From Sebaldella termitidis ATCC 33386 (GTDB lineage Bacteria > Fusobacteriota > Fusobacteriia > Fusobacteriales > Leptotrichiaceae): DNA of 64,000 nt. The position numbers and the translations under genes were made by a program. Location of the stretch: the NCBI RefSeq assembly GCF_000024405.1, contig NC_013517.1:806001-870000 (forward strand), in the 5' to 3' direction. This document shows, in pieces, positions 1 to 64,000 of this stretch; within the stretch, counting starts at the first letter, position 1; each line of letters opens with the position of its first letter. The notes beneath the pieces are model-generated. The model had not been told where the DNA came from, made no database searches, and was given only the letters and a program-made list of their open reading frames with translations.

Positions 1-1221
1 GATATAGAATTTTCCGGTGTGGGAAATCCTTTGGAAACATCAGAGCAGTTTAAGAATGTAACATGTCCTGTATGCGGCGGAACAGCTAAAAGGGAGACAG
101 ATACAATGGATACATTTGTGGATTCTTCATGGTATTATCTGAGATTTTTGAACCCGAACCTGGATACTGCACCTTTTGATAAAACTGATGCAGATAACTG
201 GACTCCTGTAGACCAGTATATAGGCGGAGTAGAGCATGCCGTAATGCATCTTCTTTATGCAAGGTTTTTTCATAAAGTACTAAGGGATATGGGACTTTTG
301 AGTTCTAATGAGCCGTTTAGAAGACTGCTTACTCAGGGAATGGTTCTCGGACCTTCGTATTATTCAAATGAAGAAAGAAAATTTTATTTTGAGGCAGATG
401 TGAATGTTGACAATAAGACTGGTAAAGCTTATTCAAAGAAAACAGGAGAAGAGCTTGCAGTAAAAGTGGAAAAAATGTCTAAGTCAAAGAATAATGGTGT
501 AGATCCGGAAGTAATAGTAAAAGAATACGGAGCAGATTCTGCAAGAGTATTTTCTTTATTTGCAGCGCCGCCTGAAAAAGAGCTGGAGTGGAATATGAAC
601 GGTCTTGCAGGGGCATACAGATTTTTGAACAGATTATTTTTATTAATAGAGGATACAAAGGAGTTTTCTGAAGCCGGTGAGATAGATCACGGCAAGAGAA
701 ATAACGAAGATTCCGAAATACAGAAAAAACTTCACCAGACAGTGAAAAAGGTCAGTGAAAGCATGGAGGATAATTTTCACTTTAATACAGCAATAGCAGC
801 ATTAATGGAGCTTTTGAATGATATGACTTCATACAGACAAAAGGTTATAGATACTGGGAAGATCAGCAGCGAGTCAAAGAAAATATGGAGAGAAGTAATG
901 GAAAAAACAGTATTAATGCTGTCTCCTTTTGCACCGCATATAGCTGACGAACTGTGGTCTGCCTCTGGAAGAGAAGGATATGCTTTTCTTGAAAGCTGGC
1001 CTGAATATATCGAGGAATTGACAAAAGAAAGTAAGATTAATCTTGTAGTTCAGGTAAACGGTAAATTAAGAGATACTATTCTTGCAGATGTTAACATACC
1101 AAAGGAAGAGCTGGAGAAAATAGCTCTTGCTTCCGAAAAGGCGCAAAAATTTCTGGAAGGTAAGGAAATAGTCAAGGTAGTGGTAGTTCCTAATAAACTG
1201 GTAAATATTGTTGTAAAATAA
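1..1221 (+). CDS. leuS: Leucyl-tRNA synthetase, C-terminal part (5' end outside window)
   Basis: The product charges tRNA-Leu with leucine in the cytoplasm. The reading frame is open from base 1, so the true start lies upstream of the window. About 406 residues are visible: a segment with CPVCGG that resembles the zinc-binding insertion, the DTFVDSSWYYLRF block typical of bacterial LeuRS, the KMSKS signature in EKMSKSKNNGVDP near base 475, the anticodon-binding alpha-helical domain, and the C-terminal segment with LVVQVNGKLRD. Family length is about 800-870 residues, so roughly the second half is present. It ends 28 bases before mnmA on the same strand, suggesting shared transcription of two tRNA-function genes. 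Identification is firm. Confidence 0.97.
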   Translation, partial: DIEFSGVGNPLETSEQFKNVTCPVCGGTAKRETDTMDTFVDSSWYYLRFLNPNLDTAPFDKTDADNWTPVDQYIGGVEHAVMHLLYARFFHKVLRDMGLLSSNEPFRRLLTQGMVLGPSYYSNEERKFYFEADVNVDNKTGKAYSKKTGEELAVKVEKMSKSKNNGVDPEVIVKEYGADSARVFSLFAAPPEKELEWNMNGLAGAYRFLNRLFLLIEDTKEFSEAGEIDHGKRNNEDSEIQKKLHQTVKKVSESMEDNFHFNTAIAALMELLNDMTSYRQKVIDTGKISSESKKIWREVMEKTVLMLSPFAPHIADELWSASGREGYAFLESWPEYIEELTKESKINLVVQVNGKLRDTILADVNIPKEELEKIALASEKAQKFLEGKEIVKVVVVPNKLVNIVVK

Positions 1222-1249
1222 TTACAAAAAAGAAAACAGGAAAGAAAAT

Positions 1250-2311
1250 ATGAAAACAAAAGTTATAGTAGGAATGAGCGGCGGCGTGGATAGTTCTGCC
1301 GCTGCTCTTTTTTTAAAGAAGCAGGGATATGAGGTAATAGGTATAACACTGAAACATCTCCCTGATGAACTATCTGAAAACGGCGGGAAGACCTGCTGCT
1401 CCATTGATGATATAACTGATGCAAAAAATGTATGCAGTCATTTGGAAATACCGCATTACACCATTGATGTATCAGAAGAATTCAAAAAAGAGGTCATGGA
1501 TTATTTTATAAAAATGTATAATGAGGGAAAAACTCCCTCACCTTGTGTTATATGCGATGAAAAGATAAAAATAAAAAAGCTTGCAGAGATTGCGGATAAA
1601 ATGGGTGCAGAATATATAGCGACAGGGCATTATTCGGGGAAAACCCTTGAAAATAAGCTTATATGGGACAGAGAGAATACAAAGGATCAGACATATATGC
1701 TTTACAGACTTGATACTGGTATTCTTTCAAGAATGCTGTTTCCGCTGTCAGGCTATAACAAGAAGGAAATACGCGAGATAGTAAAAGAAGCAGGAATAAG
1801 AATTCACTCAAAGCCTGACAGTCAGGGCATATGCTTTGCCCCGAAGGGCTATGAGGATTTTTTGAAAGGCAGCAAGGAAATAGTAATAAAAGAAGGGCTT
1901 TTTAAGGATAAAAACGGAAATGTACTTGGAAAGCATAAGGGATATCAGTTATTTACAGTGGGTCAGAGAAGAGGGCTGGGTATTAATCTGGGAAAAATGT
2001 ATTTTATAACGGATATTATACCTGAGGAGAATCTGATAATTCTGGGAGAATTTCAGGATTTGATGAAAAAGTCGGTAAAGGTAATAAATTATAAATTTAA
2101 TACAGAGCTGGAAAATACAGCCGGGAAAAAAATTACTGCAAGACCGAGATTTTCCAGTAAGGGATTAACAGGAGAAATTATTACAAAGGATAAAGAAGTT
2201 TATTTTGTATTTGATAATGAAAATGCAGAAAATGCAGAAGGACAGCACATAGTTTTTTATCTTGATGATGTACTTATCGGAGGCGGGGAAATAGCATTTT
2301 ATAAATTTTAA
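1250..2311 (+). CDS. mnmA: tRNA-specific 2-thiouridylase MnmA
   Basis: MnmA thiolates C2 of the wobble uridine (U34) of Lys, Glu and Gln tRNAs, using ATP and a persulfide sulfur donor. The 353-residue protein has the PP-loop GMSGGVDSS at residues 8-16. The two expected cysteines are C102 in PCVICDEKIK and C195 in SQGICFAPKG, which match the catalytic and persulfide cysteines of the family. The C-terminal domain contains FTVGQRRGLGI. An extra TCCS cluster at 48-51 adds two cysteines. The ATG at 1250 follows an AGGAAAG ribosome binding site. Length is normal for the family. Confidence 0.97.
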   Translation: MKTKVIVGMSGGVDSSAAALFLKKQGYEVIGITLKHLPDELSENGGKTCCSIDDITDAKNVCSHLEIPHYTIDVSEEFKKEVMDYFIKMYNEGKTPSPCVICDEKIKIKKLAEIADKMGAEYIATGHYSGKTLENKLIWDRENTKDQTYMLYRLDTGILSRMLFPLSGYNKKEIREIVKEAGIRIHSKPDSQGICFAPKGYEDFLKGSKEIVIKEGLFKDKNGNVLGKHKGYQLFTVGQRRGLGINLGKMYFITDIIPEENLIILGEFQDLMKKSVKVINYKFNTELENTAGKKITARPRFSSKGLTGEIITKDKEVYFVFDNENAENAEGQHIVFYLDDVLIGGGEIAFYKF

Positions 2312-2327
2312 CAGGAGGATTTTTTAC

Positions 2328-3047
2328 ATGATTAATATTTTTGAGGTTTTAAGCAAAACATTTGATGATTATAAAAATAATTTTTTTAAGGCTTCTGTTT
2401 TATGCCTTATAATATACTGGTTTTATGAGCGAGGATTTTATATTTACAGTCCTTTGGATTTTTTTGCATACACTGCTTCTGGAGACAGCTTTTTTACACT
2501 GAGATTTATTTTGAGCTCTATAATAACCTTATTATTAGGCTCTATATTGATTTTCGGAGTTTATGATTATTTTTTGAAAATAAGCAGAAACGAAACTTAT
2601 GGATTCATTATGTTAAGAAAAAACTACAATTTGACAATAACAGGAATTTTTTTGATGATTGGCTATTTTTTAACAGCTGCAGTGTTTTTTTTCATGATGT
2701 TTGTTTTTTCAAACGGGACAGCACTTACAGGAAAAAATATATATTTGAATGAATATATAAAAATTATTGTTGATTTTATTCCGATGTTTGTGATTTTATT
2801 TTATTCACTTATATTTTTTATAATAATAGACAATCCTCATTATAATGTCTGGGAAGTAATAAGGGAAAGTATTCTCCTTTTCAGGTTTCCCGACATACTT
2901 AACATGACAGCGCTGTTTATATTATTTGCTCTTTTGAAGTATGCGGCGGATCTGACAAGAGGGCTTGCTTATCTGGTTCTTATTCCGATGCTTTTTCTCT
3001 TTATGGCAAATTATTATAATGAATTATATTTGAGAAGGAATTCATAA
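2328..3047 (+). CDS. Polytopic membrane protein of unknown function
   Basis: A 239-residue, very hydrophobic protein with about five or six membrane segments, roughly at residues 20-35, 58-80, 100-127, 148-168 and 190-227. It ends in MANYYNELYLRRNS. An aromatic segment before a short charged tail is reminiscent of DUF975/YciC-type membrane proteins, but I cannot make a firm family call. The ATG is preceded by a strong AGGAGG site, 16 bases after mnmA, so it is probably co-transcribed with leuS-mnmA. A terminator follows at 3084. No function is inferred. Confidence 0.7.
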   Translation: MINIFEVLSKTFDDYKNNFFKASVLCLIIYWFYERGFYIYSPLDFFAYTASGDSFFTLRFILSSIITLLLGSILIFGVYDYFLKISRNETYGFIMLRKNYNLTITGIFLMIGYFLTAAVFFFMMFVFSNGTALTGKNIYLNEYIKIIVDFIPMFVILFYSLIFFIIIDNPHYNVWEVIRESILLFRFPDILNMTALFILFALLKYAADLTRGLAYLVLIPMLFLFMANYYNELYLRRNS

Positions 3048-3083
3048 AGTCGTAGTACATTAAAAAAATAAAATATGGTATAT

Positions 3084-3131
3084 AAAATCCGGGAAAGTAT
3101 TATTTGATATTGAAAATACCGGATTTTTGTT
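3084..3131 (+). terminator. Intrinsic terminator after the leuS-mnmA unit
   Basis: The arms AAAATCCGG (3084-3092) and CCGGATTTT (3119-3127) can pair, and a T-rich tail follows. It closes the first transcription unit. Confidence 0.75.
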
Positions 3132-3191
3132 TTTCCATATATTTTAAAATAATAGAAAAATAAAAAATATATAATATTCTTGAAAAAATGA

Positions 3192-3220
3192 CTGACAAAA
3201 TTTTGGAAAAATGATAATAT
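3192..3220 (+). promoter_or_regulatory. Candidate sigma-70 promoter for the ADP-ribosylglycohydrolase gene
   Basis: CTGACA (3192-3197), a 17-base spacer, then TAATAT (3215-3220). It would give a leader of about 125 bases before the ATG at 3353. Nothing else was recognised in the 305-base gap 3048-3352 apart from the terminator at 3084. Confidence 0.5.
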
Positions 3221-3352
3221 AGAAGTGTATGTATTACTGTCTGGATTTTGGAAATACTGTCTGGTAGTAACCGTCTGCAGATTAGTAAAAAATGGGGATT
3301 TATGTATTTGGCATTATAGGCTGAAAAAATTCAATTTATGGGAGTATGAAGA

Positions 3353-4279
3353 ATGAGAGAAAAAATGAAGAGCGGGATTTACGGATATTTGATCGGTGAT
3401 GCTGTCGGGGTTCCATACGAGTTTTGTACCTCTGAAAAACTCAGAAGACTGGAAAAAATAGATATGATACCTCCGAAGAAGTTCAACAGATCACATAAAG
3501 AAGTAAAACCCGGAACATGGTCGGATGACGGGGCACAGATGCTTTGTATGTTTGCGAGCCTCATGGAATGCAGAAGTTTTAACGTAAATAATCTGGCAAA
3601 AAAGCTTTTGGCTTGGTATGAAAAAGGATATATGGCTGTGAATCAGAAAGTTTTTGATGTGGGGGTACAAACGTCAAGATCACTGATAGAATATAGTAAA
3701 ACTAAAAATCCTCTGACATCTGGACTTGTAGTAAAGAATGGCAGAGGGAATGGTTCTCTTATGCGTGTATTTCCGCTCGGGCTGTATAACAGTGAGCACG
3801 GGGAGGATAAAATTGTGGAATATGCACATCTGCAGTCAATGATTACTCACGGGGATATTGTTCCGCAGATATGCTGTGCTTTTTACAGTCTTTGGGTAAG
3901 AGAGACCGCAAAAGGCGGAAGTATAAAGGAATCGTACGAAAGATCTGCTGATAAGCTTATGAAAATATATGATGGTCAGACAGAGTACCTTTATTACCTT
4001 AATGAAAGGCTGAGACCGCTGGATTATAATATAAAGGGAAAAGGAACAGGCTATGTGCTGGATACGCTGAGAAGTGTACGGGATGTATTATTTGAGCATA
4101 ATAATTACAGAGATGTAATAATTAATGCCGTTTTACTTGGAAATGATACAGATACTGTAGCTGCCATAGCAGGAGGTATAGCAGGTGTACATTATGGATA
4201 TGAAGCCATACCTGAAGACTGGCTGAGGCTGCTGAAAGGTAAAAATATCGTAGAGAAGCTTCTTGCTAATTACTCTTAA
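3353..4279 (+). CDS. ADP-ribosylglycohydrolase family protein (DraG-like)
   Basis: A 308-residue member of the DraG/ARH family, which removes ADP-ribose from proteins or small molecules using a binuclear metal centre. Both hallmark acidic motifs are visible: GTWSDDGAQM around D58-D59 near the N-terminus, and GNDTDTVAAIAGGIAG at 263-278 near the C-terminus. The middle segment NGRGNGSLMR is also typical of the family. It appears monocistronic. There is no nitrogenase or DraT partner nearby, so the nitrogenase-specific role is not supported. The substrate is unknown. An in-frame ATG at 3365 is an alternative start, but 3353 has the better GGGAG-type site. Confidence 0.9.
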   Translation: MREKMKSGIYGYLIGDAVGVPYEFCTSEKLRRLEKIDMIPPKKFNRSHKEVKPGTWSDDGAQMLCMFASLMECRSFNVNNLAKKLLAWYEKGYMAVNQKVFDVGVQTSRSLIEYSKTKNPLTSGLVVKNGRGNGSLMRVFPLGLYNSEHGEDKIVEYAHLQSMITHGDIVPQICCAFYSLWVRETAKGGSIKESYERSADKLMKIYDGQTEYLYYLNERLRPLDYNIKGKGTGYVLDTLRSVRDVLFEHNNYRDVIINAVLLGNDTDTVAAIAGGIAGVHYGYEAIPEDWLRLLKGKNIVEKLLANYS

Positions 4280-4383
4280 AAATAAGTAAATCTTATGATA
4301 AAAATATTTTTTATTAATTTTACTAATGAGTATTTATTATGGTAATATATAATATAAGATGTAAATTTAGGAGGTAGAAAGAT

Positions 4384-5322
4384 ATGGCTGAAACAGCAGA
4401 TTTTATGGAATATGCTTATTTTAGAAAAAATATAGTCGAATTCGAAAAGGCACAGGTAAGTATAGCAGCAAACAGTCTGCAATACGGAACTCTCGCTTTT
4501 GGAGGAATAAGAGGATATTTCAGAAATGGAAAAACAACAATATTCAGATTGAAAGAACACCATGAAAGATTAATGAATGCTTCAAAAATGCTGGGCTTTG
4601 AGTATTATATAGAATATGAGGAATTTAGAAATATAATGGGAGAGCTGATAAAGAAAAATAATGTATCCGGGGATTTTTACATCAGACCGTTTATATTTTG
4701 TGATACTCCAAGAATAGCACCAAAAAAACCGGGATTGGAATTTGATCTGGCAGTTTATTTTCTTCGTATGGATGACTATGTGAAATTTGACGGCGGAGTA
4801 AGATTTATGAGTTCTACATACAGAAAATATAATGATGCTTCTATACCGACAAAGGCAAAAGCAGGAGGGGCATATATAAATTCATTTCTGGCAACAAGTG
4901 ATGCCGTAAGAAACGGATATGACGAGGCCCTTATGATGGATGATCAGGGAAATGTAGTGGAAGCTGCAGTAGCTAATGTTCTGGTAGTATACAGAGGAAG
5001 ACTCTTGATACCGGATACAGGGGCGGCAGCACTGGAAGGAATAACAATCAGAACTGTCGTGGAATTATTAGAGCATGCAGGACATACTGTGGAAAGAGAA
5101 AGAATAGACAGATCAATGATTTTTTCCGCAGATGAGCTTTTGGTGACAGGAACAGCAATGAAGGTAGTTTATGCTGAATCTCTGGACGGAAAACCAATAG
5201 GAACACCTAATTATTCTGAAAAGCCGAAGGCAGGAAAATTCTGTAAATTCTTACAGGAGGAATTTGAAAAAGTAATAAACGGAGATCATGAAAAATCAAA
5301 AGACTGGTTGGAAGTGTTCTAA
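4384..5322 (+). CDS. ilvE: Class IV aminotransferase, probable branched-chain amino acid aminotransferase
   Basis: A PLP-dependent fold-type IV aminotransferase of 312 residues, expected to interconvert branched-chain amino acids and 2-keto acids. The PLP lysine is most likely K159 in TKAKAGGAYINSF, matching KAGGNY of E. coli IlvE. YDEALMMDDQG and LEGITIRTVVELL are further family blocks. The usual EG(S/A)GEN stretch reads EAAVAN here, so substrate choice is less certain; D-amino acid transaminase or another class IV activity is possible. The start has a strong AGGAGG site. It is flanked by its own terminator and has no biosynthetic neighbours. Confidence 0.82.
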   Translation: MAETADFMEYAYFRKNIVEFEKAQVSIAANSLQYGTLAFGGIRGYFRNGKTTIFRLKEHHERLMNASKMLGFEYYIEYEEFRNIMGELIKKNNVSGDFYIRPFIFCDTPRIAPKKPGLEFDLAVYFLRMDDYVKFDGGVRFMSSTYRKYNDASIPTKAKAGGAYINSFLATSDAVRNGYDEALMMDDQGNVVEAAVANVLVVYRGRLLIPDTGAAALEGITIRTVVELLEHAGHTVERERIDRSMIFSADELLVTGTAMKVVYAESLDGKPIGTPNYSEKPKAGKFCKFLQEEFEKVINGDHEKSKDWLEVF

Positions 5323-5340
5323 ACTTATATATAAAGCAGG

Positions 5341-5367
5341 GCTGTATCGTGAGATGCAGCTTTTTTT
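5341..5367 (+). terminator. Intrinsic terminator after ilvE-like gene
   Basis: An 8-bp stem GCTGTATC / GATGCAGC (5341-5348 with 5353-5360, one G-U pair), a four-base loop and seven T residues. Confidence 0.85.
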
Positions 5368-5685
5368 GATATAAGAGAAAGTAAATTTGAAGATATCGGG
5401 GAGAAAGATGGGGGAAATTATAGAAATGGAGCTTTTTAAACAGGAGACTGTAAAAACTAATTAAATAAGATATTTTTAGTATAAGAGATATTTTAATAAT
5501 AAGGGGAATGATTTTTTGCTTTTTTAATCATGCTGATGATAATCGACTTACTGGTTAATATTTTTAATTGAGGAAACGGGCATGGGAAAAGGGGAAAATT
5601 TAAGCTAGTAAGTACTAAAATAAAAAGTGATGTATAGTAAATAGAAAAATAAAATATATAATTAAGAAGATTCGAAAAAACCTAA
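5368..5685. other. Intergenic stretch with no clear gene
   Basis: Mostly AT-rich sequence between the terminator at 5341 and the promoter at 5686. The only coding hint is an 18-codon ORF at 5408-5464 (+), starting MGEIIEMELF, preceded by GGGGAG four bases upstream. It is too short to support by eye and could be a decayed remnant. Confidence 0.4.
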
Positions 5686-5714
5686 TGGACAATATTTTGA
5701 ATATAAGATATAAT
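5686..5714 (+). promoter_or_regulatory. Promoter for the DUF1254/DUF1214 gene
   Basis: TGGACA (5686-5691), a 17-base spacer, then a consensus TATAAT (5709-5714). The start codon lies about 55 bases beyond the expected transcription start. Confidence 0.65.
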
Positions 5715-5776
5715 TAAATAGAATTAATGTAAAATAAGAAGGTCTGTTCAATAACTGTCAAAAACAAGGAGGAAAC

Positions 5777-7249
5777 ATGAGAAAATCTAAAATATTATCT
5801 GCTGCTGTATTAGCATTGCTGTTAACAGCAACAACGTATACGGCCGGCACTGTCAGTACAGCTGCAAAGACAAATACTGCAGCAGTGAAAAATGTAAATA
5901 CTGAAAATATGGAATTTACAGAGGCTTATGTAAAAGAGATCGGGAAAATGTCATATTTTTGGGGCTGGCCAATGGTAAATATGCATAACAGATATATAAT
6001 AAGTTCACAAAATACTTCAATCGGTCTGCAGGGCGGTACTGTGCCGACCGCACCTCTTAATTATCTTTCAATGTTTCATGACTACGTAGATCCTGGAGGC
6101 AGAGTAGTAGCCTGTCCTAATCAGGATGTTGTTTACGGACAGTCAATGATGTCTCTTGATAAAGATGCTGTTATAGTACAGGTTCCCGATTTTAAAGGAA
6201 GATTCTGGGTTTATCAGATAGTAAACCAAAGAACAGACTCTATAGCAGAATTAGGTTCCATGTATAATTCAAAGCCCGGATTTTATATGATAACAGGACC
6301 TGACTGGAAAGGGACTGTACCAAAAGAAGTAATTAAAGTATTTCATTCTGATACAAAAATCGCATATGCAATACCGAGAATATTCATGAATGATACTGCG
6401 GAAGACAAAAAAGACATACAGGAGTTTATTAATAAGATAGATATATATCCTCTTTCAGAATTTGACGGCAAGGTGAAAGAAAGAAGCTGGGCTGACTTAC
6501 CAATATTATCAGCACCTGCAACACAGGGCAGCAGTGAAGTAAAATGGGTGGATCCTGCTAAGTTTGCGGATGAGCTTCCTGTTATATTACAGGATGTACC
6601 GCCGTTAGCCGGGGAAGAAAATCTTTATGCGACTATGAAATCAGTACTTGAAGTGATAAAGAATAATCCTAAACTAAAGGAAGCATTTACTCAGGGAGCA
6701 GTGGAAGCAGATAAAGAGCTTGTAACACCATTATTTCAATTTAGCAACTATGGAATTAAGCTAAAAAATAATTGGACAACAACAAATAATGGAGCAGATT
6801 TCGGAACAGATTATTATACAAGAACAGCAGCGGCGAAGTCTAATATATTTATAAATAAAGCAGCAGAAACAAAGTATTTTTATCAGGATTTTGATTCAAA
6901 TAAAGAAAGATTAAACGGAAGTAATAAATATACGGTAACTTTTCCAAAAGGGCAGATACCGCCTGTGAACGGCTTCTGGTCATTGACTTTGTATAATTCA
7001 GAGCATTTTTTTGAGCCGAATGAAATAAACCGATATTCACTTGGAACAAAAAATAAAGATTTAAAATATAACAGGGATGGCTCACTGACATTATATGTTC
7101 AGTCTGAAAAGCCGTCAAAGGACAAGGAAAGTAACTGGCTTCCCGCACCAAAGAACGGGGAATTTTCATTATATATAAGAGCTTACTGGCCTAAAGAGGT
7201 CATAAGTAACGGACAGTGGACACCTCCAGCAGTAATTAAAGCGAAATAA
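5777..7249 (+). CDS. Exported DUF1254/DUF1214 domain protein
   Basis: A 490-residue protein with a cleavable-type signal peptide (residues 1-30: RKSK followed by AAVLALLLTATTYTAG). The N-terminal DUF1254 domain covers about 50-200 and includes YFWGWPMVNMHNR and NQDVVYGQSMM. The C-terminal DUF1214 domain covers about 350-485 and includes PPVNGFWSLTLYN, NRYSLG and WLPAPKNGEFSLYIRAYWP. This two-domain architecture (COG5361) is widespread in bacteria, but its biochemical role is not established as far as I know. It is transcribed alone, between its own promoter and a terminator. The location should be periplasmic or extracellular. The family call is firm, the function open. Confidence 0.9.
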   Translation: MRKSKILSAAVLALLLTATTYTAGTVSTAAKTNTAAVKNVNTENMEFTEAYVKEIGKMSYFWGWPMVNMHNRYIISSQNTSIGLQGGTVPTAPLNYLSMFHDYVDPGGRVVACPNQDVVYGQSMMSLDKDAVIVQVPDFKGRFWVYQIVNQRTDSIAELGSMYNSKPGFYMITGPDWKGTVPKEVIKVFHSDTKIAYAIPRIFMNDTAEDKKDIQEFINKIDIYPLSEFDGKVKERSWADLPILSAPATQGSSEVKWVDPAKFADELPVILQDVPPLAGEENLYATMKSVLEVIKNNPKLKEAFTQGAVEADKELVTPLFQFSNYGIKLKNNWTTTNNGADFGTDYYTRTAAAKSNIFINKAAETKYFYQDFDSNKERLNGSNKYTVTFPKGQIPPVNGFWSLTLYNSEHFFEPNEINRYSLGTKNKDLKYNRDGSLTLYVQSEKPSKDKESNWLPAPKNGEFSLYIRAYWPKEVISNGQWTPPAVIKAK

Positions 7250-7322
7250 ATGAAAATCAGATTATGGGGTTACACATTAGAGACGAAGTAAAGGTATCTG
7301 AATAATTTGAAAAGATAAAATA

Positions 7323-7347
7323 GAGCCGTAAGAAGCGGCTCTTTTTT
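7323..7347 (+). terminator. Intrinsic terminator after the DUF1254 gene
   Basis: GAGCCG (7323-7328) pairs with CGGCTC (7336-7341) across a seven-base loop, followed by six T residues. Confidence 0.9.
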
Positions 7348-7474
7348 GGTGCAATAAATCCATATTATTTTTATAGTATTGTTAAATATAGTTTAGTATA
7401 GTAGAATAAGATAAAGAATGCAGGAACTTCAAATAAATGTATCAGCTCGGAAAGCAGGCTTTGAAAGGAATATA

Positions 7475-8026
7475 ATGAAGAAAAAAAATTATGATTTTTT
7501 AAAAATATTCGCAGCAGCAATAATACTAATTGGAGGAACTATCTGGTCAGTTAATCTGGTAATGACTGTGGAAAATAAAATTGCTCTTATGAATCGGGAT
7601 AAACTTGTTCTTATTGAGGGAAAGGTTACCAGTCAGAAAGAATACTCCCTGAATCGCAGTGATATTGTATATGTGGATTGCAAAAATAATTGTATTGCAC
7701 GTGTGAGGTATACTAAAATTATGCTTGAAAATAATCCGGAGTATTATTATCTGAATGGATATAGTGCTGAGGATCTTACAGGAAAAAGAGTGAAAACCTA
7801 TTATGACAGAAATAAAAAAATTTTTCCAAAAGGGAAAACTGATTCTTTTGGGCTGTTTCTTGACAATAGAGAATTAATACCGGTTATTAGTAAGAGAGAC
7901 CGTGATTCCAAAAGTGTTTATGTGTATTTGATGATAATGATTTTTGCAGATATAACATCTGTTGCTGTAATTCTTTTAATAATGTGGGAAAATTCTGTTT
8001 TTAATAATAACAGGAAAACAAGCTGA
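7475..8026 (+). CDS. Small membrane-anchored protein of unknown function
   Basis: A 183-residue protein from the ATG at 7475, which has an AAAGGA site. An upstream in-frame ATG at 7418 would add 19 residues but has no convincing site. One hydrophobic segment lies near the N-terminus (FLKIFAAAIILIGGTIWSV) and another near the C-terminus (VYLMIMIFADITSVAVILLIMW). The soluble loop between them holds two cysteines in VDCKNNCIARV and the stretch GKRVKTYYDRNKKIFPKG. The loop would face the periplasm if both helices span. The layout, two helices around a small beta-rich domain, resembles DUF3592-type proteins, but that is only an impression. Confidence 0.65.
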   Translation: MKKKNYDFLKIFAAAIILIGGTIWSVNLVMTVENKIALMNRDKLVLIEGKVTSQKEYSLNRSDIVYVDCKNNCIARVRYTKIMLENNPEYYYLNGYSAEDLTGKRVKTYYDRNKKIFPKGKTDSFGLFLDNRELIPVISKRDRDSKSVYVYLMIMIFADITSVAVILLIMWENSVFNNNRKTS

Positions 8027-8115
8027 GAAACAGAAGAATTATATAACAGTAGCATTAATAATAAAAAATCAAAAGATATATAATAATATAGAAAAATAGA
8101 AAAGAGGTAGTGTGA

Positions 8116-8661
8116 ATGAAAAATAAAGTTATGGTAATATTGTTTTTTCTGTTTGGTATTGTAATTTTCGCTACACCGCATTTTCCCGGAGGAATTCCCA
8201 GTATAGGGCCTTTAAAAGGCGGAGAGACTTTTTGGGGGACAGATGTCGAGGGAAATTATATTGACGGAGTAACATATCATGCCGATTACAATATTGAGAT
8301 ACCTAAATATGGGCAGGTACAGGTAAAAATAGGAGCAACGGAATTTTATTCCGGAGGAGGAAAAGCTGAAACCAGTGTTTTGTTTATATTAAAGAAGCCT
8401 ATGGACGGCTTTACGGGTGAAATCAATATAAATACTGTTAATTCCGGCGGGAAAACCATCATAAAAAATTATAAAGGTTATTCGGACAGAAGCGGAGAAT
8501 ATATGTATAATGCAATGTTTGATTTTTCAGATGCAGATGCTAATTCCAGAGTTACTGTGGAATTTTTGCTTAATGACGGAAAAAAGCTTTCGGTAAAGCT
8601 TAAAAAAGTAGTTTCACAAGACTGGATTTTTATATCCCAGAAATTTCCTGTAACAAAATAA
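8116..8661 (+). CDS. Small secreted protein of unknown function
   Basis: A 181-residue protein with an N-terminal signal peptide (KNKVMVILFFLFGIVIFA, residues 2-19), then a glycine-rich start (FPGGIPSIGPLKGGETFWG) and alternating beta-strand-like sequence to the end. There are no cysteines, no lipobox and no recognised domain. The start follows AGAGGTAG. The 89-base gap to the preceding gene shows no terminator, so the two may be co-transcribed. Probably periplasmic. Function unknown. Confidence 0.65.
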   Translation: MKNKVMVILFFLFGIVIFATPHFPGGIPSIGPLKGGETFWGTDVEGNYIDGVTYHADYNIEIPKYGQVQVKIGATEFYSGGGKAETSVLFILKKPMDGFTGEININTVNSGGKTIIKNYKGYSDRSGEYMYNAMFDFSDADANSRVTVEFLLNDGKKLSVKLKKVVSQDWIFISQKFPVTK

Positions 8662-8749
8662 GGGAGATAAAAGCTGTTATTTAAAAAATAGAAATAAAAT
8701 AAGAAGTATTTTGTGATATAATAAAAATAAAATCATTCAAGGAGGAAAA

Positions 8750-9808
8750 ATGTTGAACAAAATAATGGAAAATGTGAATGTTGATGCGATATTCATAACA
8801 GATATGTATAATCTCAGATATTTTACCGGATTTACCGGAACTACAGGTGTTGCACTTGCCACAAAGAATGGAAATTTCTTTTTTTCGGATTTTAGATATA
8901 AGGAACAGGGAGCAAAGCAGGTAGAGCCTAATGGATTTCAATTTGTAGAAGTAGGAAGAAATTCTCTGGATAAGGTAAAGGAAAAAATAGATGAGCTTGG
9001 TATAAAAAAATTAGGATTCGAAGATTTGAACGTAACTTTCAGTTATTATAAAAAGCTGGAAGAATTATTTGCAGTGAGCATGTATCCTTTAGGTGATTCT
9101 TTAGTAAAACAGAGACTTGTAAAAAAAGATCATGAAATAGAAAATATAAAAAAAGCAATAGAAATTTCTGATATGGCATTCAGCGAAACTTTGAAAATTG
9201 TAAAAGTCGGTATAACTGAAAAGGAGATAGCAGCACATCTGGAATATATACAGAGAAAGCTCGGAGCGGAAAACAGATCCTTTGATACTATAGTAGCGAG
9301 CGGATACAGATCTGCATTACCGCACGGAGTGGCATCAGATAAAAAGGTAGGTATGAACGAACTGGTAACCACAGATTTTGGAGCATATTATAACGGTTAT
9401 GTATCTGATATGACGAGAACATTTTTTGTGGGAGACGAAATTTCCGATAAACAGAAAGAAATTTATGATATAGTTCTGGAAGCTAATAAAATGGCAATAA
9501 AACAGGTTAAGGCCGGAATGAAGTGCAGTGATCTTGATAAAGTAGCCAGAGATTATATTGCATCAAAAGGATATGGGGATAATTTCGGACATGGCTTAGG
9601 ACACGGAATCGGACTTGAAATACATGAGGCTCCTACGGTTTCGCCGGCAGGGGATATTATTCTTGAGGAAAATATGCTTATTACAATAGAGCCGGGAATA
9701 TATATTGACGGATTCAGCGGTGTAAGAATAGAAGATGATGTAATAGTGAAAAAAGACGGCTGTGTTGTTTTGAATAAATCAAACAAGGAACTTATAATGA
9801 TAAAGTAA
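8750..9808 (+). CDS. Xaa-Pro aminopeptidase family protein (M24B)
   Basis: A cytoplasmic metallopeptidase of 352 residues that removes N-terminal residues before proline or cleaves Xaa-Pro dipeptides. It has a creatinase-type N-terminal domain (about 1-125, with ITDMYNLRYFTGFTG) and a pita-bread catalytic domain (about 130-350). Metal ligands are visible as D209 and D220 in TDFGAYYNGYVSDMTRTFF, the histidine in FGHGLGHGIGLEIHE, and glutamates in TIEPGIYI and VRIEDDVIV. The start ATG (followed by TTG) has an AAGGAGG site. Length fits the short M24B peptidases of Gram-positive bacteria and fusobacteria. PepP and PepQ specificity cannot be separated by eye. Confidence 0.93.
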   Translation: MLNKIMENVNVDAIFITDMYNLRYFTGFTGTTGVALATKNGNFFFSDFRYKEQGAKQVEPNGFQFVEVGRNSLDKVKEKIDELGIKKLGFEDLNVTFSYYKKLEELFAVSMYPLGDSLVKQRLVKKDHEIENIKKAIEISDMAFSETLKIVKVGITEKEIAAHLEYIQRKLGAENRSFDTIVASGYRSALPHGVASDKKVGMNELVTTDFGAYYNGYVSDMTRTFFVGDEISDKQKEIYDIVLEANKMAIKQVKAGMKCSDLDKVARDYIASKGYGDNFGHGLGHGIGLEIHEAPTVSPAGDIILEENMLITIEPGIYIDGFSGVRIEDDVIVKKDGCVVLNKSNKELIMIK

Positions 9809-9835
9809 AGAATTTTTGTAATTAAAATATAATAT

Positions 9836-9866
9836 CTTCTACAGTATTTTACTGTAGAAGTTTTTT
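9836..9866 (+). terminator. Intrinsic terminator after the M24 peptidase gene
   Basis: A perfect 10-bp stem, CTTCTACAGT (9836-9845) with ACTGTAGAAG (9851-9860), a five-base loop and six T residues. Confidence 0.92.
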
Positions 9867-9902
9867 ATAAAAATCATGGAAATACTATGAAAGGAAGCAG
9901 AT

Positions 9903-10430
9903 ATGAAACGGCTTGGCAGAAAAGTAATGTATGAAAGCAACTGGATTAATTTTTATCTGGACAGGGTAGAAATGAATGATAAAAGTATTATTGAAGATTA
10001 CCATGTCATAAAATACCACAGAGAAGGGGTTACTGTCGTCGTAGAAAATGACAATGACGAAATATTATTTGTAGAGGCACACAGATATCTGCTTGGTACC
10101 ACTGAGTGGGAGATACCAGCAGGAGGAACTGAAAAAGGCGAGGATATTTTGAAAACAGGTGAAAGGGAAGTCTTGGAGGAATCAGGCTATCATGTAAAAA
10201 ATATTGAATATCTTTTTTCATACTATCCTGCAAGCGGGAGTACAGATCTGAAATTTCATGTTTTGAAAGCTGTATTAGATGAGGGAAAAGAGAGACAGGA
10301 TTTTGATTTAAATGAAATAGCAGACGTAAAATGGATAAAAAAAGAAAAAATAAAAGAGATGATAAAAAATAATGAATTAAAAGACGGACTCACGCTCAGC
10401 GGTCTGATGTATTATTTGTTTCTTAATTAA
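9903..10430 (+). CDS. Nudix hydrolase, ADP-ribose pyrophosphatase type
   Basis: A 175-residue Nudix protein, probably cleaving ADP-ribose or related nucleoside diphosphate sugars to AMP and a sugar phosphate. The Nudix box is complete at about residues 74-96: GGTEKGE, then REVLEESGY (E80, R88, E89, E92, E93). The upstream HRYLLGTTEWEIPAGG block is typical of the ADP-ribose pyrophosphatase subgroup. A weak functional link to the ADP-ribosylglycohydrolase at 3353 is possible, since both touch ADP-ribose, but they are not co-transcribed. Confidence 0.92.
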   Translation: MKRLGRKVMYESNWINFYLDRVEMNDKSIIEDYHVIKYHREGVTVVVENDNDEILFVEAHRYLLGTTEWEIPAGGTEKGEDILKTGEREVLEESGYHVKNIEYLFSYYPASGSTDLKFHVLKAVLDEGKERQDFDLNEIADVKWIKKEKIKEMIKNNELKDGLTLSGLMYYLFLN

Positions 10431-10549
10431 GAAATGTAAATATATATTATTACTATATATAATTGAAATTTAGAATACAGGAATATATTAGACTTTCTGG
10501 AAAGTATTCAAATTTTCATAGATTATAAAAAATTAAAATTTAGTTCATG

Positions 10550-10572
10550 CAGGGATTTTGTCCCTGTTTTTT
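10550..10572 (+). terminator. Intrinsic terminator after the Nudix gene
   Basis: CAGGGA (10550-10555) pairs with TCCCTG (10561-10566), followed by six T residues. The rest of the 374-base gap 10431-10804 is extremely AT-rich; besides the promoter at 10663 it holds only weak A/T hairpins. Confidence 0.85.
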
Positions 10573-10662
10573 AATGATAATTTTTTTATAAAAATCTATA
10601 ACAAAGAATTGAACGTTTTGTTTTTTTTGTTATATAAGTCATGTATTTATTGGAAAAATTTA

Positions 10663-10690
10663 TTGACAAATTGAATAATAAAAATATATA
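10663..10690 (+). promoter_or_regulatory. Promoter for the first autotransporter gene
   Basis: TTGACA (10663-10668), a 16-base spacer, then TATATA (10685-10690). This would leave a leader of about 110 bases before the ATG at 10805. Confidence 0.55.
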
Positions 10691-10804
10691 TTTATTAAAT
10701 AAGAAATTATTTTATGTATTTTAAAATAAAATATTTTAATTATATAAAATAAACTGATAAGTCAGTATTTTAGGGAAGGATTAGAATAGAAGGAGAATTA
10801 TAAA

Positions 10805-13800
10805 ATGAAAAAAAATAAAAAATTATTAATGTTTTTAGCACTGAATTCGGTTTCAGCTTCTTTTGCTGCAACAGGACAATTGTCAGCTAAATCTGAAAGA
10901 ATATACAATTCTATAGTAAAAAATATAAAATCAGAGAAGTCGAATGAAAAAAATTATAAATTATTAGAAAAAATATTAAAAGATAAAAATAAAGAATTAG
11001 AAAGTTTGTATCTACAAAATGATTATATTGTAAAACCTGAATATTTGGAATGGCAGATATTTTTTAGCGGTTTTTATAATGAAAAAAATAAGGGAGGACA
11101 GCCGTATAATAAACCGTACAGAGATAAACAAAAGGTTAAGGTGATAGATTTAGGCGTGACTATACCAATAAAGGGGAAAAATATTAATGTTTTAGATATA
11201 GATGTAAATCCGTCAGTATTTAAACCATTAATTCCACAGATAGAAAATACTGCAGCACTTAATTTTCTGAATATTCCTCTTTTAGATCTGCAGAAAATCA
11301 GCTACCAATCACCGAATGTTAATATAAAAAGTCCGTCTTCCATAGATATACGGACTCCGAGTCTTAATACTTATCAAAATTCTGCTTTTTTGACTCTGGT
11401 TGGCAATGAAAATGATTTAGGACCCGGGACATATATTTTAAGTACAGCACCTTATAATAGAAATAATGCAATAGTAGAATACGGACGTGGTCCCGGGGGA
11501 ACGACAACATCTGATGTGAATTCCCTTATGATAGTGGATGTAAATAACAGGAGAGCAGTATCTATAGATTCGACCGGTCCCAGAACTTTTACTAATTATG
11601 GAAAAATACAGTTAATTTCCACTAATACAGCCGGACTGGAAGTGCAGGCCCAGGAGGGCGGAACAGTTACTGATGTTATGAACATGATAAATGAGGGAAT
11701 AATAGAGGGAAATAACAGTTTACAGGCAGGAATGATTTTTACCCCTGAGAATGTAGGTACTGGTCCGACGACAGGAAGACCGAATATATTAAATAATAAT
11801 AATTTGATAGAATTAAGCGGACGATATTCTACAGGAATGATGATAAATGGCTGGATGCCGAATTTTACTTGGCTTATTCAGGCTGAGAATAACGGGGCAA
11901 TAAACATAAATGGAAATAACAGTTATGGAATGGGACTTAATATAAATTCAGACTTATTGCCGAATTCTTTTATAAAAAATAATGCAAACGGCGTGGTAAA
12001 CATCTACGGAGAAGAATCAGGCGGAATTCTTATTCAGAGCTTTCTGAATGAATCTGAGATTAATCTTGGTAAAATTAACATTTATGGTGATAATTCTTTC
12101 GGGCTATATTCAAGTGTATCTCCAAGCCTGAAAAACTCAGGAGAAATAAATTTAAAAAATTCAACCGGATCAATAGGATTTAGAACCGAGGGAGGAAACT
12201 TAACTAATAATGCCGGCGGATTGATTGATATTTCCGGCGGGACGGAAAATATAGCCATGTATTCGATCAGCGGAGGAAAAAACATAAATAACGGGACAAT
12301 AAAAATAACAGACGGTACTTTAAATAAAGGCTTTTTTATTACAGGTGCTGACAGTAAAGGGGAAAATAACGGACAAATAGAGATTAATGCAGATAATTCC
12401 TATGGAGTAGTTGTAACAGACAAGGGAAGTTTCATTGATAACGGATTATTGTCAATTTCAGGAAATGATTCTTACGGGATAGTTTCTAAAGGAGGGACTG
12501 CAGGCACTGGTAATTCGTTATCTATAGATTTAACTGGTGAAAATTCTATAGGTATTTATGCAGGTGACGTAACTGCTTCGAGTCAGGTTACGTTAACAGG
12601 CGGATCAGTCAGTGCAGATAACGGAGGTGTTAATTTCGGGGCCGGATTAAATGGTACTGTATCATTAAATAATGTTAATTTTACAGTTGGAAATAAAAGT
12701 TTAGGATTTTTTACTCAGGAAAATGGAATAATAAATATTCAAAATTCTACTGGTATAATAAAAGGAGCCGCTGCTTCTTCCGACAGAGGGACTGCGTTTT
12801 CACTCACCGGGGATGGAATTGGGATAACAGAGATAAATTCCCTTGCAGATTTAAATTCATTAATAACTGCTTCAGGATTAAATTTATCAAATCTGACTTT
12901 AAATATGGAATCCGGTTCAAGATTGTTTTTGATTCAAGATGCAAGTGTAAAATTAAGTACCATTAACAGAATAGAGTCAAATCCTGCATTATCAGGGGTT
13001 ATAATAAACGGGTCAGATTATAAAACAATGTCTCTGCATAGCGCACTTTTGAATATAGACGAAGAAATGAATCTGGATAATAATAATGTAGAAATAACCA
13101 ACAGCAGCGTAATAAATAACAGTATTATAAAAGGGACAAACAGTTCACAGCAGGGAATAGCCCAGGCAAATACAGCAGGAGCGGCAAAATCTTCGCTGGT
13201 ATTAGTAAATAACGGCGAAATAAACCTTTCCGGACAGGAATCTGTGGGAATCTATGCAGATTATGGATTTATAAATAATAATAATATAATAAGCACTCAG
13301 GGATCCAGCTCATTTGGCATATATGGAGTAAACGGGACAGATATAGAGACAGCTGCCGGGAGTATCATAAAATCAGGGACAAACGGAGCTGGAATAGTAA
13401 GTCAGAGCTATATTCTGGATCCTGTAACAGGTTTAATAATAGATAACGGTTACGGGGACGGAACATTTAAGATAAGCCATAACGGTAAAATAGAAATGTC
13501 AGGTTCAAATTCATTTGGAATTTATGCAGATAATAACGACACAAATATTTTGACTGATATATCTGCAAGAATAATAAATCTGAATACCGGTTCATTAATA
13601 GATATGAGCAGTACATCAACTAAAGGAACAGCATTGTATGCTAATAAAGCCACGGTTAATGTGTATGGCAATATAAAAACCGGATCTGAAGGGATAGGAA
13701 TTTATGCGGATAGCAGCAATATTACTCTGAACGGCGGAATAATTGATATATCAGGAGATAATGCTACCGGAATATTTTTGGACGGAAGTTCAAATATGAC

Positions 13801-16800
13801 TTTGACTCACGGGGTAATAAATATCAAAGGGAACAATTCAACAATATTTTATATAAATTCATCTGCAATATTAACAGGGCAGGACAATGTTGTGATAAAT
13901 GCAGATCCGGCACTGAAAATGGTACTGGCGAATGTAAAAAATAATAATTTTATTTATAATAGGGCATTGTCTGATGTCGGGCAAGGCTCAGTATTAATAG
14001 CAGGAGAAAATTCAATAATAGGATTTGAAACAAATGCAATTATTGATTCGAATTCGGAGGATGTGACCGGATTAGCAGCTAATGGCGGAAGTGCTGTGAA
14101 TAAAGGAAAACTGACTTTTGCCGGAATAGATTCAATGGGAATTTATACAGAAAATGCAGATGCGGTAAATATGGGCGAACTGATTTTAGGAGAAAAAGGA
14201 ACCGGTATTTATAATGAGAATGGAACAGTTAATAATGCCGGAAAAATAGAGATCGGAGAAAAAGGGACGGGTATATACGGCAGTAATTCTACCAGTATAA
14301 ATAATAATTCACTGATACACAGTTTTGGAAATTCAACAGTAGGTATTTATGAAAATGGGGATACCGCAGGATCAGTAATAAAAAATGATATGTTAGGAGT
14401 AATTAATCTGGACGGATCAGGTACAATCGGTATTTATACTTCGGGAAACAGTGCTAAAAATGTGACTAATGCCGGAGAAATAAAGGTAGGTGATTCAAAG
14501 GATAGCAATAATCCGAGCATTGGAATATATAATAGTGCTTTAGGAACAGCTATTGTAAATAACGGAACTTTGACATCCGGGGAAAGCTCACTTGGAATTT
14601 ATGATAAAGGCGGAAATATTACTGAAAACGGTATATTAAATGTCGGAAAATCCGGGATTGGAATATATACTGACGGCGGGATTGCCAATATAACACAGTT
14701 TTCGGTAATAACTACAAATGGAAATGAGGCTGCGGCGGTTCAGGGGAAAAATAACGCTTCAGTAGTAAATAATTCTCCTAATATAACATTAGGCAGCGGG
14801 GATTTCGGCTTTATACTGGAAACAGGTTCAAATTTGACAAATCTTGCCTCGGTAAAACTTGGAGATAATAATGTATTTGTTTATGGAGATAATGCAGGAA
14901 TAATAAAAAGCGCCGATAGTATACAAATAACTGCTGACGGATCAAACAATATAATCTTTTATACAGTAAACGGCGGAGCAATACAGAATGATTCTATACT
15001 AAAAGCCGATATCGGAATAGGAAATATAGGGATTTTCAGTGATTCCGGAAATATAAAAAATAACGGAGATATTCTAATAGGAGATTCTAAAATCGTATAT
15101 ACAGCAGGTGTGGTAGATTCAAATTTAAGTACATATGCAGTGGGAATATACGGCGAAAACTCAGAAATAATAAATTATGGAGATATTTCATTAGGTGCGG
15201 GGGCAATAGGAATTTATACAAAGAACAATTCTGTGATAACCCAAAATTATGGAAACATAACAGGGGGGACTTCATCAATACCCAAAACAGGAGTAATAGG
15301 AATAATAGCTAATAACGGCAAAGGAATAGAGAATTTCGGAAATATCACACTTTATGGAGACGGTGCAATAGGAATAGCCGGAACTAATGCCCGAAATATA
15401 ATAAATAACGGAATAATAAGTGTAACAGGAAATAATGCTATGGGAATTTACGCTCCGTCAGGTACTCTGGTAGAAAATAACGGAACTATAAATATATTAG
15501 GAACTGGCAGTGCGGGAATAGTGGCACCGAGTGGAAAAATAGCAAATAACGGGACAATTTATTTTTCAGACGGTGCAGCAGCAACAAAAGAACCGAATGA
15601 ATATCCGCTGCCGGATCTGGAAAATATGGGGTTAATAATAGTAAACGGACATTTCAGCAATGAAGGAATGAATATTTCAATAAAGCCTGATATAAATACA
15701 TTAAGAGCCTCTACTATAGCGGGTATAGATTTTGTACTGAACAGCGGAACAATATCAGCAAATACTATGACAATAACAGACACTGTAAATATACTCCCTG
15801 ATTTTTCACAGGGAACAAATGCTAATGTATATATGCTGGAAAATATATTTATAACAAGTACCGGACAGGTAGTTTCACCAAACGGCAAGCTGCCTGTAGT
15901 CAGTAAATCACTTACCTGGGAAGCAACACCGAGTATAAATGATTCTGGAAATATAGATATTTATATGAGTAAATTGTCTTATCAGGATTTTGCATCCGGT
16001 TTTTGGTATGAAGGTTTCGGGAAAATATTAGATGAGAAGTATTTTAATGCAGCCGGCAGAGCCTTGAGTATATTTGATAAAATAGATATAATAGAAGATG
16101 AAAGTGAATTCAGACATATTATGTCAAGTCTCGGCGGGAATATATATGCGAATATAAACCAGAGAGAAGAGACAATAAAAGGAATATTTGATACATCATT
16201 AAACGTTTTACAGAATTCTGAAAATAATACAAAAGAAAATGTAAAAATAAATGTAATAGCAGGAAAAGGCGAGGTAACAGAAGATACAGACGGTATAACA
16301 GGCTATAATTATGAAACAGCAGGGATTTTAGCTTTAAGGGAAGTAGAAAGAACTTATAAGCATACATTCGGCTATTCACTGGGATATGCTCATACAGGAT
16401 TTGAATTCAAAGATGGAAATGAAAGTGAAGAATGGGTGGATACAGTACAGCTGGGATTACATAACAAGTATAAATCAAATGGATGGAAAGTAGTAAATGA
16501 CCTGACAGGAAGAGCAAGTATCCACAATATTGACAGAAATATAGACTGGGCTGATTCAGGAAGGTCTGAAATGAACGGAAATTACCAGACTTACAGTGTG
16601 ACAAGTGATAATATTTTGGGTAAAGAGATTTCATTGGGGAAAAATACCAGAATAACACCTTATGGCGGTCTGGAAGCAACATATATGACAAGACCTACAT
16701 TTGGTGAAAAAGGACTGGAGTCTCTCAATATAGAGGGAAATGATGCATGGAGTGTAAAACCAAAGGCAGGATTAGAATTAGAAGGAAGCATGCCATTAGG

Positions 16801-17080
16801 GGATACAGGCGGATGGAAATTAAAAGGTGCACTTGATCTAAGATATGAATATGAACTTGGAGATCTGAATGTAAGAGAGTCTGCAAAATTGACAGCAGTA
16901 GAAAATGAATATCGTCAGCTGGCAAAACCTGAAGATGAAAATGGGAAATTTAAGACAGGTGTTTTGGCAGGTGTAGAGATAGAGGACAGATATGGAATAT
17001 TCTTAACCGGGGATTATTCAATAAGTGACAGTGATCAAAATGAATATAAGGTTGGAGTGGCATTTAAAGCTGTTTTTTAA
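10805..17080 (+). CDS. Giant autotransporter (type Va), 2091 aa
   Basis: A surface protein that exports its own passenger through a C-terminal outer-membrane beta-barrel. In order: signal peptide (MKKNKKLLMFLALNSVSASFA); a conserved helical N-terminal block at about 25-100 (ERIYNSIVKNI, LYLQNDYIVKPEYLEWQIFFSGFY) also present in the second autotransporter; a long beta-helical passenger at about 170-1700 built from imperfect repeats around GIY, INNG and GxNSxGIY; and a beta-barrel over the last 300-350 residues ending in the outer-membrane signature phenylalanine (FKAVF). A close tandem pair, LGEKGTGIYNENG and IGEKGTGIYGSNS, is seen near bases 14185-14290. There is no obvious catalytic motif, so an adhesin or surface-layer-type role is likely. 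The start follows AGGAG. A bidirectional terminator follows. Confidence 0.93.
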   Translation: MKKNKKLLMFLALNSVSASFAATGQLSAKSERIYNSIVKNIKSEKSNEKNYKLLEKILKDKNKELESLYLQNDYIVKPEYLEWQIFFSGFYNEKNKGGQPYNKPYRDKQKVKVIDLGVTIPIKGKNINVLDIDVNPSVFKPLIPQIENTAALNFLNIPLLDLQKISYQSPNVNIKSPSSIDIRTPSLNTYQNSAFLTLVGNENDLGPGTYILSTAPYNRNNAIVEYGRGPGGTTTSDVNSLMIVDVNNRRAVSIDSTGPRTFTNYGKIQLISTNTAGLEVQAQEGGTVTDVMNMINEGIIEGNNSLQAGMIFTPENVGTGPTTGRPNILNNNNLIELSGRYSTGMMINGWMPNFTWLIQAENNGAININGNNSYGMGLNINSDLLPNSFIKNNANGVVNIYGEESGGILIQSFLNESEINLGKINIYGDNSFGLYSSVSPSLKNSGEINLKNSTGSIGFRTEGGNLTNNAGGLIDISGGTENIAMYSISGGKNINNGTIKITDGTLNKGFFITGADSKGENNGQIEINADNSYGVVVTDKGSFIDNGLLSISGNDSYGIVSKGGTAGTGNSLSIDLTGENSIGIYAGDVTASSQVTLTGGSVSADNGGVNFGAGLNGTVSLNNVNFTVGNKSLGFFTQENGIINIQNSTGIIKGAAASSDRGTAFSLTGDGIGITEINSLADLNSLITASGLNLSNLTLNMESGSRLFLIQDASVKLSTINRIESNPALSGVIINGSDYKTMSLHSALLNIDEEMNLDNNNVEITNSSVINNSIIKGTNSSQQGIAQANTAGAAKSSLVLVNNGEINLSGQESVGIYADYGFINNNNIISTQGSSSFGIYGVNGTDIETAAGSIIKSGTNGAGIVSQSYILDPVTGLIIDNGYGDGTFKISHNGKIEMSGSNSFGIYADNNDTNILTDISARIINLNTGSLIDMSSTSTKGTALYANKATVNVYGNIKTGSEGIGIYADSSNITLNGGIIDISGDNATGIFLDGSSNMTLTHGVINIKGNNSTIFYINSSAILTGQDNVVINADPALKMVLANVKNNNFIYNRALSDVGQGSVLIAGENSIIGFETNAIIDSNSEDVTGLAANGGSAVNKGKLTFAGIDSMGIYTENADAVNMGELILGEKGTGIYNENGTVNNAGKIEIGEKGTGIYGSNSTSINNNSLIHSFGNSTVGIYENGDTAGSVIKNDMLGVINLDGSGTIGIYTSGNSAKNVTNAGEIKVGDSKDSNNPSIGIYNSALGTAIVNNGTLTSGESSLGIYDKGGNITENGILNVGKSGIGIYTDGGIANITQFSVITTNGNEAAAVQGKNNASVVNNSPNITLGSGDFGFILETGSNLTNLASVKLGDNNVFVYGDNAGIIKSADSIQITADGSNNIIFYTVNGGAIQNDSILKADIGIGNIGIFSDSGNIKNNGDILIGDSKIVYTAGVVDSNLSTYAVGIYGENSEIINYGDISLGAGAIGIYTKNNSVITQNYGNITGGTSSIPKTGVIGIIANNGKGIENFGNITLYGDGAIGIAGTNARNIINNGIISVTGNNAMGIYAPSGTLVENNGTINILGTGSAGIVAPSGKIANNGTIYFSDGAAATKEPNEYPLPDLENMGLIIVNGHFSNEGMNISIKPDINTLRASTIAGIDFVLNSGTISANTMTITDTVNILPDFSQGTNANVYMLENIFITSTGQVVSPNGKLPVVSKSLTWEATPSINDSGNIDIYMSKLSYQDFASGFWYEGFGKILDEKYFNAAGRALSIFDKIDIIEDESEFRHIMSSLGGNIYANINQREETIKGIFDTSLNVLQNSENNTKENVKINVIAGKGEVTEDTDGITGYNYETAGILALREVERTYKHTFGYSLGYAHTGFEFKDGNESEEWVDTVQLGLHNKYKSNGWKVVNDLTGRASIHNIDRNIDWADSGRSEMNGNYQTYSVTSDNILGKEISLGKNTRITPYGGLEATYMTRPTFGEKGLESLNIEGNDAWSVKPKAGLELEGSMPLGDTGGWKLKGALDLRYEYELGDLNVRESAKLTAVENEYRQLAKPEDENGKFKTGVLAGVEIEDRYGIFLTGDYSISDSDQNEYKVGVAFKAVF
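16236..17080 (+). repeat. Inverted duplicate shared with the other autotransporter (copy 1)
   Basis: The barrel-coding DNA here closely matches, in opposite orientation, bases about 25380-26230. One uninterrupted identical block of 34 bases is 16355-16388 against the complement of 26069-26102, within otherwise similar sequence. The protein block from KENVK to the terminal phenylalanine is conserved in both. Confidence 0.75.
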
Positions 17081-17124
17081 GGGCGGGGAAATAATCTTAA
17101 ATTTTATATGATATTGTAACAATA

Positions 17125-17165
17125 AAAAAGTACTTTCTTAATTCAAAATTTGGAAAGTACTTTTT
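17125..17165. terminator. Bidirectional terminator between autotransporter and small membrane protein gene
   Basis: A 13-bp inverted repeat, AAAAAGTACTTTC (17125-17137) with GAAAGTACTTTTT (17153-17165). It gives a T-tail on either strand, serving the genes ending at 17080 (+) and 17187 (-). Confidence 0.88.
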
Positions 17166-17186
17166 TTATTACTATATATAAATTTA

Positions 17187-17717
17187 TTAATTCCATTCTC
17201 CGACAGCATCCAGATAAAAATAATAAAGATTGCTTTCGATCCATCTTACTTCAAAAGTAGCAAAATCTCCTTTTTGGAAATGGTTATACATCTCATTGTT
17301 GCCAATATAAACCCTGTATTTCTCACCATTACATGAAATCATCCCGCCTTCGGCTTTTTGATCCACATTACTGGGGATTTTCTTTTCTTTAGCCGTAATT
17401 TCACATTCTATAGGTCTTACAGCTACTCCTCTTTCTGTGTAAGTATCAAAAGCTTCTTTTGCTGTAATGTAATTGGCTTTATTTTTAGCTGCTTTTTCAT
17501 CAGCCTGTTTTTTTTCTGCTGCTTTCTTTTCATCAGCTTCTTCTTGTTCTTTTTCCTGTATTCTTTCCTCTACCTTCTGGTTTATCTGCTCTTCCTGTTC
17601 AGCAGCGGCAGTTTTCTGATTGTTTGAAATAAGGGTAAATGATAAAGTCCCTATTGCTAAAAGAAGGAATACAAATACAGCTGCAACAGCCGCAATAATA
17701 ACAGTATTTTTTTTCAT
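17187..17717 (-). CDS. Membrane-anchored coiled-coil protein of unknown function
   Basis: A 176-residue protein with one N-terminal transmembrane anchor (TVIIAAVAAVFVFLLLAIGTLSFTLI, about residues 5-30). A highly charged Glu/Lys/Gln-rich coiled coil follows at about 38-82 (EEQINQKVEERIQEKEQEEADEKK), then a small C-terminal domain with two cysteines (C104 in PIECEI and C129 in MISCNGEKY). The C-terminal domain should lie in the periplasm if the anchor is a simple N-in helix. It has its own promoter at 17776-17803. No family recognised. Confidence 0.72.
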   Translation of the reverse strand: MKKNTVIIAAVAAVFVFLLLAIGTLSFTLISNNQKTAAAEQEEQINQKVEERIQEKEQEEADEKKAAEKKQADEKAAKNKANYITAKEAFDTYTERGVAVRPIECEITAKEKKIPSNVDQKAEGGMISCNGEKYRVYIGNNEMYNHFQKGDFATFEVRWIESNLYYFYLDAVGEWN

Positions 17718-17775
17718 AACAATTCTCCTGAATTTTTAGTTTAGTATAGTTTCAAAAATTAAAACATACATAAAG

Positions 17776-17803
17776 ATTATACCATTAAATTTAATAATGT
17801 CAA
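17776..17803 (-). promoter_or_regulatory. Promoter for the coiled-coil protein gene (minus strand)
   Basis: On the minus strand, TTGACA (complement of 17798-17803), a 16-base spacer, then TATAAT (complement of 17776-17781). Both hexamers match consensus. Confidence 0.7.
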
Positions 17804-17874
17804 TGAAATTTATTATTTTCAGCGAGGAAAAAAAATATTTTTTGTTTTGTTTAATTATTTTGGAAAATTATATA

Positions 17875-17902
17875 TTGACAAATAGAAAAAATAAGGTATA
17901 AC
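17875..17902 (+). promoter_or_regulatory. Promoter of the nucleoside uptake operon
   Basis: TTGACA (17875-17880), a 16-base spacer, TATAAC (17897-17902). The expected transcription start, about 17909, falls directly before the operator candidate at 17911. Confidence 0.7.
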
Positions 17903-17910
17903 TTATTAAA

Positions 17911-17948
17911 TTGTACAACTTATTTAACTTGTTCAACAAGTTGTACAA
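17911..17948. promoter_or_regulatory. Three-box palindromic operator candidate, likely target of the operon's GntR regulator
   Basis: Three copies of the self-complementary-type box TTGTNCAA occur in 38 bases: TTGTACAA (17911-17918), TTGTTCAA (17929-17936), TTGTACAA (17941-17948). The outer boxes extend to 11-base arms, TTGTACAACTT and AAGTTGTACAA, in inverted orientation. Placement at the start of the transcript fits a repressor that blocks initiation or early elongation. The GntR gene at 22669 in the same operon is the obvious candidate binder; this is inference. Confidence 0.65.
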
Positions 17949-17971
17949 AAGAAAATATTTGAGGTGATGAG

Positions 17972-19045
17972 ATGTTGAAGAAGAATTTTAAGTATCTGTT
18001 GTTGGTAATGACTATGATATTGGCAGTTTTAAGCTGCGGGAAGAGTGAAAGCGGCGGGGACAGTACTTCTGGGAAAAAGAATATAAAAGTAGGGGTTATA
18101 TATACTAAAGCAAAGCTTGGAGGAAATTCATTTAATGATCTGGTATTTGAAGGTGTAAAAAGAGCAGAGGCAGATTTTGGAATAAAATATAACAATGTAG
18201 AGCCTAATACTGCGGCAGATCAGGAAAATGCACAGGAAACAATGGCTAGTTCCGGAGAATACGCGCTGATTATAGTAGTAGGACAGGAGCAGATGGATGC
18301 ATTAAAGAAAACAGCGGAAAAATATCCTGATCAGAAGTTTGCATATATTGACGGAATATTGGAAATGCCAAATATAGCATCTTATGAGGCTAAAGAGCAG
18401 GAAGGGTCATTCCTTGTGGGTGTGCTTGCAGCATTATCAAAGGAAAATAAAATAGATCCTAAATTCAACAGTGAAAATAAGCTTGGATTTATCGGAGGAG
18501 TAAATTCGCCTCTTATAAATAAATTTTATACAGGTTATATGGCCGGAATAAGATATGTTAATCCGTCTTATGCGGTAACAGCTGATTATGTAGGCGGTTT
18601 TAATGATCCTTCTACTGGAAAAGTAATAGCAAGTACAATGAATCAAAAGGGAAATGATGTTATTTATCATGCTGCGGGAGCATCAGGAACAGGATTATTT
18701 CAGGCAGCAGAGGAAAAAGGCTTTATAGCAATAGGTGTTAATTCGAATCAAAATACACTCGCACCAAATAATATAATAGCAACAATGATAAAAAAGGTAG
18801 ATGTAGCCGCATATTCGGCAATAAAAGATATCACAGAAGGGAAATTCAGCCAGGGTAAAAATATTCTGGGACTTAAAGAAGACGGTGTAGGATATACAAC
18901 TGAGGGAAGCAATATAAAAGTACCTCAGGAAATAATAGATGAAGTGGAAAAAATAAAACAGAAAATAGTCAGCGGGGAATTAGTAATACCAGATACACCG
19001 GAAAGCGTAGATGAATTTTTGAAAAATAATACTTATTCCAAATAA
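17972..19045 (+). CDS. BMP-family nucleoside-binding lipoprotein of an ABC importer
   Basis: The substrate-binding component of a nucleoside ABC importer of the BmpA/PnrA/YufN family, 357 residues, tethered outside the inner membrane. It has a lipoprotein signal peptide with lipobox VLSC (C22), a Ser/Gly-rich linker (GKSESGGDSTSGKKN), then the periplasmic-binding fold starting VGVIYTKAKLGGNSFNDLVFEG, with the family features GQEQMDAL, GFIGGVNSPLINKFYTGYMAG and YHAAGASGTGLFQAAEEKG. It heads the operon with matching ATPase and permeases. The start has a GAGGTGATGAG site. The ligand is predicted to be a purine or pyrimidine nucleoside from the family and the downstream hydrolase and phosphorylase. 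Confidence 0.93.
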   Translation: MLKKNFKYLLLVMTMILAVLSCGKSESGGDSTSGKKNIKVGVIYTKAKLGGNSFNDLVFEGVKRAEADFGIKYNNVEPNTAADQENAQETMASSGEYALIIVVGQEQMDALKKTAEKYPDQKFAYIDGILEMPNIASYEAKEQEGSFLVGVLAALSKENKIDPKFNSENKLGFIGGVNSPLINKFYTGYMAGIRYVNPSYAVTADYVGGFNDPSTGKVIASTMNQKGNDVIYHAAGASGTGLFQAAEEKGFIAIGVNSNQNTLAPNNIIATMIKKVDVAAYSAIKDITEGKFSQGKNILGLKEDGVGYTTEGSNIKVPQEIIDEVEKIKQKIVSGELVIPDTPESVDEFLKNNTYSK

Positions 19046-19099
19046 GGCGGAATATTTAATTTAAAACTATTTATAAAACAGGTGAAAGTGAGGAGTAAA

Positions 19100-20608
19100 G
19101 TGTCTCTAGTTATAGAAATGAAAAATATAACAAAAACCTTTCCCGGTGTAAAAGCTAATGATGATATTACCTTTGAAGTAGAAAAAAATGAGATTCACTG
19201 TCTGCTAGGGGAAAACGGAACCGGCAAAAGCACCCTTATGAATATTTTATTTGGTCTTTATAAGCCGGATAGGGGAGAAATATTTATAAACGGAGAAAGG
19301 AGCAGCATCTCGAATCCCAGAGAGGCATTTCATAAAGGGATAGGGATGGTTCACCAGCATTTTATGCTTGTCAGTCAGATGACCGTTTTGGAAAATATCA
19401 TTCTTGGGAAAGAGCACGGAAATTTCTTTATGGATTTAAAGGAAAGCCGTAAAATAATAAATGAACTGGCACAGAAATATAATTTTAAAATAGAACTGGA
19501 TGAAAAGGTAGACAGTCTCTCTGTAGGAGTAAAGCAAAGAGTGGAAATACTAAAAACTCTGTACAGAGGAGCGGATATTATTATTTTGGATGAACCTACT
19601 GCAGTACTTACACCTCAGGAAGTGGAGGAGCTGTTTAAAATACTGAGAAGTCTTAAAGAAGACGGAAAAACAATAATTTTTATCACGCACAAGCTTAATG
19701 AAACAATGGAGCTTTCTGACAGGATAACAGTTTTGAGAAAAGGAAAAAAGGTAGTTACCCTAAACAAAGAAGAAACCAGTCCTGCCGAGCTTGCTTACTA
19801 TATGGTGGGCAGAGACGTGAATTTTGAGATAGAGAAAGAGGCTGTAAAAACAGGCGATGTGATTCTTTCTGTAAAAGGACTGAAGCTTTTGGAAAAATCA
19901 CAGAGTAAGGTTGATTTTACGGTAAAAGCCGGAGAGATTCTCGGGATAGCGGGTGTGGAAGGAAACGGGCAGCTGGAACTTGAGGAAATAATAATGGGGC
20001 TGCGAAAGCCTTTGGACGGGGAAATATTTATAAAGGATGAAAATATTACACATAAAAGTGTTCATGAACGCAGAGAAATGGGGATAGGATACATACCGTC
20101 CGACAGACATAAAAGAGCAATGGTAAAAGAATTCAGCATAAAGGAAAACTTTCTTCTTGGATATCAGGACAGCAGCCAGTTTACCAGAAATAAATTTGTA
20201 AAATACGGGGAACTTACTGAATACAGTAAGGAAATGATAGAAAAATTTGACATAAAAGTACCGGGGCCGGAGCATACAATAGGAAATCTTTCCGGAGGAA
20301 ACCAGCAGAAGGTGATACTAAGCCGTGAAGTAAGCCACAGTCCGGAGCTTATAATAGCGGCACAGCCTATAAGAGGGCTGGATATAGGGGCTATAGAATT
20401 CATACATAATATTCTTCTGGAATTACGCTCACAGGGGAAAGCCATTCTTTTGATTTCGGCCGAGCTTTCCGAAATAATGAAATTAAGTGACAGAATAGCT
20501 GTATTTTATGAGGGTGAAATAAACGGACTTGTGAATGCGGGAGAACTGGAAAGAGAAGAAATAGGACTGCTTATGGCAGGGGAAAGGTTAGAAAAATATG
20601 GGAAATAA
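19100..20608 (+). CDS. Nucleoside ABC transporter ATP-binding protein (two ATPase domains)
   Basis: The energising subunit of the importer. It has tandem ATPase domains in one chain of about 502 residues, as in YufO and RbsA-like proteins. Domain 1 has Walker A GENGTGKST, a signature-region SVGVKQRVEI and Walker B IIILDEPTAVL. Domain 2 has a degenerate Walker A (GVEGNGQLE), an intact signature LSGGNQQKV and a B-like LIIAAQPIRGLD. This asymmetry is normal for the family. I chose the GTG at 19100 because AGGAG lies at 19091-19095; an in-frame GTG at 19082 or the ATG at 19118 are alternatives. The gene overlaps the next by 11 bases. Confidence 0.93.
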   Translation: MSLVIEMKNITKTFPGVKANDDITFEVEKNEIHCLLGENGTGKSTLMNILFGLYKPDRGEIFINGERSSISNPREAFHKGIGMVHQHFMLVSQMTVLENIILGKEHGNFFMDLKESRKIINELAQKYNFKIELDEKVDSLSVGVKQRVEILKTLYRGADIIILDEPTAVLTPQEVEELFKILRSLKEDGKTIIFITHKLNETMELSDRITVLRKGKKVVTLNKEETSPAELAYYMVGRDVNFEIEKEAVKTGDVILSVKGLKLLEKSQSKVDFTVKAGEILGIAGVEGNGQLELEEIIMGLRKPLDGEIFIKDENITHKSVHERREMGIGYIPSDRHKRAMVKEFSIKENFLLGYQDSSQFTRNKFVKYGELTEYSKEMIEKFDIKVPGPEHTIGNLSGGNQQKVILSREVSHSPELIIAAQPIRGLDIGAIEFIHNILLELRSQGKAILLISAELSEIMKLSDRIAVFYEGEINGLVNAGELEREEIGLLMAGERLEKYGK

Positions 20609-21686
20609 TAAAAAGGATTTAGGTTTGGTTTTAAAAGAGATATCATCCATAAAATCCGTAAAGGATATATGGTCGTCCATAATAGCTATAATATTGGCTT
20701 TTCTGGTAAGCTCGGTGATTATTCTTTTAATGAATGAATCACCCGTAGAGGCTTATTCTTATTTGATACAGGGAGCTTTTGGAAATACAAGAGCCTTGTA
20801 TAATACCATAGCTATGAGTATCCCTCTCATGTTTACCGGACTTGCTGTAGCTGTGGCTTCACGGGGAGGTCTGTTTAATATAGGGGCAGAAGGGCAGCTT
20901 TATATAGGGTCAATGTGCTCTGTACTTACTGCACTTGCTTTTCCGGGACTTCCAAAGCCTGTCTTGCTTCCGCTTATATTAATTGCAGGATTTGCAGGCG
21001 GAGCAGTATGGGGTCTTATTCCGGGATACCTGAAGGCAGTAAAGGGAATAAACGAAGTAATAGTTTGTATAATGCTGAATTATGTGGCACAGCTTTTTAC
21101 ATCTTATCTTGTAAACGGACCGTTTAAAGATGAGGGGATGCAGGCTCATACAAAGCAGATATCGGAAAATGCAAGGTTTGTACGTTATACGACAAGCTCG
21201 CAGCTGACTAACGCTGTTTTTGTAGCTATACTTATTATAGTCTGCATTTATATACTGCTTTGGAAAACATCAGCCGGTTTTAAGATAAGAACAGTAGGTC
21301 TGAATTTCTTTTCATCCGAAGCTGCAGGGATAAATCCCAAAATAACTATGATTGCTACAATGGCATTAAGCGGAGGAATAGCATCTATGGCAGGGGTAAC
21401 GGAAATAACAGCTAAATACTACAGATTTGTGGATACCTTCTCGCCTTCATACGGCTTTACAGGAATAGCGGTAGCAGTATTAGGGAGAAATAACCCTTTC
21501 GGGATCATACTTACTTCACTGCTTTTTGGAATGCTTGATTCGGGAGCACTTAGAATGACACTGGAGACTTCTATTTCTTCCAGTATGATAAAAGTAATAC
21601 AGAGTCTTGTAATATTATTTGTGGCAGCACCGCAGATAAGCAGGATTTTCAGTAAGAAGGTGATAAGATTTGGAAATTCAGATTAG
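20598..21686 (+). CDS. Nucleoside ABC transporter permease 1
   Basis: An inner-membrane permease of 362 residues in the YufP/BPD_transp_2 family, with around nine to ten hydrophobic segments. Family blocks include GLAVAVASRGGLFNIGAEGQLYIG near residues 75-98, GINEVIVCIMLNY, and TVGLNFFSSEAAGI, the cytoplasmic loop that docks on the ATPase. An N-terminal cytoplasmic stretch of about 25 residues precedes the first helix. It overlaps the ATPase gene and the next permease, implying translational coupling. Confidence 0.93.
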   Translation: MGNNKKDLGLVLKEISSIKSVKDIWSSIIAIILAFLVSSVIILLMNESPVEAYSYLIQGAFGNTRALYNTIAMSIPLMFTGLAVAVASRGGLFNIGAEGQLYIGSMCSVLTALAFPGLPKPVLLPLILIAGFAGGAVWGLIPGYLKAVKGINEVIVCIMLNYVAQLFTSYLVNGPFKDEGMQAHTKQISENARFVRYTTSSQLTNAVFVAILIIVCIYILLWKTSAGFKIRTVGLNFFSSEAAGINPKITMIATMALSGGIASMAGVTEITAKYYRFVDTFSPSYGFTGIAVAVLGRNNPFGIILTSLLFGMLDSGALRMTLETSISSSMIKVIQSLVILFVAAPQISRIFSKKVIRFGNSD

Positions 21687-22575
21687 TAATATTTTAGCAA
21701 TAACATTTCAGATACTTATTCCTATTGCTCTTGCAGCTATAGCAGGAACAATTTCCGAGAGAAGCGGAGTAATAAATCTGGGGCTTGAGGGAATGATGCT
21801 CATAGGTGCGTTCGGAGGGGCCTACGGCAGTTTTATATCAGGGAATCCATATGTAGGAATAGTGTTTTCTGTGATAATATGCTCTGTAATGGGATTTTTA
21901 CATGCATATTTCTGTCTTGCACTTAAAGCGCACCAGTCAGTGGTAGGAGTGGGAATAAACATATTTGCAGGCGGGATTACTGCCACACTTTTAAAAATAA
22001 TCTGGCAGAATGAAGGGCAGAGTCCCATAGTAAAATCAGTGCCTAATGTGACAATACCGGTACTAAATAAGATACCTGTTTTAAGAGTCTTATTTGAAAA
22101 TCAGTCTGTTTATCTTTATTTTACAATAATAATAGCAGTTTTTTCATATATAGTTATTTATAAAACCAAAGTGGGACTCAGACTGCGGGCAATAGGAGAC
22201 CACCCGAAAACTGCACAGACATCTGGAATAAATGTAAATAAATACAGATATATTGCTGTTACTATAAGCGGGGCAATAGCAGGACTGGCAGGATCATATC
22301 TTTCTATTTCCCTTAATAATCTGTTTGTAAAAGATATGACAGCAGGAAGAGGTTTTATGGGTCTGGCTGCTAATATTTTCGGCGGATGGAATCCTTTGGG
22401 ATCACTGATAGCGAGCTTTGTATTTTCGGTAGCACAGGCTTTGAGATTTTATCTTACAGGTCTTAATATACCAAGCTATTTTATAGAAATGATTCCTTAT
22501 CTGGTGACTCTGGTAGTTCTGGTTGTTATAAAAAATAAATCAAAAGGACCGGAAGCTCTTGGTAAAATTGAATAA
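21670..22575 (+). CDS. Nucleoside ABC transporter permease 2
   Basis: The second permease of the importer, 301 residues, YufQ-like. It starts with a TTG at 21670, preceded by AAGGTGAT and overlapping the upstream gene by 17 bases. Recognisable blocks are GTISERSGVINLGLEGMMLIGAFGG near the N-terminus, HQSVVGVGINIFAGGIT, and RLRAIGDHPKTAQTSGINV, the ATPase-facing loop. About eight membrane segments. With permease 1 it forms the heterodimeric channel. Confidence 0.93.
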   Translation: MEIQISNILAITFQILIPIALAAIAGTISERSGVINLGLEGMMLIGAFGGAYGSFISGNPYVGIVFSVIICSVMGFLHAYFCLALKAHQSVVGVGINIFAGGITATLLKIIWQNEGQSPIVKSVPNVTIPVLNKIPVLRVLFENQSVYLYFTIIIAVFSYIVIYKTKVGLRLRAIGDHPKTAQTSGINVNKYRYIAVTISGAIAGLAGSYLSISLNNLFVKDMTAGRGFMGLAANIFGGWNPLGSLIASFVFSVAQALRFYLTGLNIPSYFIEMIPYLVTLVVLVVIKNKSKGPEALGKIE

Positions 22576-22668
22576 TTTTAATGATGGGAAAATTCTTTTC
22601 ATTTTTATTTTTTAAATTTTATTAATATGTTACAATAATAAGAAAACTTAACCAAAAGAGGGTATATC

Positions 22669-23412
22669 ATGGCTAAAGAAAATAAGGATTTAGAAAAAGT
22701 AAAAAATAAGATTCCTTTGTATGTAACTGTTTATGAAGAGATATTCAGTATGATAAACAGAGGGGAGTTTAAGCTGGGAGAAAAGCTTCCCGGTGAGAAT
22801 GAGCTTGCCAAAATGCTGAATGTAAGCAGGGGGACATTAAGACAGGCTCTGCTGCTGCTGCAGGAAGATAATATTATTTTTAATTATCAGGGAAAAGGAA
22901 ATTTTATTACAAATAATAAATTTAAAATAAATGAGACTGCACAAAAGGAAGTAATAATAGCTACTGCATGTAATATTCAGGAATACAGTGATATAGAAGC
23001 AGAGGTTGTTTTTCAGCTGCCTACTGTAAAGCTTCAAAGAGCTTTGAATATAGAAAACAGCAGAATGATAGCAGCTTTTGACATTGATTTTTATATAAAA
23101 GGGGAACGTGTATGCTATATGGTGGCATTTCTGCCTTATGACAATATAAGCGAGTATAATATTGATTTTAAGGATAAAAAGAGTATAGCAGCTTCTCTTT
23201 TTGATTATGTGGAAAAAAATGTAGTAGATATAAGAACAAAGCTTACAATAATAGAAGTAGAAAAGGAACACAGGAAAAAATTCGATCCTGAGCATACAAA
23301 ATCGCTGGCAGTATTTGACGAGATAGTATACTCTGATCTTGGAATGCCTATTGTCACTATGAAAACATACTGTGTTCCGAAATATTATGAATTTTACATA
23401 AAAAGAAAGTGA
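22669..23412 (+). CDS. GntR-family (HutC/UTRA) transcriptional regulator
   Basis: A 247-residue regulator with an N-terminal winged helix-turn-helix at about 15-80 (PLYVTVYEEIFSMI, GEKLPGENELAKMLNVSRGTLRQALLLLQEDN, GKGNFI). Its UTRA-type effector domain follows (CYMVAFLPYDNIS and a terminal VTMKTYCVPKYYEFYIKRK). It sits between the permeases and the salvage enzymes, so it probably senses a nucleoside or a breakdown product and controls this operon, perhaps through the boxes at 17911-17948. It is separated from the permeases by a 93-base gap that may hold a secondary promoter, but no clear one was seen. Confidence 0.9.
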   Translation: MAKENKDLEKVKNKIPLYVTVYEEIFSMINRGEFKLGEKLPGENELAKMLNVSRGTLRQALLLLQEDNIIFNYQGKGNFITNNKFKINETAQKEVIIATACNIQEYSDIEAEVVFQLPTVKLQRALNIENSRMIAAFDIDFYIKGERVCYMVAFLPYDNISEYNIDFKDKKSIAASLFDYVEKNVVDIRTKLTIIEVEKEHRKKFDPEHTKSLAVFDEIVYSDLGMPIVTMKTYCVPKYYEFYIKRK

Positions 23413-23421
23413 CGGATAAAT

Positions 23422-24354
23422 ATGAAAATTATATTTGATTGTGATCCCGGGCTGGATGACGGAATAGCACTGCTTACTGCATTCAGTTACAAGGGATTTG
23501 ATATAAAGGCTGTAACTACAGCTTTCGGATGTTCAACGCTGGAGAATACTACAAGGAATGCGTTAAGGCTTATGGATTTTCTCGGACGAAAAGATGTAAA
23601 GGTAGCAATGGGAGCATTTCAGTCAATGCTTGGCAAAACTGATATTGCGCCCTATGTACACGGGGAAGACGGTTTTAAAAATATAAATCTTCCTGAGACT
23701 GATATTAAACCGTATACTAAAAATGCAGCTGAAACTATTTATGAAACTGCAATGGAAAGTGAGGAAAAAATAACTATAGTTGCTACAGGTCCACTGACTA
23801 ACATAGGAACAGCTCTGAAAAAGTATCCTGAATTAAAAGATAAGATAGAAAAAGTGTCTATAATGGGTGGCGCTGTGGGAATAGGGAATAAATCTCCTGT
23901 AGCTGAAGCAAACATATCAAATGACCCCGAGGCTGCGAGAATTCTTTTTGAATCAGGAATTCCGGTAATCATGAGCGGTCTGAATATGACTTTTAATGCA
24001 CTTGTGTATGATGATGAAATAGAAGAGATTGCTGCACTCGGAAATAAGGAGGCGAAGCTTGGAGGTGATTTTCTGAGAGCTCACAGGGAATTTTACAGAA
24101 AACAGAATTTTGCAGGTGATCCGCCTCATGATATTTGTGCTGTAGCTCAGCTGATAAAGCCTGAAATCTTTGAAACTGTACACTGTCATGTAGATGTGGA
24201 GACTAAAGGTGAATTTACAAGAGGGGAAACAGTAGCTGATTTGAAAAATAAATTTGGTAAAGAAAAAAATGCTTTTGTAGCTGTCGGAGTAGACAGAAAA
24301 AAATTTATTGAATTTATCAAAGAGAGATTATCGGCGTATAAGGAGGGGAAATAG
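23422..24354 (+). CDS. Nucleoside hydrolase (inosine/uridine-preferring family)
   Basis: Splits the N-glycosidic bond of imported nucleosides to give free base and ribose. The 310-residue protein opens with the calcium-binding signature [12 protein letters not shown] (residues 6-17), and has [31 protein letters not shown] and [11 protein letters not shown], whose His and Asp complete the active site. Length is typical. It lies nine bases after the GntR gene. Purine versus pyrimidine preference cannot be read from the sequence. Confidence 0.93.
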
Positions 24355-24358
24355 AACA

Positions 24359-25111
24359 ATGAATGGAAAAGATGAATTTCATATAAAATGTAAGACCGGA
24401 GATGTGGGAAGATATGTTTTATTGCCCGGTGATCCTGACAGAGTGGAAAAAATCGCAAAATATCTTGATAATGCAGTCAAAGTACAGCAAAAAAGAGAAT
24501 ATACAGTATATACCGGATATCTGGACGGAGAAAAAGTATCTGTCTGTTCTACAGGAATAGGAGGCCCGTCAGCAGCAATAGCATTGGAAGAGCTTGCTAA
24601 TATAGGCGGAGATACTTTTATCAGGGTAGGAACAGCAGGAGGAATGGATATTAATATAAAAGGCGGAGATTTGGTAATTGCTTCAGGAGCGATAAGAAAT
24701 GAAGGGACAAGTAAGGAGTACCTTCCGCTTGAGTTTCCTGCTGTTGCTAATCATGAAGTGATGAGTGCGCTGATAACGGCAGCAGAAAATCTTGGCAGAG
24801 AATATCATATAGGAGTAGTGCACTGTAAAGATTCTTTTTACGGGCAGCATACACCGGAAAAAATGCCGGTGGGAAGTGAACTGAAGCATAAATGGGAGGC
24901 ATATCTAGCAGGAGGAGCATTATGCTCTGAAATGGAATCTGCAGCGTTATTTACTGTGGGGAGCTACAGAAAAGTAAGGGTGGGAACAATATTGCTTGCT
25001 GTGGCTAATCAGGAGCGTGAAAAGCTCGGGCTTGAGAATGTTTTTGCAGATGATACAGAGCTTGCTATAAAAACAGCCGTGGAGGCTGTAAGGGTACTTA
25101 TCAAAAAATAA
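24359..25111 (+). CDS. udp: Uridine phosphorylase
   Basis: Phosphorolyses uridine to uracil and ribose 1-phosphate. The 250-residue protein shows the PNP/UDP fold blocks [12 protein letters not shown] at about 20-31, [25 protein letters not shown], a [11 protein letters not shown] substrate loop typical of uridine phosphorylases, and [11 protein letters not shown]. The ATG at 24359 lies five bases after the hydrolase stop. An AGGAGG lies 12 bases upstream, a little far but the best available. It ends the nucleoside operon, followed by a terminator. Confidence 0.9.
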
Positions 25112-25117
25112 GATAAA

Positions 25118-25157
25118 AAAAGAGGAACTGTATTGGTTTGGATACAGCTCCTCTTTT
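25118..25157 (+). terminator. Terminator of the nucleoside operon
   Basis: A 16-base imperfect stem, AAAAGAGGAACTGTAT (25118-25133) with ATACAGCTCCTCTTTT (25142-25157), one mismatch, ending in a short T-run. Confidence 0.82.
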
Positions 25158-25322
25158 ACATTTCCTGTTGTGTTACAGCTGATTTTAGGATATATACATT
25201 CATTCCTGCAGAAAAAGAAAGATTTAAAATTCTTTTGTTAATTTTCTTTTTTGATAAGTCGTGACGTGATTATTATAATATGTTTTGTTTGCTGAATTTT
25301 CTATTTTTCAGAGATGAAAAAT

Positions 25323-25371
25323 AGAGTGTTTCCTGACTAAGAACATCAAAGTCTTGTCCGGGAAACACTCT
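25323..25371 (-). terminator. Terminator of the second autotransporter gene (minus strand)
   Basis: AGAGTGTTTCC (25323-25333) pairs with GGAAACACTCT (25361-25371). Read on the minus strand, a run of T follows (the A-rich stretch at 25316-25322). No gene is seen in 25158-25322. Confidence 0.85.
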
Positions 25372-25379
25372 CTATTTAT

Positions 25380-26230
25380 TTAAAATATTGCTTTAAATGT
25401 TATTCCTGTTCTGTAATCATCTTCCTTATCATTTCCTGTTGAATACTCCCCTGTAAGGAATATTCCGTATCTGTCTATTACCTCTAACCCTATTGCTGCT
25501 TTTGTTCTGAATGTTCCTTTTTCATCTTCAGGTTTTGATAATTTATGATAGCCGTCTTCTACTGCTATGAGTCTCGCTTTTTCTCTTTCATTAAGATCCG
25601 CAAGCTCATATTCGTATGCAAGGTCAAGTGCTCCTTTTAACTGCCAGTTAGCTCCTAAAGGTAGTGCTCCTTTCAGCTCTAGCCCTGCTCTCGGCTTCGC
25701 ACTCCATGCATCATTTCCTTCTACCTCAAGTGCCTCCAGTCCGCTTTCATTAAATGTAGGTCTTGTCACATACATTGCTCTGAATGCTCCGTATGGCATC
25801 AGGCTTGCTTTTTTACCTAAGCCAAATTCTTTCCCGAGTATATTGTCACTTGTTATACTGTATGTTTCATAAGATCCGTTCATTTCTGATCTGCTGTTAG
25901 GACTTGGCCAGTCTATATTTCTGTCCACATTATGGATACTTGCTCTTCCAGTCAGATCATTTACTACTTTCCATCCATTTGATCTATACTTGTTATGTAC
26001 TCCCAGCTGGATTGTATCTACCCATTCTTCACTTTCATTTCCGTCTTTGAATTCAAAGCCTGTATGAACATATCCCAGTGAATAGCCGAATGTATGCTTA
26101 TATGTTCTTTCCACTTCTCTTAAAGCAAGTACTCCTGTTGTTGTATAATCATAACCCACTACTCCGTCTGTTTCTTCTTTGTTCTTTCCTTTTCCAGCTA
26201 TTACACTTATTTTTACATTTTCTTTTGTGT
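25380..26230 (-). repeat. Inverted duplicate shared with the other autotransporter (copy 2)
   Basis: This is the barrel-coding end of the second autotransporter, an inverted near-copy of 16236-17080. See the 34-base identical block at 26069-26102. The two copies are about 8.3 kb apart and flank the nucleoside operon. Confidence 0.75.
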
Positions 26231-29200
26231 TGTTTGCAGAATCCTGCAATAAGTGCAGTGATTCTTCAAATGCCTTTGCTATGTCATATTCTCTCTGGTT
26301 TATATTAGCATATACATTTCCTGCAAGACTTGCCATTATATGTCTAAAGTCAGATTCATTTGTTATATAGTTGATCTTATCAAATATTTTTCTTCCCTCA
26401 CCATAAGTAACGGCATATTTCTCATTCATCACTCTTCCAAAGTCTTCGTACCACAAGCCGTCTGTAAATTCTGTATATGGTTTTCTTGTCATTACCAGAT
26501 TGCTTCCCTGAGCTGTTGCATCCCATGTTAGTGATTGAGATATATATTCACCTTTTCCCGTAGAACCTTTAAATATGTTTTCAAACACATATCTGTCTGT
26601 TGCAGTTCCTACAGAAAAATCTGGTGTTACTTCCAGTCTGTCCGGTATTACACCGCCGAATCCAACCTGACCTGACGAGTTTGTAGTTGGAGTATTTGTA
26701 GAAGGGTCGATTGTTACTATTACTTTTATCCCGTCATAATTAAAGTTCCCGCCTACATTTATGTTTATTACTCCAAAGTTCACCAGTGTCGGCATATCAG
26801 GCAGAATATACTGCTTTGATGTATACCCCTGTGTTGTGCCTGTGCTGTCCTGTATATTACCTTGCTCCACACTTGGTGTATAAGCTATTCCCAGTCCTGT
26901 TCCCGTTATATTTATAGTTCCCTTATTTACCAGCTTAGTATCATCTCCAGCCAGATATATTCCTGTTACATTATTACCAGTTACATTTATTATTGATCCG
27001 GTATGATTGTATATCTGGGCTCCGCTCTGTCCTGCTATTCCTATTACTCCTTCACCAGTCATATTAATTGTACCATAGTTATTTACTACTGCATTCTCTG
27101 CTGCAAATATTCCCTTGGCATTATCTCCGAAACCATTTATAATACCTCTGTTCTCCGCTGTATAACCTGCTCCTTTTACATAAATTCCTATCCCATCTTT
27201 TCCTACCTGTATAGTTTTGCCTGCATTATTCGTTATATTAGAATTTTCACCGTATATTCCCACTGAATAGCCCGTTTTATATTTTTCTCCCTTTGAATCT
27301 ATGTGTTCTACTAAATTTGAATCTCCTAATATTATATCTGCATTATTTATTATACCTGCATTTTTGGCATATATTCCTATATTCGAAACTCCTGTATTAC
27401 CTGTTATATCTGCATTGTTTATAAAAGATCCGCCGTTTTTCAGGTAATACCCTATGTTATCTGATCCTGTCATTGTCAGTGTTCCGCTATTATCCGCTGC
27501 CAGTACAGAATCAGCAAATACAAATATACTGTTATTTCCTATTACTGATGACTGATTATTTATAAATGACGGGGCTGTACTTCCTGTGAATACAAATCCG
27601 TATGATCCGTCTCCCACTGATACTGTAGAATCATTTAGTACCATTCCTGTCTGATTTACTGCATATACTCCCACTCCGTCATTCTGACCCACTGTTATTG
27701 ATGATCCGGGGTGTAAAATTATTGTTCCTCCCTCTGAATATATACCTGTTCCGCCGTTTCCTGCTGTTATTGCTCCGTCATTTGTTATATTTCCGTTCTT
27801 ATTATAGATTCCTACTCCGTTATCTCCTACATTTACTGCACTTGCTGTCATATTATGAATATTACTGTTTATGTTATCAGCATAGATTCCTACACCCGGC
27901 TGTGTCTGACTTGCAGAATTACCTATTAATATTGTACCTGCATTGACTATACTATTAGCACCGGCTGTGTATATCCCTATTGACTGGTCTCCGGTTAAGC
28001 TTATTTTATTGCTGTTTATTATTGTTGTCGGTAATAACGCTGAGTTTTCGGAATATATTCCCACTGCTTTCTGACTTCCGCTGTTTATTTCCGATATACC
28101 TGAATTCAAAATAAAGTCTCCGTCTTTTAGGAACAATCCTGTCGATTCCTGTCCGATTGTAATAATTCCGTTATTGTTTACTATATGCGAGCCTGCTCCT
28201 TCTCCATATATTCCTACTGAATTATTAGTTAACATTATCGTTCCTTCATTTCTTCCTCTTGCTCCTCCTGTCAGATACATTCCTGCTGATGAATCTCCAA
28301 GCGTTATTGATCCTAAATTCGTTCCTTCTTCATTTACTGTTATTCCCGGTGTAGTGAATGTATATGGAAGTGTTGAATACTGACCACTAAGTACCATTCC
28401 TGATACATTTGTTCCTAATGAATTTATATTTGATGATGTTCCAAATAATGATACTGTATTTATTCCATTTATCAATGACCCATTTGAACCTAATGTTGCT
28501 GATGTATCATTATAGAAATCCCCGCCTATCATATTTCCTACTACATATGTTGAACCTGGTGCTGAGTTTACTGTAAACGGTGTTGACAGATTTATACTTG
28601 AACTTGAATCTGTTATCATTAATGTTATGTTTTGTCCGTTTACTGCTATCGTTCCTCCAAGATTTGTGAAGCTGCTTCCGTTTGTCAGGTAGTAGCCTAT
28701 TGCATTATCTCCGTTCAGTGACATTGTTCCGCCGTTTATATTCCCTGTACTTCCGCTTGCATATATTCCTACTCCGTCTTTTCCCACTGTTATATTTCCG
28801 TCTATATTCAATGTCGAATTTACTGCATAAATTCCTATTCCTGCCGCACCGCTTGATACATCTATATTTGAGCCTGTTCCAAGTGTTATTAATGAACTCG
28901 CTGCCGGAAGTGCTGTATTATTGGCATATATCCCGTATCCTCCATGTGCTGTCCCTGTGGAGATTATATTTCCGTTATTATTTATGTTTATTGTTCCGTT
29001 TCCATATAATTCCGGAGTAGTTAAATAGTTTACCCCATATATTCCTACACTTTTATTTCCTATATTTACTGTTCCCGCATTTGTTATCACAGTTCCGTTT
29101 GCTCCGTATATTCCTACTGATTCTTCTCCTGTTACTTTTATAAAGCTTCCGGCTCCTGTATTTGTTATATCTCCAAAATCTGCCAATATCCCTGTAGATT

Positions 29201-32200
29201 TATTTCCTGACATATCTATTACATTATTATTGTTTATTGTTATTATTGCTCTATCAACAGGAGCTGCTCCTGTTCCGTAGTTTACCTGTCCTACTCCCAG
29301 CTGTCCGGTATTTGATCCTGTTATTGATGAATTTACATCTACACTTGAATTTATGAAATCTGATTTATTATATGAATCTGCTGCATTGTTCAGGCTTACT
29401 GCCTGATCTACTATCAAAGTTCCTTTTGTTATAGAAAACGGTGTATAGTTTGGATTACTTGATGATGATATTTTTACCTGCGGTGTTATCGTTGCTCCCG
29501 GAGCATATGCCGCTCCCAGTGAGCTAAGCAGTATTGTTCCCGGTGTATCAAGTATCGCCAGTTTTGAAGTAGGATCCTTCAGATTTACTTCCAGTGTTCC
29601 TCCGCCTGTTACTAAGCTGCTCAGATATGTATTCAGGGCTCCTGTGGATGAAAATGCCATTCCTCCTGCTTCTACATCCACTACTATATTATTTCCTACA
29701 GGTATATTTATATTTCCCGAACCATTATTCAGAGCAAATATACCTCCGTTATCAACTACTGATTTATATGTTCCCGACAGCTGTATTGTTGCTCCGTTAT
29801 CTGCATAAAGACCTATTGCTCCGCTTCCTGTCTTTATTATTCCGCCTGACAGATTATTTACAGTTCCGGCTTTGGCATAAAGACCTGCTCCGTTTTGCGA
29901 ATATACTTCTATATTACCGCTTCCCATACTGAAAGTTCCCGAATGATTATACACTCCCACCTGATCTTTATCAGTTCCTACAGCTGTCAGCCTTATATTC
30001 CCGGCATTGACTCCTGAACCATGTACACCTATATACATTCCTATTGCTTTATCGGCAGATAGCGGCAGAGACTGTATGGTTCCGCTGTTTGTTATAGTTC
30101 CTGTATTACCTGCTGATACTCCGATACCATACATTCCTGTTACATTATCTCCGATGGATATTGTGTTTGTATTTGTTCCTGATGAAGTATTTCCGGCTGT
30201 AGCTTCCACATACATACCTATTCCAGTATCTACACCGTCTACTTTTACTGCTGCACCGCTGTTCATATTAGAATTTTTCAGATAAATTCCTGTTCCTGAA
30301 CCGCCGGTAACTTCGATGCTTCCTGTTATTGAGGTTGATGTACTTTCATCTCCGTAAATTCCTATGGAGCTTCCTCCTGAAGCAGATTCCGCTTTTATTG
30401 TTCCTGCATTTGTGACATCTGTTTTTTTCAGGTAAACTCCTATAACCTTTCCTGACCCTTTTAAATCTAGATTTGATGTCGAAGTTAAATTAACTGTTGA
30501 ATCTGAAAGAGCTAATGCATTATTTGCGTAAATACCAAAGGCATCTCCTGATACTCCGCCGCTTATAGTTTTTATATCTTTTTGATTTTCAATATCTATT
30601 TTTCGATTTCCATAAGCCGCAGCAGTGCTTCCAAAATCATTTTTCCCGTACATTCCCACAGAACCCGAACCTAATTCTATTAGTCCGTTATTCAGAGAAT
30701 CGCTGCCATTTGAAATATACATTCCTACTGAATTTGTTCCTAGTTTTACAGAACCGTTATTAGTCATTGTTATATAATCTCCGGCTATTCCCGTAGATTT
30801 ATTTCCTGATAATATAATATTTCCGTTATTTTCTATTTTTCTTCCAGTCACAGGATTTCCAATTTTATTTTTCTGTGCTATAGCAACCTGCTCGGCAGCA
30901 GTACCTTTTATATCTACACCGCTTGCCACGGTTATATCTGAATTAATAAACTGTATTTTCCCGTATGCTCCGGTATCTAAATTTGATTGCACAGTATCAT
31001 TAAGTGTCAGATCAAAGCCATTCATTACATACTGATTATACCCAGTTCCGCTGAAATTAAAAAAGCTGGTTGTCATATCAGGCAGGCCTGTAAAATTTAG
31101 AATATTCGCTGATCCTCCGGGTAAATCTATATACATAATATTTGATCCTGCGTCCATATTGGCTGTCATGTTATAGGCATTGCTGAATGCTCCTTTTATA
31201 GCACCGGCTAAGGTCGGTATGTCAGTTAACGAATTTACTTTTGCATAAAGAAGCATTCCTCCAGCCTCTACTTTTAAAGATGAAGGAGCTGTTATATTGT
31301 ATTTTCCAGTTACAGTACTTCCGCTGGCATGATTATAAAAGGCTAATCCACCGGCCTTTGCTGTAATTATATTTGATCCTGCTGCATTTATTGTTGCGTT
31401 ATTACCGGAATAGAATGCCATTCCCCCATTTTGCGCTGTTATATTTCCGCCGCTTATATTTGTAACTGAGGCATTTCCTTCAGAATATACTCCTATCGAA
31501 TTTTCTGCTCCGGATATTATTTGTCCGCCTGACATCGCAAATGTTCCTGTGTTATATATACCAAGGGAGTCTTTTCCGCTGATAGTTATTGACCCGCTGT
31601 TTTCACCTGTGGAAATAGTTCCTGCGGATGCTCCGAATACTGAAATTCCCTGTGATTTCATTCCGTTTATAGTTATTGATCCGCTGTTCAAAGCATGTCC
31701 GCCGTTCATTGATAAAAGAGCGGTTGCCTGCTGAAGATTACTTCCAATAGTAATTCCGGCTTTATTATTTACATATGTTAATTTGCCGCCAAGACTGTTT
31801 TTGTCATTGGCAAGCATCACGACATTGTCTGTTGCCGTATTCACTGCGTTAGTATTATCGATAGTTATGTTTTTATTCAGAGCAACACCATATTTATCAT
31901 TTCGGATTAAAACACTGTTTTGGGCATTATCTCCAAATCCTAAACTCTGTATATGAGTATTGTTTAATTCTATTTCACCTGTTGTTGTCGTGACAAAGTT
32001 TTCATTTCTTAAAATTCCTACTCCTTTTGTCCCGTCAACTAAAATTCTCAGATTTCTTATATTTCCTATTATATCAGAACTGTTTGAAGCTGCGAGACCT
32101 TGTACTCCTGCAACTAATGTTGAGCCTGTTATTCTTTTGGAAAGTGAAATTCCTACGTTTTCTGTTCCGGCTACTTTTATTACACCGCCAGATCCGTCTA

Positions 32201-33740
32201 TCAGGGTTTCATCGAAATATTTAGTTCCATTTGTTTGATTGTCAAATACTGTAGGAACTCTTAAGCCGTAATTATGCTGTCCGTTTATATCGATATTTCC
32301 GATTCCCACATAAAGTGTAAGAGCTCTTCCGGTAGGACTGTAAGTATATTGTGCAAAATCTATTCCTATACTGTCCTCACTGTTTATTATTATTTTATTT
32401 TTATTTTCCAGAGTTGACTCTTCCAGCGGACGTCTGCTTGTACTTGTGTATGCGTATTTTTCTATCATAGCAGTCATTCCAAAAAGGTTTTTTCCACTTT
32501 CCAGTGTAATAACTCCATTATTTATTGCTTTTGCAGGGAGTGCATCATAAGACTGATATTCTATGCCCACAGTCATATGTCCGTCTGTTCTTCCATATAA
32601 ACTTACATTTGATCCTGCTGCTATTTCAAAAACAGTATTCAGGGTTTTTGCCCCGTAAGCATGATTTACACTTACAAATCTTGTAGTATTGGGTGAACTT
32701 ACGGTAGTTTCATTTCTGAACTCCCAATTTCCGCTTATTGTATAGGATCCTGCCAATGCATTCAAAAATGTATGTTTGTAATTGCTGGTAACAGTACCTA
32801 CAGCCTGCGTTCCGCTGCTGCTTGTCGAATCATTATATCCGCTCCAGTTAAAACCAACACCTGAAATATCAAAATTGGCATCTCTCACTTTGACGACTGT
32901 GGTTCCTCCGCCCACAGGACTGGCTGAAGCATTTCCCAAAATATTATTTTCTACATTTACCCCTAATGCCGCACCCTGAGAAAATCCTGTTGAGATCTTG
33001 TCCAATGCCGGAGGAGTGAAAGTTGCCGGAATTGCAATTACAGGATTTACAGGATTAAAGCCGCTGACAACTACTGTGCTGATAGACGGAGGTGTTATCG
33101 TTACCGGTAATGGTGTAGTCGGTGCGGCTATTGTCGGCACTGAGAATGATGTCAGCGGCGGTAATATCGGATTTATTGCGCTTACTGCAGGGCTGGCAGG
33201 AGACAGCGGTGTTACCATGGGCATTGAAGGTTTTGACACTCCCAGTGATATCGGCTGTCTGTTTGGCTCTCTTACCTGTATCCCTATTCCCATATCTATT
33301 TCTTTCGGTTGCTGTAATGGACGATGCGGTTTTCCGGACAAACCGTTTATACTTCCGCTTGTCATTACATAATTTCCGTTTACATCGTAATAACCAGTTA
33401 CCTTTGAGTGATAGCTGGCATTTTCCTTGGTATTATCCTGCCCCTCGCTGTATTCCTCATAGAAACCTGTAAAAAATACCTGCCACTCCAGATATTCAGG
33501 TTTTACTATATAATCTCCCTGCAGATATAAATCTTTTAATTCTTTATTTTTTTGTTTGAGTATTCGTTCAAGTGTTTGGTAAGTTTTTTCACTTGAGCTT
33601 CCTTTATCTATACTTTTTACAATACTATTGTACATTCTGTCGTATTTTGTAGTTAAGGAAGCAGATGCTGCTGCTCCATAAGACGGTAATATTGCATTTA
33701 TTGCCAGAAATGATATTAATAATTTTTTATTTTTTTTCAT
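25380..33740 (-). CDS. Giant autotransporter (type Va), 2786 aa
   Basis: A paralogue of the protein at 10805 with the same plan. It has a signal peptide (MKKNKKLLISFLAINAILPSYGAAA) and the conserved N-terminal block at about 28-105 (DRMYNSIVKSI, LYLQGDYIVKPEYLEWQVFFTGFY). A proline-rich segment at about 160-280 (PSMPMVTPLSPASPAV, TTPLPVTITPPSIS) is absent from the other copy. A very long beta-helical passenger of GIY / NNG / NSxGIY repeats follows to about 2400, and then a barrel ending FKAIF. The barrel and the last third of the passenger are most like the paralogue. The role is probably surface adhesion or shielding. The ribosome site is GGGAGG six bases before the ATG. Many ORFs on the opposite strand are shadows of its repetitive coding. 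Confidence 0.93.
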   Translation of the reverse strand: MKKNKKLLISFLAINAILPSYGAAASASLTTKYDRMYNSIVKSIDKGSSSEKTYQTLERILKQKNKELKDLYLQGDYIVKPEYLEWQVFFTGFYEEYSEGQDNTKENASYHSKVTGYYDVNGNYVMTSGSINGLSGKPHRPLQQPKEIDMGIGIQVREPNRQPISLGVSKPSMPMVTPLSPASPAVSAINPILPPLTSFSVPTIAAPTTPLPVTITPPSISTVVVSGFNPVNPVIAIPATFTPPALDKISTGFSQGAALGVNVENNILGNASASPVGGGTTVVKVRDANFDISGVGFNWSGYNDSTSSSGTQAVGTVTSNYKHTFLNALAGSYTISGNWEFRNETTVSSPNTTRFVSVNHAYGAKTLNTVFEIAAGSNVSLYGRTDGHMTVGIEYQSYDALPAKAINNGVITLESGKNLFGMTAMIEKYAYTSTSRRPLEESTLENKNKIIINSEDSIGIDFAQYTYSPTGRALTLYVGIGNIDINGQHNYGLRVPTVFDNQTNGTKYFDETLIDGSGGVIKVAGTENVGISLSKRITGSTLVAGVQGLAASNSSDIIGNIRNLRILVDGTKGVGILRNENFVTTTTGEIELNNTHIQSLGFGDNAQNSVLIRNDKYGVALNKNITIDNTNAVNTATDNVVMLANDKNSLGGKLTYVNNKAGITIGSNLQQATALLSMNGGHALNSGSITINGMKSQGISVFGASAGTISTGENSGSITISGKDSLGIYNTGTFAMSGGQIISGAENSIGVYSEGNASVTNISGGNITAQNGGMAFYSGNNATINAAGSNIITAKAGGLAFYNHASGSTVTGKYNITAPSSLKVEAGGMLLYAKVNSLTDIPTLAGAIKGAFSNAYNMTANMDAGSNIMYIDLPGGSANILNFTGLPDMTTSFFNFSGTGYNQYVMNGFDLTLNDTVQSNLDTGAYGKIQFINSDITVASGVDIKGTAAEQVAIAQKNKIGNPVTGRKIENNGNIILSGNKSTGIAGDYITMTNNGSVKLGTNSVGMYISNGSDSLNNGLIELGSGSVGMYGKNDFGSTAAAYGNRKIDIENQKDIKTISGGVSGDAFGIYANNALALSDSTVNLTSTSNLDLKGSGKVIGVYLKKTDVTNAGTIKAESASGGSSIGIYGDESTSTSITGSIEVTGGSGTGIYLKNSNMNSGAAVKVDGVDTGIGMYVEATAGNTSSGTNTNTISIGDNVTGMYGIGVSAGNTGTITNSGTIQSLPLSADKAIGMYIGVHGSGVNAGNIRLTAVGTDKDQVGVYNHSGTFSMGSGNIEVYSQNGAGLYAKAGTVNNLSGGIIKTGSGAIGLYADNGATIQLSGTYKSVVDNGGIFALNNGSGNINIPVGNNIVVDVEAGGMAFSSTGALNTYLSSLVTGGGTLEVNLKDPTSKLAILDTPGTILLSSLGAAYAPGATITPQVKISSSSNPNYTPFSITKGTLIVDQAVSLNNAADSYNKSDFINSSVDVNSSITGSNTGQLGVGQVNYGTGAAPVDRAIITINNNNVIDMSGNKSTGILADFGDITNTGAGSFIKVTGEESVGIYGANGTVITNAGTVNIGNKSVGIYGVNYLTTPELYGNGTININNNGNIISTGTAHGGYGIYANNTALPAASSLITLGTGSNIDVSSGAAGIGIYAVNSTLNIDGNITVGKDGVGIYASGSTGNINGGTMSLNGDNAIGYYLTNGSSFTNLGGTIAVNGQNITLMITDSSSSINLSTPFTVNSAPGSTYVVGNMIGGDFYNDTSATLGSNGSLINGINTVSLFGTSSNINSLGTNVSGMVLSGQYSTLPYTFTTPGITVNEEGTNLGSITLGDSSAGMYLTGGARGRNEGTIMLTNNSVGIYGEGAGSHIVNNNGIITIGQESTGLFLKDGDFILNSGISEINSGSQKAVGIYSENSALLPTTIINSNKISLTGDQSIGIYTAGANSIVNAGTILIGNSASQTQPGVGIYADNINSNIHNMTASAVNVGDNGVGIYNKNGNITNDGAITAGNGGTGIYSEGGTIILHPGSSITVGQNDGVGVYAVNQTGMVLNDSTVSVGDGSYGFVFTGSTAPSFINNQSSVIGNNSIFVFADSVLAADNSGTLTMTGSDNIGYYLKNGGSFINNADITGNTGVSNIGIYAKNAGIINNADIILGDSNLVEHIDSKGEKYKTGYSVGIYGENSNITNNAGKTIQVGKDGIGIYVKGAGYTAENRGIINGFGDNAKGIFAAENAVVNNYGTINMTGEGVIGIAGQSGAQIYNHTGSIINVTGNNVTGIYLAGDDTKLVNKGTINITGTGLGIAYTPSVEQGNIQDSTGTTQGYTSKQYILPDMPTLVNFGVININVGGNFNYDGIKVIVTIDPSTNTPTTNSSGQVGFGGVIPDRLEVTPDFSVGTATDRYVFENIFKGSTGKGEYISQSLTWDATAQGSNLVMTRKPYTEFTDGLWYEDFGRVMNEKYAVTYGEGRKIFDKINYITNESDFRHIMASLAGNVYANINQREYDIAKAFEESLHLLQDSANNTKENVKISVIAGKGKNKEETDGVVGYDYTTTGVLALREVERTYKHTFGYSLGYVHTGFEFKDGNESEEWVDTIQLGVHNKYRSNGWKVVNDLTGRASIHNVDRNIDWPSPNSRSEMNGSYETYSITSDNILGKEFGLGKKASLMPYGAFRAMYVTRPTFNESGLEALEVEGNDAWSAKPRAGLELKGALPLGANWQLKGALDLAYEYELADLNEREKARLIAVEDGYHKLSKPEDEKGTFRTKAAIGLEVIDRYGIFLTGEYSTGNDKEDDYRTGITFKAIF

Positions 33741-34079
33741 TATTCCTCCCGTATTAATGTATATGATTTTCTGTTTCGTACTACTTGATTTTAAAACAGC
33801 AGATTTTTTATTTTCTGTATTCAGACTTTTTATCAGTAATTGTCAGATACCTCTATGGCTTTTGACAGCTGTCTTAGATATTGTTTTAATATTTCTCAAT
33901 TTTCTTTTTGTTTTTTATATCAATGAATATCCATGTTATGAGTAAGAGCTGAGTACAGAATTGTGATTATATTTTTTTAATGAAATAAAGAATATTTTTT
34001 ATTTCCCTCCTTTCGAATAAATGTTAAAAACTTAAAAAAATTTTCAATATTGCTATTTTAGAAACATAATAATATAACC

Positions 34080-34108
34080 ATTTTACTAAATTTCAGCTTT
34101 ATAGTCAA
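34080..34108 (-). promoter_or_regulatory. Candidate promoter for the second autotransporter (minus strand)
   Basis: On the minus strand, TTGACT (complement of 34103-34108), a 17-base spacer, then TAAAAT (complement of 34080-34085). This implies an unusually long leader of about 330 bases to the ATG at 33740. The 554-base gap 33741-34294 otherwise contains AT-rich sequence and an isolated GGAGG-like site near 34014-34020 (minus) with no ATG after it. I see no gene in it. Confidence 0.45.
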
Positions 34109-34221
34109 TTTTAATATAAAGAAACATGCTTTCTTATTTTTTAGAAAATAATTATTTATAAACATTGAAATTAGTTTTTTAATTAATAAAGACTGTCGAA
34201 TATATTTTTTTAGAAAAAAGA

Positions 34222-34250
34222 CATAAAAAAAACAGGGGAAATCCCTGTTA
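34222..34250 (-). terminator. Terminator after the flavoprotein gene (minus strand)
   Basis: On the minus strand AACAGGG pairs with CCCTGTT (34231-34237 with 34243-34249), followed by eight T residues. Confidence 0.88.
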
Positions 34251-34294
34251 ATTATAATATTTATTAATTTTTTGATGTTCTTATAAAATATTTT

Positions 34295-35380
34295 CTATTT
34301 TGGTCCGTTTAGCAGCTCATCAATAAGTTCTTTCACAGACATCATTTTATTAACTCTGTATCCGTTCGCTCCTGAGAAGAACAAACCTGTTTTAAGTCTT
34401 CCAAGATATGAATCCCCAAGACTGTCAGCGATACAGTAACCGACTTTTCTGGCACCTTCTCCTCTCTTACAAGGGAAGATACAATTACTGATACATTTTA
34501 TAGGTGTTTCTCCCGGTTTTAGGTTTTCAGTCAGGTGTGATCTCATTGCACGCCCGGGGTATCCCACAGGAGAGCTTACTATTACCATATCCTCTTCTTT
34601 TGAATTAATAAGCATCTGCTTAAATTCATCACTGGCATCACACTCCGGAGTAGCTATGAATCTGGTACCCAGCTGAACTGCGTCAGCTCCGAGAGCCATC
34701 ATTTTTTCTATATCGTCTTTGTCGAATATTCCTCCTGCAGCTATTACAGGAAAGTCTCCAAGCTTGTCTCTTTCAGCCACTACCTGTGGAAGAATAGCTT
34801 CCAGCTGATGTTCAGGCGAGAATAACTCGTCCTTTTTTGCTCCTTGGTGCCCGCCGCTTCTAGGCCCTTCTACAATAACTGCATCAGGAAGACGCCCGGC
34901 AGACTGTTTCCATTTTTTGGCTATAATTCTCAATGCTCTGTCTGATGAAACTATAGGAATAATGGCAACATCAGGATTATCTGCCACAAGGGAAGGAAGA
35001 TCCAGCGGAAGTCCTGCACCTGTAACTATTATATTAGCTCCGGCTTTTACGGCATCTTTCACTACTCTCTGATAATCGTTAATAGCATGTAAAATATTAC
35101 AAGCCAGCGGTTTGTCACCGCATATCTTTCTTGCGTTTTTAAAAATTTCCTCAAGAGCTCTTGCAGAATAAGTATTCACAGTATCAAGCGGTCTTCCGTC
35201 AACCTGTTTATCAATAAACTGCATGTTTTTGTAATAACCGCTGCATATTGCACTAATAGTACCAAGTCCTCCAAGTGAAGAAACAGTACCGGCCAGCTGG
35301 TCCCAGCTCACTCCTACTCCCATACCGCCCTGAATAATAGGGATGTCTATATTATATTTTCCTATACGAATTCCTTTCAT
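34295..35380 (-). CDS. Nitronate monooxygenase / FabK-like flavin-dependent oxidoreductase
   Basis: A 361-residue FMN TIM-barrel protein of the NAD(P)H-dependent flavin oxidoreductase (NMO) group, which oxidises alkyl nitronates or, in FabK relatives, reduces enoyl-ACP. Motifs are IIQGGMGVGVSW at the N-terminus, NIIVTGAGLPLDLP, VEGPRSGGHQG with the family histidine, FPVIAAGGIFDKDDI and ALGADAVQLGTRFIATPECDA. The C-terminal part has a cysteine cluster (CISNCIFPCKRGEGARKVGYC), common in the longer clostridial and fusobacterial members. No fatty-acid genes are nearby, so nitronate monooxygenase is the safer label. The start has AGGAG. A repeat protein gene lies 34 bases upstream in the same direction. 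Confidence 0.88.
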   Translation of the reverse strand: MKGIRIGKYNIDIPIIQGGMGVGVSWDQLAGTVSSLGGLGTISAICSGYYKNMQFIDKQVDGRPLDTVNTYSARALEEIFKNARKICGDKPLACNILHAINDYQRVVKDAVKAGANIIVTGAGLPLDLPSLVADNPDVAIIPIVSSDRALRIIAKKWKQSAGRLPDAVIVEGPRSGGHQGAKKDELFSPEHQLEAILPQVVAERDKLGDFPVIAAGGIFDKDDIEKMMALGADAVQLGTRFIATPECDASDEFKQMLINSKEEDMVIVSSPVGYPGRAMRSHLTENLKPGETPIKCISNCIFPCKRGEGARKVGYCIADSLGDSYLGRLKTGLFFSGANGYRVNKMMSVKELIDELLNGPK

Positions 35381-35414
35381 TTCTCCTCCTATTTAAAATA
35401 ATTTTTCGGATAAT

Positions 35415-36053
35415 CTAAATAAAAGGCGGGGCCCTTACAATCCTTATCTGTGTTACTTCAAAAGAATAAAAATTCTTTTTAGACAGTATTATAAGTCTTG
35501 ATAATTTTACCAGTTCCAAAAGCCTTCTTATAAATTTAATCAAAAAAAACGAAGGGAAATCAAAATGATTTACAAAATGAAAATCATCAAGCTTTTCTAA
35601 AATAAAACCGGCATGCTTATCATCAAGAAGCATAATTTTCTTACCGCCAAAGACGTGATTTTTTTTAATTAAATCAGTAATTTTGTTCGTTTTTTCAGAA
35701 AACCAGTTTTGTTTTTCGGAAATTACAAGATCTATATTTTTTACATGTTCGTCAAAATATGAACATGCCTGTCTTGATAAAGTTTTTATATTGGAATTTT
35801 CAAACTTTTCATTTATATAGCTCAGGCTGCCGTCAAAATAAGAAGACGCCTGTTTAGAAAAAGCTCTTATGTTTTTATTAAGGCTAAAATCCAAATTAAG
35901 ATTATTAAACCAGTCCTGGCTTTCAGCAATGAAAATATCTATATTTTTTATACGGTCGTCAAAATAAGAATGTGCCTGTTTAGAAAAAGACTTTACATTC
36001 TTATTTATAATATTACTAAAATTAAACTGAAACCGGACATTAAATTTTATCAT
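35415..36053 (-). CDS. Unrecognised protein with a three-fold internal repeat
   Basis: A 212-residue protein with no family I recognise. The first 120 residues carry three copies of a unit around (S/L)S(K/R)QAxSYFD: FSKQAHSYFD, FSKQASSYFD and LSRQACSYFD. Copies 1 and 3 continue with KNIDIFIAESQDWF and KNIDLVISEKQNWF; copy 2 is shortened. The C-terminal 90 residues are basic and rich in F/L (FLIKFIRRLLELVKLSRLIIL). There is no signal peptide; the C-terminus could be amphipathic or membrane-associated. A good minus-strand promoter precedes it. AAGGAA lies 12 bases before the ATG, a weak site. It may be co-transcribed with the flavoprotein gene downstream. Confidence 0.6.
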   Translation of the reverse strand: MIKFNVRFQFNFSNIINKNVKSFSKQAHSYFDDRIKNIDIFIAESQDWFNNLNLDFSLNKNIRAFSKQASSYFDGSLSYINEKFENSNIKTLSRQACSYFDEHVKNIDLVISEKQNWFSEKTNKITDLIKKNHVFGGKKIMLLDDKHAGFILEKLDDFHFVNHFDFPSFFLIKFIRRLLELVKLSRLIILSKKNFYSFEVTQIRIVRAPPFI

Positions 36054-36115
36054 TGCGGATCAATATTCCTTTATAAATTTATATGTAAAAAACATATGGT
36101 TGAAAAATTCATCTT

Positions 36116-36144
36116 ATTGTACGACTTTAGAGCTTAAAAGTCAA
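36116..36144 (-). promoter_or_regulatory. Promoter for the repeat protein gene (minus strand)
   Basis: On the minus strand, TTGACT (complement of 36139-36144), a 17-base spacer, TACAAT (complement of 36116-36121). The leader would be about 55 bases. Confidence 0.65.
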
Positions 36145-36317
36145 ATATAAATATATTTTCAATTATATAATTTGTAAATAGACCGATATGATTACAGAAA
36201 TATAAAAATATACAGCAAGGGATACAAAAAATAGCCGGAAAATAGTATTTTTTTGTATTAATGCTTTTTTCTTCTACTATTTTAATAATGAATAAATACA
36301 TAATAAAAAAGCAGTTT

Positions 36318-36343
36318 TCTGTATATATGCAGAGTCTTTTTTT
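36318..36343 (+). terminator. Orphan terminator-like hairpin in a 448-base gap
   Basis: TCTGTA (36318-36323) pairs with TGCAGA (36328-36333) with one G-U pair, followed after GTC by eight T residues. It lies inside gap 36054-36501 with no coding gene upstream on this strand, so it might end a small RNA or be chance. Apart from the minus promoter at 36116 nothing else was recognised in this gap. Confidence 0.35.
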
Positions 36344-36501
36344 AATTTCGGTATAAAATGATTATTAACTTACTTTTTATAAGATAATTTTTGGTAAAAA
36401 ATACTTTTTTTTATATATAATATACTCTTTTTATGGTATTTACATTTCAGCGGTAAAAATATACAATATATTATAAGAAATGTGACACAGGGGGGAGGGA
36501 A

Positions 36502-36798
36502 GTGGTACTTATAAAAATTCAAAAAGCATTTGAAATTCTGGGTAAAAAATGGTCAGGTCTGGTATTATACACACTATTGGAAGATCCTATGAGATTTACG
36601 GATATAAGAAGAAATATTCCTGAATTAAGCGACAGAGTATTGGCAGAGCGCTTAAAAGAGCTGGAACGGCTTCAGCTTGTGAAGAGGAATGTATATACCA
36701 GAATTCCGGTAAAAGTGGAATATGAACTGACCAAAAAAGGAAAAGAACTTGAAAAATCAATGAGAGAAATTGAAATATGGGCAGAGGATAATCTGTAA
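36502..36798 (+). CDS. HxlR-family transcriptional regulator
   Basis: A 98-residue winged helix-turn-helix regulator. Family blocks are ILGKKWSGLVLYTLLEDPMRFTDIRRNIPELSDRVLAERLKELERLQLV and VEYELTKKGKEL. HxlR proteins usually respond to redox or electrophile stress. It lacks the conserved N-terminal cysteine often found before the WT/WS motif in the HypR subgroup. The start is a GTG after GGGAGGGAA. It lies upstream of rtcB-prfH in the same direction, but a hairpin terminator and a separate promoter come between, so a link is uncertain. Confidence 0.9.
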   Translation: MVLIKIQKAFEILGKKWSGLVLYTLLEDPMRFTDIRRNIPELSDRVLAERLKELERLQLVKRNVYTRIPVKVEYELTKKGKELEKSMREIEIWAEDNL

Positions 36799-36812
36799 TC
36801 AGGTATGTTCGT

Positions 36813-36840
36813 ACAGATTATCATCTGTCTGTTTCTTTTG
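36813..36840 (+). terminator. Terminator-like hairpin after the HxlR gene
   Basis: ACAGAT (36813-36818) pairs with ATCTGT (36823-36828), followed by a T-rich tail interrupted by C and G. Confidence 0.55.
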
Positions 36841-36855
36841 TAAGATAAGAAAAAC

Positions 36856-36885
36856 TTGATTTATATATGATGTATATGGTAAAAT
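36856..36885 (+). promoter_or_regulatory. Candidate promoter for the rtcB-prfH operon
   Basis: TTGATT (36856-36861), an 18-base spacer, TAAAAT (36880-36885). The predicted leader of about 120 bases would contain the short ORF at 36921 and the hairpin at 36964. Confidence 0.4.
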
Positions 36886-36920
36886 AAGTGCTGTATATGA
36901 AAAAGAAGGAGATGGTTTTA

Positions 36921-36953
36921 ATGAAAATAGATAAATGGAGCATGAGAGGATAA
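36921..36953 (+). CDS. Possible 10-residue leader peptide upstream of rtcB
   Basis: An ORF encoding MKIDKWSMRG with a strong AAGGAGAT site seven bases before the ATG. It ends ten bases before the first arm of the hairpin that covers the rtcB ribosome site. The spacing fits a leader peptide whose translation could alter folding downstream. The alternative is that it is a remnant or chance ORF. No similar leader is known to me. Confidence 0.4.
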   Translation: MKIDKWSMRG

Positions 36954-36963
36954 ACATGTTCTG

Positions 36964-37010
36964 TTATTCTCTCGAATGAAAAAATAACACTAAAAAACAG
37001 GAGAGAATAA
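36964..37010 (+). promoter_or_regulatory. Hairpin overlapping the rtcB ribosome binding site
   Basis: A perfect 10-base inverted repeat, TTATTCTCTC (36964-36973) and GAGAGAATAA (37001-37010). The second arm includes three bases of the AGGAG site (36999-37003) and the whole spacer to the TTG start at 37013. The pairing would hide the site, so translation of rtcB may be conditional. The loop is 27 bases. Confidence 0.6.
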
Positions 37011-37012
37011 AA

Positions 37013-38086
37013 TTGATAAACATAGTAAGAAATGAAAAGTCCTGGATAGAGAGCAATGCTGTAGAACAGCTGAAAAAATATGAAAAACTCGACGGGATGA
37101 TAAGAATAACAGGGCTGCCTGATCTGCATGCAGGAAGAGTACCTGTAGGAGCGGCTTTTATAACAGAGAAAAAGATATATCCGTATCTTACAGGGTCAGA
37201 TATCGGATGCGGAATAGCACTGTTTGACACAAAAGTAAAAATGAAAAAATTTAAAAGGGAAAATTTTATAAGAGATCTGAGCAGGGTAAAGCAGATGGAA
37301 GATATAGAAGCTGACTTATCAGAATATGAATTTCCCCATATGGAAAAACTCGGAACAATTGGTTCGGGAAATCATTTTGCCGAATTCCAGAAAATAGAAA
37401 AAATATATCTGAAGGATGAATTTGAAAAGTCAGGTATAAGCAAAGATAATCTTATGCTTTTGGTACACAGCGGTTCAAGGATATACGGGCAGGTCATACT
37501 TGAAAAATATCTGGAAAATCACGGAATGCTTCCTTTGGAAGAAGGCAGTGCGGAATTTGAAGAATATATGAAAGAGCATAATGATGCCGCAGCATATGCA
37601 AAGGCAAACAGGAAAGTAATAGCGGAGAAGCTTCTGAAAGTCATAGGTAAAGGCAAGCCTGATCTGATATTGGACAGTTCGCATAATATGATAGCGGAAA
37701 AAATAGAGATGGGTTCACGGATATATATTCACAGAAAAGGTGCTGCGCCTTCTGATGCAGGAATGATAGTGATTGCCGGAACACGAGACAGTCTTTCATA
37801 TATTGTAAAGCCAAAAGAAAATCTTTCGAAGTACTGCTATTCAATATCTCACGGTGCAGGGAGAAAATGGACGCGTGAGGGATCTAAAGACAGAATGCTA
37901 AAGATTCACGGGAAAAATAAAATAATACAGATGAATAAGAATCTTATATATTCTGACAGAAAAGTATTGTTTGAAGAATCAAGGGAAGCATATAAAAATA
38001 TAGAAAGAGTAATTCAGGATCTTATCAGTCACGATATGATAGAGATTGTAGCTTCTCTGAAGCCTCTTATTACTTTTAAGAGGTAG
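37013..38086 (+). CDS. rtcB: RtcB-family RNA ligase (PrfH-linked type)
   Basis: A GTP- and Mn-dependent ligase that joins RNA 2',3'-cyclic phosphate or 3'-phosphate ends to 5'-OH ends. The 357-residue protein is shorter than E. coli RtcB (408). Active-site elements are present: D63 and C66 in GSDIGCG, N120-H121 in GSGNHF, H152 in VHSGSR, H224 in DSSHN, the guanylated histidine H240 in IHRKGAAP, and SHGAGR at 279-284. The start is TTG with AGGAG nine bases upstream. Five bases separate it from prfH. Such prfH-linked RtcB2 proteins have been described as repairing rRNA cut at the decoding centre. The family is certain; the rRNA target here is inferred from the partner. Confidence 0.93.
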   Translation: MINIVRNEKSWIESNAVEQLKKYEKLDGMIRITGLPDLHAGRVPVGAAFITEKKIYPYLTGSDIGCGIALFDTKVKMKKFKRENFIRDLSRVKQMEDIEADLSEYEFPHMEKLGTIGSGNHFAEFQKIEKIYLKDEFEKSGISKDNLMLLVHSGSRIYGQVILEKYLENHGMLPLEEGSAEFEEYMKEHNDAAAYAKANRKVIAEKLLKVIGKGKPDLILDSSHNMIAEKIEMGSRIYIHRKGAAPSDAGMIVIAGTRDSLSYIVKPKENLSKYCYSISHGAGRKWTREGSKDRMLKIHGKNKIIQMNKNLIYSDRKVLFEESREAYKNIERVIQDLISHDMIEIVASLKPLITFKR

Positions 38087-38091
38087 GGAAC

Positions 38092-38712
38092 ATGCGGATG
38101 ATAATAAGTTCGGGAAATGGTCCCCAAGAATGTGAAAAAGCAGTATACGAATATTTTAAATATTTGAAAAAAGAATTTGCAAAGTATAATATAGAATACA
38201 GGTACATAGAAAGTGAAGCCGGAAACAAGGCGAAAACATTCAGGTCAGTTGTTTTGCAGATAAAAGAAAATACAAAATTTACCAATATATATACCGGAAC
38301 TATTTTATGGATAAATGAAAGTATTTACAGAAAAAATCACAGAAGAAAAAACTGGTATATAAAATCAGTTTTAATCAAAGAAAATGAGTTTTTAAATAAA
38401 AGCATCAGTAAAAAAACAACAGAAATAACAACTATGAGAAGCAGCGGAAACGGCGGTCAAAATGTAAATAAACTGGAAACCGCAGTGAGGATAAAACATA
38501 TTCCCACTGGAATTTCCATAGTTTCCAGAGAAGAAAGAACTCAATATGCCAATAAAAAAGCAGCTGTAAAAAAGCTGGAAGAAAAACTGACTAATATGGA
38601 GATTTATCACCAAAAAGAAGAGGAGATGAAAATCTGGTCTGTTAAAAACGAAATAGAGAGAGGAAATCCTGATCTTATTTTTGAGGGGGATAAGTTCAGA
38701 AGGATAAAATAA
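38092..38712 (+). CDS. prfH: Peptide chain release factor H (PrfH)
   Basis: A stop-codon-independent release factor homologue of 206 residues that frees peptides from damaged ribosomes. The catalytic GGQ is intact at 121-123 in RSSGNGGQNVNKLETAVRI. The N-terminal half (ISSGNGPQECEKAVYEYFKYL) is typical of PrfH rather than of RF1/RF2, which carry codon-recognition domains. The C-terminal tail is basic, with NPDLIFEGDKFRRIK. It follows rtcB in one operon, the standard arrangement of the RtcB2-PrfH rescue-and-repair pair. A strong bidirectional terminator follows. Confidence 0.93.
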   Translation: MRMIISSGNGPQECEKAVYEYFKYLKKEFAKYNIEYRYIESEAGNKAKTFRSVVLQIKENTKFTNIYTGTILWINESIYRKNHRRKNWYIKSVLIKENEFLNKSISKKTTEITTMRSSGNGGQNVNKLETAVRIKHIPTGISIVSREERTQYANKKAAVKKLEEKLTNMEIYHQKEEEMKIWSVKNEIERGNPDLIFEGDKFRRIK

Positions 38713-38732
38713 TTTTATTTCAGATAGTAATT

Positions 38733-38770
38733 AAAAGGACTATATCAAAAAAATTGGTTATAGTCCTTTT
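38733..38770. terminator. Terminator after prfH (works on both strands)
   Basis: A 12-bp perfect inverted repeat, AAAAGGACTATA (38733-38744) with TATAGTCCTTTT (38759-38770). Confidence 0.88.
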
Positions 38771-38787
38771 TATATTTCAGAGAGAAA

Positions 38788-38811
38788 ACAGACGCTTTAA
38801 AAGGTGTCTGT
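38788..38811 (-). terminator. Terminator of the secreted protein gene (minus strand)
   Basis: ACAGACGC (38788-38795) pairs with GTGTCTGT (38804-38811), one G-U pair. On the minus strand TTTTCTCT follows. Confidence 0.6.
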
Positions 38812-38821
38812 CCGGATATTA

Positions 38822-39331
38822 CTACTCTTCGTCTGACACTGCTTCGATAGTATAACCGTTATTTGAAAAAAGGAAAGTCATGTTATAGTATTGAACAGCA
38901 GTTCTTGTTTTTGAAATTTTGAAAATTTTTATTTTTTTATATTCTTTTCCCGGAATAAGGATTGAAAAATCACCGGAAACAGCCTGAATTTCAATATAAT
39001 CAGCGTTTTTGAATTCATTGTTCAAAGGGATAAGCACGGGATTTTTTATAGAATTCAGAAAAGTATACCCTGAACTTGACTTATTAAATGTAATAAGTCC
39101 GTTTCCAGTTATTGTCATATTTTTATAACTGACAGTTTCACCTGATAAAACATCATTAGGTGTATGTTCGGCATCGTCAACGGTAATTTCCTTATTTACA
39201 GTTCCTTTGTAGATTATTCTGTAATCTTCATTTCCAGTATCTAAGAGCCATGTATTTTCACTGTCAAAATCACTTTTCGCAAAAACCAAAGCCGAAGTGA
39301 AAAATAAAATAAAAACAATTAATTTCTTCAT
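38822..39331 (-). CDS. Small secreted protein of unknown function
   Basis: A 169-residue protein with a signal peptide (MKKLIVFILFFTSALVFA). The mature part is beta-rich and without cysteines (NTWLLDTGNEDYRIIYKGTV, DYIEIQAVSGDFSIL, YNMTFLFSNNGYTIEAV). The ATG at 39331 follows a full GGAGGTAATT site, better than the in-frame TTG four codons upstream. It is transcribed divergently from the VWA gene at 39487, and the two genes share almost the same initiation sequence (TTTTGGAGGTAATTA). A periplasmic partner role for the VWA protein is possible but not shown. Confidence 0.7.
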   Translation of the reverse strand: MKKLIVFILFFTSALVFAKSDFDSENTWLLDTGNEDYRIIYKGTVNKEITVDDAEHTPNDVLSGETVSYKNMTITGNGLITFNKSSSGYTFLNSIKNPVLIPLNNEFKNADYIEIQAVSGDFSILIPGKEYKKIKIFKISKTRTAVQYYNMTFLFSNNGYTIEAVSDEE

Positions 39332-39359
39332 AATTACCTCCAAAATAGTATTTAGCCGA

Positions 39360-39388
39360 ATTATGGTATAAAAAGCAATAAATGTAAA
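39360..39388 (-). promoter_or_regulatory. Candidate promoter of the secreted protein gene (minus strand)
   Basis: On the minus strand, TTTACA (complement of 39383-39388), a 17-base spacer, CATAAT (complement of 39360-39365). Confidence 0.45.
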
Positions 39389-39409
39389 ATAAATATTTTA
39401 TATGTAAAA

Positions 39410-39438
39410 TTGACATATTGAAATATGTCAGGTAGAAT
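39410..39438 (+). promoter_or_regulatory. VWA gene promoter with embedded 20-bp palindrome
   Basis: TTGACA (39410-39415), a 17-base spacer, TAGAAT (39433-39438). A perfect inverted repeat TGACATATT / AATATGTCA with a two-base centre occupies 39411-39430, covering the -35 hexamer and most of the spacer. This is where a dimeric repressor would block polymerase. Confidence 0.65.
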
Positions 39439-39486
39439 TATATAAAGTAATAAAATAAAGAAAAAATAATATTTTGGAGGTAATTA

Positions 39487-40188
39487 ATGAAAAAGTTAAG
39501 TATTTTAGCAGGTGTTTTGTTTTTATTTGTATTCTCATTATTGTTTTCCAGATCTGTCACTGTAAAACCGGTGACAGTTAAGGATTCATTGCCTGTAGAA
39601 CTTGTATTTGTAATGGACAGAAGCGGTTCTATGTCTGGTTTTGAAGCAGACACTATAGGAGGCTATAATACAGTTCTGAAGGAACAGGGAAAAGGCAGTA
39701 ATGTCATTGTAACCACTGTATTGTTCAGTCATGAATATAAGGTTTTATTTGACGGCATAAAACCGGAAAAAGCAGAGCTTAATACGGATAATTATACTGT
39801 AGGCGGTAATACTGCCATGCTTGATGCGATAGGAAAGACTATAAATGATATAAAAGCACGTGAAAAGAAGCTGGGGAAAAGAAAGGTCATTTTTGTCATT
39901 ACCACAGACGGCATGGAAAATGCGAGTAAAGAGTACACATATGCGACTGTAAGTAAAATGATTGATGAACAGCAAAAGAAAAACGGATGGACATTTATGT
40001 TTCTCGGAGCAAATATAGATGCATCCAAAGAAGCTGAAAGATTAAAAATACCTGTAAAACAATCTGCAACTTATATCCAGTCAACAACCGGAAATGATAA
40101 AATGTACAGATCGTTGAATGAAAACATATCTAATGTACAAAGCGGGAAAGAAGTAGATTTTAGCGAGCTGGAAAAAAATCCTGAATAA
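39487..40188 (+). CDS. Exported von Willebrand factor A domain protein
   Basis: A 233-residue protein with an N-terminal signal or anchor (KLSILAGVLFLFVFSLLFS, residues 3-21) followed by a single VWA domain. The metal-dependent adhesion site is intact: D44-R-S46-G-S48 in FVMDRSGSMSG, a threonine in VGGNTAMLDA, and D in VITTDGMEN. VWA domains mediate protein-protein contacts. The C-terminal 40 residues are predicted flexible (SATYIQSTTGNDKMYRSLNENIS). It is most like bacterial VWA proteins of unknown role. A MoxR-type ATPase partner was not found next to it. Confidence 0.85.
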   Translation: MKKLSILAGVLFLFVFSLLFSRSVTVKPVTVKDSLPVELVFVMDRSGSMSGFEADTIGGYNTVLKEQGKGSNVIVTTVLFSHEYKVLFDGIKPEKAELNTDNYTVGGNTAMLDAIGKTINDIKAREKKLGKRKVIFVITTDGMENASKEYTYATVSKMIDEQQKKNGWTFMFLGANIDASKEAERLKIPVKQSATYIQSTTGNDKMYRSLNENISNVQSGKEVDFSELEKNPE

Positions 40189-40213
40189 CAGGGTCTTATA
40201 TAATATATTGAAG

Positions 40214-40250
40214 ATATACCTTTTAATTTTTTTGAAAGGTATATTTTTTT
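40214..40250 (+). terminator. Terminator after the VWA gene
   Basis: ATATACCTTT (40214-40223) pairs with AAAGGTATAT (40235-40244), followed by six more T residues. Confidence 0.85.
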
Positions 40251-40393
40251 GTGATAAAGCATATCAGAAACTAAAAAAACTTTTCTTTTACTTTTTTTTA
40301 TTTGATAAAAAATTAATAAGCCGTATAAAATAAAAAACAGCAGGGCTAAATAATAATACACCAAAAAAAATTGAAAAAAAATAAAAAAAACTA

Positions 40394-40422
40394 TTGACAA
40401 AATTAGAAAAATGTAATATATT
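40394..40422 (+). promoter_or_regulatory. Heat-shock operon promoter
   Basis: TTGACA (40394-40399), a 17-base spacer, TATATT (40417-40422). The CIRCE operator begins at 40431, right at the expected transcription start. Confidence 0.75.
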
Positions 40423-40430
40423 ATGTTTAG

Positions 40431-40457
40431 TTAGCACTCTATGGTGATGAGTGCTAA
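40431..40457. promoter_or_regulatory. CIRCE operator (HrcA binding site)
   Basis: A perfect match to the consensus: TTAGCACTC (40431-40439), nine bases, GAGTGCTAA (40449-40457). HrcA bound here represses the operon until GroEL is titrated by unfolded protein. Confidence 0.97.
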
Positions 40458-40476
40458 CAGAGGAAGGTGCTTGGTA

Positions 40477-41487
40477 ATGAATGAAAGAGAAAGAGCGATT
40501 CTTACAGCAATAATAACACATTATCTGGAATACGGAGAGAGCGTAGGATCTCGTACTTTAGAAAAAAAATATAATATAGGAGTATCTTCGGCAACTATCA
40601 GAAATGTAATGGCTGATTTAGAAGATCAGGGTTTAATAGAGAAGATGCATACTTCTTCGGGAAGAGTCCCTACAAACAGCGGTTATAAGTTGTATGTAGA
40701 AGAATTGATAAAAATAAGGAAAATTTCCCTGAATGAGAAAAAAAGAATAGAAGAAGTATATAAAAATAAGATAAATCAGATTGACAGCATAATGGAAGAA
40801 ACCTCAAAGCTTCTGTCTAAGATAACTTCGTATGCAGGGATAGTAATAGAGCCTTTTATAAAAAAAGAGAGCATAAAGAAGGTGGAGTTGGTTCATGTTA
40901 ATAATTATATGTCATTGGCAGTGATAGTCATGAATAACTCCCATGTAAGAACGATAAATCTTTACTATGAAAATCCTGTTACTGAAGCAGAGGTAAGAGA
41001 GTCTAATTCTATATTAAACCGTTTGATGACAGAGCAAAAAATAACCTTTACAGTGTCAGAACTGGAAAAATTACTGCAAAAAATGAATAAATTCGAACAT
41101 ATGAAAATAGAAGACAAGAGCAGTAATGAAAGGGAAAAAATATTTTTTGACGGAATATCAAACTTACTGGAAAGTAATGCTACAAATGTAGAAGCGGTAA
41201 TAGACAGGGCAAAACTTCTGAACCGGCCGGATTATCTTAAGTCCATATTCGTAAAGCTGATTGAAACTGATAAATACAAAAATGGAGAAGTATATATAGT
41301 TTTCGGCGAGGACTTTAATGTAAGAGAACTGGAAGATTTTAGTTTCGTTTTTTCTGTTTACACAGTGGAAGGTTCTAAAGGAATTATAGGGGTAATCGGC
41401 CCTAAGCGTATGGAATACTCCAAAACGGTAGGACTGGTAAACCATGTATCAGCAGAGGTTAAGAAAATGATGAAAAAAATAGAATAA
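40477..41487 (+). CDS. hrcA: Heat-inducible transcription repressor HrcA
   Basis: The repressor of the class I heat-shock genes, 336 residues. The N-terminal winged helix is clear (NERERAILTAIITHYLEYGESVGSRTLEKKYNIGVSSATIRNVMADLEDQGLI), followed by HTSSGRVPTNSGYKLYVEEL. A GAF-like middle region and dimerisation segments follow, with GIIGVIGPKRMEYSKTVGLVNHV at the C-terminus. I chose the ATG at 40477, with AGGAAGG nine bases upstream. An in-frame ATG at 40441 lies inside the CIRCE element and has no ribosome site. It controls its own operon through CIRCE. Confidence 0.96.
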   Translation: MNERERAILTAIITHYLEYGESVGSRTLEKKYNIGVSSATIRNVMADLEDQGLIEKMHTSSGRVPTNSGYKLYVEELIKIRKISLNEKKRIEEVYKNKINQIDSIMEETSKLLSKITSYAGIVIEPFIKKESIKKVELVHVNNYMSLAVIVMNNSHVRTINLYYENPVTEAEVRESNSILNRLMTEQKITFTVSELEKLLQKMNKFEHMKIEDKSSNEREKIFFDGISNLLESNATNVEAVIDRAKLLNRPDYLKSIFVKLIETDKYKNGEVYIVFGEDFNVRELEDFSFVFSVYTVEGSKGIIGVIGPKRMEYSKTVGLVNHVSAEVKKMMKKIE

Positions 41488-41499
41488 AAGGAGTGAATA

Positions 41500-42063
41500 A
41501 TGGAAAAAGACAACAAAACCAACGGAATGAACGGTGAAGCGCCTGTGGAAAATATGGAAGATAATACACAGGAAACAGTTCAGGAAGAAGCGGTTCAGGA
41601 TGAAATGATAACAAAGATAAACATACTGGAAAAAGAACTGGAAGAATGGAAATCAGCTTATACAAGAAAGCTTGCCGATTTTCAGAATTATTCTAAAAGA
41701 AAAGATAATGAACTTGCTGAAATGAAAAAATTTGCAGCAGAGGGTTTAATACTCAAAATTCTTGATAATGTGGATAATCTTGAAAGAGCGGTATCAGCTT
41801 CTAAGGAAAATAAAGACGTAGATTCACTTTTGTCTGGTCTGGATATGGTACTGAAAGGAATAAAAGAAGTTTTGGTATCGGAAGGACTGGAAGAGATAGA
41901 TGCAGCCGATAAAGAATACGATCCTTATGAACATCAGGCGATGATGGTAGAAAATGTAGATGAAAAAGAGAATAATATAGTTCTTGATGTCTTTAATAAA
42001 GGATATAAATTAAAAGGAAAAGTAATAAGACCGGCAATGGTAAAAGTAAATAAAAAAAATTAA
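41500..42063 (+). CDS. grpE: Nucleotide exchange factor GrpE
   Basis: Releases ADP from DnaK. The 187-residue protein has an acidic disordered start (about 1-45), a long coiled coil (LEKELEEWKSAYTRKLADFQNYSKRKDNELAEMKKFA) and the beta-wing domain (DPYEHQAMMVENVDEKENNIVLDVFNKGYKLKGKVIRPAMVKVNK), all typical. It lies 12 bases after hrcA with an AAAGGAG site. Confidence 0.96.
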   Translation: MEKDNKTNGMNGEAPVENMEDNTQETVQEEAVQDEMITKINILEKELEEWKSAYTRKLADFQNYSKRKDNELAEMKKFAAEGLILKILDNVDNLERAVSASKENKDVDSLLSGLDMVLKGIKEVLVSEGLEEIDAADKEYDPYEHQAMMVENVDEKENNIVLDVFNKGYKLKGKVIRPAMVKVNKKN

Positions 42064-42067
42064 ATAA

Positions 42068-43909
<1,842 letters not shown>

Positions 43910-43975
43910 TACTTTGTTTAGGCAGCATTCAAAATAAAGACTATATTTCGATGTCAAATCATGATAAGGGTTCTT

Positions 43976-44056
43976 TATTGAAGTATAGGGATAGACAGGG
44001 TCTATTCCTATTTTCAATAATTTATACATGCAATTTCATAAATAAAATGCTATAAT
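43976..44056 (+). promoter_or_regulatory. Hairpin and possible extra promoter between dnaK and the epimerase gene
   Basis: A long imperfect hairpin runs from TATTGAA (43976) to TTCAATA (ending near 44019), with inner arms ATAGAC and GTCTAT. No T-run follows, so it may be a processing or partial termination site. TGCTATAAT (44048-44056) has the form of an extended -10 promoter element without a clear -35. This could let the epimerase and dnaJ be expressed apart from dnaK. Confidence 0.4.
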
Positions 44057-44086
44057 TTATAAAAAAAATAGGAGAAGGTGCGCTAT

Positions 44087-44950
44087 ATGGAATATAAAAT
44101 AAAAAAAGGAAATATTGAACTTGGAGTTTTAGGAAAAGGTGCAGAATTGGTAAGCCTGAAAAAGGACGGAACAGAGTTTGTATGGGAAAGAGATCCTAAA
44201 TTCTGGGGGAAATCATCACCTGTATTATTTCCATTCGTTGGATCAATAAAAGACGGAAAATATAAATATAACGGAAAAGAATATTCAATGGAAACAAGAC
44301 ACGGATTTGCAAGAGACAATGATTTTGAACTTGTGGAAAAAGGTGAGGATTTTCTAAAATTTCTTTTGAAATCAAATGAAGCTACTTTGGAAAAATATCC
44401 CTTTAATTTTGAACTATATCTTACATATAAAATTGAAAATGAAAAGGTAGATGTAATTTATGAGGTAGTAAATCTTGATAAAGATGAAATGTATTTTTCA
44501 ATAGGAGCGCATCCTGCTTTTGCTACGCCGATTAGTGATGAAATAAAGCTGGAAGACTATTATCTGGAATTAAATGAAAAAGAAACTGCTTCAATTTATC
44601 AAAATGAAGAAGCATTATTAATAAGAGAGAAGAAGGCGTACCTTGAAAATGAAAGTATAATAAATCTCGGAGAACATGTATTTGATAATGATGCAATTAT
44701 TTTCAAAGGACTGAATTCCAATGAAGTAACAATCAAATGTAAAAAAAGCAGCAGAGAACTTAAAGTGGAATATGATAATTTTCCTTATATAGCATTTTGG
44801 AGTGTGCCGAAAGCACCTTTTGTATGTATAGAGCCATGGTACGGGCAGTCTGATTTTACTGATGCAAGCGGGGAACTTACAGAAAAAGAAGGAATAGAAA
44901 AGGTAAAAGACAGATTTACCGCAAAACTTTCTATATCAATGAAAGTATAA
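44087..44950 (+). CDS. Aldose 1-epimerase family protein (LacX-like)
   Basis: A 287-residue galactose-mutarotase-fold protein, expected to interconvert anomers of a sugar or sugar phosphate. Active-site type motifs are SSPVLFPFVGSIKDGKY, RHGFARDNDFEL with the first histidine, FSIGAHPAFATP with the second, and FVCIEPWYGQSD with the acid. The ATG at 44087 has GGAGAAGG at good spacing; a GTG at 44078 would overlap that site. It is unusual to find it between dnaK and dnaJ. It shows no obvious link with chaperone action. Confidence 0.9.
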   Translation: MEYKIKKGNIELGVLGKGAELVSLKKDGTEFVWERDPKFWGKSSPVLFPFVGSIKDGKYKYNGKEYSMETRHGFARDNDFELVEKGEDFLKFLLKSNEATLEKYPFNFELYLTYKIENEKVDVIYEVVNLDKDEMYFSIGAHPAFATPISDEIKLEDYYLELNEKETASIYQNEEALLIREKKAYLENESIINLGEHVFDNDAIIFKGLNSNEVTIKCKKSSRELKVEYDNFPYIAFWSVPKAPFVCIEPWYGQSDFTDASGELTEKEGIEKVKDRFTAKLSISMKV

Positions 44951-44968
44951 TATTAAAAGGAGAAAGAA

Positions 44969-46108
44969 ATGGCAAAAAAAGATTATTATGAGGTTTTGGG
45001 AGTAGAAAAAAATGCCACTGAACAAGAAATAAAAAAAGCCTATAGAAAACTGGCTATGAAATATCATCCTGACAGAAATAAAGACAATAAAGAAGCCGAA
45101 GAAAAATTTAAAGAGGCTTCGGAAGCGTATGAAGTACTTTCTGACGCTGATAAAAAAGCGCAGTATGATCAGTTCGGACATAGTGCATTCGAAAACGGCG
45201 GACCGGGACCTGGAGGATTCTCTGGATTTTCGGGAGGGTTCGGATTTGACGATATCAGTGATATACTAAACGGATTTGGATTTGGAAGAGCCGGCGGCGG
45301 ACAGACAGCTGTACGCAGAGGAAGTGACATTCGTTATACTATGGATATGACACTTGAAGAAATAGCCGCAGGTGTGGAAAAAGAACTGAAATACAGAAGA
45401 AAAGGAAAATGTACTACATGCAGCGGTTCAGGAGCTGAGCCGGGGCATAAAATGAATACCTGTGATAAGTGTAACGGTTCCGGACAGATGAGAGTACAGA
45501 TAAGAACTATATTCGGTATAAGTACTTCTATAGAGCCGTGTGATAAATGTCACGGGACAGGAAAAATTCCTGAAAAAGAGTGTCATGTGTGTCATGGAAG
45601 CGGTGTAGTGCGTGAAACAACTACAAAAAAAGTAAGAATTCCGGCAGGTGTGATGAACGGAATGGAATTAAATGTGCCGCAGGCCGGTGATGCCGGGGAA
45701 AATAACGGGGAATACGGGAATTTGCGTATTCGTATAATGGAAAAGAAGCATCCGATATTTACCAGACATGATACAGACATACACTGTGAAGTTCCTGTGG
45801 AACTGACTACTGCCATAATGGGCGGTGAAGTGGAAATACCTACTCTTGAAGGGAAAACCAAAATAAAAATACCGGAAGGAACACAGAGCGGAAAAGTATT
45901 CAGGCTGAAGGACAGGGGAATACCAAGACTTCATTCCAATTATAAAGGCTCTGAAATATTGGAAATAAAGGTAGAAATACCAACAGGACTTACTAATAAA
46001 CAGAAAGATCTTTTGAAAAAATTCGGAGATTCATTGAGTGATAAAAATTATAAAAATTCAAAATCTTTTTTTGAAAAGGTAAAGAAATTTTTCGGAGCAG
46101 ATGCTTAA
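44969..46108 (+). CDS. dnaJ: Co-chaperone DnaJ
   Basis: Stimulates DnaK ATPase and delivers substrates. The 379-residue type I protein has a J domain with HPD at 33-35, a Gly/Phe-rich linker ([19 protein letters not shown]), four zinc-binding CxxCxGxG repeats ([32 protein letters not shown]), and the C-terminal substrate domains. The start has AAAGGAG. It is the last gene of the operon, with a terminator eight bases later. Confidence 0.97.
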
Positions 46109-46115
46109 AATGAAT

Positions 46116-46149
46116 AAACCATTTGATAAAAAATTGTCAAATGGTTTTT
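46116..46149 (+). terminator. Terminator of the heat-shock operon
   Basis: AAACCATTTGA (46116-46126) pairs perfectly with TCAAATGGTTT (46137-46147), followed by T residues. Confidence 0.9.
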
Positions 46150-46195
46150 CGTATTTAAAAATAAATATGAAATTACTTTATAAGGAGCTGGTTTT

Positions 46196-47212
46196 ATGAA
46201 AAAGGAAGTTTATATAGGTACATATAGTAATGATGAGAACAGCGGAATTTTCAGACTGAACGTGAATACCAAAACTGGTGAAATGGACGGACTTACACAA
46301 ATTACCAAAACTTTGAATCCCAGTTATATAGTAATGAACAAGGAAAAAAAATTGGTTTATTCAGTTTTAAAAGATGGTGATGACGGAGGGGTCTGTGCAT
46401 CAGAAATTACAAATAATACAGTAATGCCGTTTTCTAAAATTTTATCGGGCGGTCATCTGCCGTGTTATATAAATATAGATAAGAATAAATCATTTTTATT
46501 TTCTGCCAATTACGGAACAGGTGTAATAAAAATATATTCTCTCGGAGAAAAAGGAGAGCTTACAGGAATAACAGCAGAGAGAGACCATAATGATCTGGGA
46601 CTGGGAAAAACTCATCCGCATTATATAGGACTTACACCTGATGAGAAGTATTTATTTGTGGTGGATTTGGGCTTGGATATGATAATTTTGTATAATTATT
46701 CTGAAGGAAAGCTTGGTGAAATTTTTCAGAAAGTATTGTTCAAAAAAGGATGCGGACCAAGGCACATGGTATTTGACAATGACGGTAAATACGCATATCT
46801 TATAACAGAATATTCAACAGAAATTGTAACCATGAGATATTCAGAAGCAGAGGGGCTGGAGATAACAGATTATGTTTCAGCTTTGGGAGACGGATTTAAC
46901 AATGAGGGAGACGGTTCGGCAATAAGGCTTTCCGGAGACGGTACCAGATTATTCAGCTCAAGCAGAAAACCGGGAACTGTATCAATGTTTGAGATAAATA
47001 AGGAAACAAAAAAGCCTGTGCTTCTGGATACTTCGGAATCAGGCGGTGAACATCCCAGAGATATAAATATAGATGAAGATGGAAAGATACTTATAGCAGC
47101 CAACAGATTTTCAAATAATCTGGTTACTTTTCTTGTCTCAGAAGATGGCAAAAAACTGATAAAAAGTGGGTATGAACTGCAGCTGGCTGAGCCTACATGC
47201 GTGGCTTTTTAA
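46196..47212 (+). CDS. pgl: 6-phosphogluconolactonase (seven-bladed propeller type)
   Basis: Hydrolyses 6-phosphogluconolactone in the pentose phosphate pathway. The 338-residue beta-propeller matches the YbhE/lactonase family (COG2706): VYIGTYSNDENSGIF at the start, NPSYIVMNKEKKLVYSV, LPCYINIDKNKSFLFSANYGTGVIKIYSL, HPHYIGLTPDEKYLFVVDLG, GPRHMVFDNDGKYAYLI and GGEHPRDINIDEDGKIL. The repeats each give a blade. The start has AAGGAG. It appears to be a single gene. Some members act on other lactones, so the substrate is inferred from the family. Confidence 0.88.
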   Translation: MKKEVYIGTYSNDENSGIFRLNVNTKTGEMDGLTQITKTLNPSYIVMNKEKKLVYSVLKDGDDGGVCASEITNNTVMPFSKILSGGHLPCYINIDKNKSFLFSANYGTGVIKIYSLGEKGELTGITAERDHNDLGLGKTHPHYIGLTPDEKYLFVVDLGLDMIILYNYSEGKLGEIFQKVLFKKGCGPRHMVFDNDGKYAYLITEYSTEIVTMRYSEAEGLEITDYVSALGDGFNNEGDGSAIRLSGDGTRLFSSSRKPGTVSMFEINKETKKPVLLDTSESGGEHPRDINIDEDGKILIAANRFSNNLVTFLVSEDGKKLIKSGYELQLAEPTCVAF

Positions 47213-47253
47213 TTTTTGAGACTTTGAAATGTATTAGAGACTTAAATTTAAAT

Positions 47254-47283
47254 TTGGTATTTAATGCTATTTTATGTTATAAT
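47254..47283 (+). promoter_or_regulatory. Promoter of the yajC-to-smpB gene run
   Basis: TTGGTA (47254-47259), an 18-base spacer, consensus TATAAT (47278-47283). It lies about 35 bases before yajC. Confidence 0.6.
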
Positions 47284-47317
47284 ACTGTAGATTTATATCA
47301 ATTAAAAGGAGTGTAAT

Positions 47318-47575
47318 ATGGGAGCTTATGTTCAGTATATATATTTTTTACCATTAGTAGTAATGCTTGCTATAATTTTTTATTCAAGCAATAAAAGAAA
47401 AAAGGAACAGATGAAATTAATGGACGGCCTCAAAACCGGGGATAAAGTAGTAACAATAGGCGGGATAAAAGGAACAATAGTAAAGGTAAATGAAGAGGAT
47501 AATTCACTAGATATAAAAATCGACAACAATGCTAAAATGACTGTAATAAAATCAGCTATAGCTAGAAAAGGGTAA
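47318..47575 (+). CDS. yajC: Preprotein translocase subunit YajC
   Basis: A small inner-membrane accessory subunit of SecDF-YajC, 85 residues. One transmembrane helix (FLPLVVMLAIIFYSSNKRKKEQ, about residues 10-25) is followed by the cytoplasmic domain LMDGLKTGDKVVTIGGIKGTIVKV, which is the family signature. No secD or secF follows, which is unlike many bacteria; here a cell-wall amidase follows instead. Confidence 0.93.
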   Translation: MGAYVQYIYFLPLVVMLAIIFYSSNKRKKEQMKLMDGLKTGDKVVTIGGIKGTIVKVNEEDNSLDIKIDNNAKMTVIKSAIARKG

Positions 47576-47598
47576 ATAATTATAAGGAGTAATGAGTA

Positions 47599-48615
47599 AT
47601 GAAAAAAATAGTTATATTAATGTCAATTATTTTATTTAGTTTTACACTGTTAGGTGAAACTTTAGACAGAACTACATATAAATCGGGGTCTTATTCTATA
47701 TTTTTTAAGGAAAGAAGAGTCCCGCAGTATAAAACCAGATATGATAAAGGGCAGGATGCATTAGTAATAGAGTTTTCCAATTCTACAATAAGCAGAACAG
47801 TACCGAATACACTAAATGTAGACGATAAATTCGTAGATACAGTAGCTATGAGTACTTTAAATAATACAGTCAGTACGACTATATATCTTGCAAGAGGAGT
47901 GGACTATAAAGTTGCAGCTTCCGGCGGAGAATTAAGAGTAACACTGACTAAGTCAACAACAGCCAAAAAGAAATATACCATAATAGTAGATGCCGGTCAT
48001 GGGGGAAAAGATTCAGGTGCTACAGGAAACGGATACAGGGAAAAGGATATAGCTCTGGATGTGGCGAAATATCTTGCCAGTGAATTAAGAAACGACTATA
48101 AGGTAATTTTGACAAGAGACAGTGATGTATTTATACCTCTTGGTGAAAGAGCAGAAATAGGTAATGATGCTAATGCTGATTTCTTTATAAGTATTCATTT
48201 GAATTCCGCTTCAAACAGTTCAGGTAACGGGTCAGAAGTATTTTACTACTCAAAAAAAGAATCATCATACGCAGCTGAGGTAGCTAAGTTTGAGAACAGT
48301 GTGGATTCTAAGTACGGAGTAACGGAACCTGTCTCGGATTTTATTTTAAATGATATATTTTACAGGGCAAACCAGCAAAAAAGTGCTGCTGTGGCAACAG
48401 ATGTACTGGATAATATAGTAGGGGATATAGGATTAAGAAAAAGAGGCGTTTTTGGAGCTAATTTTGCAGTATTAAGAGGAAGCAAATCACCTTCGATACT
48501 GGTTGAAATAGGATTTATATCTAATTCCGGAGATATGTCATATTTTGGGAATGATTATTATAAGAGGGTAGTAGCTAAATCTATAGCTGAAGGTGTCAGA
48601 AAACACTTTTATTAG
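47599..48615 (+). CDS. N-acetylmuramoyl-L-alanine amidase (Amidase_3)
   Basis: A zinc amidase that cuts the bond between MurNAc and the stem peptide, active in the periplasm. The 338-residue protein has a signal peptide (KIVILMSIILFSFTLLGE), an AMIN-like beta domain (about 25-120) for envelope targeting, and a catalytic domain with zinc ligands H134 in DAGHGGKDSG, E148 in YREKD and H200 in SIHLNS, plus ILVEIGFISN near the end with the catalytic glutamate. AmiC-type cell separation is the likely job. The next gene is a GerMN-like protein. Confidence 0.92.
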   Translation: MKKIVILMSIILFSFTLLGETLDRTTYKSGSYSIFFKERRVPQYKTRYDKGQDALVIEFSNSTISRTVPNTLNVDDKFVDTVAMSTLNNTVSTTIYLARGVDYKVAASGGELRVTLTKSTTAKKKYTIIVDAGHGGKDSGATGNGYREKDIALDVAKYLASELRNDYKVILTRDSDVFIPLGERAEIGNDANADFFISIHLNSASNSSGNGSEVFYYSKKESSYAAEVAKFENSVDSKYGVTEPVSDFILNDIFYRANQQKSAAVATDVLDNIVGDIGLRKRGVFGANFAVLRGSKSPSILVEIGFISNSGDMSYFGNDYYKRVVAKSIAEGVRKHFY

Positions 48616-48630
48616 AAGGAGTAAAGGTTC

Positions 48631-49134
48631 ATGGATATTAAGAAGATTCTGGCCGGTAGTAAATTTGTTATATTTATGCTGATTCTGGCTGTAATAGTAG
48701 GAATTTTATCTTACCGGGATTCTAAGGTAGATATAAAAACAATAAAAAAAGTAGATGTAAAAACTTCTTCTGATCAGGAAGATATACAGACTAAAATGGA
48801 ACAGATAAGTTTTTATTTCTATAATCCGGCAACAAATGTTATAGAACAGACTACAAACGGGATAGAAAGTAAAAGAACCATAGTAGAAGGTGACTATGTG
48901 GAACAGATAATATTAAAATCACCGTTTGTACCAAAAGAGGTAAAGTTTCTTAGTGCTTACAGAATAGAAAACGGAAAGAAAGAAATAATCATATTCAATT
49001 CGGATCTTAGAAGCCTTAAAGCAACTAATGAAACACTGTATAACGGATTTGTAGAATCTATAAAAAGAACGATTTCGGAAAAATTCAATATACAGGAAGT
49101 AGTAGTTCAGATTGACGGAGATTCTATATTATAA
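48631..49134 (+). CDS. GerMN-domain-like membrane-anchored protein
   Basis: A 167-residue protein with an N-terminal membrane anchor (FVIFMLILAVIVGILSYR, about 12-30) and a periplasmic domain. The order of blocks, ISFYFYNPATNVIEQ, VEGDYVEQIILKSPFVP, EIIIFNSDLRSL, and TISEKFNIQEVVVQIDGDSI, fits the GerMN fold found in spore-germination and envelope proteins. The match is judged by pattern only and is moderate. It follows the amidase by 15 bases, so a role in envelope or peptidoglycan is likely. No spore formation is implied. Confidence 0.6.
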   Translation: MDIKKILAGSKFVIFMLILAVIVGILSYRDSKVDIKTIKKVDVKTSSDQEDIQTKMEQISFYFYNPATNVIEQTTNGIESKRTIVEGDYVEQIILKSPFVPKEVKFLSAYRIENGKKEIIIFNSDLRSLKATNETLYNGFVESIKRTISEKFNIQEVVVQIDGDSIL

Positions 49135-49144
49135 GGTGATCATC

Positions 49145-49729
49145 ATGGAAATAAAAGAAATAAGTGAATATGTAAAAGCAAGACTGGATGAAAAGAGATA
49201 CAGTCACACAAAAAGAGTAGTGAAAAAAGCCAAACAACTGGCTAAATTATATAATGCACCTATTGACAAAGTCAAAATAGGTGCATATTTACATGATATA
49301 GCTAAATTTTATAAGGTAGAGGATATGGCAGAGCTGATAGGAAATAAGTATCCCGAGGTAAACCGGGAGGTCTACAGAAACGGACAGATACTTCACGGCT
49401 TTGCAGCTGCCGAAATAGCAGAAAGAGAACTCGGTATAGAGGATACAGAGATTTTGGATGCTATAAGATATCATACAGTAGGAAAAGAAAATATGTCACT
49501 GACAGCTAAAATAGTATATCTTGCAGATGCAATAGAAGATGCAAGAGACTGGTTCGGAGTAGTAAAGGCAAGGAAGCTTGCCGAAAAAAATATAGATACA
49601 GCTATAATTTATGAATTAGATAAAAAAATAGAGTATCTTATAAAAAAAGCATCTCTGATACATCCTAATACACTGGCTTTTAGAAATGATCTATTAACTA
49701 AAAAGAAAAAAGAGAGAGTAAAAATATGA
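49145..49729 (+). CDS. yqeK: HD-domain nucleotide hydrolase YqeK-like
   Basis: An HD-superfamily phosphohydrolase, 194 residues, of the YqeK group that cleaves diadenosine tetraphosphate symmetrically. Metal-binding residues are H21 in YSHTKRV, H50-D51 in AYLHDIAKF, a histidine in ILHGFAAAEI and another in IRYHTVG, then D in VYLADAIEDAR. I chose the ATG at 49145 behind AAGGTGATC; an in-frame upstream ATG at 49112 would overlap the preceding gene. The stop overlaps the rnr start as ATGA, showing coupling. Confidence 0.87.
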   Translation: MEIKEISEYVKARLDEKRYSHTKRVVKKAKQLAKLYNAPIDKVKIGAYLHDIAKFYKVEDMAELIGNKYPEVNREVYRNGQILHGFAAAEIAERELGIEDTEILDAIRYHTVGKENMSLTAKIVYLADAIEDARDWFGVVKARKLAEKNIDTAIIYELDKKIEYLIKKASLIHPNTLAFRNDLLTKKKKERVKI

Positions 49730-51813
49730 GAGAATTAAAAGATTTAAAAGAAATTTTAGAACATAGATCCTTGACTTACAATGAAATTGTCAGCAGTCTT
49801 GGATGGTCTAAAAAAAACAGAAAGAAAAATAAACAGATTCTGGAAGAATGGATAGACAGAGGTGAAATACTTCTGATAAAAAGCGGTAAATATACACTTC
49901 CTGAAAAAGAAGGGTATGTAAGAGGAGATATTTCTATTACAACTGGGAAATTCGGCTTTTTGGATCTGGAAGGGGAAAACAGCATATTTATTCCCGGGCC
50001 TTATTTAAAAGGAGCAATGAATGGTGATACTGTTCTTGTAAGAATTTTGAAGGAGGCTAAGTCGGGAAAGAGCAGAGAAGGTGAAGTATACAAAATAATC
50101 GAAAGATCCAAGAATGTGGTAATCGGTGTTTATCAGCAAAATGATAATTTTGGCTTTGTTCTGCCCAGAGAAGCAATGGGAAGGGATATTTATGTCAGTA
50201 AGAAAAAGATAAGAGGAGCTAAAAACGGTGACCTTGTTGCAGTAAAAATTTATTTTTGGGGAGACGAGGACAGAAAACCTGAAGGTGAAATAATAAGTAT
50301 TCTGGGGGATCCGCATAATACAGAAGCCCTTATAAATGCCATTCTTATTAATAACGGAGTAAGTGAGGAATTTTCCGAGGAGATAGAAGAGGAGCTGGCA
50401 AGAGTCACAAAAGTAGAAGCCTCTGATCTGAAAGGAAGAAAGGATCTTAGAGATTTTGATATCATAACAATAGACGGTTCTGATGCAAAAGATCTGGATG
50501 ATGCTGTATATGTAAAAAAATCTTCTGAGGGCTTTAAGCTGATAGTAAGTATAGCTGATGTTTCTCACTATGTAAAAGAAAAAACAAAACTGGATGAGGA
50601 AGCTTTAAAGAGAGGTAATTCGATATATCTGGTAGACAGAGTAATACCGATGCTGCCGAGAAAGCTTTCCAATGATCTGTGTTCACTTAATCCTAATGAG
50701 GATAAGCTGGCTTTTTCTGCTGAAATAGACTTTGATCACAGCGGAAAAGTAGTAAAAAATGACTTTTACAAGTCTGTAATCAAATCAAAGCACAGAATGA
50801 CATATTCAAAGGTAAATGAAATCATAGCAGAATCTGAAGAAGCAAATGCAGAATATCAGGACATAAAAGAAATGATTTCTGAAATGCTTGAGTTATCAAA
50901 TCTTTTGAGGGAAACTAAAAAAAGAAGAGGAAGTATAGATTTTGAGCTTCCTGAAATAAAAGTGGTATTAAATGATGACAAAAGCGTAAAAGATATAGAA
51001 CTGCGAAAAAGAGGAGAATCTGAGAGAATAATAGAGGATTTTATGGTTGCGGCTAATGAGGCTGTGGCTGAAAAATTATTCTGGGAAGAAATTCCTGCTA
51101 TATACCGGGTTCATGAGGATCCTGACAAGGAAAAAATAAAAACATTAAACGACACACTGATAAAATTCGGGGTTCATCTGAAAAATCTGGAAGATATTCA
51201 TCCCGGAAAATTTCAGACTATAATAGAAAAGACAAAAGATCTTGATGAGGGCTATCTGATACATAAGCTGATATTAAGAGCAATGCAGAGAGCAAGATAT
51301 AATAATAAGAATCTGGGACATTTCGGCTTATCATCGAAGTTTTATCTGCATTTTACATCACCGATAAGAAGATATTCCGATCTGATAGTGCACAGAGTAC
51401 TTGGGAAATCTTTGGAAAAATTCATAAAAGAAAAGGAAAAAGAAGAAATGCTTTCTAAATATGAAGTAATTTCTAAGCATATTTCCAAGACTGAAAGAGA
51501 TGCGGACAGAATGGAAGAGGAAAGTGTAAAAATAAAACTCATTGAATATATGCAGGATAAAGTCGGAGAAGTATTTGTAGCAAGAATAAGCGGAATGAAT
51601 AAAAGCAAGATATTTATGGAACTGGAAAATCATGTGGAAGTAGTTTATAATATACATAGCGAACAGGATGACTATTTGTATGACGAAGAAAATTACAAAA
51701 TGATAAATACGCATAACGGTTTGGAATATACAATGGGAAATACATTAAAAGTACTTGTAACAAATGCTAGTTTTGAAAAAATGGAAATAGAAGTAATTCC
51801 ATATAAGGAATAA
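49726..51813 (+). CDS. rnr: Ribonuclease R
   Basis: A processive 3'-5' exoribonuclease that degrades structured RNA and, with tmRNA-SmpB, defective mRNA. The 695-residue protein has an N-terminal helix-turn-helix (about 1-60), two cold-shock domains (GYVRGDISITTGKFGFLDLE and GVYQQNDNFGFVLPRE), the RNB catalytic domain with FDIITIDGSDAKDLDDAVYV, carrying the metal-binding aspartates, and ERDADRMEEES, and a C-terminal S1 domain (GEVFVARISGMNKSKIFMELENHVEG-like). It is close to smpB in the same direction, matching their joint role. Confidence 0.95.
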   Translation: MRELKDLKEILEHRSLTYNEIVSSLGWSKKNRKKNKQILEEWIDRGEILLIKSGKYTLPEKEGYVRGDISITTGKFGFLDLEGENSIFIPGPYLKGAMNGDTVLVRILKEAKSGKSREGEVYKIIERSKNVVIGVYQQNDNFGFVLPREAMGRDIYVSKKKIRGAKNGDLVAVKIYFWGDEDRKPEGEIISILGDPHNTEALINAILINNGVSEEFSEEIEEELARVTKVEASDLKGRKDLRDFDIITIDGSDAKDLDDAVYVKKSSEGFKLIVSIADVSHYVKEKTKLDEEALKRGNSIYLVDRVIPMLPRKLSNDLCSLNPNEDKLAFSAEIDFDHSGKVVKNDFYKSVIKSKHRMTYSKVNEIIAESEEANAEYQDIKEMISEMLELSNLLRETKKRRGSIDFELPEIKVVLNDDKSVKDIELRKRGESERIIEDFMVAANEAVAEKLFWEEIPAIYRVHEDPDKEKIKTLNDTLIKFGVHLKNLEDIHPGKFQTIIEKTKDLDEGYLIHKLILRAMQRARYNNKNLGHFGLSSKFYLHFTSPIRRYSDLIVHRVLGKSLEKFIKEKEKEEMLSKYEVISKHISKTERDADRMEEESVKIKLIEYMQDKVGEVFVARISGMNKSKIFMELENHVEVVYNIHSEQDDYLYDEENYKMINTHNGLEYTMGNTLKVLVTNASFEKMEIEVIPYKE

Positions 51814-51837
51814 TTTTTTGGAAGGAAAGGTGAAAAT

Positions 51838-52419
51838 ATGAAAAAGCTAATTTTTACATTGTTTATATTGATTTTTACACTGGGGTTTACTGAAAATGTA
51901 TTGGATGAAGTAAATACGCTGGAGACACTGCCTGAGGATTCTGCAATAAAACAGGAAGAAACTGCGGCTCCAAAAGCTACACCAAGAACTACTCCTAAAA
52001 CGACTAAAACAACACCAAAAACAACAACAAAGGAAACAATGCCTGAAGAACCAAAAGGCGATAAAGCAGTCACTACAAAAGTTACACTTAAATTAAAAAT
52101 AAGTAGAAATATTCCTGCTATAAAAAACGGAGATGCAGCAGTAACAGTATTTGAATATGATCCTTTACTTGCAGATTATCCGGCTGATGAGGTATTCTAT
52201 AATGATTATTCCATAAAGCATGCTGGGAGGGCGGATACTCTAAAAACATTCAGCTTTAATATAAAAAGAACCAAAGGGAAAAAATATTATGCAGTAATAG
52301 AGGTAATAGACAATAAAACTCTGGATGTATACAGAGCTAAAAGTACAAAGGATGATATAGGAAGAATTCTTGAGTCTGATGTGGCAGGGCAGATATTTGT
52401 GGTTGACGATGAAGAATAG
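51838..52419 (+). CDS. Secreted protein with Thr/Pro-rich linker, function unknown
   Basis: A 193-residue protein: signal peptide (KKLIFTLFILIFTLGFT, residues 2-18), a Thr/Pro/Lys-rich low-complexity linker at about 43-78 (TPRTTPKTTKTTPKTT), then a C-terminal domain of about 110 residues (VTLKLKISRNIPAIKNGDAAVTVFEYDPLLADYPADEVFYND, KKYYAVIEVIDNKTLDVYRAKS). The linker suggests the domain is held away from the membrane or wall. It sits between rnr and smpB, an odd place for an envelope protein. No family recognised. Confidence 0.7.
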   Translation: MKKLIFTLFILIFTLGFTENVLDEVNTLETLPEDSAIKQEETAAPKATPRTTPKTTKTTPKTTTKETMPEEPKGDKAVTTKVTLKLKISRNIPAIKNGDAAVTVFEYDPLLADYPADEVFYNDYSIKHAGRADTLKTFSFNIKRTKGKKYYAVIEVIDNKTLDVYRAKSTKDDIGRILESDVAGQIFVVDDEE

Positions 52420-52428
52420 GAGAATATT

Positions 52429-52875
52429 ATGAATATAGCACGAAACAAAAAAGCCTTTCATGATTATTTTATAGAAGAAAAACTGGAAGCAGGAATAGAG
52501 CTTCACGGTACAGAAGTAAAATCCATAAAAAACGGAAAAGTAAGCATAAAAGAAAGTTTCATCAGAATAATAAAAAATGAAGTTTTTATTATGAATATGC
52601 ATGTAAGTAATTATGAATTCGGTAATATAAATAATCTTCCGGAAACAAGAGTGCGAAAACTGCTTCTTCACAGAAAAGAGATAGAAAAATTAATGGGCAA
52701 AATAGCTGAAAAGGGCTATACTCTGATTCCTCTTAACATATATACCAAAAATAGACTGGTAAAGGTGGAGATGGGGCTGGCCAAGGGTAAGAAGCTTTAT
52801 GATAAAAGGGAAGATCTGAAAAGAAAAGATCAGAAGAGAGATATAGAAAGATCAATAAAAGATTTTAACAGATAA
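52429..52875 (+). CDS. smpB: SsrA-binding protein SmpB
   Basis: Binds tmRNA and carries it to stalled ribosomes for trans-translation. The 148-residue protein has [41 protein letters not shown] (the oligonucleotide-binding fold) and the [13 protein letters not shown] block. The basic tail [25 protein letters not shown] enters the decoding site. Length is typical. It lies nine bases after the previous gene. The tmRNA gene itself was not seen nearby. Confidence 0.96.
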
Positions 52876-52903
52876 ATATTACAGCTTTTGCAGTAAAAAT
52901 ACA

Positions 52904-52947
52904 GGGACTTTCGGTTATATGGAGATATATGAAGAAAGTTCCGTTTT
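52904..52947 (+). terminator. Terminator-like hairpin after smpB
   Basis: GGGACTTTC (52904-52912) pairs with GAAAGTTCC (52934-52942) with one G-U pair, followed by G and five T residues. Confidence 0.65.
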
Positions 52948-53035
52948 TAAAAATGGAGAAAATATTGAAAAGCTCATAAAATTACAGAAATACACATGAT
53001 TCAAATTAATAAAAAAATATTAAGGAGATGAAAAT

Positions 53036-53950
53036 ATGAAAAAAATTGCTGTTGGAAACATGTTTGACGGGACGGAAGTGTCTTTGGGGTGTATGAGAAT
53101 GAAAGCACTGTCTGTTTCTGATGTGGAAAATATAGTTGGTGTAGCAATGGAGCAGGGTATTACATATTTTGACCATGCAGATATCTACGGGGATGGAAAA
53201 TCAGAGGAAATATTCGGGCAGGCTTCAAAAAATCTCGGTTTAAAAAGGGACGAGATAATACTGCAGACTAAATGCGGAATTAGAAAAGGATTTTTTGATT
53301 TTTCCAAGGAGCATATAATCTCATCTGTGGAAAAAAGTCTGAAAAGACTTCAGGCAGATTATGTAGATGTTCTGCTTCTTCACAGACCTGATACTCTTGT
53401 AGAACCCGAAGAAGTAGCACAAGCTTTTGATACTCTGTATCAAAGCGGAAAGGTAAAATATTTCGGAGTAAGTAACCATAATCCTTATCAGATAGAACTG
53501 CTTCAAAAATTTTTGAAACATAAAATAGTGATAAATCAGATGCAGTTTGGAATAATGCATACAGTTATGATAGATGCAGGAATAAATGTAAATATGTATA
53601 ATAATGACTCTGTTATGAGAGACGGGGGTACGCTCGATTACTGCAGGCTGAAAGATATCACAATACAGGCTTGGTCTCCATATCAATATGGTTTTTTTGA
53701 AGGAGTATTTCTGGATAATGAAAAATTTTCTACACTGAATAATGTAATAGACAGAATTGCCAAAGAAAAAGGGGTCTCTAATGTAACAATAGCAACAGCA
53801 TGGATCTTAAGACATCCGGCAAAAATGCAGGTAGTAGTTGGTACTATGAATAAAGAGAGACTAAAAGAAATAGCAAAAGCAAGCAATGTAGAATTAAGCC
53901 GTGAAGAGTGGTATGAAATTTATACAGCCGCAGGACATGCTTTACCATAA
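53036..53950 (+). CDS. Aldo/keto reductase (YdhF-like)
   Basis: An NAD(P)H-dependent carbonyl reductase of 304 residues with a TIM-barrel. The catalytic tetrad is visible: D and Y in YFDHADIYGDGKSEEIFGQA, K in ILQTKCGI, H in VLLLHRPD. Other family parts are KYFGVSNHNPYQIELLQ, WSPYQYG and VTIATAWILRHPAKMQVVVGTMNKERLKEI. The subgroup resembles E. coli YdhF. The physiological substrate is unknown. The start has AAGGAGATG. Confidence 0.92.
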   Translation: MKKIAVGNMFDGTEVSLGCMRMKALSVSDVENIVGVAMEQGITYFDHADIYGDGKSEEIFGQASKNLGLKRDEIILQTKCGIRKGFFDFSKEHIISSVEKSLKRLQADYVDVLLLHRPDTLVEPEEVAQAFDTLYQSGKVKYFGVSNHNPYQIELLQKFLKHKIVINQMQFGIMHTVMIDAGINVNMYNNDSVMRDGGTLDYCRLKDITIQAWSPYQYGFFEGVFLDNEKFSTLNNVIDRIAKEKGVSNVTIATAWILRHPAKMQVVVGTMNKERLKEIAKASNVELSREEWYEIYTAAGHALP

Positions 53951-54021
53951 ATAATAAAATTGCAGAAAAATTATTTTTCTGATAAAAATGACAGAATAAT
54001 TTCGTAATTTAATAATTTATA

Positions 54022-54088
54022 AAAAAATAAGATTTAGCTGTGAAGTTTTCTTTTATAGAATACTCTCCAAACTTAAATCTTATTTTTT
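54022..54088. terminator. Bidirectional terminator between the reductase and marR genes
   Basis: A 15-bp inverted repeat, AAAAAATAAGATTTA (54022-54036) with TAAATCTTATTTTTT (54074-54088). A smaller perfect hairpin, CAGAAAAA / TTTTTCTG (53963-53981), precedes it. Confidence 0.8.
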
Positions 54089-54100
54089 GTTATCTGAACT

Positions 54101-54553
54101 CTAAATTTTTTCATTATCTTTTCTAAGCTCAGTAAGGAGCTCAAGAAAGAGTCTGTTTTTTTCAATATCTTCGAAAAAAAAGTTATCATCAACATTTTCC
54201 ACAGCGGGAATAGCAGCATAGATAGCCTCGGTTCCTTTGGGCGTAATAATAATTACATTGGCTCTGGTATCCTTGGGGTGTGGTTTTCTTGTGATATAAT
54301 TATTTTTTTCAAGAAGCCTCAATACACTTGAAACAGTCATTACATCGATAGAAGAAAAATCAGAAATTTCCTTTTGGGTAGCAGTCATATCATGCTCGCT
54401 TAATTCCTGTATAGTGGCAAGAATAACAAACTGAGTATGTGTGATTCCGATTTTATTAAGTGCTTCCTTGACCTTTCGCTGCCACAGGACAGAGACTCTC
54501 CAGAAGACAAGTCCTACACTTTGTTCACTATCATCAAATTTAGAAGTTTTCAT
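54101..54553 (-). CDS. MarR-family transcriptional regulator
   Basis: A 150-residue winged-helix dimeric repressor. Blocks are GITHTQFVILATIQELSEHDMTATQKEISDFSSIDVMTVSSVLRLLEKNNYITRKPHPKDTRANVIIITPKG, covering the recognition helix and wing. It sits four bases after the SRPBCC gene in one operon and probably represses its own operon through the palindrome at 55008-55041. The ligand is unknown. Confidence 0.92.
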   Translation of the reverse strand: MKTSKFDDSEQSVGLVFWRVSVLWQRKVKEALNKIGITHTQFVILATIQELSEHDMTATQKEISDFSSIDVMTVSSVLRLLEKNNYITRKPHPKDTRANVIIITPKGTEAIYAAIPAVENVDDNFFFEDIEKNRLFLELLTELRKDNEKI

Positions 54554-54557
54554 ATTT

Positions 54558-54983
54558 TTATCCTTTGCTTGAAAGTTTTATTAATTTCTCCATGCTGTCA
54601 GGTATATCTACAGTAAAGCTTTCTCCTATCTGTTCTGCTACCATATCAGCATTTTCACCTTTTATTATAACAGAATGTCTTAGAAAAAATCTATCATTTG
54701 TTTTCTTTTCAATAAAATGACCGACTATAATACTGACATTCAAAGGCTCAATAACTGTTTCATCAATAAAACATTTCTTTTCTTCCACTGTCGTCAGTGT
54801 GAAGTTCATAGGCTCCTGTCCCGTCATTGTCATAACTCCCTTTGTACCGGCAGTAAATTTACCGTCAATACTTATAGATCCTACCTCCTCATCCCATAAT
54901 TTCCAGTTTTCTACATTTGAATACAAATCCCACAGTCTGTCTATATCAATATTGCATTCTTTCTCATGAATATAAGTCCACAT
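54558..54983 (-). CDS. SRPBCC-fold (polyketide cyclase / START-like) protein
   Basis: A 141-residue protein of the SRPBCC superfamily, which binds small hydrophobic ligands in a deep cavity. WTYIHEKECNIDIDRLWDLYSNVENWKLWDEEVGSISIDGKFTAGTKGVMTM is the standard N-terminal pattern. The start has an AGGAGG site. Pairing with a MarR regulator suggests ligand detoxification or sensing, but no specific function can be assigned. Confidence 0.82.
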   Translation of the reverse strand: MWTYIHEKECNIDIDRLWDLYSNVENWKLWDEEVGSISIDGKFTAGTKGVMTMTGQEPMNFTLTTVEEKKCFIDETVIEPLNVSIIVGHFIEKKTNDRFFLRHSVIIKGENADMVAEQIGESFTVDIPDSMEKLIKLSSKG

Positions 54984-55007
54984 TTTCTTTCCTCCTAATT
55001 TAATAAG

Positions 55008-55041
55008 TATAATTATTATAAGTTAACTTATTATAATTATA
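55008..55041. promoter_or_regulatory. 34-bp near-perfect palindrome, likely MarR operator
   Basis: Two 17-base half-sites meet at 55024/55025 and differ from perfect symmetry at one position. The core is ATAAGTTAACTTAT (14 bases, fully symmetric). It covers the -10 and start of the minus-strand promoter, the usual site for MarR autoregulation. Confidence 0.75.
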
Positions 55042-55064
55042 TAGGAGATAAAATGAATTGTCAA
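55036..55064 (-). promoter_or_regulatory. Consensus promoter of the SRPBCC-marR operon (minus strand)
   Basis: On the minus strand, TTGACA (complement of 55059-55064), a 17-base spacer, TATAAT (complement of 55036-55041). Both hexamers are perfect consensus; such strength usually implies repression. Confidence 0.85.
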
Positions 55065-55071
55065 GAAAAAT

Positions 55072-55100
55072 TTGACTTTACTCAAAAAATATATTATTAT
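55072..55100 (+). promoter_or_regulatory. Promoter of the padR operon
   Basis: TTGACT (55072-55077), a 17-base spacer, TATTAT (55095-55100), about 28 bases before the padR ATG. Confidence 0.6.
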
Positions 55101-55127
55101 AAAATTGGAATATGAAAGGAGAATGGT

Positions 55128-55682
55128 ATGGCATTAAAGCATGGAATTTTAGGATTATTAAATTATGGAGATATGACAGGCTATGATTTGATGAAAATTT
55201 TTGAAAAATCACTTCATTATTTCTGGCATGTAAAAACAAGCCAGATATATCTGGAGCTGGATAATATGACAAAATCAGGACTTGTGGTTTTCAGGAAAGA
55301 AATACAGGAGAGCCGTCCCAATAAAAATATATTTATGATAACGGAAAAAGGGAAGGATGAGCTGAGAAAATGGCTGTCACATTATGATATGAAAAAATCT
55401 TTTAATATGAAAAATGAATTTTTAATGATCATATTTTTTCTGAATGAACTTCCTAAAGAAGAAGCATTGAGGATACTTGAGGAATATAAAGAACAGTGCA
55501 TGAAGGAGAAGGATTCTCTTATGGATGCAAATGAAACAGTACAAACATTCAAGGATATATACAGTGTTAATAAAAAAGACCATATTTTTTGGCAGCTGAC
55601 GGTAAAACACGGGGAATTATGCTATGAGGCATGTCTGAAATGGGCTGATTATGCTATTGAAGTAATAAAAAATAAATTGTGA
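55128..55682 (+). CDS. PadR-family transcriptional regulator
   Basis: A 184-residue regulator. The N-terminal winged helix is MALKHGILGLLNYGDMTGYDLMKIFEKSLHYFWHVKTSQIYLELDNMTKSGLV, and a helical dimerisation domain (Vir_act_alpha_C type) fills the rest. It heads a short operon with two flavodoxin-fold proteins, which it probably controls. The flavoprotein link suggests response to quinones or phenolics; that is inference. Confidence 0.9.
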   Translation: MALKHGILGLLNYGDMTGYDLMKIFEKSLHYFWHVKTSQIYLELDNMTKSGLVVFRKEIQESRPNKNIFMITEKGKDELRKWLSHYDMKKSFNMKNEFLMIIFFLNELPKEEALRILEEYKEQCMKEKDSLMDANETVQTFKDIYSVNKKDHIFWQLTVKHGELCYEACLKWADYAIEVIKNKL

Positions 55683-55693
55683 CAGGAGGAGAA

Positions 55694-56239
55694 ATGAATA
55701 TTCTGTATATTATTGATAACAGAGTTGCAGGCAGTACCGTGGCATATGTAGAAAACTTTAACAAAAACAGGTTTGGAAATAATGATAATATAAAAATATT
55801 TAATCTGAGTGAAATGACAGTAAATCAGTGTACAGGCTGCTTTTCATGCTGGCTGAAAACTCCGGGCGAATGTATATTTAAAGATTCAATGGAGGAAATA
55901 TATTTTGAAATTGTAAAAGCAGATATTATGATTCTGGTCTCACCGATAAAAACAGGATTTATCAGCGGTAAAATAAAAACTTTTCTGGACAGACTTATTC
56001 CTTTGCTTCTTCCGTATTTTGAAATAATAAACAATGAATTTCATCATACAGGGAGATATGAAAATTATCCCATACTGGGAATGATTTTGGAGAGAACAGA
56101 AAGTACCGAAGATACCGATATAAACACAATAAAGAAATTTTTTGAAAGATTTTCTTTGAATTTTCATTCAAAAGTTGAAATTTTCGATGTGCTGGAAAAA
56201 GAACAGGAGGTATTGCGGAATGTCACTGGTAATATTTAA
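55694..56239 (+). CDS. Flavodoxin-family NAD(P)H-dependent oxidoreductase
   Basis: A 181-residue flavodoxin-like protein. The pattern TVNQCTGCFSCWLKTPGECIFKDSMEEI followed by ADIMILVSPIKTGFISGKIKTFLDRLIPL is typical of the FMN-binding NADPH-dependent reductase group that includes iron-sulfur flavoproteins. The cysteines (C-x2-C-x2-C-x8-C) could bind a cluster or simply be conserved. The start is ATG at 55694 with AGGAGGAGAA; the GTG at 55679 overlaps this site. It overlaps the next gene by 20 bases. Confidence 0.82.
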   Translation: MNILYIIDNRVAGSTVAYVENFNKNRFGNNDNIKIFNLSEMTVNQCTGCFSCWLKTPGECIFKDSMEEIYFEIVKADIMILVSPIKTGFISGKIKTFLDRLIPLLLPYFEIINNEFHHTGRYENYPILGMILERTESTEDTDINTIKKFFERFSLNFHSKVEIFDVLEKEQEVLRNVTGNI

Positions 56240-56882
56240 CGGTTCTCCAAGGGGAACGGGAAGTAATTCTAAATTAATGGCAGATTCTTTTTTAAAAGGG
56301 TTCACAGCAGAGTCAAGTGAGGAAAGCAAAGTATTTTATTTAATAAAGAAAAAAGATCTGGAACTTCATAAAGAAGAATTTAAAAATGCAGAAAAAGTTA
56401 TTTTTATTTTTCCGTTATATACAGATGCAATGCCGGGAATGGTAAAAGAATTTTTTGAAGAAGCGGAAGAATATAATTCTGAGAATAAAAAAATTGGTTT
56501 TATAGTTCATTCAGGATTTCCGGAAGCTATACATTCCGAATGTCTCGCAGAGTATCTTAAGAGGTTTGCGGAGATAATCAAGGCAGAGTATACAGGTACT
56601 GTGATTGCAGGAGGAAGTGAAGCTCTGAAATTTACAGATGAAAAAATGCAGAATAAAAAACTCGCGCCATTTTATGCATTAGGAAGCAGATATGCCTCAA
56701 ACAGTAAATTTGACAGTGAAATAACTGAAAATTTAAGTAAAATACGCAGGTTTAACGGGTTTATTCTGGTAATTCTGAAAATCTGTATATCTCTGGGAAT
56801 CTTTAATATTAACTGGAATAAAATACTGAAAAAAAACGGCAGTATGGATAAAAGACTGGCAAAACCTTATAAGAATATATAA
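56220..56882 (+). CDS. Second flavodoxin-fold oxidoreductase-like protein
   Basis: A 220-residue protein starting MSLVIFNGSPRGTGSNSKLMADSF, the phosphate-binding loop of NAD(P)H-dependent FMN reductases. VIFIFPLYTDAMPGMVKEFFEE is the second family block. The C-terminal third (FNGFILVILKICISLGIFNI) has a hydrophobic stretch that might associate with the membrane. The ATG at 56220 has AGGAGGT and overlaps the upstream gene by 20 bases. It probably acts together with the preceding protein under PadR control. Confidence 0.78.
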   Translation: MSLVIFNGSPRGTGSNSKLMADSFLKGFTAESSEESKVFYLIKKKDLELHKEEFKNAEKVIFIFPLYTDAMPGMVKEFFEEAEEYNSENKKIGFIVHSGFPEAIHSECLAEYLKRFAEIIKAEYTGTVIAGGSEALKFTDEKMQNKKLAPFYALGSRYASNSKFDSEITENLSKIRRFNGFILVILKICISLGIFNINWNKILKKNGSMDKRLAKPYKNI

Positions 56883-56907
56883 CCTGAGTTTCATAAATAA
56901 TAAAATT

Positions 56908-56936
56908 CTGACATAAAATCCTGAAAATGATATAAT
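56908..56936 (+). promoter_or_regulatory. Promoter of the CDGSH protein gene
   Basis: CTGACA (56908-56913), a 17-base spacer, consensus TATAAT (56931-56936). The transcript should start about 56943, right at the hairpin described next. Confidence 0.7.
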
Positions 56937-56947
56937 GAATCATAGGG

Positions 56948-56987
56948 CTAAAAATGCCTTCTGTAAGTATCAACAGAAAATTTTTAG
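56948..56987 (+). promoter_or_regulatory. 5' leader hairpin overlapping the ribosome site of the CDGSH gene
   Basis: Nested arms are CTAAAAAT (56948-56955) with ATTTTTAG (56980-56987), and TTCTGT (56959-56964) with ACAGAA (56973-56978). The last two paired bases are the first two of AGGAGGT (56986-56992). With the predicted start at about 56943 the hairpin would be at the very 5' end, where it may protect the mRNA or modulate translation. Confidence 0.5.
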
Positions 56988-56999
56988 GAGGTACAAGTT

Positions 57000-57644
57000 A
57001 TGGAAGATAACGAGAAGAAGGGAATAATAGTTTTTACCAAGTATAGTCCGTATTCAGCAGCGGATACCAGAATCGAGAATTATAAAGGCGAAGAGTACAA
57101 AACACTCAGAGTAGTTTCTTTATGCAGATGCGGTCACTCTAAAAATAAACCTTTTTGTGACGGAACACACAGCAGGATAGAATTTGACAATGAGAGAAAA
57201 GAAGAGAAAAAACATGGTCCAAAAGCTTACAAAGGAGCGAAAATAACTGTTTTTTATGACAGGTATCTTTGTAAGCATATAGGAAAATGTACACATGGTC
57301 TCCCGGAAGTTTTCGATGCCAAAAGAACACCGTGGATAATTCCGGATCAGACACAGGATGTGGAAAAACTTATTGAAGTAATAAGAAAATGTCCTTCAGG
57401 TGCATTGTCATATTCAATTGAAGACGGGAAAAGAGAAACAGAATATAGTAATGTGCAAAAAATAAGGATAGAAAAAAACGGGTCAATAAATATTTCGGGC
57501 GGGATAAAGCTTATTGATGATAATGACTCTGAAAGTATACTGGATAGTAAGGAGCATTATTCATTATGCAGATGCGGAGCTTCGAAGCATAAACCTTTCT
57601 GTGACGGAACTCATTATGAGATTGAATTCAACGGGGAGGAATAG
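57000..57644 (+). CDS. Iron-sulfur protein with two CDGSH motifs flanking a ferredoxin-like segment
   Basis: A 214-residue cytoplasmic protein. Two 2Fe-2S CDGSH motifs with the C-C-C-H ligand set are clear: C42, C44, C53, H57 (CRCGHSKNKPFCDGTH) and C190, C192, C201, H205 (CRCGASKHKPFCDGTH). Between them, at about 81-140, is a Fer4_19-type segment with C91, C97 and C131 (YLCKHIGKCTHGLPEVF and IRKCPSGALSYSI). The family is likely in electron transfer or iron-sulfur storage. The start has TAGGAGGT. It is a single-gene unit with its own promoter and terminator, next to flavoprotein genes that may be redox partners. Confidence 0.9.
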   Translation: MEDNEKKGIIVFTKYSPYSAADTRIENYKGEEYKTLRVVSLCRCGHSKNKPFCDGTHSRIEFDNERKEEKKHGPKAYKGAKITVFYDRYLCKHIGKCTHGLPEVFDAKRTPWIIPDQTQDVEKLIEVIRKCPSGALSYSIEDGKRETEYSNVQKIRIEKNGSINISGGIKLIDDNDSESILDSKEHYSLCRCGASKHKPFCDGTHYEIEFNGEE

Positions 57645-57666
57645 TAAAAAATCATATTTATAAATG

Positions 57667-57697
57667 AAAAAAGAGCTTTTAGAATGCTCTTTTTTTA
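57667..57697. terminator. Bidirectional terminator between the CDGSH and gntR genes
   Basis: AAAAAAGAGC (57667-57676) pairs with GCTCTTTTTT (57686-57695) across a nine-base loop. Confidence 0.9.
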
Positions 57698-57732
57698 GTG
57701 TGAAATATCAGTGATGTTATTTTTGCAAAAAA

Positions 57733-58392
57733 TTATAGACTGAAAGAATCAAGATTTTTAAAAAATTCATATTGCTCTTTTTCAATATGCCCTACGGAAC
57801 ATTCAAAAAGCTTTTCATATGATTCGTCGTTAAGAATAATATCTATTATTTCAATATGTTCTTTTATCGTTTCTCTTCTTTTAGGAATATCTTTATGAAG
57901 AGCCTTTCTTATTCTTGTAAGATTTTCATAAATAAAATTCATCTGACTGTAAAAAAACTGGTTGCCGCAGTTATCGGTAAAAAAGTGATGGAATTCATCA
58001 TTATATTTATTAAAAAGTGTATCGTTTATTTCATCAAGCTCCAGCAGCTCGGTAAATTTTTTTTTCAGAGGCAGAAGATTTTTTTCAAGAAAGCCTTTTG
58101 TTTTTATTTTTGCTGTAAGGTCTATAATTATAGGCTCCAGCTTTAAGCGTATCTGAAAAGTATCCTTTATAGTCTTCAGATTTACCTCGTTAACAAAAAC
58201 TCCCTTTCTGGGCTTTATATTTATAAATCCAAAATATTCCAGATAAAAAAGTGCCTCCTTTACAGGTGTCGTGCTTATATTCAGAGACTTTGCAATAGCA
58301 CGTTCATTAATTTTTTCATTTGGTTTAAGTTCATTATTTATAATTTTCATTTTTAGGTTTTCAAAAATCTCATCTTTTAAACTATTTTTCAT
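57733..58392 (-). CDS. GntR-family regulator (FadR/FCD type)
   Basis: A 219-residue regulator with an N-terminal winged helix (LKPNEKINERAIAKSLNISTTPVKEALFYLEYFGFINIKPRKGVFVNEV, about 20-68) and an all-helical FCD effector domain (metal-type histidines in DEFHHFFTDNC and HIEIIDIIL). It is divergent from fdrA, so it most likely regulates the oxamate pathway in response to a pathway intermediate. It is unlike AllR (IclR family) of E. coli. The start has AAGGAG. Confidence 0.88.
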   Translation of the reverse strand: MKNSLKDEIFENLKMKIINNELKPNEKINERAIAKSLNISTTPVKEALFYLEYFGFINIKPRKGVFVNEVNLKTIKDTFQIRLKLEPIIIDLTAKIKTKGFLEKNLLPLKKKFTELLELDEINDTLFNKYNDEFHHFFTDNCGNQFFYSQMNFIYENLTRIRKALHKDIPKRRETIKEHIEIIDIILNDESYEKLFECSVGHIEKEQYEFFKNLDSFSL

Positions 58393-58422
58393 AATAGAAA
58401 CTCCTTGAGTATGATATGTTAT

Positions 58423-58451
58423 ATTATCACAAATTATTGATTTTTTGTCAA
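58423..58451 (-). promoter_or_regulatory. Promoter of the gntR gene (minus strand)
   Basis: On the minus strand, TTGACA (complement of 58446-58451), a 17-base spacer, GATAAT (complement of 58423-58428). A TCACAA half-site (58427-58432, plus) overlaps the -10. Confidence 0.65.
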
Positions 58452-58463
58452 TCGAAAAAACTT

Positions 58464-58479
58464 TTGTGATATTTCACAA
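58464..58479. promoter_or_regulatory. Palindromic operator candidate between gntR and fdrA
   Basis: TTGTGA, four bases, TCACAA (58464-58479). It lies upstream of both promoters, about 35 bases before the fdrA -35. The GntR regulator or a CRP/FNR-family activator could bind; the four-base spacing differs from classical CRP sites. Confidence 0.5.
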
Positions 58480-58513
58480 TGTATAAAATTTGAAGAATAT
58501 TTTTTGATTAATA

Positions 58514-58542
58514 TTGACTATTGAAATATTATATTGTATTTA
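58514..58542 (+). promoter_or_regulatory. Promoter of the fdrA operon
   Basis: TTGACT (58514-58519), a 17-base spacer, TATTTA (58537-58542). The leader of about 140 bases to the ATG holds no recognised element. Confidence 0.55.
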
Positions 58543-58688
58543 TATATTAGACAAATATATTTGGAAAATGCAAAACAAAAATTTTATAAAGCTATTTTTA
58601 TATAAATTTTTTGAACTTACATAGTTAGAGCTTATCGTTTTATACGGGCTTTAATGAATGAAATAATTAGAAAAGGAGAGTTTGGAAA

Positions 58689-60410
58689 ATGCTGTACACG
58701 ATAATTAAAAAGAACTCATATCAGGATTCAGTGAATTTAATGCTGCTAACTAAGGAACTTTCTGCTGCAGAAGGTATAGAGAAAATTTCTGTTATGATGG
58801 GAACTCCGGCTAATAAAGAAATTTTTGCCAATTCGGGATTGTATACTGAAGAATTGGAATCAGCTACTCCTAATGATATCTGTATCGTAATAGATACAGA
58901 GGATGAGGGAAAAATAGACGGAATACTGGAAAGCATCGAGTCATTTTTGAAAAATCAGTCATCTAAATCAAAAGGAAAAAAAATTCCTGTGGCAAGAACA
59001 TGGGATTCAGCGTTAAGAAAGCTTCCTGATGCTAATCTGGCAATAATCTCTATACCAGGAGAATATGCCGCTGAGGAAACATCGAAAGCACTTGAAAAAG
59101 GACTAAATGTATTTTTATTCAGTGACAATGTTTCGATAGAGGATGAAAAAAGAATAAAAGAAGAGGCCAGAACAAAAGGTCTGCTTGTAATGGGACCCGA
59201 CTGCGGAACAGGAATAATAGGCGGACTGCCCTTGGCATTTGCCAATGTAATAGAAAAAGGAAATATAGGGATAGTGGGAGCATCAGGAACAGGAATACAG
59301 GAAATTTCTACTATAATTTCAAGAAAAGGTTATGGAATTACTCAGGCGATAGGAACAGGAGGAAGAGACCTGTCAGCGCAAATAGAGGCAGTAACAGCAA
59401 TAGAAGCTTTAAAACTTCTGGCAGCTGATGAGGATACAGATGTAATTGTATTTATATCAAAGCCGCCGGCACCGGAAGTAAGGGATAAAGTAATAGAGAC
59501 ATTCAAAATACTAGGAAAACCTGTAGTTGCTAATTTTTTAGGAGATAAAAAAAGAGAGAATCATGATAATGTTTTCTATACACATACTCTGGAAGATACA
59601 GCACTAAAAACAGTAGAAATAGCAGAAAAATATAAAATTTCGGAAAAAAATATAAGAAAAGAAATAAAAGAAGTAAAAGATATAATTGAAAATAAGGAAC
59701 AGAGATCAATAAAAGGACTTTACTGCGGAGGAACCCTTGCTGCGGAAACAGGAATGATAATAAGAGACTATTATGGGATAGAAGACAGCGGATCACATGA
59801 TAAGGGGATGATGCTCCATTATAACGGGCATGAAATTATAGATCTCGGAGATGATTTTTATACGCAGGGAAGACCGCATCCGATGATAGATCCGAGCATA
59901 AGAGTGGACATGGTATACGAGATGGCTAAAAGACCTGAAACAGCAGTTATCTTACTGGATAATGTAATTGGTTACGGCGGTCATGAGGATATGGCAGGGG
60001 TATTTGCTCCTGTAATAAAAGAGATAAAAGAAGATCCGGCTTATAAAAAAATAGTTTTCATTGCTTCAATAACAGGAACTGAAAATGATCCTCAAAAATA
60101 CAGCGAGCAGTACAAAAAGCTGGAGGACAGCGGAGCAGTGGTATGTGAAAGCAATGCACAGGCAACAAGAATGGCTGTGGAAATAATAAAATCTCTTGAA
60201 AAGAGTGAAACAAATAATATAGAAACAGGAGAAGAAAGTATAGAAGTAAAATCCAATATTATAAATACAGAGCCTGTAATTATTAATATAGGTCTTGGAA
60301 AATTCGCAGAAACAGTTAAAAAATACGATGCAAAAGTAATTCAGTATAATTGGGCACCGACAGCAGGCGGAGATAAAAGACTGGCAGAAATACTGAAAAA
60401 GCTCAGATAA
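58689..60410 (+). CDS. fdrA: FdrA, subunit of the oxamic transcarbamylase (AllF)
   Basis: A 573-residue protein of the acyl-CoA synthetase/succinyl-CoA ligase-like FdrA family. Recognisable parts are PVARTWDSALRKLPDANLAIISIPGEYAAEE, GPDCGTGIIGGLPLAFANVI, IGIVGASGTGIQEISTIISRKGYGITQAIGTGGRDLSAQ, VFISKPPAPEVRDKVI, and DPSIRVDMVYEMAKRPETAVILLDNVIGYGGHEDMAG. In E. coli FdrA, YlbE and YlbF together convert oxalurate and phosphate to oxamate and carbamoyl phosphate. The same three families plus carbamate kinase sit here in that order, so the assignment rests on family and context. The start has AAAGGAG. Confidence 0.92.
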   Translation: MLYTIIKKNSYQDSVNLMLLTKELSAAEGIEKISVMMGTPANKEIFANSGLYTEELESATPNDICIVIDTEDEGKIDGILESIESFLKNQSSKSKGKKIPVARTWDSALRKLPDANLAIISIPGEYAAEETSKALEKGLNVFLFSDNVSIEDEKRIKEEARTKGLLVMGPDCGTGIIGGLPLAFANVIEKGNIGIVGASGTGIQEISTIISRKGYGITQAIGTGGRDLSAQIEAVTAIEALKLLAADEDTDVIVFISKPPAPEVRDKVIETFKILGKPVVANFLGDKKRENHDNVFYTHTLEDTALKTVEIAEKYKISEKNIRKEIKEVKDIIENKEQRSIKGLYCGGTLAAETGMIIRDYYGIEDSGSHDKGMMLHYNGHEIIDLGDDFYTQGRPHPMIDPSIRVDMVYEMAKRPETAVILLDNVIGYGGHEDMAGVFAPVIKEIKEDPAYKKIVFIASITGTENDPQKYSEQYKKLEDSGAVVCESNAQATRMAVEIIKSLEKSETNNIETGEESIEVKSNIINTEPVIINIGLGKFAETVKKYDAKVIQYNWAPTAGGDKRLAEILKKLR

Positions 60411-60429
60411 AAACAGAGGAGGATATAAG

Positions 60430-61689
60430 ATGAACTATAAAACAATAGATGAAGCAAATGAGGCAGTAATACAGAAAATTACAGAAGCACAGCCGTTCCT
60501 GATTGATGTAAAGCCCGGAAAAGAATTAATACCGGAATTAAATGAAAGAGTTATACTCCATGCAGGACCTCCGATAAAATGGGAAGATATGACAGATCCT
60601 ATGAAAGGTTCCTGCGTAGGCGGAGTATTATTTGAAGGCTGGGAAACAACAGAAGAGGGAGCAAGAAAGCTTCTTTCAGAAGGCGGAGTAAAATTTATAC
60701 CTTGCCACAGTGTAGATGCAGTAGGACCTATGGGCGGAATAACTACTGGAAATATGCCCCTGCTTGTAGTAAAGAATAATGCAGACGGTAAAAAGGCTTA
60801 TTGTACAATGAATGAGGGAATCGGGAAAGTGCTTCGTTTCGGAGCTTACAGCAGTGAAGTGGTAGACAGGCTGAAATGGATGAAGGACGTGCTGGGACCT
60901 GCTCTTTCAAAAGCGTTGCAAAAAATAGAAGGCGGATTAAATATAAATGTTATAGTAGCAAAAGCATTAACAATGGGAGATGAGTTCCACCAAAGAAATA
61001 TAGCGGCTTCTGCTTTATTCCTGAAAGATATTATGCCATATCTTTTGAAGACTGATATATCACCGGCAGAGCTTGAAGAAGTAACAGTATTTCTTGCAGA
61101 TACAGACCAGTTTTTTCTGAATATAATGATGGCTACATGTAAAGTAATAATGGATTCTTCAAGAGTAATAGAAGAAGGAAGCATAGTTACTGCAATGACG
61201 AGAAACGGAGATCAGTTCGGAATAAGAGTAAGCGGACTTGGTGAAGAATGGTTTACAGCACCGGTAAATACGCCGGAGGGCTTATTTTTTACGGGGTATT
61301 CACAGGAAGATGCCAATCCTGATATGGGAGACAGTGCAATTACAGAGACATTCGGTGTCGGGGGAATGGCAATGGTGGCTTCTCCGGGAGTAACAAGATT
61401 TATTGGTGCAGGAGGCTTTGAAGATGCCCTAAGCATTAGTGAAGAAATGAGAGAAATATGTATAGCAAATAATTCTAATTATGCGATACCAACATGGGAT
61501 TTTCAGGGAACATGTCTTGGAATAGATATACGTAAAGTAGTGGAAACTGGAATTACTCCGGTTATTAATACAGGAATAGCACATAAAAAGGCAGGGATCG
61601 GACAGATAGGTGCAGGAACAGTAAGAGTTCCGCTTGAATGTTTTACCAAGGCACTTGAAGCATTGGCTAAAAAGTACGGAGTGAGTTAA
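60430..61689 (+). CDS. ylbE: YlbE-family (DUF1116) protein, oxamic transcarbamylase subunit (AllG)
   Basis: A 419-residue DUF1116 protein. Characteristic segments are ERVILHAGPPIKWEDMTDPMKGSCVGGVLFEGW, KFIPCHSVDAVGPMGGITTGNMPLLVVKN, GEEWFTAPVNTPEGLFFTGYSQEDANPDMGDSAITETFG and PTWDFQGTCLGIDIRKVVETGITPVINTGIAHK. It follows fdrA by 19 bases with GAGGAGG, and is followed one base later by ylbF, so the subunits are produced together. Confidence 0.92.
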   Translation: MNYKTIDEANEAVIQKITEAQPFLIDVKPGKELIPELNERVILHAGPPIKWEDMTDPMKGSCVGGVLFEGWETTEEGARKLLSEGGVKFIPCHSVDAVGPMGGITTGNMPLLVVKNNADGKKAYCTMNEGIGKVLRFGAYSSEVVDRLKWMKDVLGPALSKALQKIEGGLNINVIVAKALTMGDEFHQRNIAASALFLKDIMPYLLKTDISPAELEEVTVFLADTDQFFLNIMMATCKVIMDSSRVIEEGSIVTAMTRNGDQFGIRVSGLGEEWFTAPVNTPEGLFFTGYSQEDANPDMGDSAITETFGVGGMAMVASPGVTRFIGAGGFEDALSISEEMREICIANNSNYAIPTWDFQGTCLGIDIRKVVETGITPVINTGIAHKKAGIGQIGAGTVRVPLECFTKALEALAKKYGVS

Positions 61690-61690
61690 A

Positions 61691-62596
61691 ATGAGAGCTG
61701 TGTCTTCGAATTCCTATTCAGAAAATATATTGTTAGTTTTGGAGAAGGAAGATAAAGGAAAGCTGCACAGTTTATTCGAAACAAGTATTAATTTGAAATT
61801 CGGCGAAAGACTCATTAATATAAGCTGTAATAATACAGTTATGCCTCCTTTCGGTATACAGGTTCCGGAATACTGCATAAAAAAAATAACAGCAGATATG
61901 GAAAACCGGGAAGAAATAATTTTTGACAGTACAGAAAAGTCATTATTATTTAAAGACATGGATTTAAAGCTGAATTTACGGGGCAAGGTATATGACAGCA
62001 GGATTTTGCCTGTTCAGGCAGATAAAAAAAATGCGGAGAAAAATATAAAAGAGATTCTGGATTATTTTTTGGGAAATAATGAAAAAAATGGTTTCGGAAT
62101 AGGCAGCAGAGAATTTGTAAAGGTAATTACCGATGTGGAGAACAGTACCTTAAACGAAGAAGTATTAGTAAAAATCAATAATATAAGAAAAGATATAGAA
62201 GCTGGGAAAACAGAGATAAAGAGTTATAATTACTTTTTGGGAAGAGGCGAAGGACTTACACCGGGCGGCGATGATTTCATAATAGGAATAATGGCAGCGA
62301 TGAATTTTTTTAATCATAAGAAAACAGGGAAATTGAAAAAGGAACTGATGCAGGATATATATAAGAAAACTACGGATATCTCGGCAGAGTATCTGTATTA
62401 CGGGGTGATTTCCTGTTTCAGCCTGAATATAACGGAATTTTGCAAGAAACTACTTTTGAATAATATAAATAAAGAGGAAGAGAAAAAAGCACTGTACAAA
62501 AGCTATGAAAATCTGATAAAAAACGGTCATACATCGGGAGTAGATACTCTTATGGGAATATTACTGTATATTATAACGGCCTTAAAAACAGTGTAG
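61691..62596 (+). CDS. ylbF: YlbF-family (DUF2877) protein, oxamic transcarbamylase subunit (AllH)
   Basis: A 301-residue DUF2877 protein. The family signature GRGEGLTPGGDDFIIGIMAAMNFF (about residues 189-212) and the C-terminal GHTSGVDTLMGILLYIITAL are clear; the N-terminal half is divergent. It starts one base after ylbE with GGAGTGAG as ribosome site. It would be the third subunit of the oxalurate-splitting enzyme. Confidence 0.87.
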   Translation: MRAVSSNSYSENILLVLEKEDKGKLHSLFETSINLKFGERLINISCNNTVMPPFGIQVPEYCIKKITADMENREEIIFDSTEKSLLFKDMDLKLNLRGKVYDSRILPVQADKKNAEKNIKEILDYFLGNNEKNGFGIGSREFVKVITDVENSTLNEEVLVKINNIRKDIEAGKTEIKSYNYFLGRGEGLTPGGDDFIIGIMAAMNFFNHKKTGKLKKELMQDIYKKTTDISAEYLYYGVISCFSLNITEFCKKLLLNNINKEEEKKALYKSYENLIKNGHTSGVDTLMGILLYIITALKTV

Positions 62597-62622
62597 AAAA
62601 TGAAACAGGAGGACAGGTAAAA

Positions 62623-63561
62623 ATGTCAAAAAAAATAGTTATAGCTTTGGGAGGAAATGCTTTTGGGGATACACCAAAAGAGCAGCTTGAAGCTGTAAAA
62701 AAAACAGCAAGACCTATAGTTGATCTGATAGAGGCAGGAAATCAGGTTATACTTACACATGGAAACGGACCGCAGGTAGGAATGATAAATACAGCACTTG
62801 GAAAAGCAGCAGAAATTGATGATAAAATTCCTGATATTGATTTTCCGGAATGCGGTGCAATGAGTCAGGGATATATAGGCTTTCATCTGCAAAGTGCAGT
62901 AAGAGAAGAACTCAGAAACAGAAATATGGGTAAATCTGTTGCAAGTATAATTACACAGGTGATTGTCGATAAAAATGACAAAGCATTTGAAAACCCTACA
63001 AAGCCTGTAGGAATATTTTATACAAAAGAAGAAGCTGAAAAAATAGAGAAGGAAAAAGGATATATAATGGCGGAAGATTCCGGCAGAGGATACAGAAGAG
63101 TGGTACCTTCGCCAATGCCTGAAAAAATCGTAGAAGCTGAAATAATAAAAGATCTGGTAGAAAAAGAGCATGTGCTAATAACGGTAGGAGGCGGAGGGAT
63201 TCCTGTAATTGAAAACGGAAACCAGCTGCAGGGTATTCCGGCAGTTATAGATAAAGACTTTGCAAGTGAAAGACTGGCAGAGCTTCTGGAAGCAGACTAT
63301 CTGATAATACTTACAGGCGTAGAAAAAGTAGCTGTTAATTTTGGAAAACCGGATCAAAAATGGCTTGATGAAATATCAGTAAGTGAAGCAGAGCAATATA
63401 TTAAAGAAGGACATTTTGCTCCGGGATCAATGCTTCCCAAAGTAGAAGCCGCAATAAAATTTATAAAGAGTAATCCGGATAAAAAGGCACTTATTACATC
63501 ACTGGAAAAGGCAAAAGACGGGATTAACGGATTAACGGGAACAGTAATAACAGGTAAATAA
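62623..63561 (+). CDS. arcC: Carbamate kinase
   Basis: Transfers the phosphate of carbamoyl phosphate to ADP, giving ATP, carbamate and so ammonia and CO2. The 312-residue amino-acid-kinase fold protein has IVIALGGNAFG, THGNGPQVGMI, PECGAMSQGYIGFHLQ, RRVVPSPMPEKIVE, ITVGGGGIPVIENG and AVIDKDFASERLAELLEADYLIILTGVEKV. Length matches the family. By context it is the counterpart of YbcF/AllK rather than of an arginine deiminase kinase, as no arcA or arcB is present. The start has AGGAGGAC. Confidence 0.95.
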   Translation: MSKKIVIALGGNAFGDTPKEQLEAVKKTARPIVDLIEAGNQVILTHGNGPQVGMINTALGKAAEIDDKIPDIDFPECGAMSQGYIGFHLQSAVREELRNRNMGKSVASIITQVIVDKNDKAFENPTKPVGIFYTKEEAEKIEKEKGYIMAEDSGRGYRRVVPSPMPEKIVEAEIIKDLVEKEHVLITVGGGGIPVIENGNQLQGIPAVIDKDFASERLAELLEADYLIILTGVEKVAVNFGKPDQKWLDEISVSEAEQYIKEGHFAPGSMLPKVEAAIKFIKSNPDKKALITSLEKAKDGINGLTGTVITGK

Positions 63562-63577
63562 TAAATAAATTAGTTTA

Positions 63578-63595
63578 CAGGAGAATGAGCTCCTG
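63578..63595 (+). promoter_or_regulatory. Small hairpin between carbamate kinase and the membrane protein gene
   Basis: CAGGAG (63578-63583) pairs with CTCCTG (63590-63595). The CTCCTG arm could alternatively pair with the AGGAGG site just before the next ATG, so it may tune translation. No T-run, so not a terminator. Confidence 0.35.
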
Positions 63596-63609
63596 ACAGG
63601 AGGAAAAAA

Positions 63610-64000
63610 ATGTTTAAGAAAAATTCTTTGATTTTAAAAGTCATGTTTTCAATGTTATTCGTTTCAGGAATAACATTTGCCGAAGAGGCTGAAAAAGTAA
63701 TACAGAAACCAGAGGGATTTATGGCAGTGTTAACTGTAATACCGTTAATAATAATAATATTTATGCTGTACAAAAAATTCGATATGCTGGTAGCAGGATT
63801 CGTAGGCGGAGCTCTTGCAATGGTGATAGGAAAAATATCACTTGGAGAAGCAAACGGAATTTTACTAAAATCAATACCGGCTATGCTGACAATTACTGTA
63901 CCGATTATAAACTCAGCTCTTGCAATGGCAGTATTTAAATCGGGAGGGTATACTTCTGCGCTGTCACTTGTAAAGAGAGGAATAAAAGGAAAAGTAGAAT
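63610..64000 (+). CDS. Polytopic membrane protein, probable transporter (3' end outside window)
   Basis: 130 codons are visible from the ATG at 63610 (AGGAGG site) to the window edge. It begins with a signal-like helix (ILKVMFSMLFVSGITFA), then two or three hydrophobic segments: AVLTVIPLIIIIFMLY, MLVAGFVGGALAMVIG and MLTITVPIINSALAMAVF. The look is of an ion- or solute-transporter. Its place directly after the oxamate cluster suggests uptake of oxalurate or allantoin-related compounds, or export of oxamate. The family cannot be named from this fragment. Confidence 0.7.
   Translation, partial: MFKKNSLILKVMFSMLFVSGITFAEEAEKVIQKPEGFMAVLTVIPLIIIIFMLYKKFDMLVAGFVGGALAMVIGKISLGEANGILLKSIPAMLTITVPIINSALAMAVFKSGGYTSALSLVKRGIKGKVE

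Follow-up and report, generated by a model that had tools for sequence, protein, structure and literature searches.

A conserved leader element with two competing hairpins upstream of rtcB2-prfH in Sebaldella and Clostridiaceae, probably a ribosome-mediated translational attenuator

In the translational attenuators of ermC and cat, a leader ORF is followed by a hairpin that hides the Shine-Dalgarno (SD) sequence of the downstream gene. The position of the ribosome selects the fold, and the SD is freed when a drug halts a ribosome inside the leader. The trp/his-type attenuators of amino-acid operons also depend on the position of the leader ribosome, which chooses between mutually exclusive hairpins.

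A closer parallel is found in P. aeruginosa where, in two papers (PMC13041342, PMC12057347; Morita 2009 as cited there), armZ (PA5471, RtcB-like) and PA5470 (prfH) are described as following a leader, PA5471.1. According to the same papers, complete translation of PA5471.1 forms a terminator (OFF), and ArmZ, the anti-repressor of an efflux pump in the armZ/MexXY drug response, is raised when the ribosome stalls, when codon 3 is made a stop or when the leader is deleted; armZ is also controlled post-transcriptionally by PNPase (PMC12057347, PMC13041342). An earlier, sequence-only reading of the locus studied here knew of no attenuator described for this operon, and was wrong in this, as the PA5471.1-armZ-PA5470 system demonstrates. 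In E. coli ATCC25922 the same gene pair as in Sebaldella, rtcB2-prfH, protects from colicin E3, which cleaves 16S rRNA (PMC9223846); the word 'leader' was looked for in that paper and not found. On an E. coli plasmid, rtcB2 is preceded by a leader ORF with an SD (MTNPLSMTLCRPFQD*), but this SD can pair with the coding sequence of its own leader, an architecture other than that of Sebaldella.

The DNA analysed here (the window) is a stretch of 64,000 nucleotides, positions 806001-870000 of the main contig of the 4.49-Mb genome of Sebaldella termitidis ATCC 33386. The gene order is hxlR-like regulator (36502-36798, Pfam HxlR), leader, rtcB2, prfH. The rtcB2 gene (37013-38086, + strand, TTG start) encodes a release-type RtcB RNA ligase (TIGR03073, 365 bits, cut-off 272; NF007153, 476 bits, cut-off 407), and prfH (38092-38712, + strand) encodes peptide chain release factor H (TIGR03072, 194 bits, cut-off 167). 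Among 98 Fusobacteriota genomes, the family cut-off for rtcB2 is passed by three Sebaldella genomes only. A promoter is predicted, by its match to consensus, at 36856-36885 on the + strand (TTGATT, 18 nt, TAAAAT, with TG before the -10), and TTGATT-18-TARAAT (TAAAAT or TAGAAT) stands 65-66 nt 5' of the leader ATG at each of the three Sebaldella loci. This predicted promoter makes it less likely that transcription begins 3' of 36973, which the sequence-only reading had named as one of the findings that would count against it. A weak terminator-like hairpin (36813-36840; ACAGAT-TATC-ATCTGT with a T-rich tail) lies 3' of hxlR, occurs also in a second Sebaldella genome (G001), and suggests that hxlR and rtcB are transcribed separately. 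The prfH SD is placed within a hairpin at the 3' end of rtcB (38057-38099, CCTCTTATTACTTTTAAGAGG), an arrangement kept in the three Sebaldella loci, which makes translational coupling of prfH to rtcB likely.

The leader ORF (ATGAAAATAGATAAATGGAGCATGAGAGGATAA; 36921-36953, + strand) has 10 codons, reads MKIDKWSMRG* and, as had been noticed before, is preceded by a strong SD, AAGGAGAT, at 36906-36913 on the same strand. Three segments of the + strand make up the element. Segment 1 (GAGAGGATAA, 36944-36953) comprises the last leader codons and stop, AGA GGA TAA, plus the preceding base, and is a near-repeat of segment 3. Segment 2 (TTATTCTCTC, 36964-36973) is the anti-SD arm, and segment 3 (GAGAGAATAA, 37001-37010) lies over the rtcB SD and spacer. 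Segments 2 and 3 form the perfect 10-base inverted repeat that the sequence-only reading had reported; segment 1 pairs with segment 2 through nine Watson-Crick pairs and one G-U. Folded alone, the two hairpins are near equal (-11.7 kcal/mol for 1:2, -10.8 kcal/mol for 2:3). Because segment 2 is shared by the 1:2 hairpin, which leaves the rtcB SD free, and by the 2:3 hairpin, which hides it, the pairings are mutually exclusive; one overlaps the leader and the other would control rtcB, the arrangement of a ribosome-mediated attenuator. The earlier reading had missed segment 1 and saw a single hairpin, and so left unexplained how a ribosome might open it.

The rtcB SD itself is AGGAG (36999-37003, + strand), 9 nt 5' of the TTG at 37013. 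The right arm of the 2:3 hairpin covers three of these five bases, in agreement with the earlier claim that it lies on part of the site, and the spacer as far as 37010; it does not take in the whole spacer as had been stated, since 2 nt are left before the TTG. With 2:3 formed, the calculated probability that segment 3 is open is only some 0.1-0.2 at most loci, and this OFF hairpin is predicted to sequester the SD of the downstream rtcB in the manner of translational attenuators. A further hairpin, A (36935-36944 / 36955-36964, + strand), is present in the minimum free energy (MFE) structure and has an energy of -8.1 kcal/mol alone. Its pairing is maintained in G001 despite two substitutions and is absent in the third Sebaldella genome, G003; none was identified in the Clostridium loci. 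There is also a second mini-ORF (36956-36979, MFCYSLE*), which begins 2 nt past the leader stop, overlaps segment 2 and has segment 1 as a possible SD. It is present in two of the three Sebaldella genomes (MFYYSLK* in G001) and absent in G003.

When positions 36890-37040 are folded, as the sequence-only reading had proposed, the 2:3 hairpin appears in both the MFE and the centroid structure, and the energy is -20.6 kcal/mol, compared with -14.1 (sd 2.8) in shuffled sequences (z = -2.3). When the spacer from leader to SD was shuffled 1000 times with dinucleotides preserved, only 5 shuffles matched both targets as well as the real sequence does. Three other SD-bearing ORFs in the window have an upstream:SD duplex at least as strong, and no Rfam family matched at gathering score. 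The window sequence by itself is moderately convincing at best; conservation decides.

The three-segment layout is found 5' of rtcB2-prfH in all three operon-bearing Sebaldella genomes and at ten Clostridiaceae loci. These 13 loci are the window, G001, G003 and Clostridiaceae L144, L146-L150, L153 and L155-L157; left out are C. neonatale L106 and Clostridium L152 and L154, where a recognisable three-segment element is absent, and L145, which has a leader and a weak third segment. Identity of rtcB ranges over 42-100% across the 13 loci and, relative to the window, is 88% for G001 and 65% for G003. The G001 leader peptide is identical to that of the window, with 2 of 33 nt changed in the ORF, both silently, while that of G003 is MTILNKRGLRG*, with the same three segments; AAGGAG of the leader SD is retained in both. 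The leaders of Clostridium follow the pattern M..NxMVRE(V/I/D) (for example MIKNLMVREI), and the Clostridiaceae loci have GAGAGAA at the leader end, then TTCTCTC, and GGAGAGAA over the rtcB SD, the last being found at segment 3 in 12 of the 13 loci. Both the ORF and the arms are therefore kept in relatives, and the leader-ORF attenuator layout with an SD-hiding hairpin, proposed from the window sequence with loss of such conservation as its test, is supported. A short and apparently translatable ORF with its own SD, conserved 5' of the regulated gene, is likewise what a ribosome-mediated attenuator would have.

The geometry is conserved as well. Segment 1 starts 20-26 nt past the leader ATG at every one of the 13 loci, a fixed distance that sets it just past an initiating ribosome and within the footprint of a terminating one, and all 13 have a leader ORF and SD, whereas the loops vary widely (8-48 and 23-108 nt). 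The leader peptides of Sebaldella and Clostridium differ save for the residues encoded by segment 1, and no conserved arrest peptide, of the kind found in erm-type drug-arrest leaders, occurs across the 13 loci beyond those residues; an arrest-peptide role for the leader was rejected on this ground.

A chance match of a pyrimidine tract to purine-rich, SD-like stretches, with no regulation at all, has to be weighed here, because a single pyrimidine tract fits both an SD (segment 3) and a stretch resembling one (segment 1), and because the core scarcely varies. It is nevertheless extremely improbable: dinucleotide shuffles of the spacer attain both observed pairing energies in 0-7 of 1000 cases at each of the 13 loci, the distance from ATG to segment 1 is fixed, the pattern is unique in the genome, and compensatory changes are present. 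By pattern search, the order segment 1-segment 2-segment 3 has one match in the 4.49-Mb window genome, at the rtcB2 leader, and the reversed control pattern has zero; in 207 Clostridiaceae genomes there are six matches, five of them 5' of rtcB2. The compensatory changes, for which the sequence-only reading had advised looking in the arms, consist of A-U to G-C in both helices at L155 (the covarying version) and A-U to C-G in 2:3 at L156. Their extent is modest (shuffles reach the observed covariation counts in 14-46 of 500), because the core is the SD and hardly varies. In a tree of RtcB2, the type A loci cluster together, separate from the gamma and type B loci. That the segments constitute a conserved regulatory element can be held with high confidence.

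How the leader might act was modelled by masking a ribosome footprint (-15 to +14 around the P-site codon) during folding. In the window, when the P site holds the last sense codon, the footprint stops one or two nt short of segment 2. Once the ribosome stands at about codon 5 or beyond, it covers segment 1; the probability of 2:3 is then 0.8-1.0 at nearly every locus, which closes the rtcB SD. Most loci favour 1:2 when the RNA is free or carries a ribosome at codons 1-2, and several are bistable when free. For the window RNA before segment 3 is made, the probability of 1:2 is 0.79, 1.00, 1.00 and 0.78 with the ribosome at codons 1 to 4, and 0.00 at codon 5 or later. At this stage, 1:2 prevails as long as the ribosome is within codons 1-4 and can no longer form once it has reached codon 5. 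It is therefore proposed that completion of the leader turns rtcB off and early stalling turns it on, a direction that we consider likely. For the full-length window RNA at equilibrium, 2:3 is the preferred pairing in most states, including the ribosome-free one (OFF). For stalls at codons 2 and 3, the probability of 1:2 is 0.67 and 0.37 with one choice of ends and at most 0.06 with others, and the G001 RNA is OFF with the ribosome at every codon. The equilibrium result for the window is equivocal because hairpin A competes with 1:2 and, since it favours 2:3, the ON state in S. termitidis would need co-transcriptional trapping. The folding of the window's own RNA supports the attenuator reading only weakly.

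Since the full-length window RNA is OFF at equilibrium when free of ribosomes, an opener is required, which also suits the opposite rule, by which a ribosome over segment 2, brought there by slow termination or by re-initiation at mini-ORF 36956-36979, breaks 2:3 and turns rtcB on. This is nearer to the sequence-only reading, in which a stalled ribosome could open the hairpin; the SD-like segment 1 stands directly 5' of the ATG at 36956, and the mini-ORF is retained in G001. However, G003 is without the mini-ORF, segment 2 in Clostridium lies up to 45 nt past the leader stop, beyond reach, segment 1 would have no pairing role although its pairing is conserved in 13 loci, and deletion of the leader gives ON in P. 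aeruginosa, all of which make the opposite rule unlikely. The bistability of several loci without a ribosome, and the control of P. aeruginosa armZ by PNPase, could instead point to a leader-independent RNA switch, with a protein (RtcB2/PrfH as autoregulator), a small RNA or temperature picking 1:2 or 2:3 and the ORF being incidental. Such a switch is very unlikely, given that ORF and SD are kept in 13 of 13 loci while the loops vary, that the ORF changes between window and G001 are all silent, and that leader ORFs stand at 54 of 90 rtcB-prfH operons, where 7.0 would be expected.

The best explanation is probably that the rtcB2-prfH operon is under a ribosome-mediated translational attenuator. 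Under such an attenuator, the mRNA would begin about 30 nt 5' of a short, well-initiated leader ORF, with segment 2, just past it, able to pair with segment 1 or with segment 3. Normal translation to the leader end would mask segment 1, and 2:3 would then keep rtcB off. If a ribosome stalled in the first codons after initiating, segment 1 would be left free yet close, and 1:2 would form, the choice being made co-transcriptionally; the rtcB SD would then be open, RtcB2 would be made, and PrfH would follow by coupling. The switch would report the ability of ribosomes to complete a 10-codon message, with ribosome damage as its presumed natural signal, and failure to finish the leader would be a sensible trigger for genes that rescue and repair ribosomes nicked in the decoding centre. 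The first suggestion is supported insofar as a leader attenuator with an SD-hiding hairpin is concerned, yet was incomplete, as the position of the stall would decide (ON early, OFF at the leader end).

Compared through the published descriptions, PA5471.1-armZ shares with this element a short leader peptide, an RtcB-like gene followed by prfH, and competing RNA segments, and has the same sign as proposed here on the same target operon. The OFF state is a transcription terminator there but would be an SD-hiding hairpin in Sebaldella and Clostridium; no terminator-like site was found on the + strand between leader and rtcB in the window, where the right arm is the rtcB SD. The logic is similar, the element is not the same, and that of Sebaldella and Clostridium would be a new, translational variant of known regulation on the rtcB2-prfH operon.

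With ermC and cat it has in common the leader ORF, the SD-hiding hairpin and, as proposed, a fold set by ribosome position, but a ribosome at the leader end would close the SD and an early stall would open it, and in place of a conserved arrest peptide it is mainly the residues encoded by segment 1 that recur. The mutually exclusive hairpins, set as proposed by the position of the leader ribosome, resemble those of the trp/his type, but translation rather than termination would be controlled, and there is no run of regulatory codons.

The 90 regions surveyed 5' of rtcB were non-redundant, from loci with prfH or release-type rtcB, Bacteroidota included; the 54 short ORFs have SDs, the expectation is from shuffles, and the Bacteroidota loci are almost entirely without a leader ORF. 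Distant rtcB-prfH operons, from Lachnospiraceae, Treponema, E. coli, Proteus, an IncC plasmid and a viral contig (L060, L063, L072, L045, L070, L073, L086, L099, L100, L101, L158 and L169), have leader ORFs with strong SDs. A scan of viral contigs with the rtcB alignment gave distant relatives only. In Lachnospiraceae, Treponema, E. coli and Proteus, the leader SD, read by eye, is often complementary to the coding sequence of its own leader. The type B leaders of other Clostridia (L122, L163-L168), also read by eye, mostly end in GAGGTG, with CACCTGA-like stretches and terminator-like hairpins downstream (e.g. CACGATAAGGTTATCGTGTTTTTT), and are probably transcriptional attenuators. On the conjugative IncC plasmid (L100, NZ_CP086440.1), rtcB2-prfH with a 13-codon leader (MQNTSTSFAGLVR*) adjoins sul1; ribosome repair thus moves with resistance genes.

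We give an even chance to the broader proposal that leader-peptide attenuators reading ribosome competence, whether ancestral or evolved repeatedly, control ribosome repair by rtcB2-prfH in Fusobacteriota, Clostridia, Spirochaetota and Gammaproteobacteria. Some would act on translation by hiding the SD and others on transcription through a terminator, and the PA5471.1 drug response of P. aeruginosa would be a single branch of a sensor that detects decoding-centre damage in general. In the literature searched, no description was found, outside P. aeruginosa, of how nicked ribosomes are detected and their repair by rtcB2-prfH induced. If the attenuator reading is right, rtcB2-prfH would be switched on when ribosomes fail to complete a very short trial ORF, so that their function is read directly, with no protein sensor, and the armZ/MexXY drug response would be a co-opted branch of a wider family of ribosome-repair attenuators.
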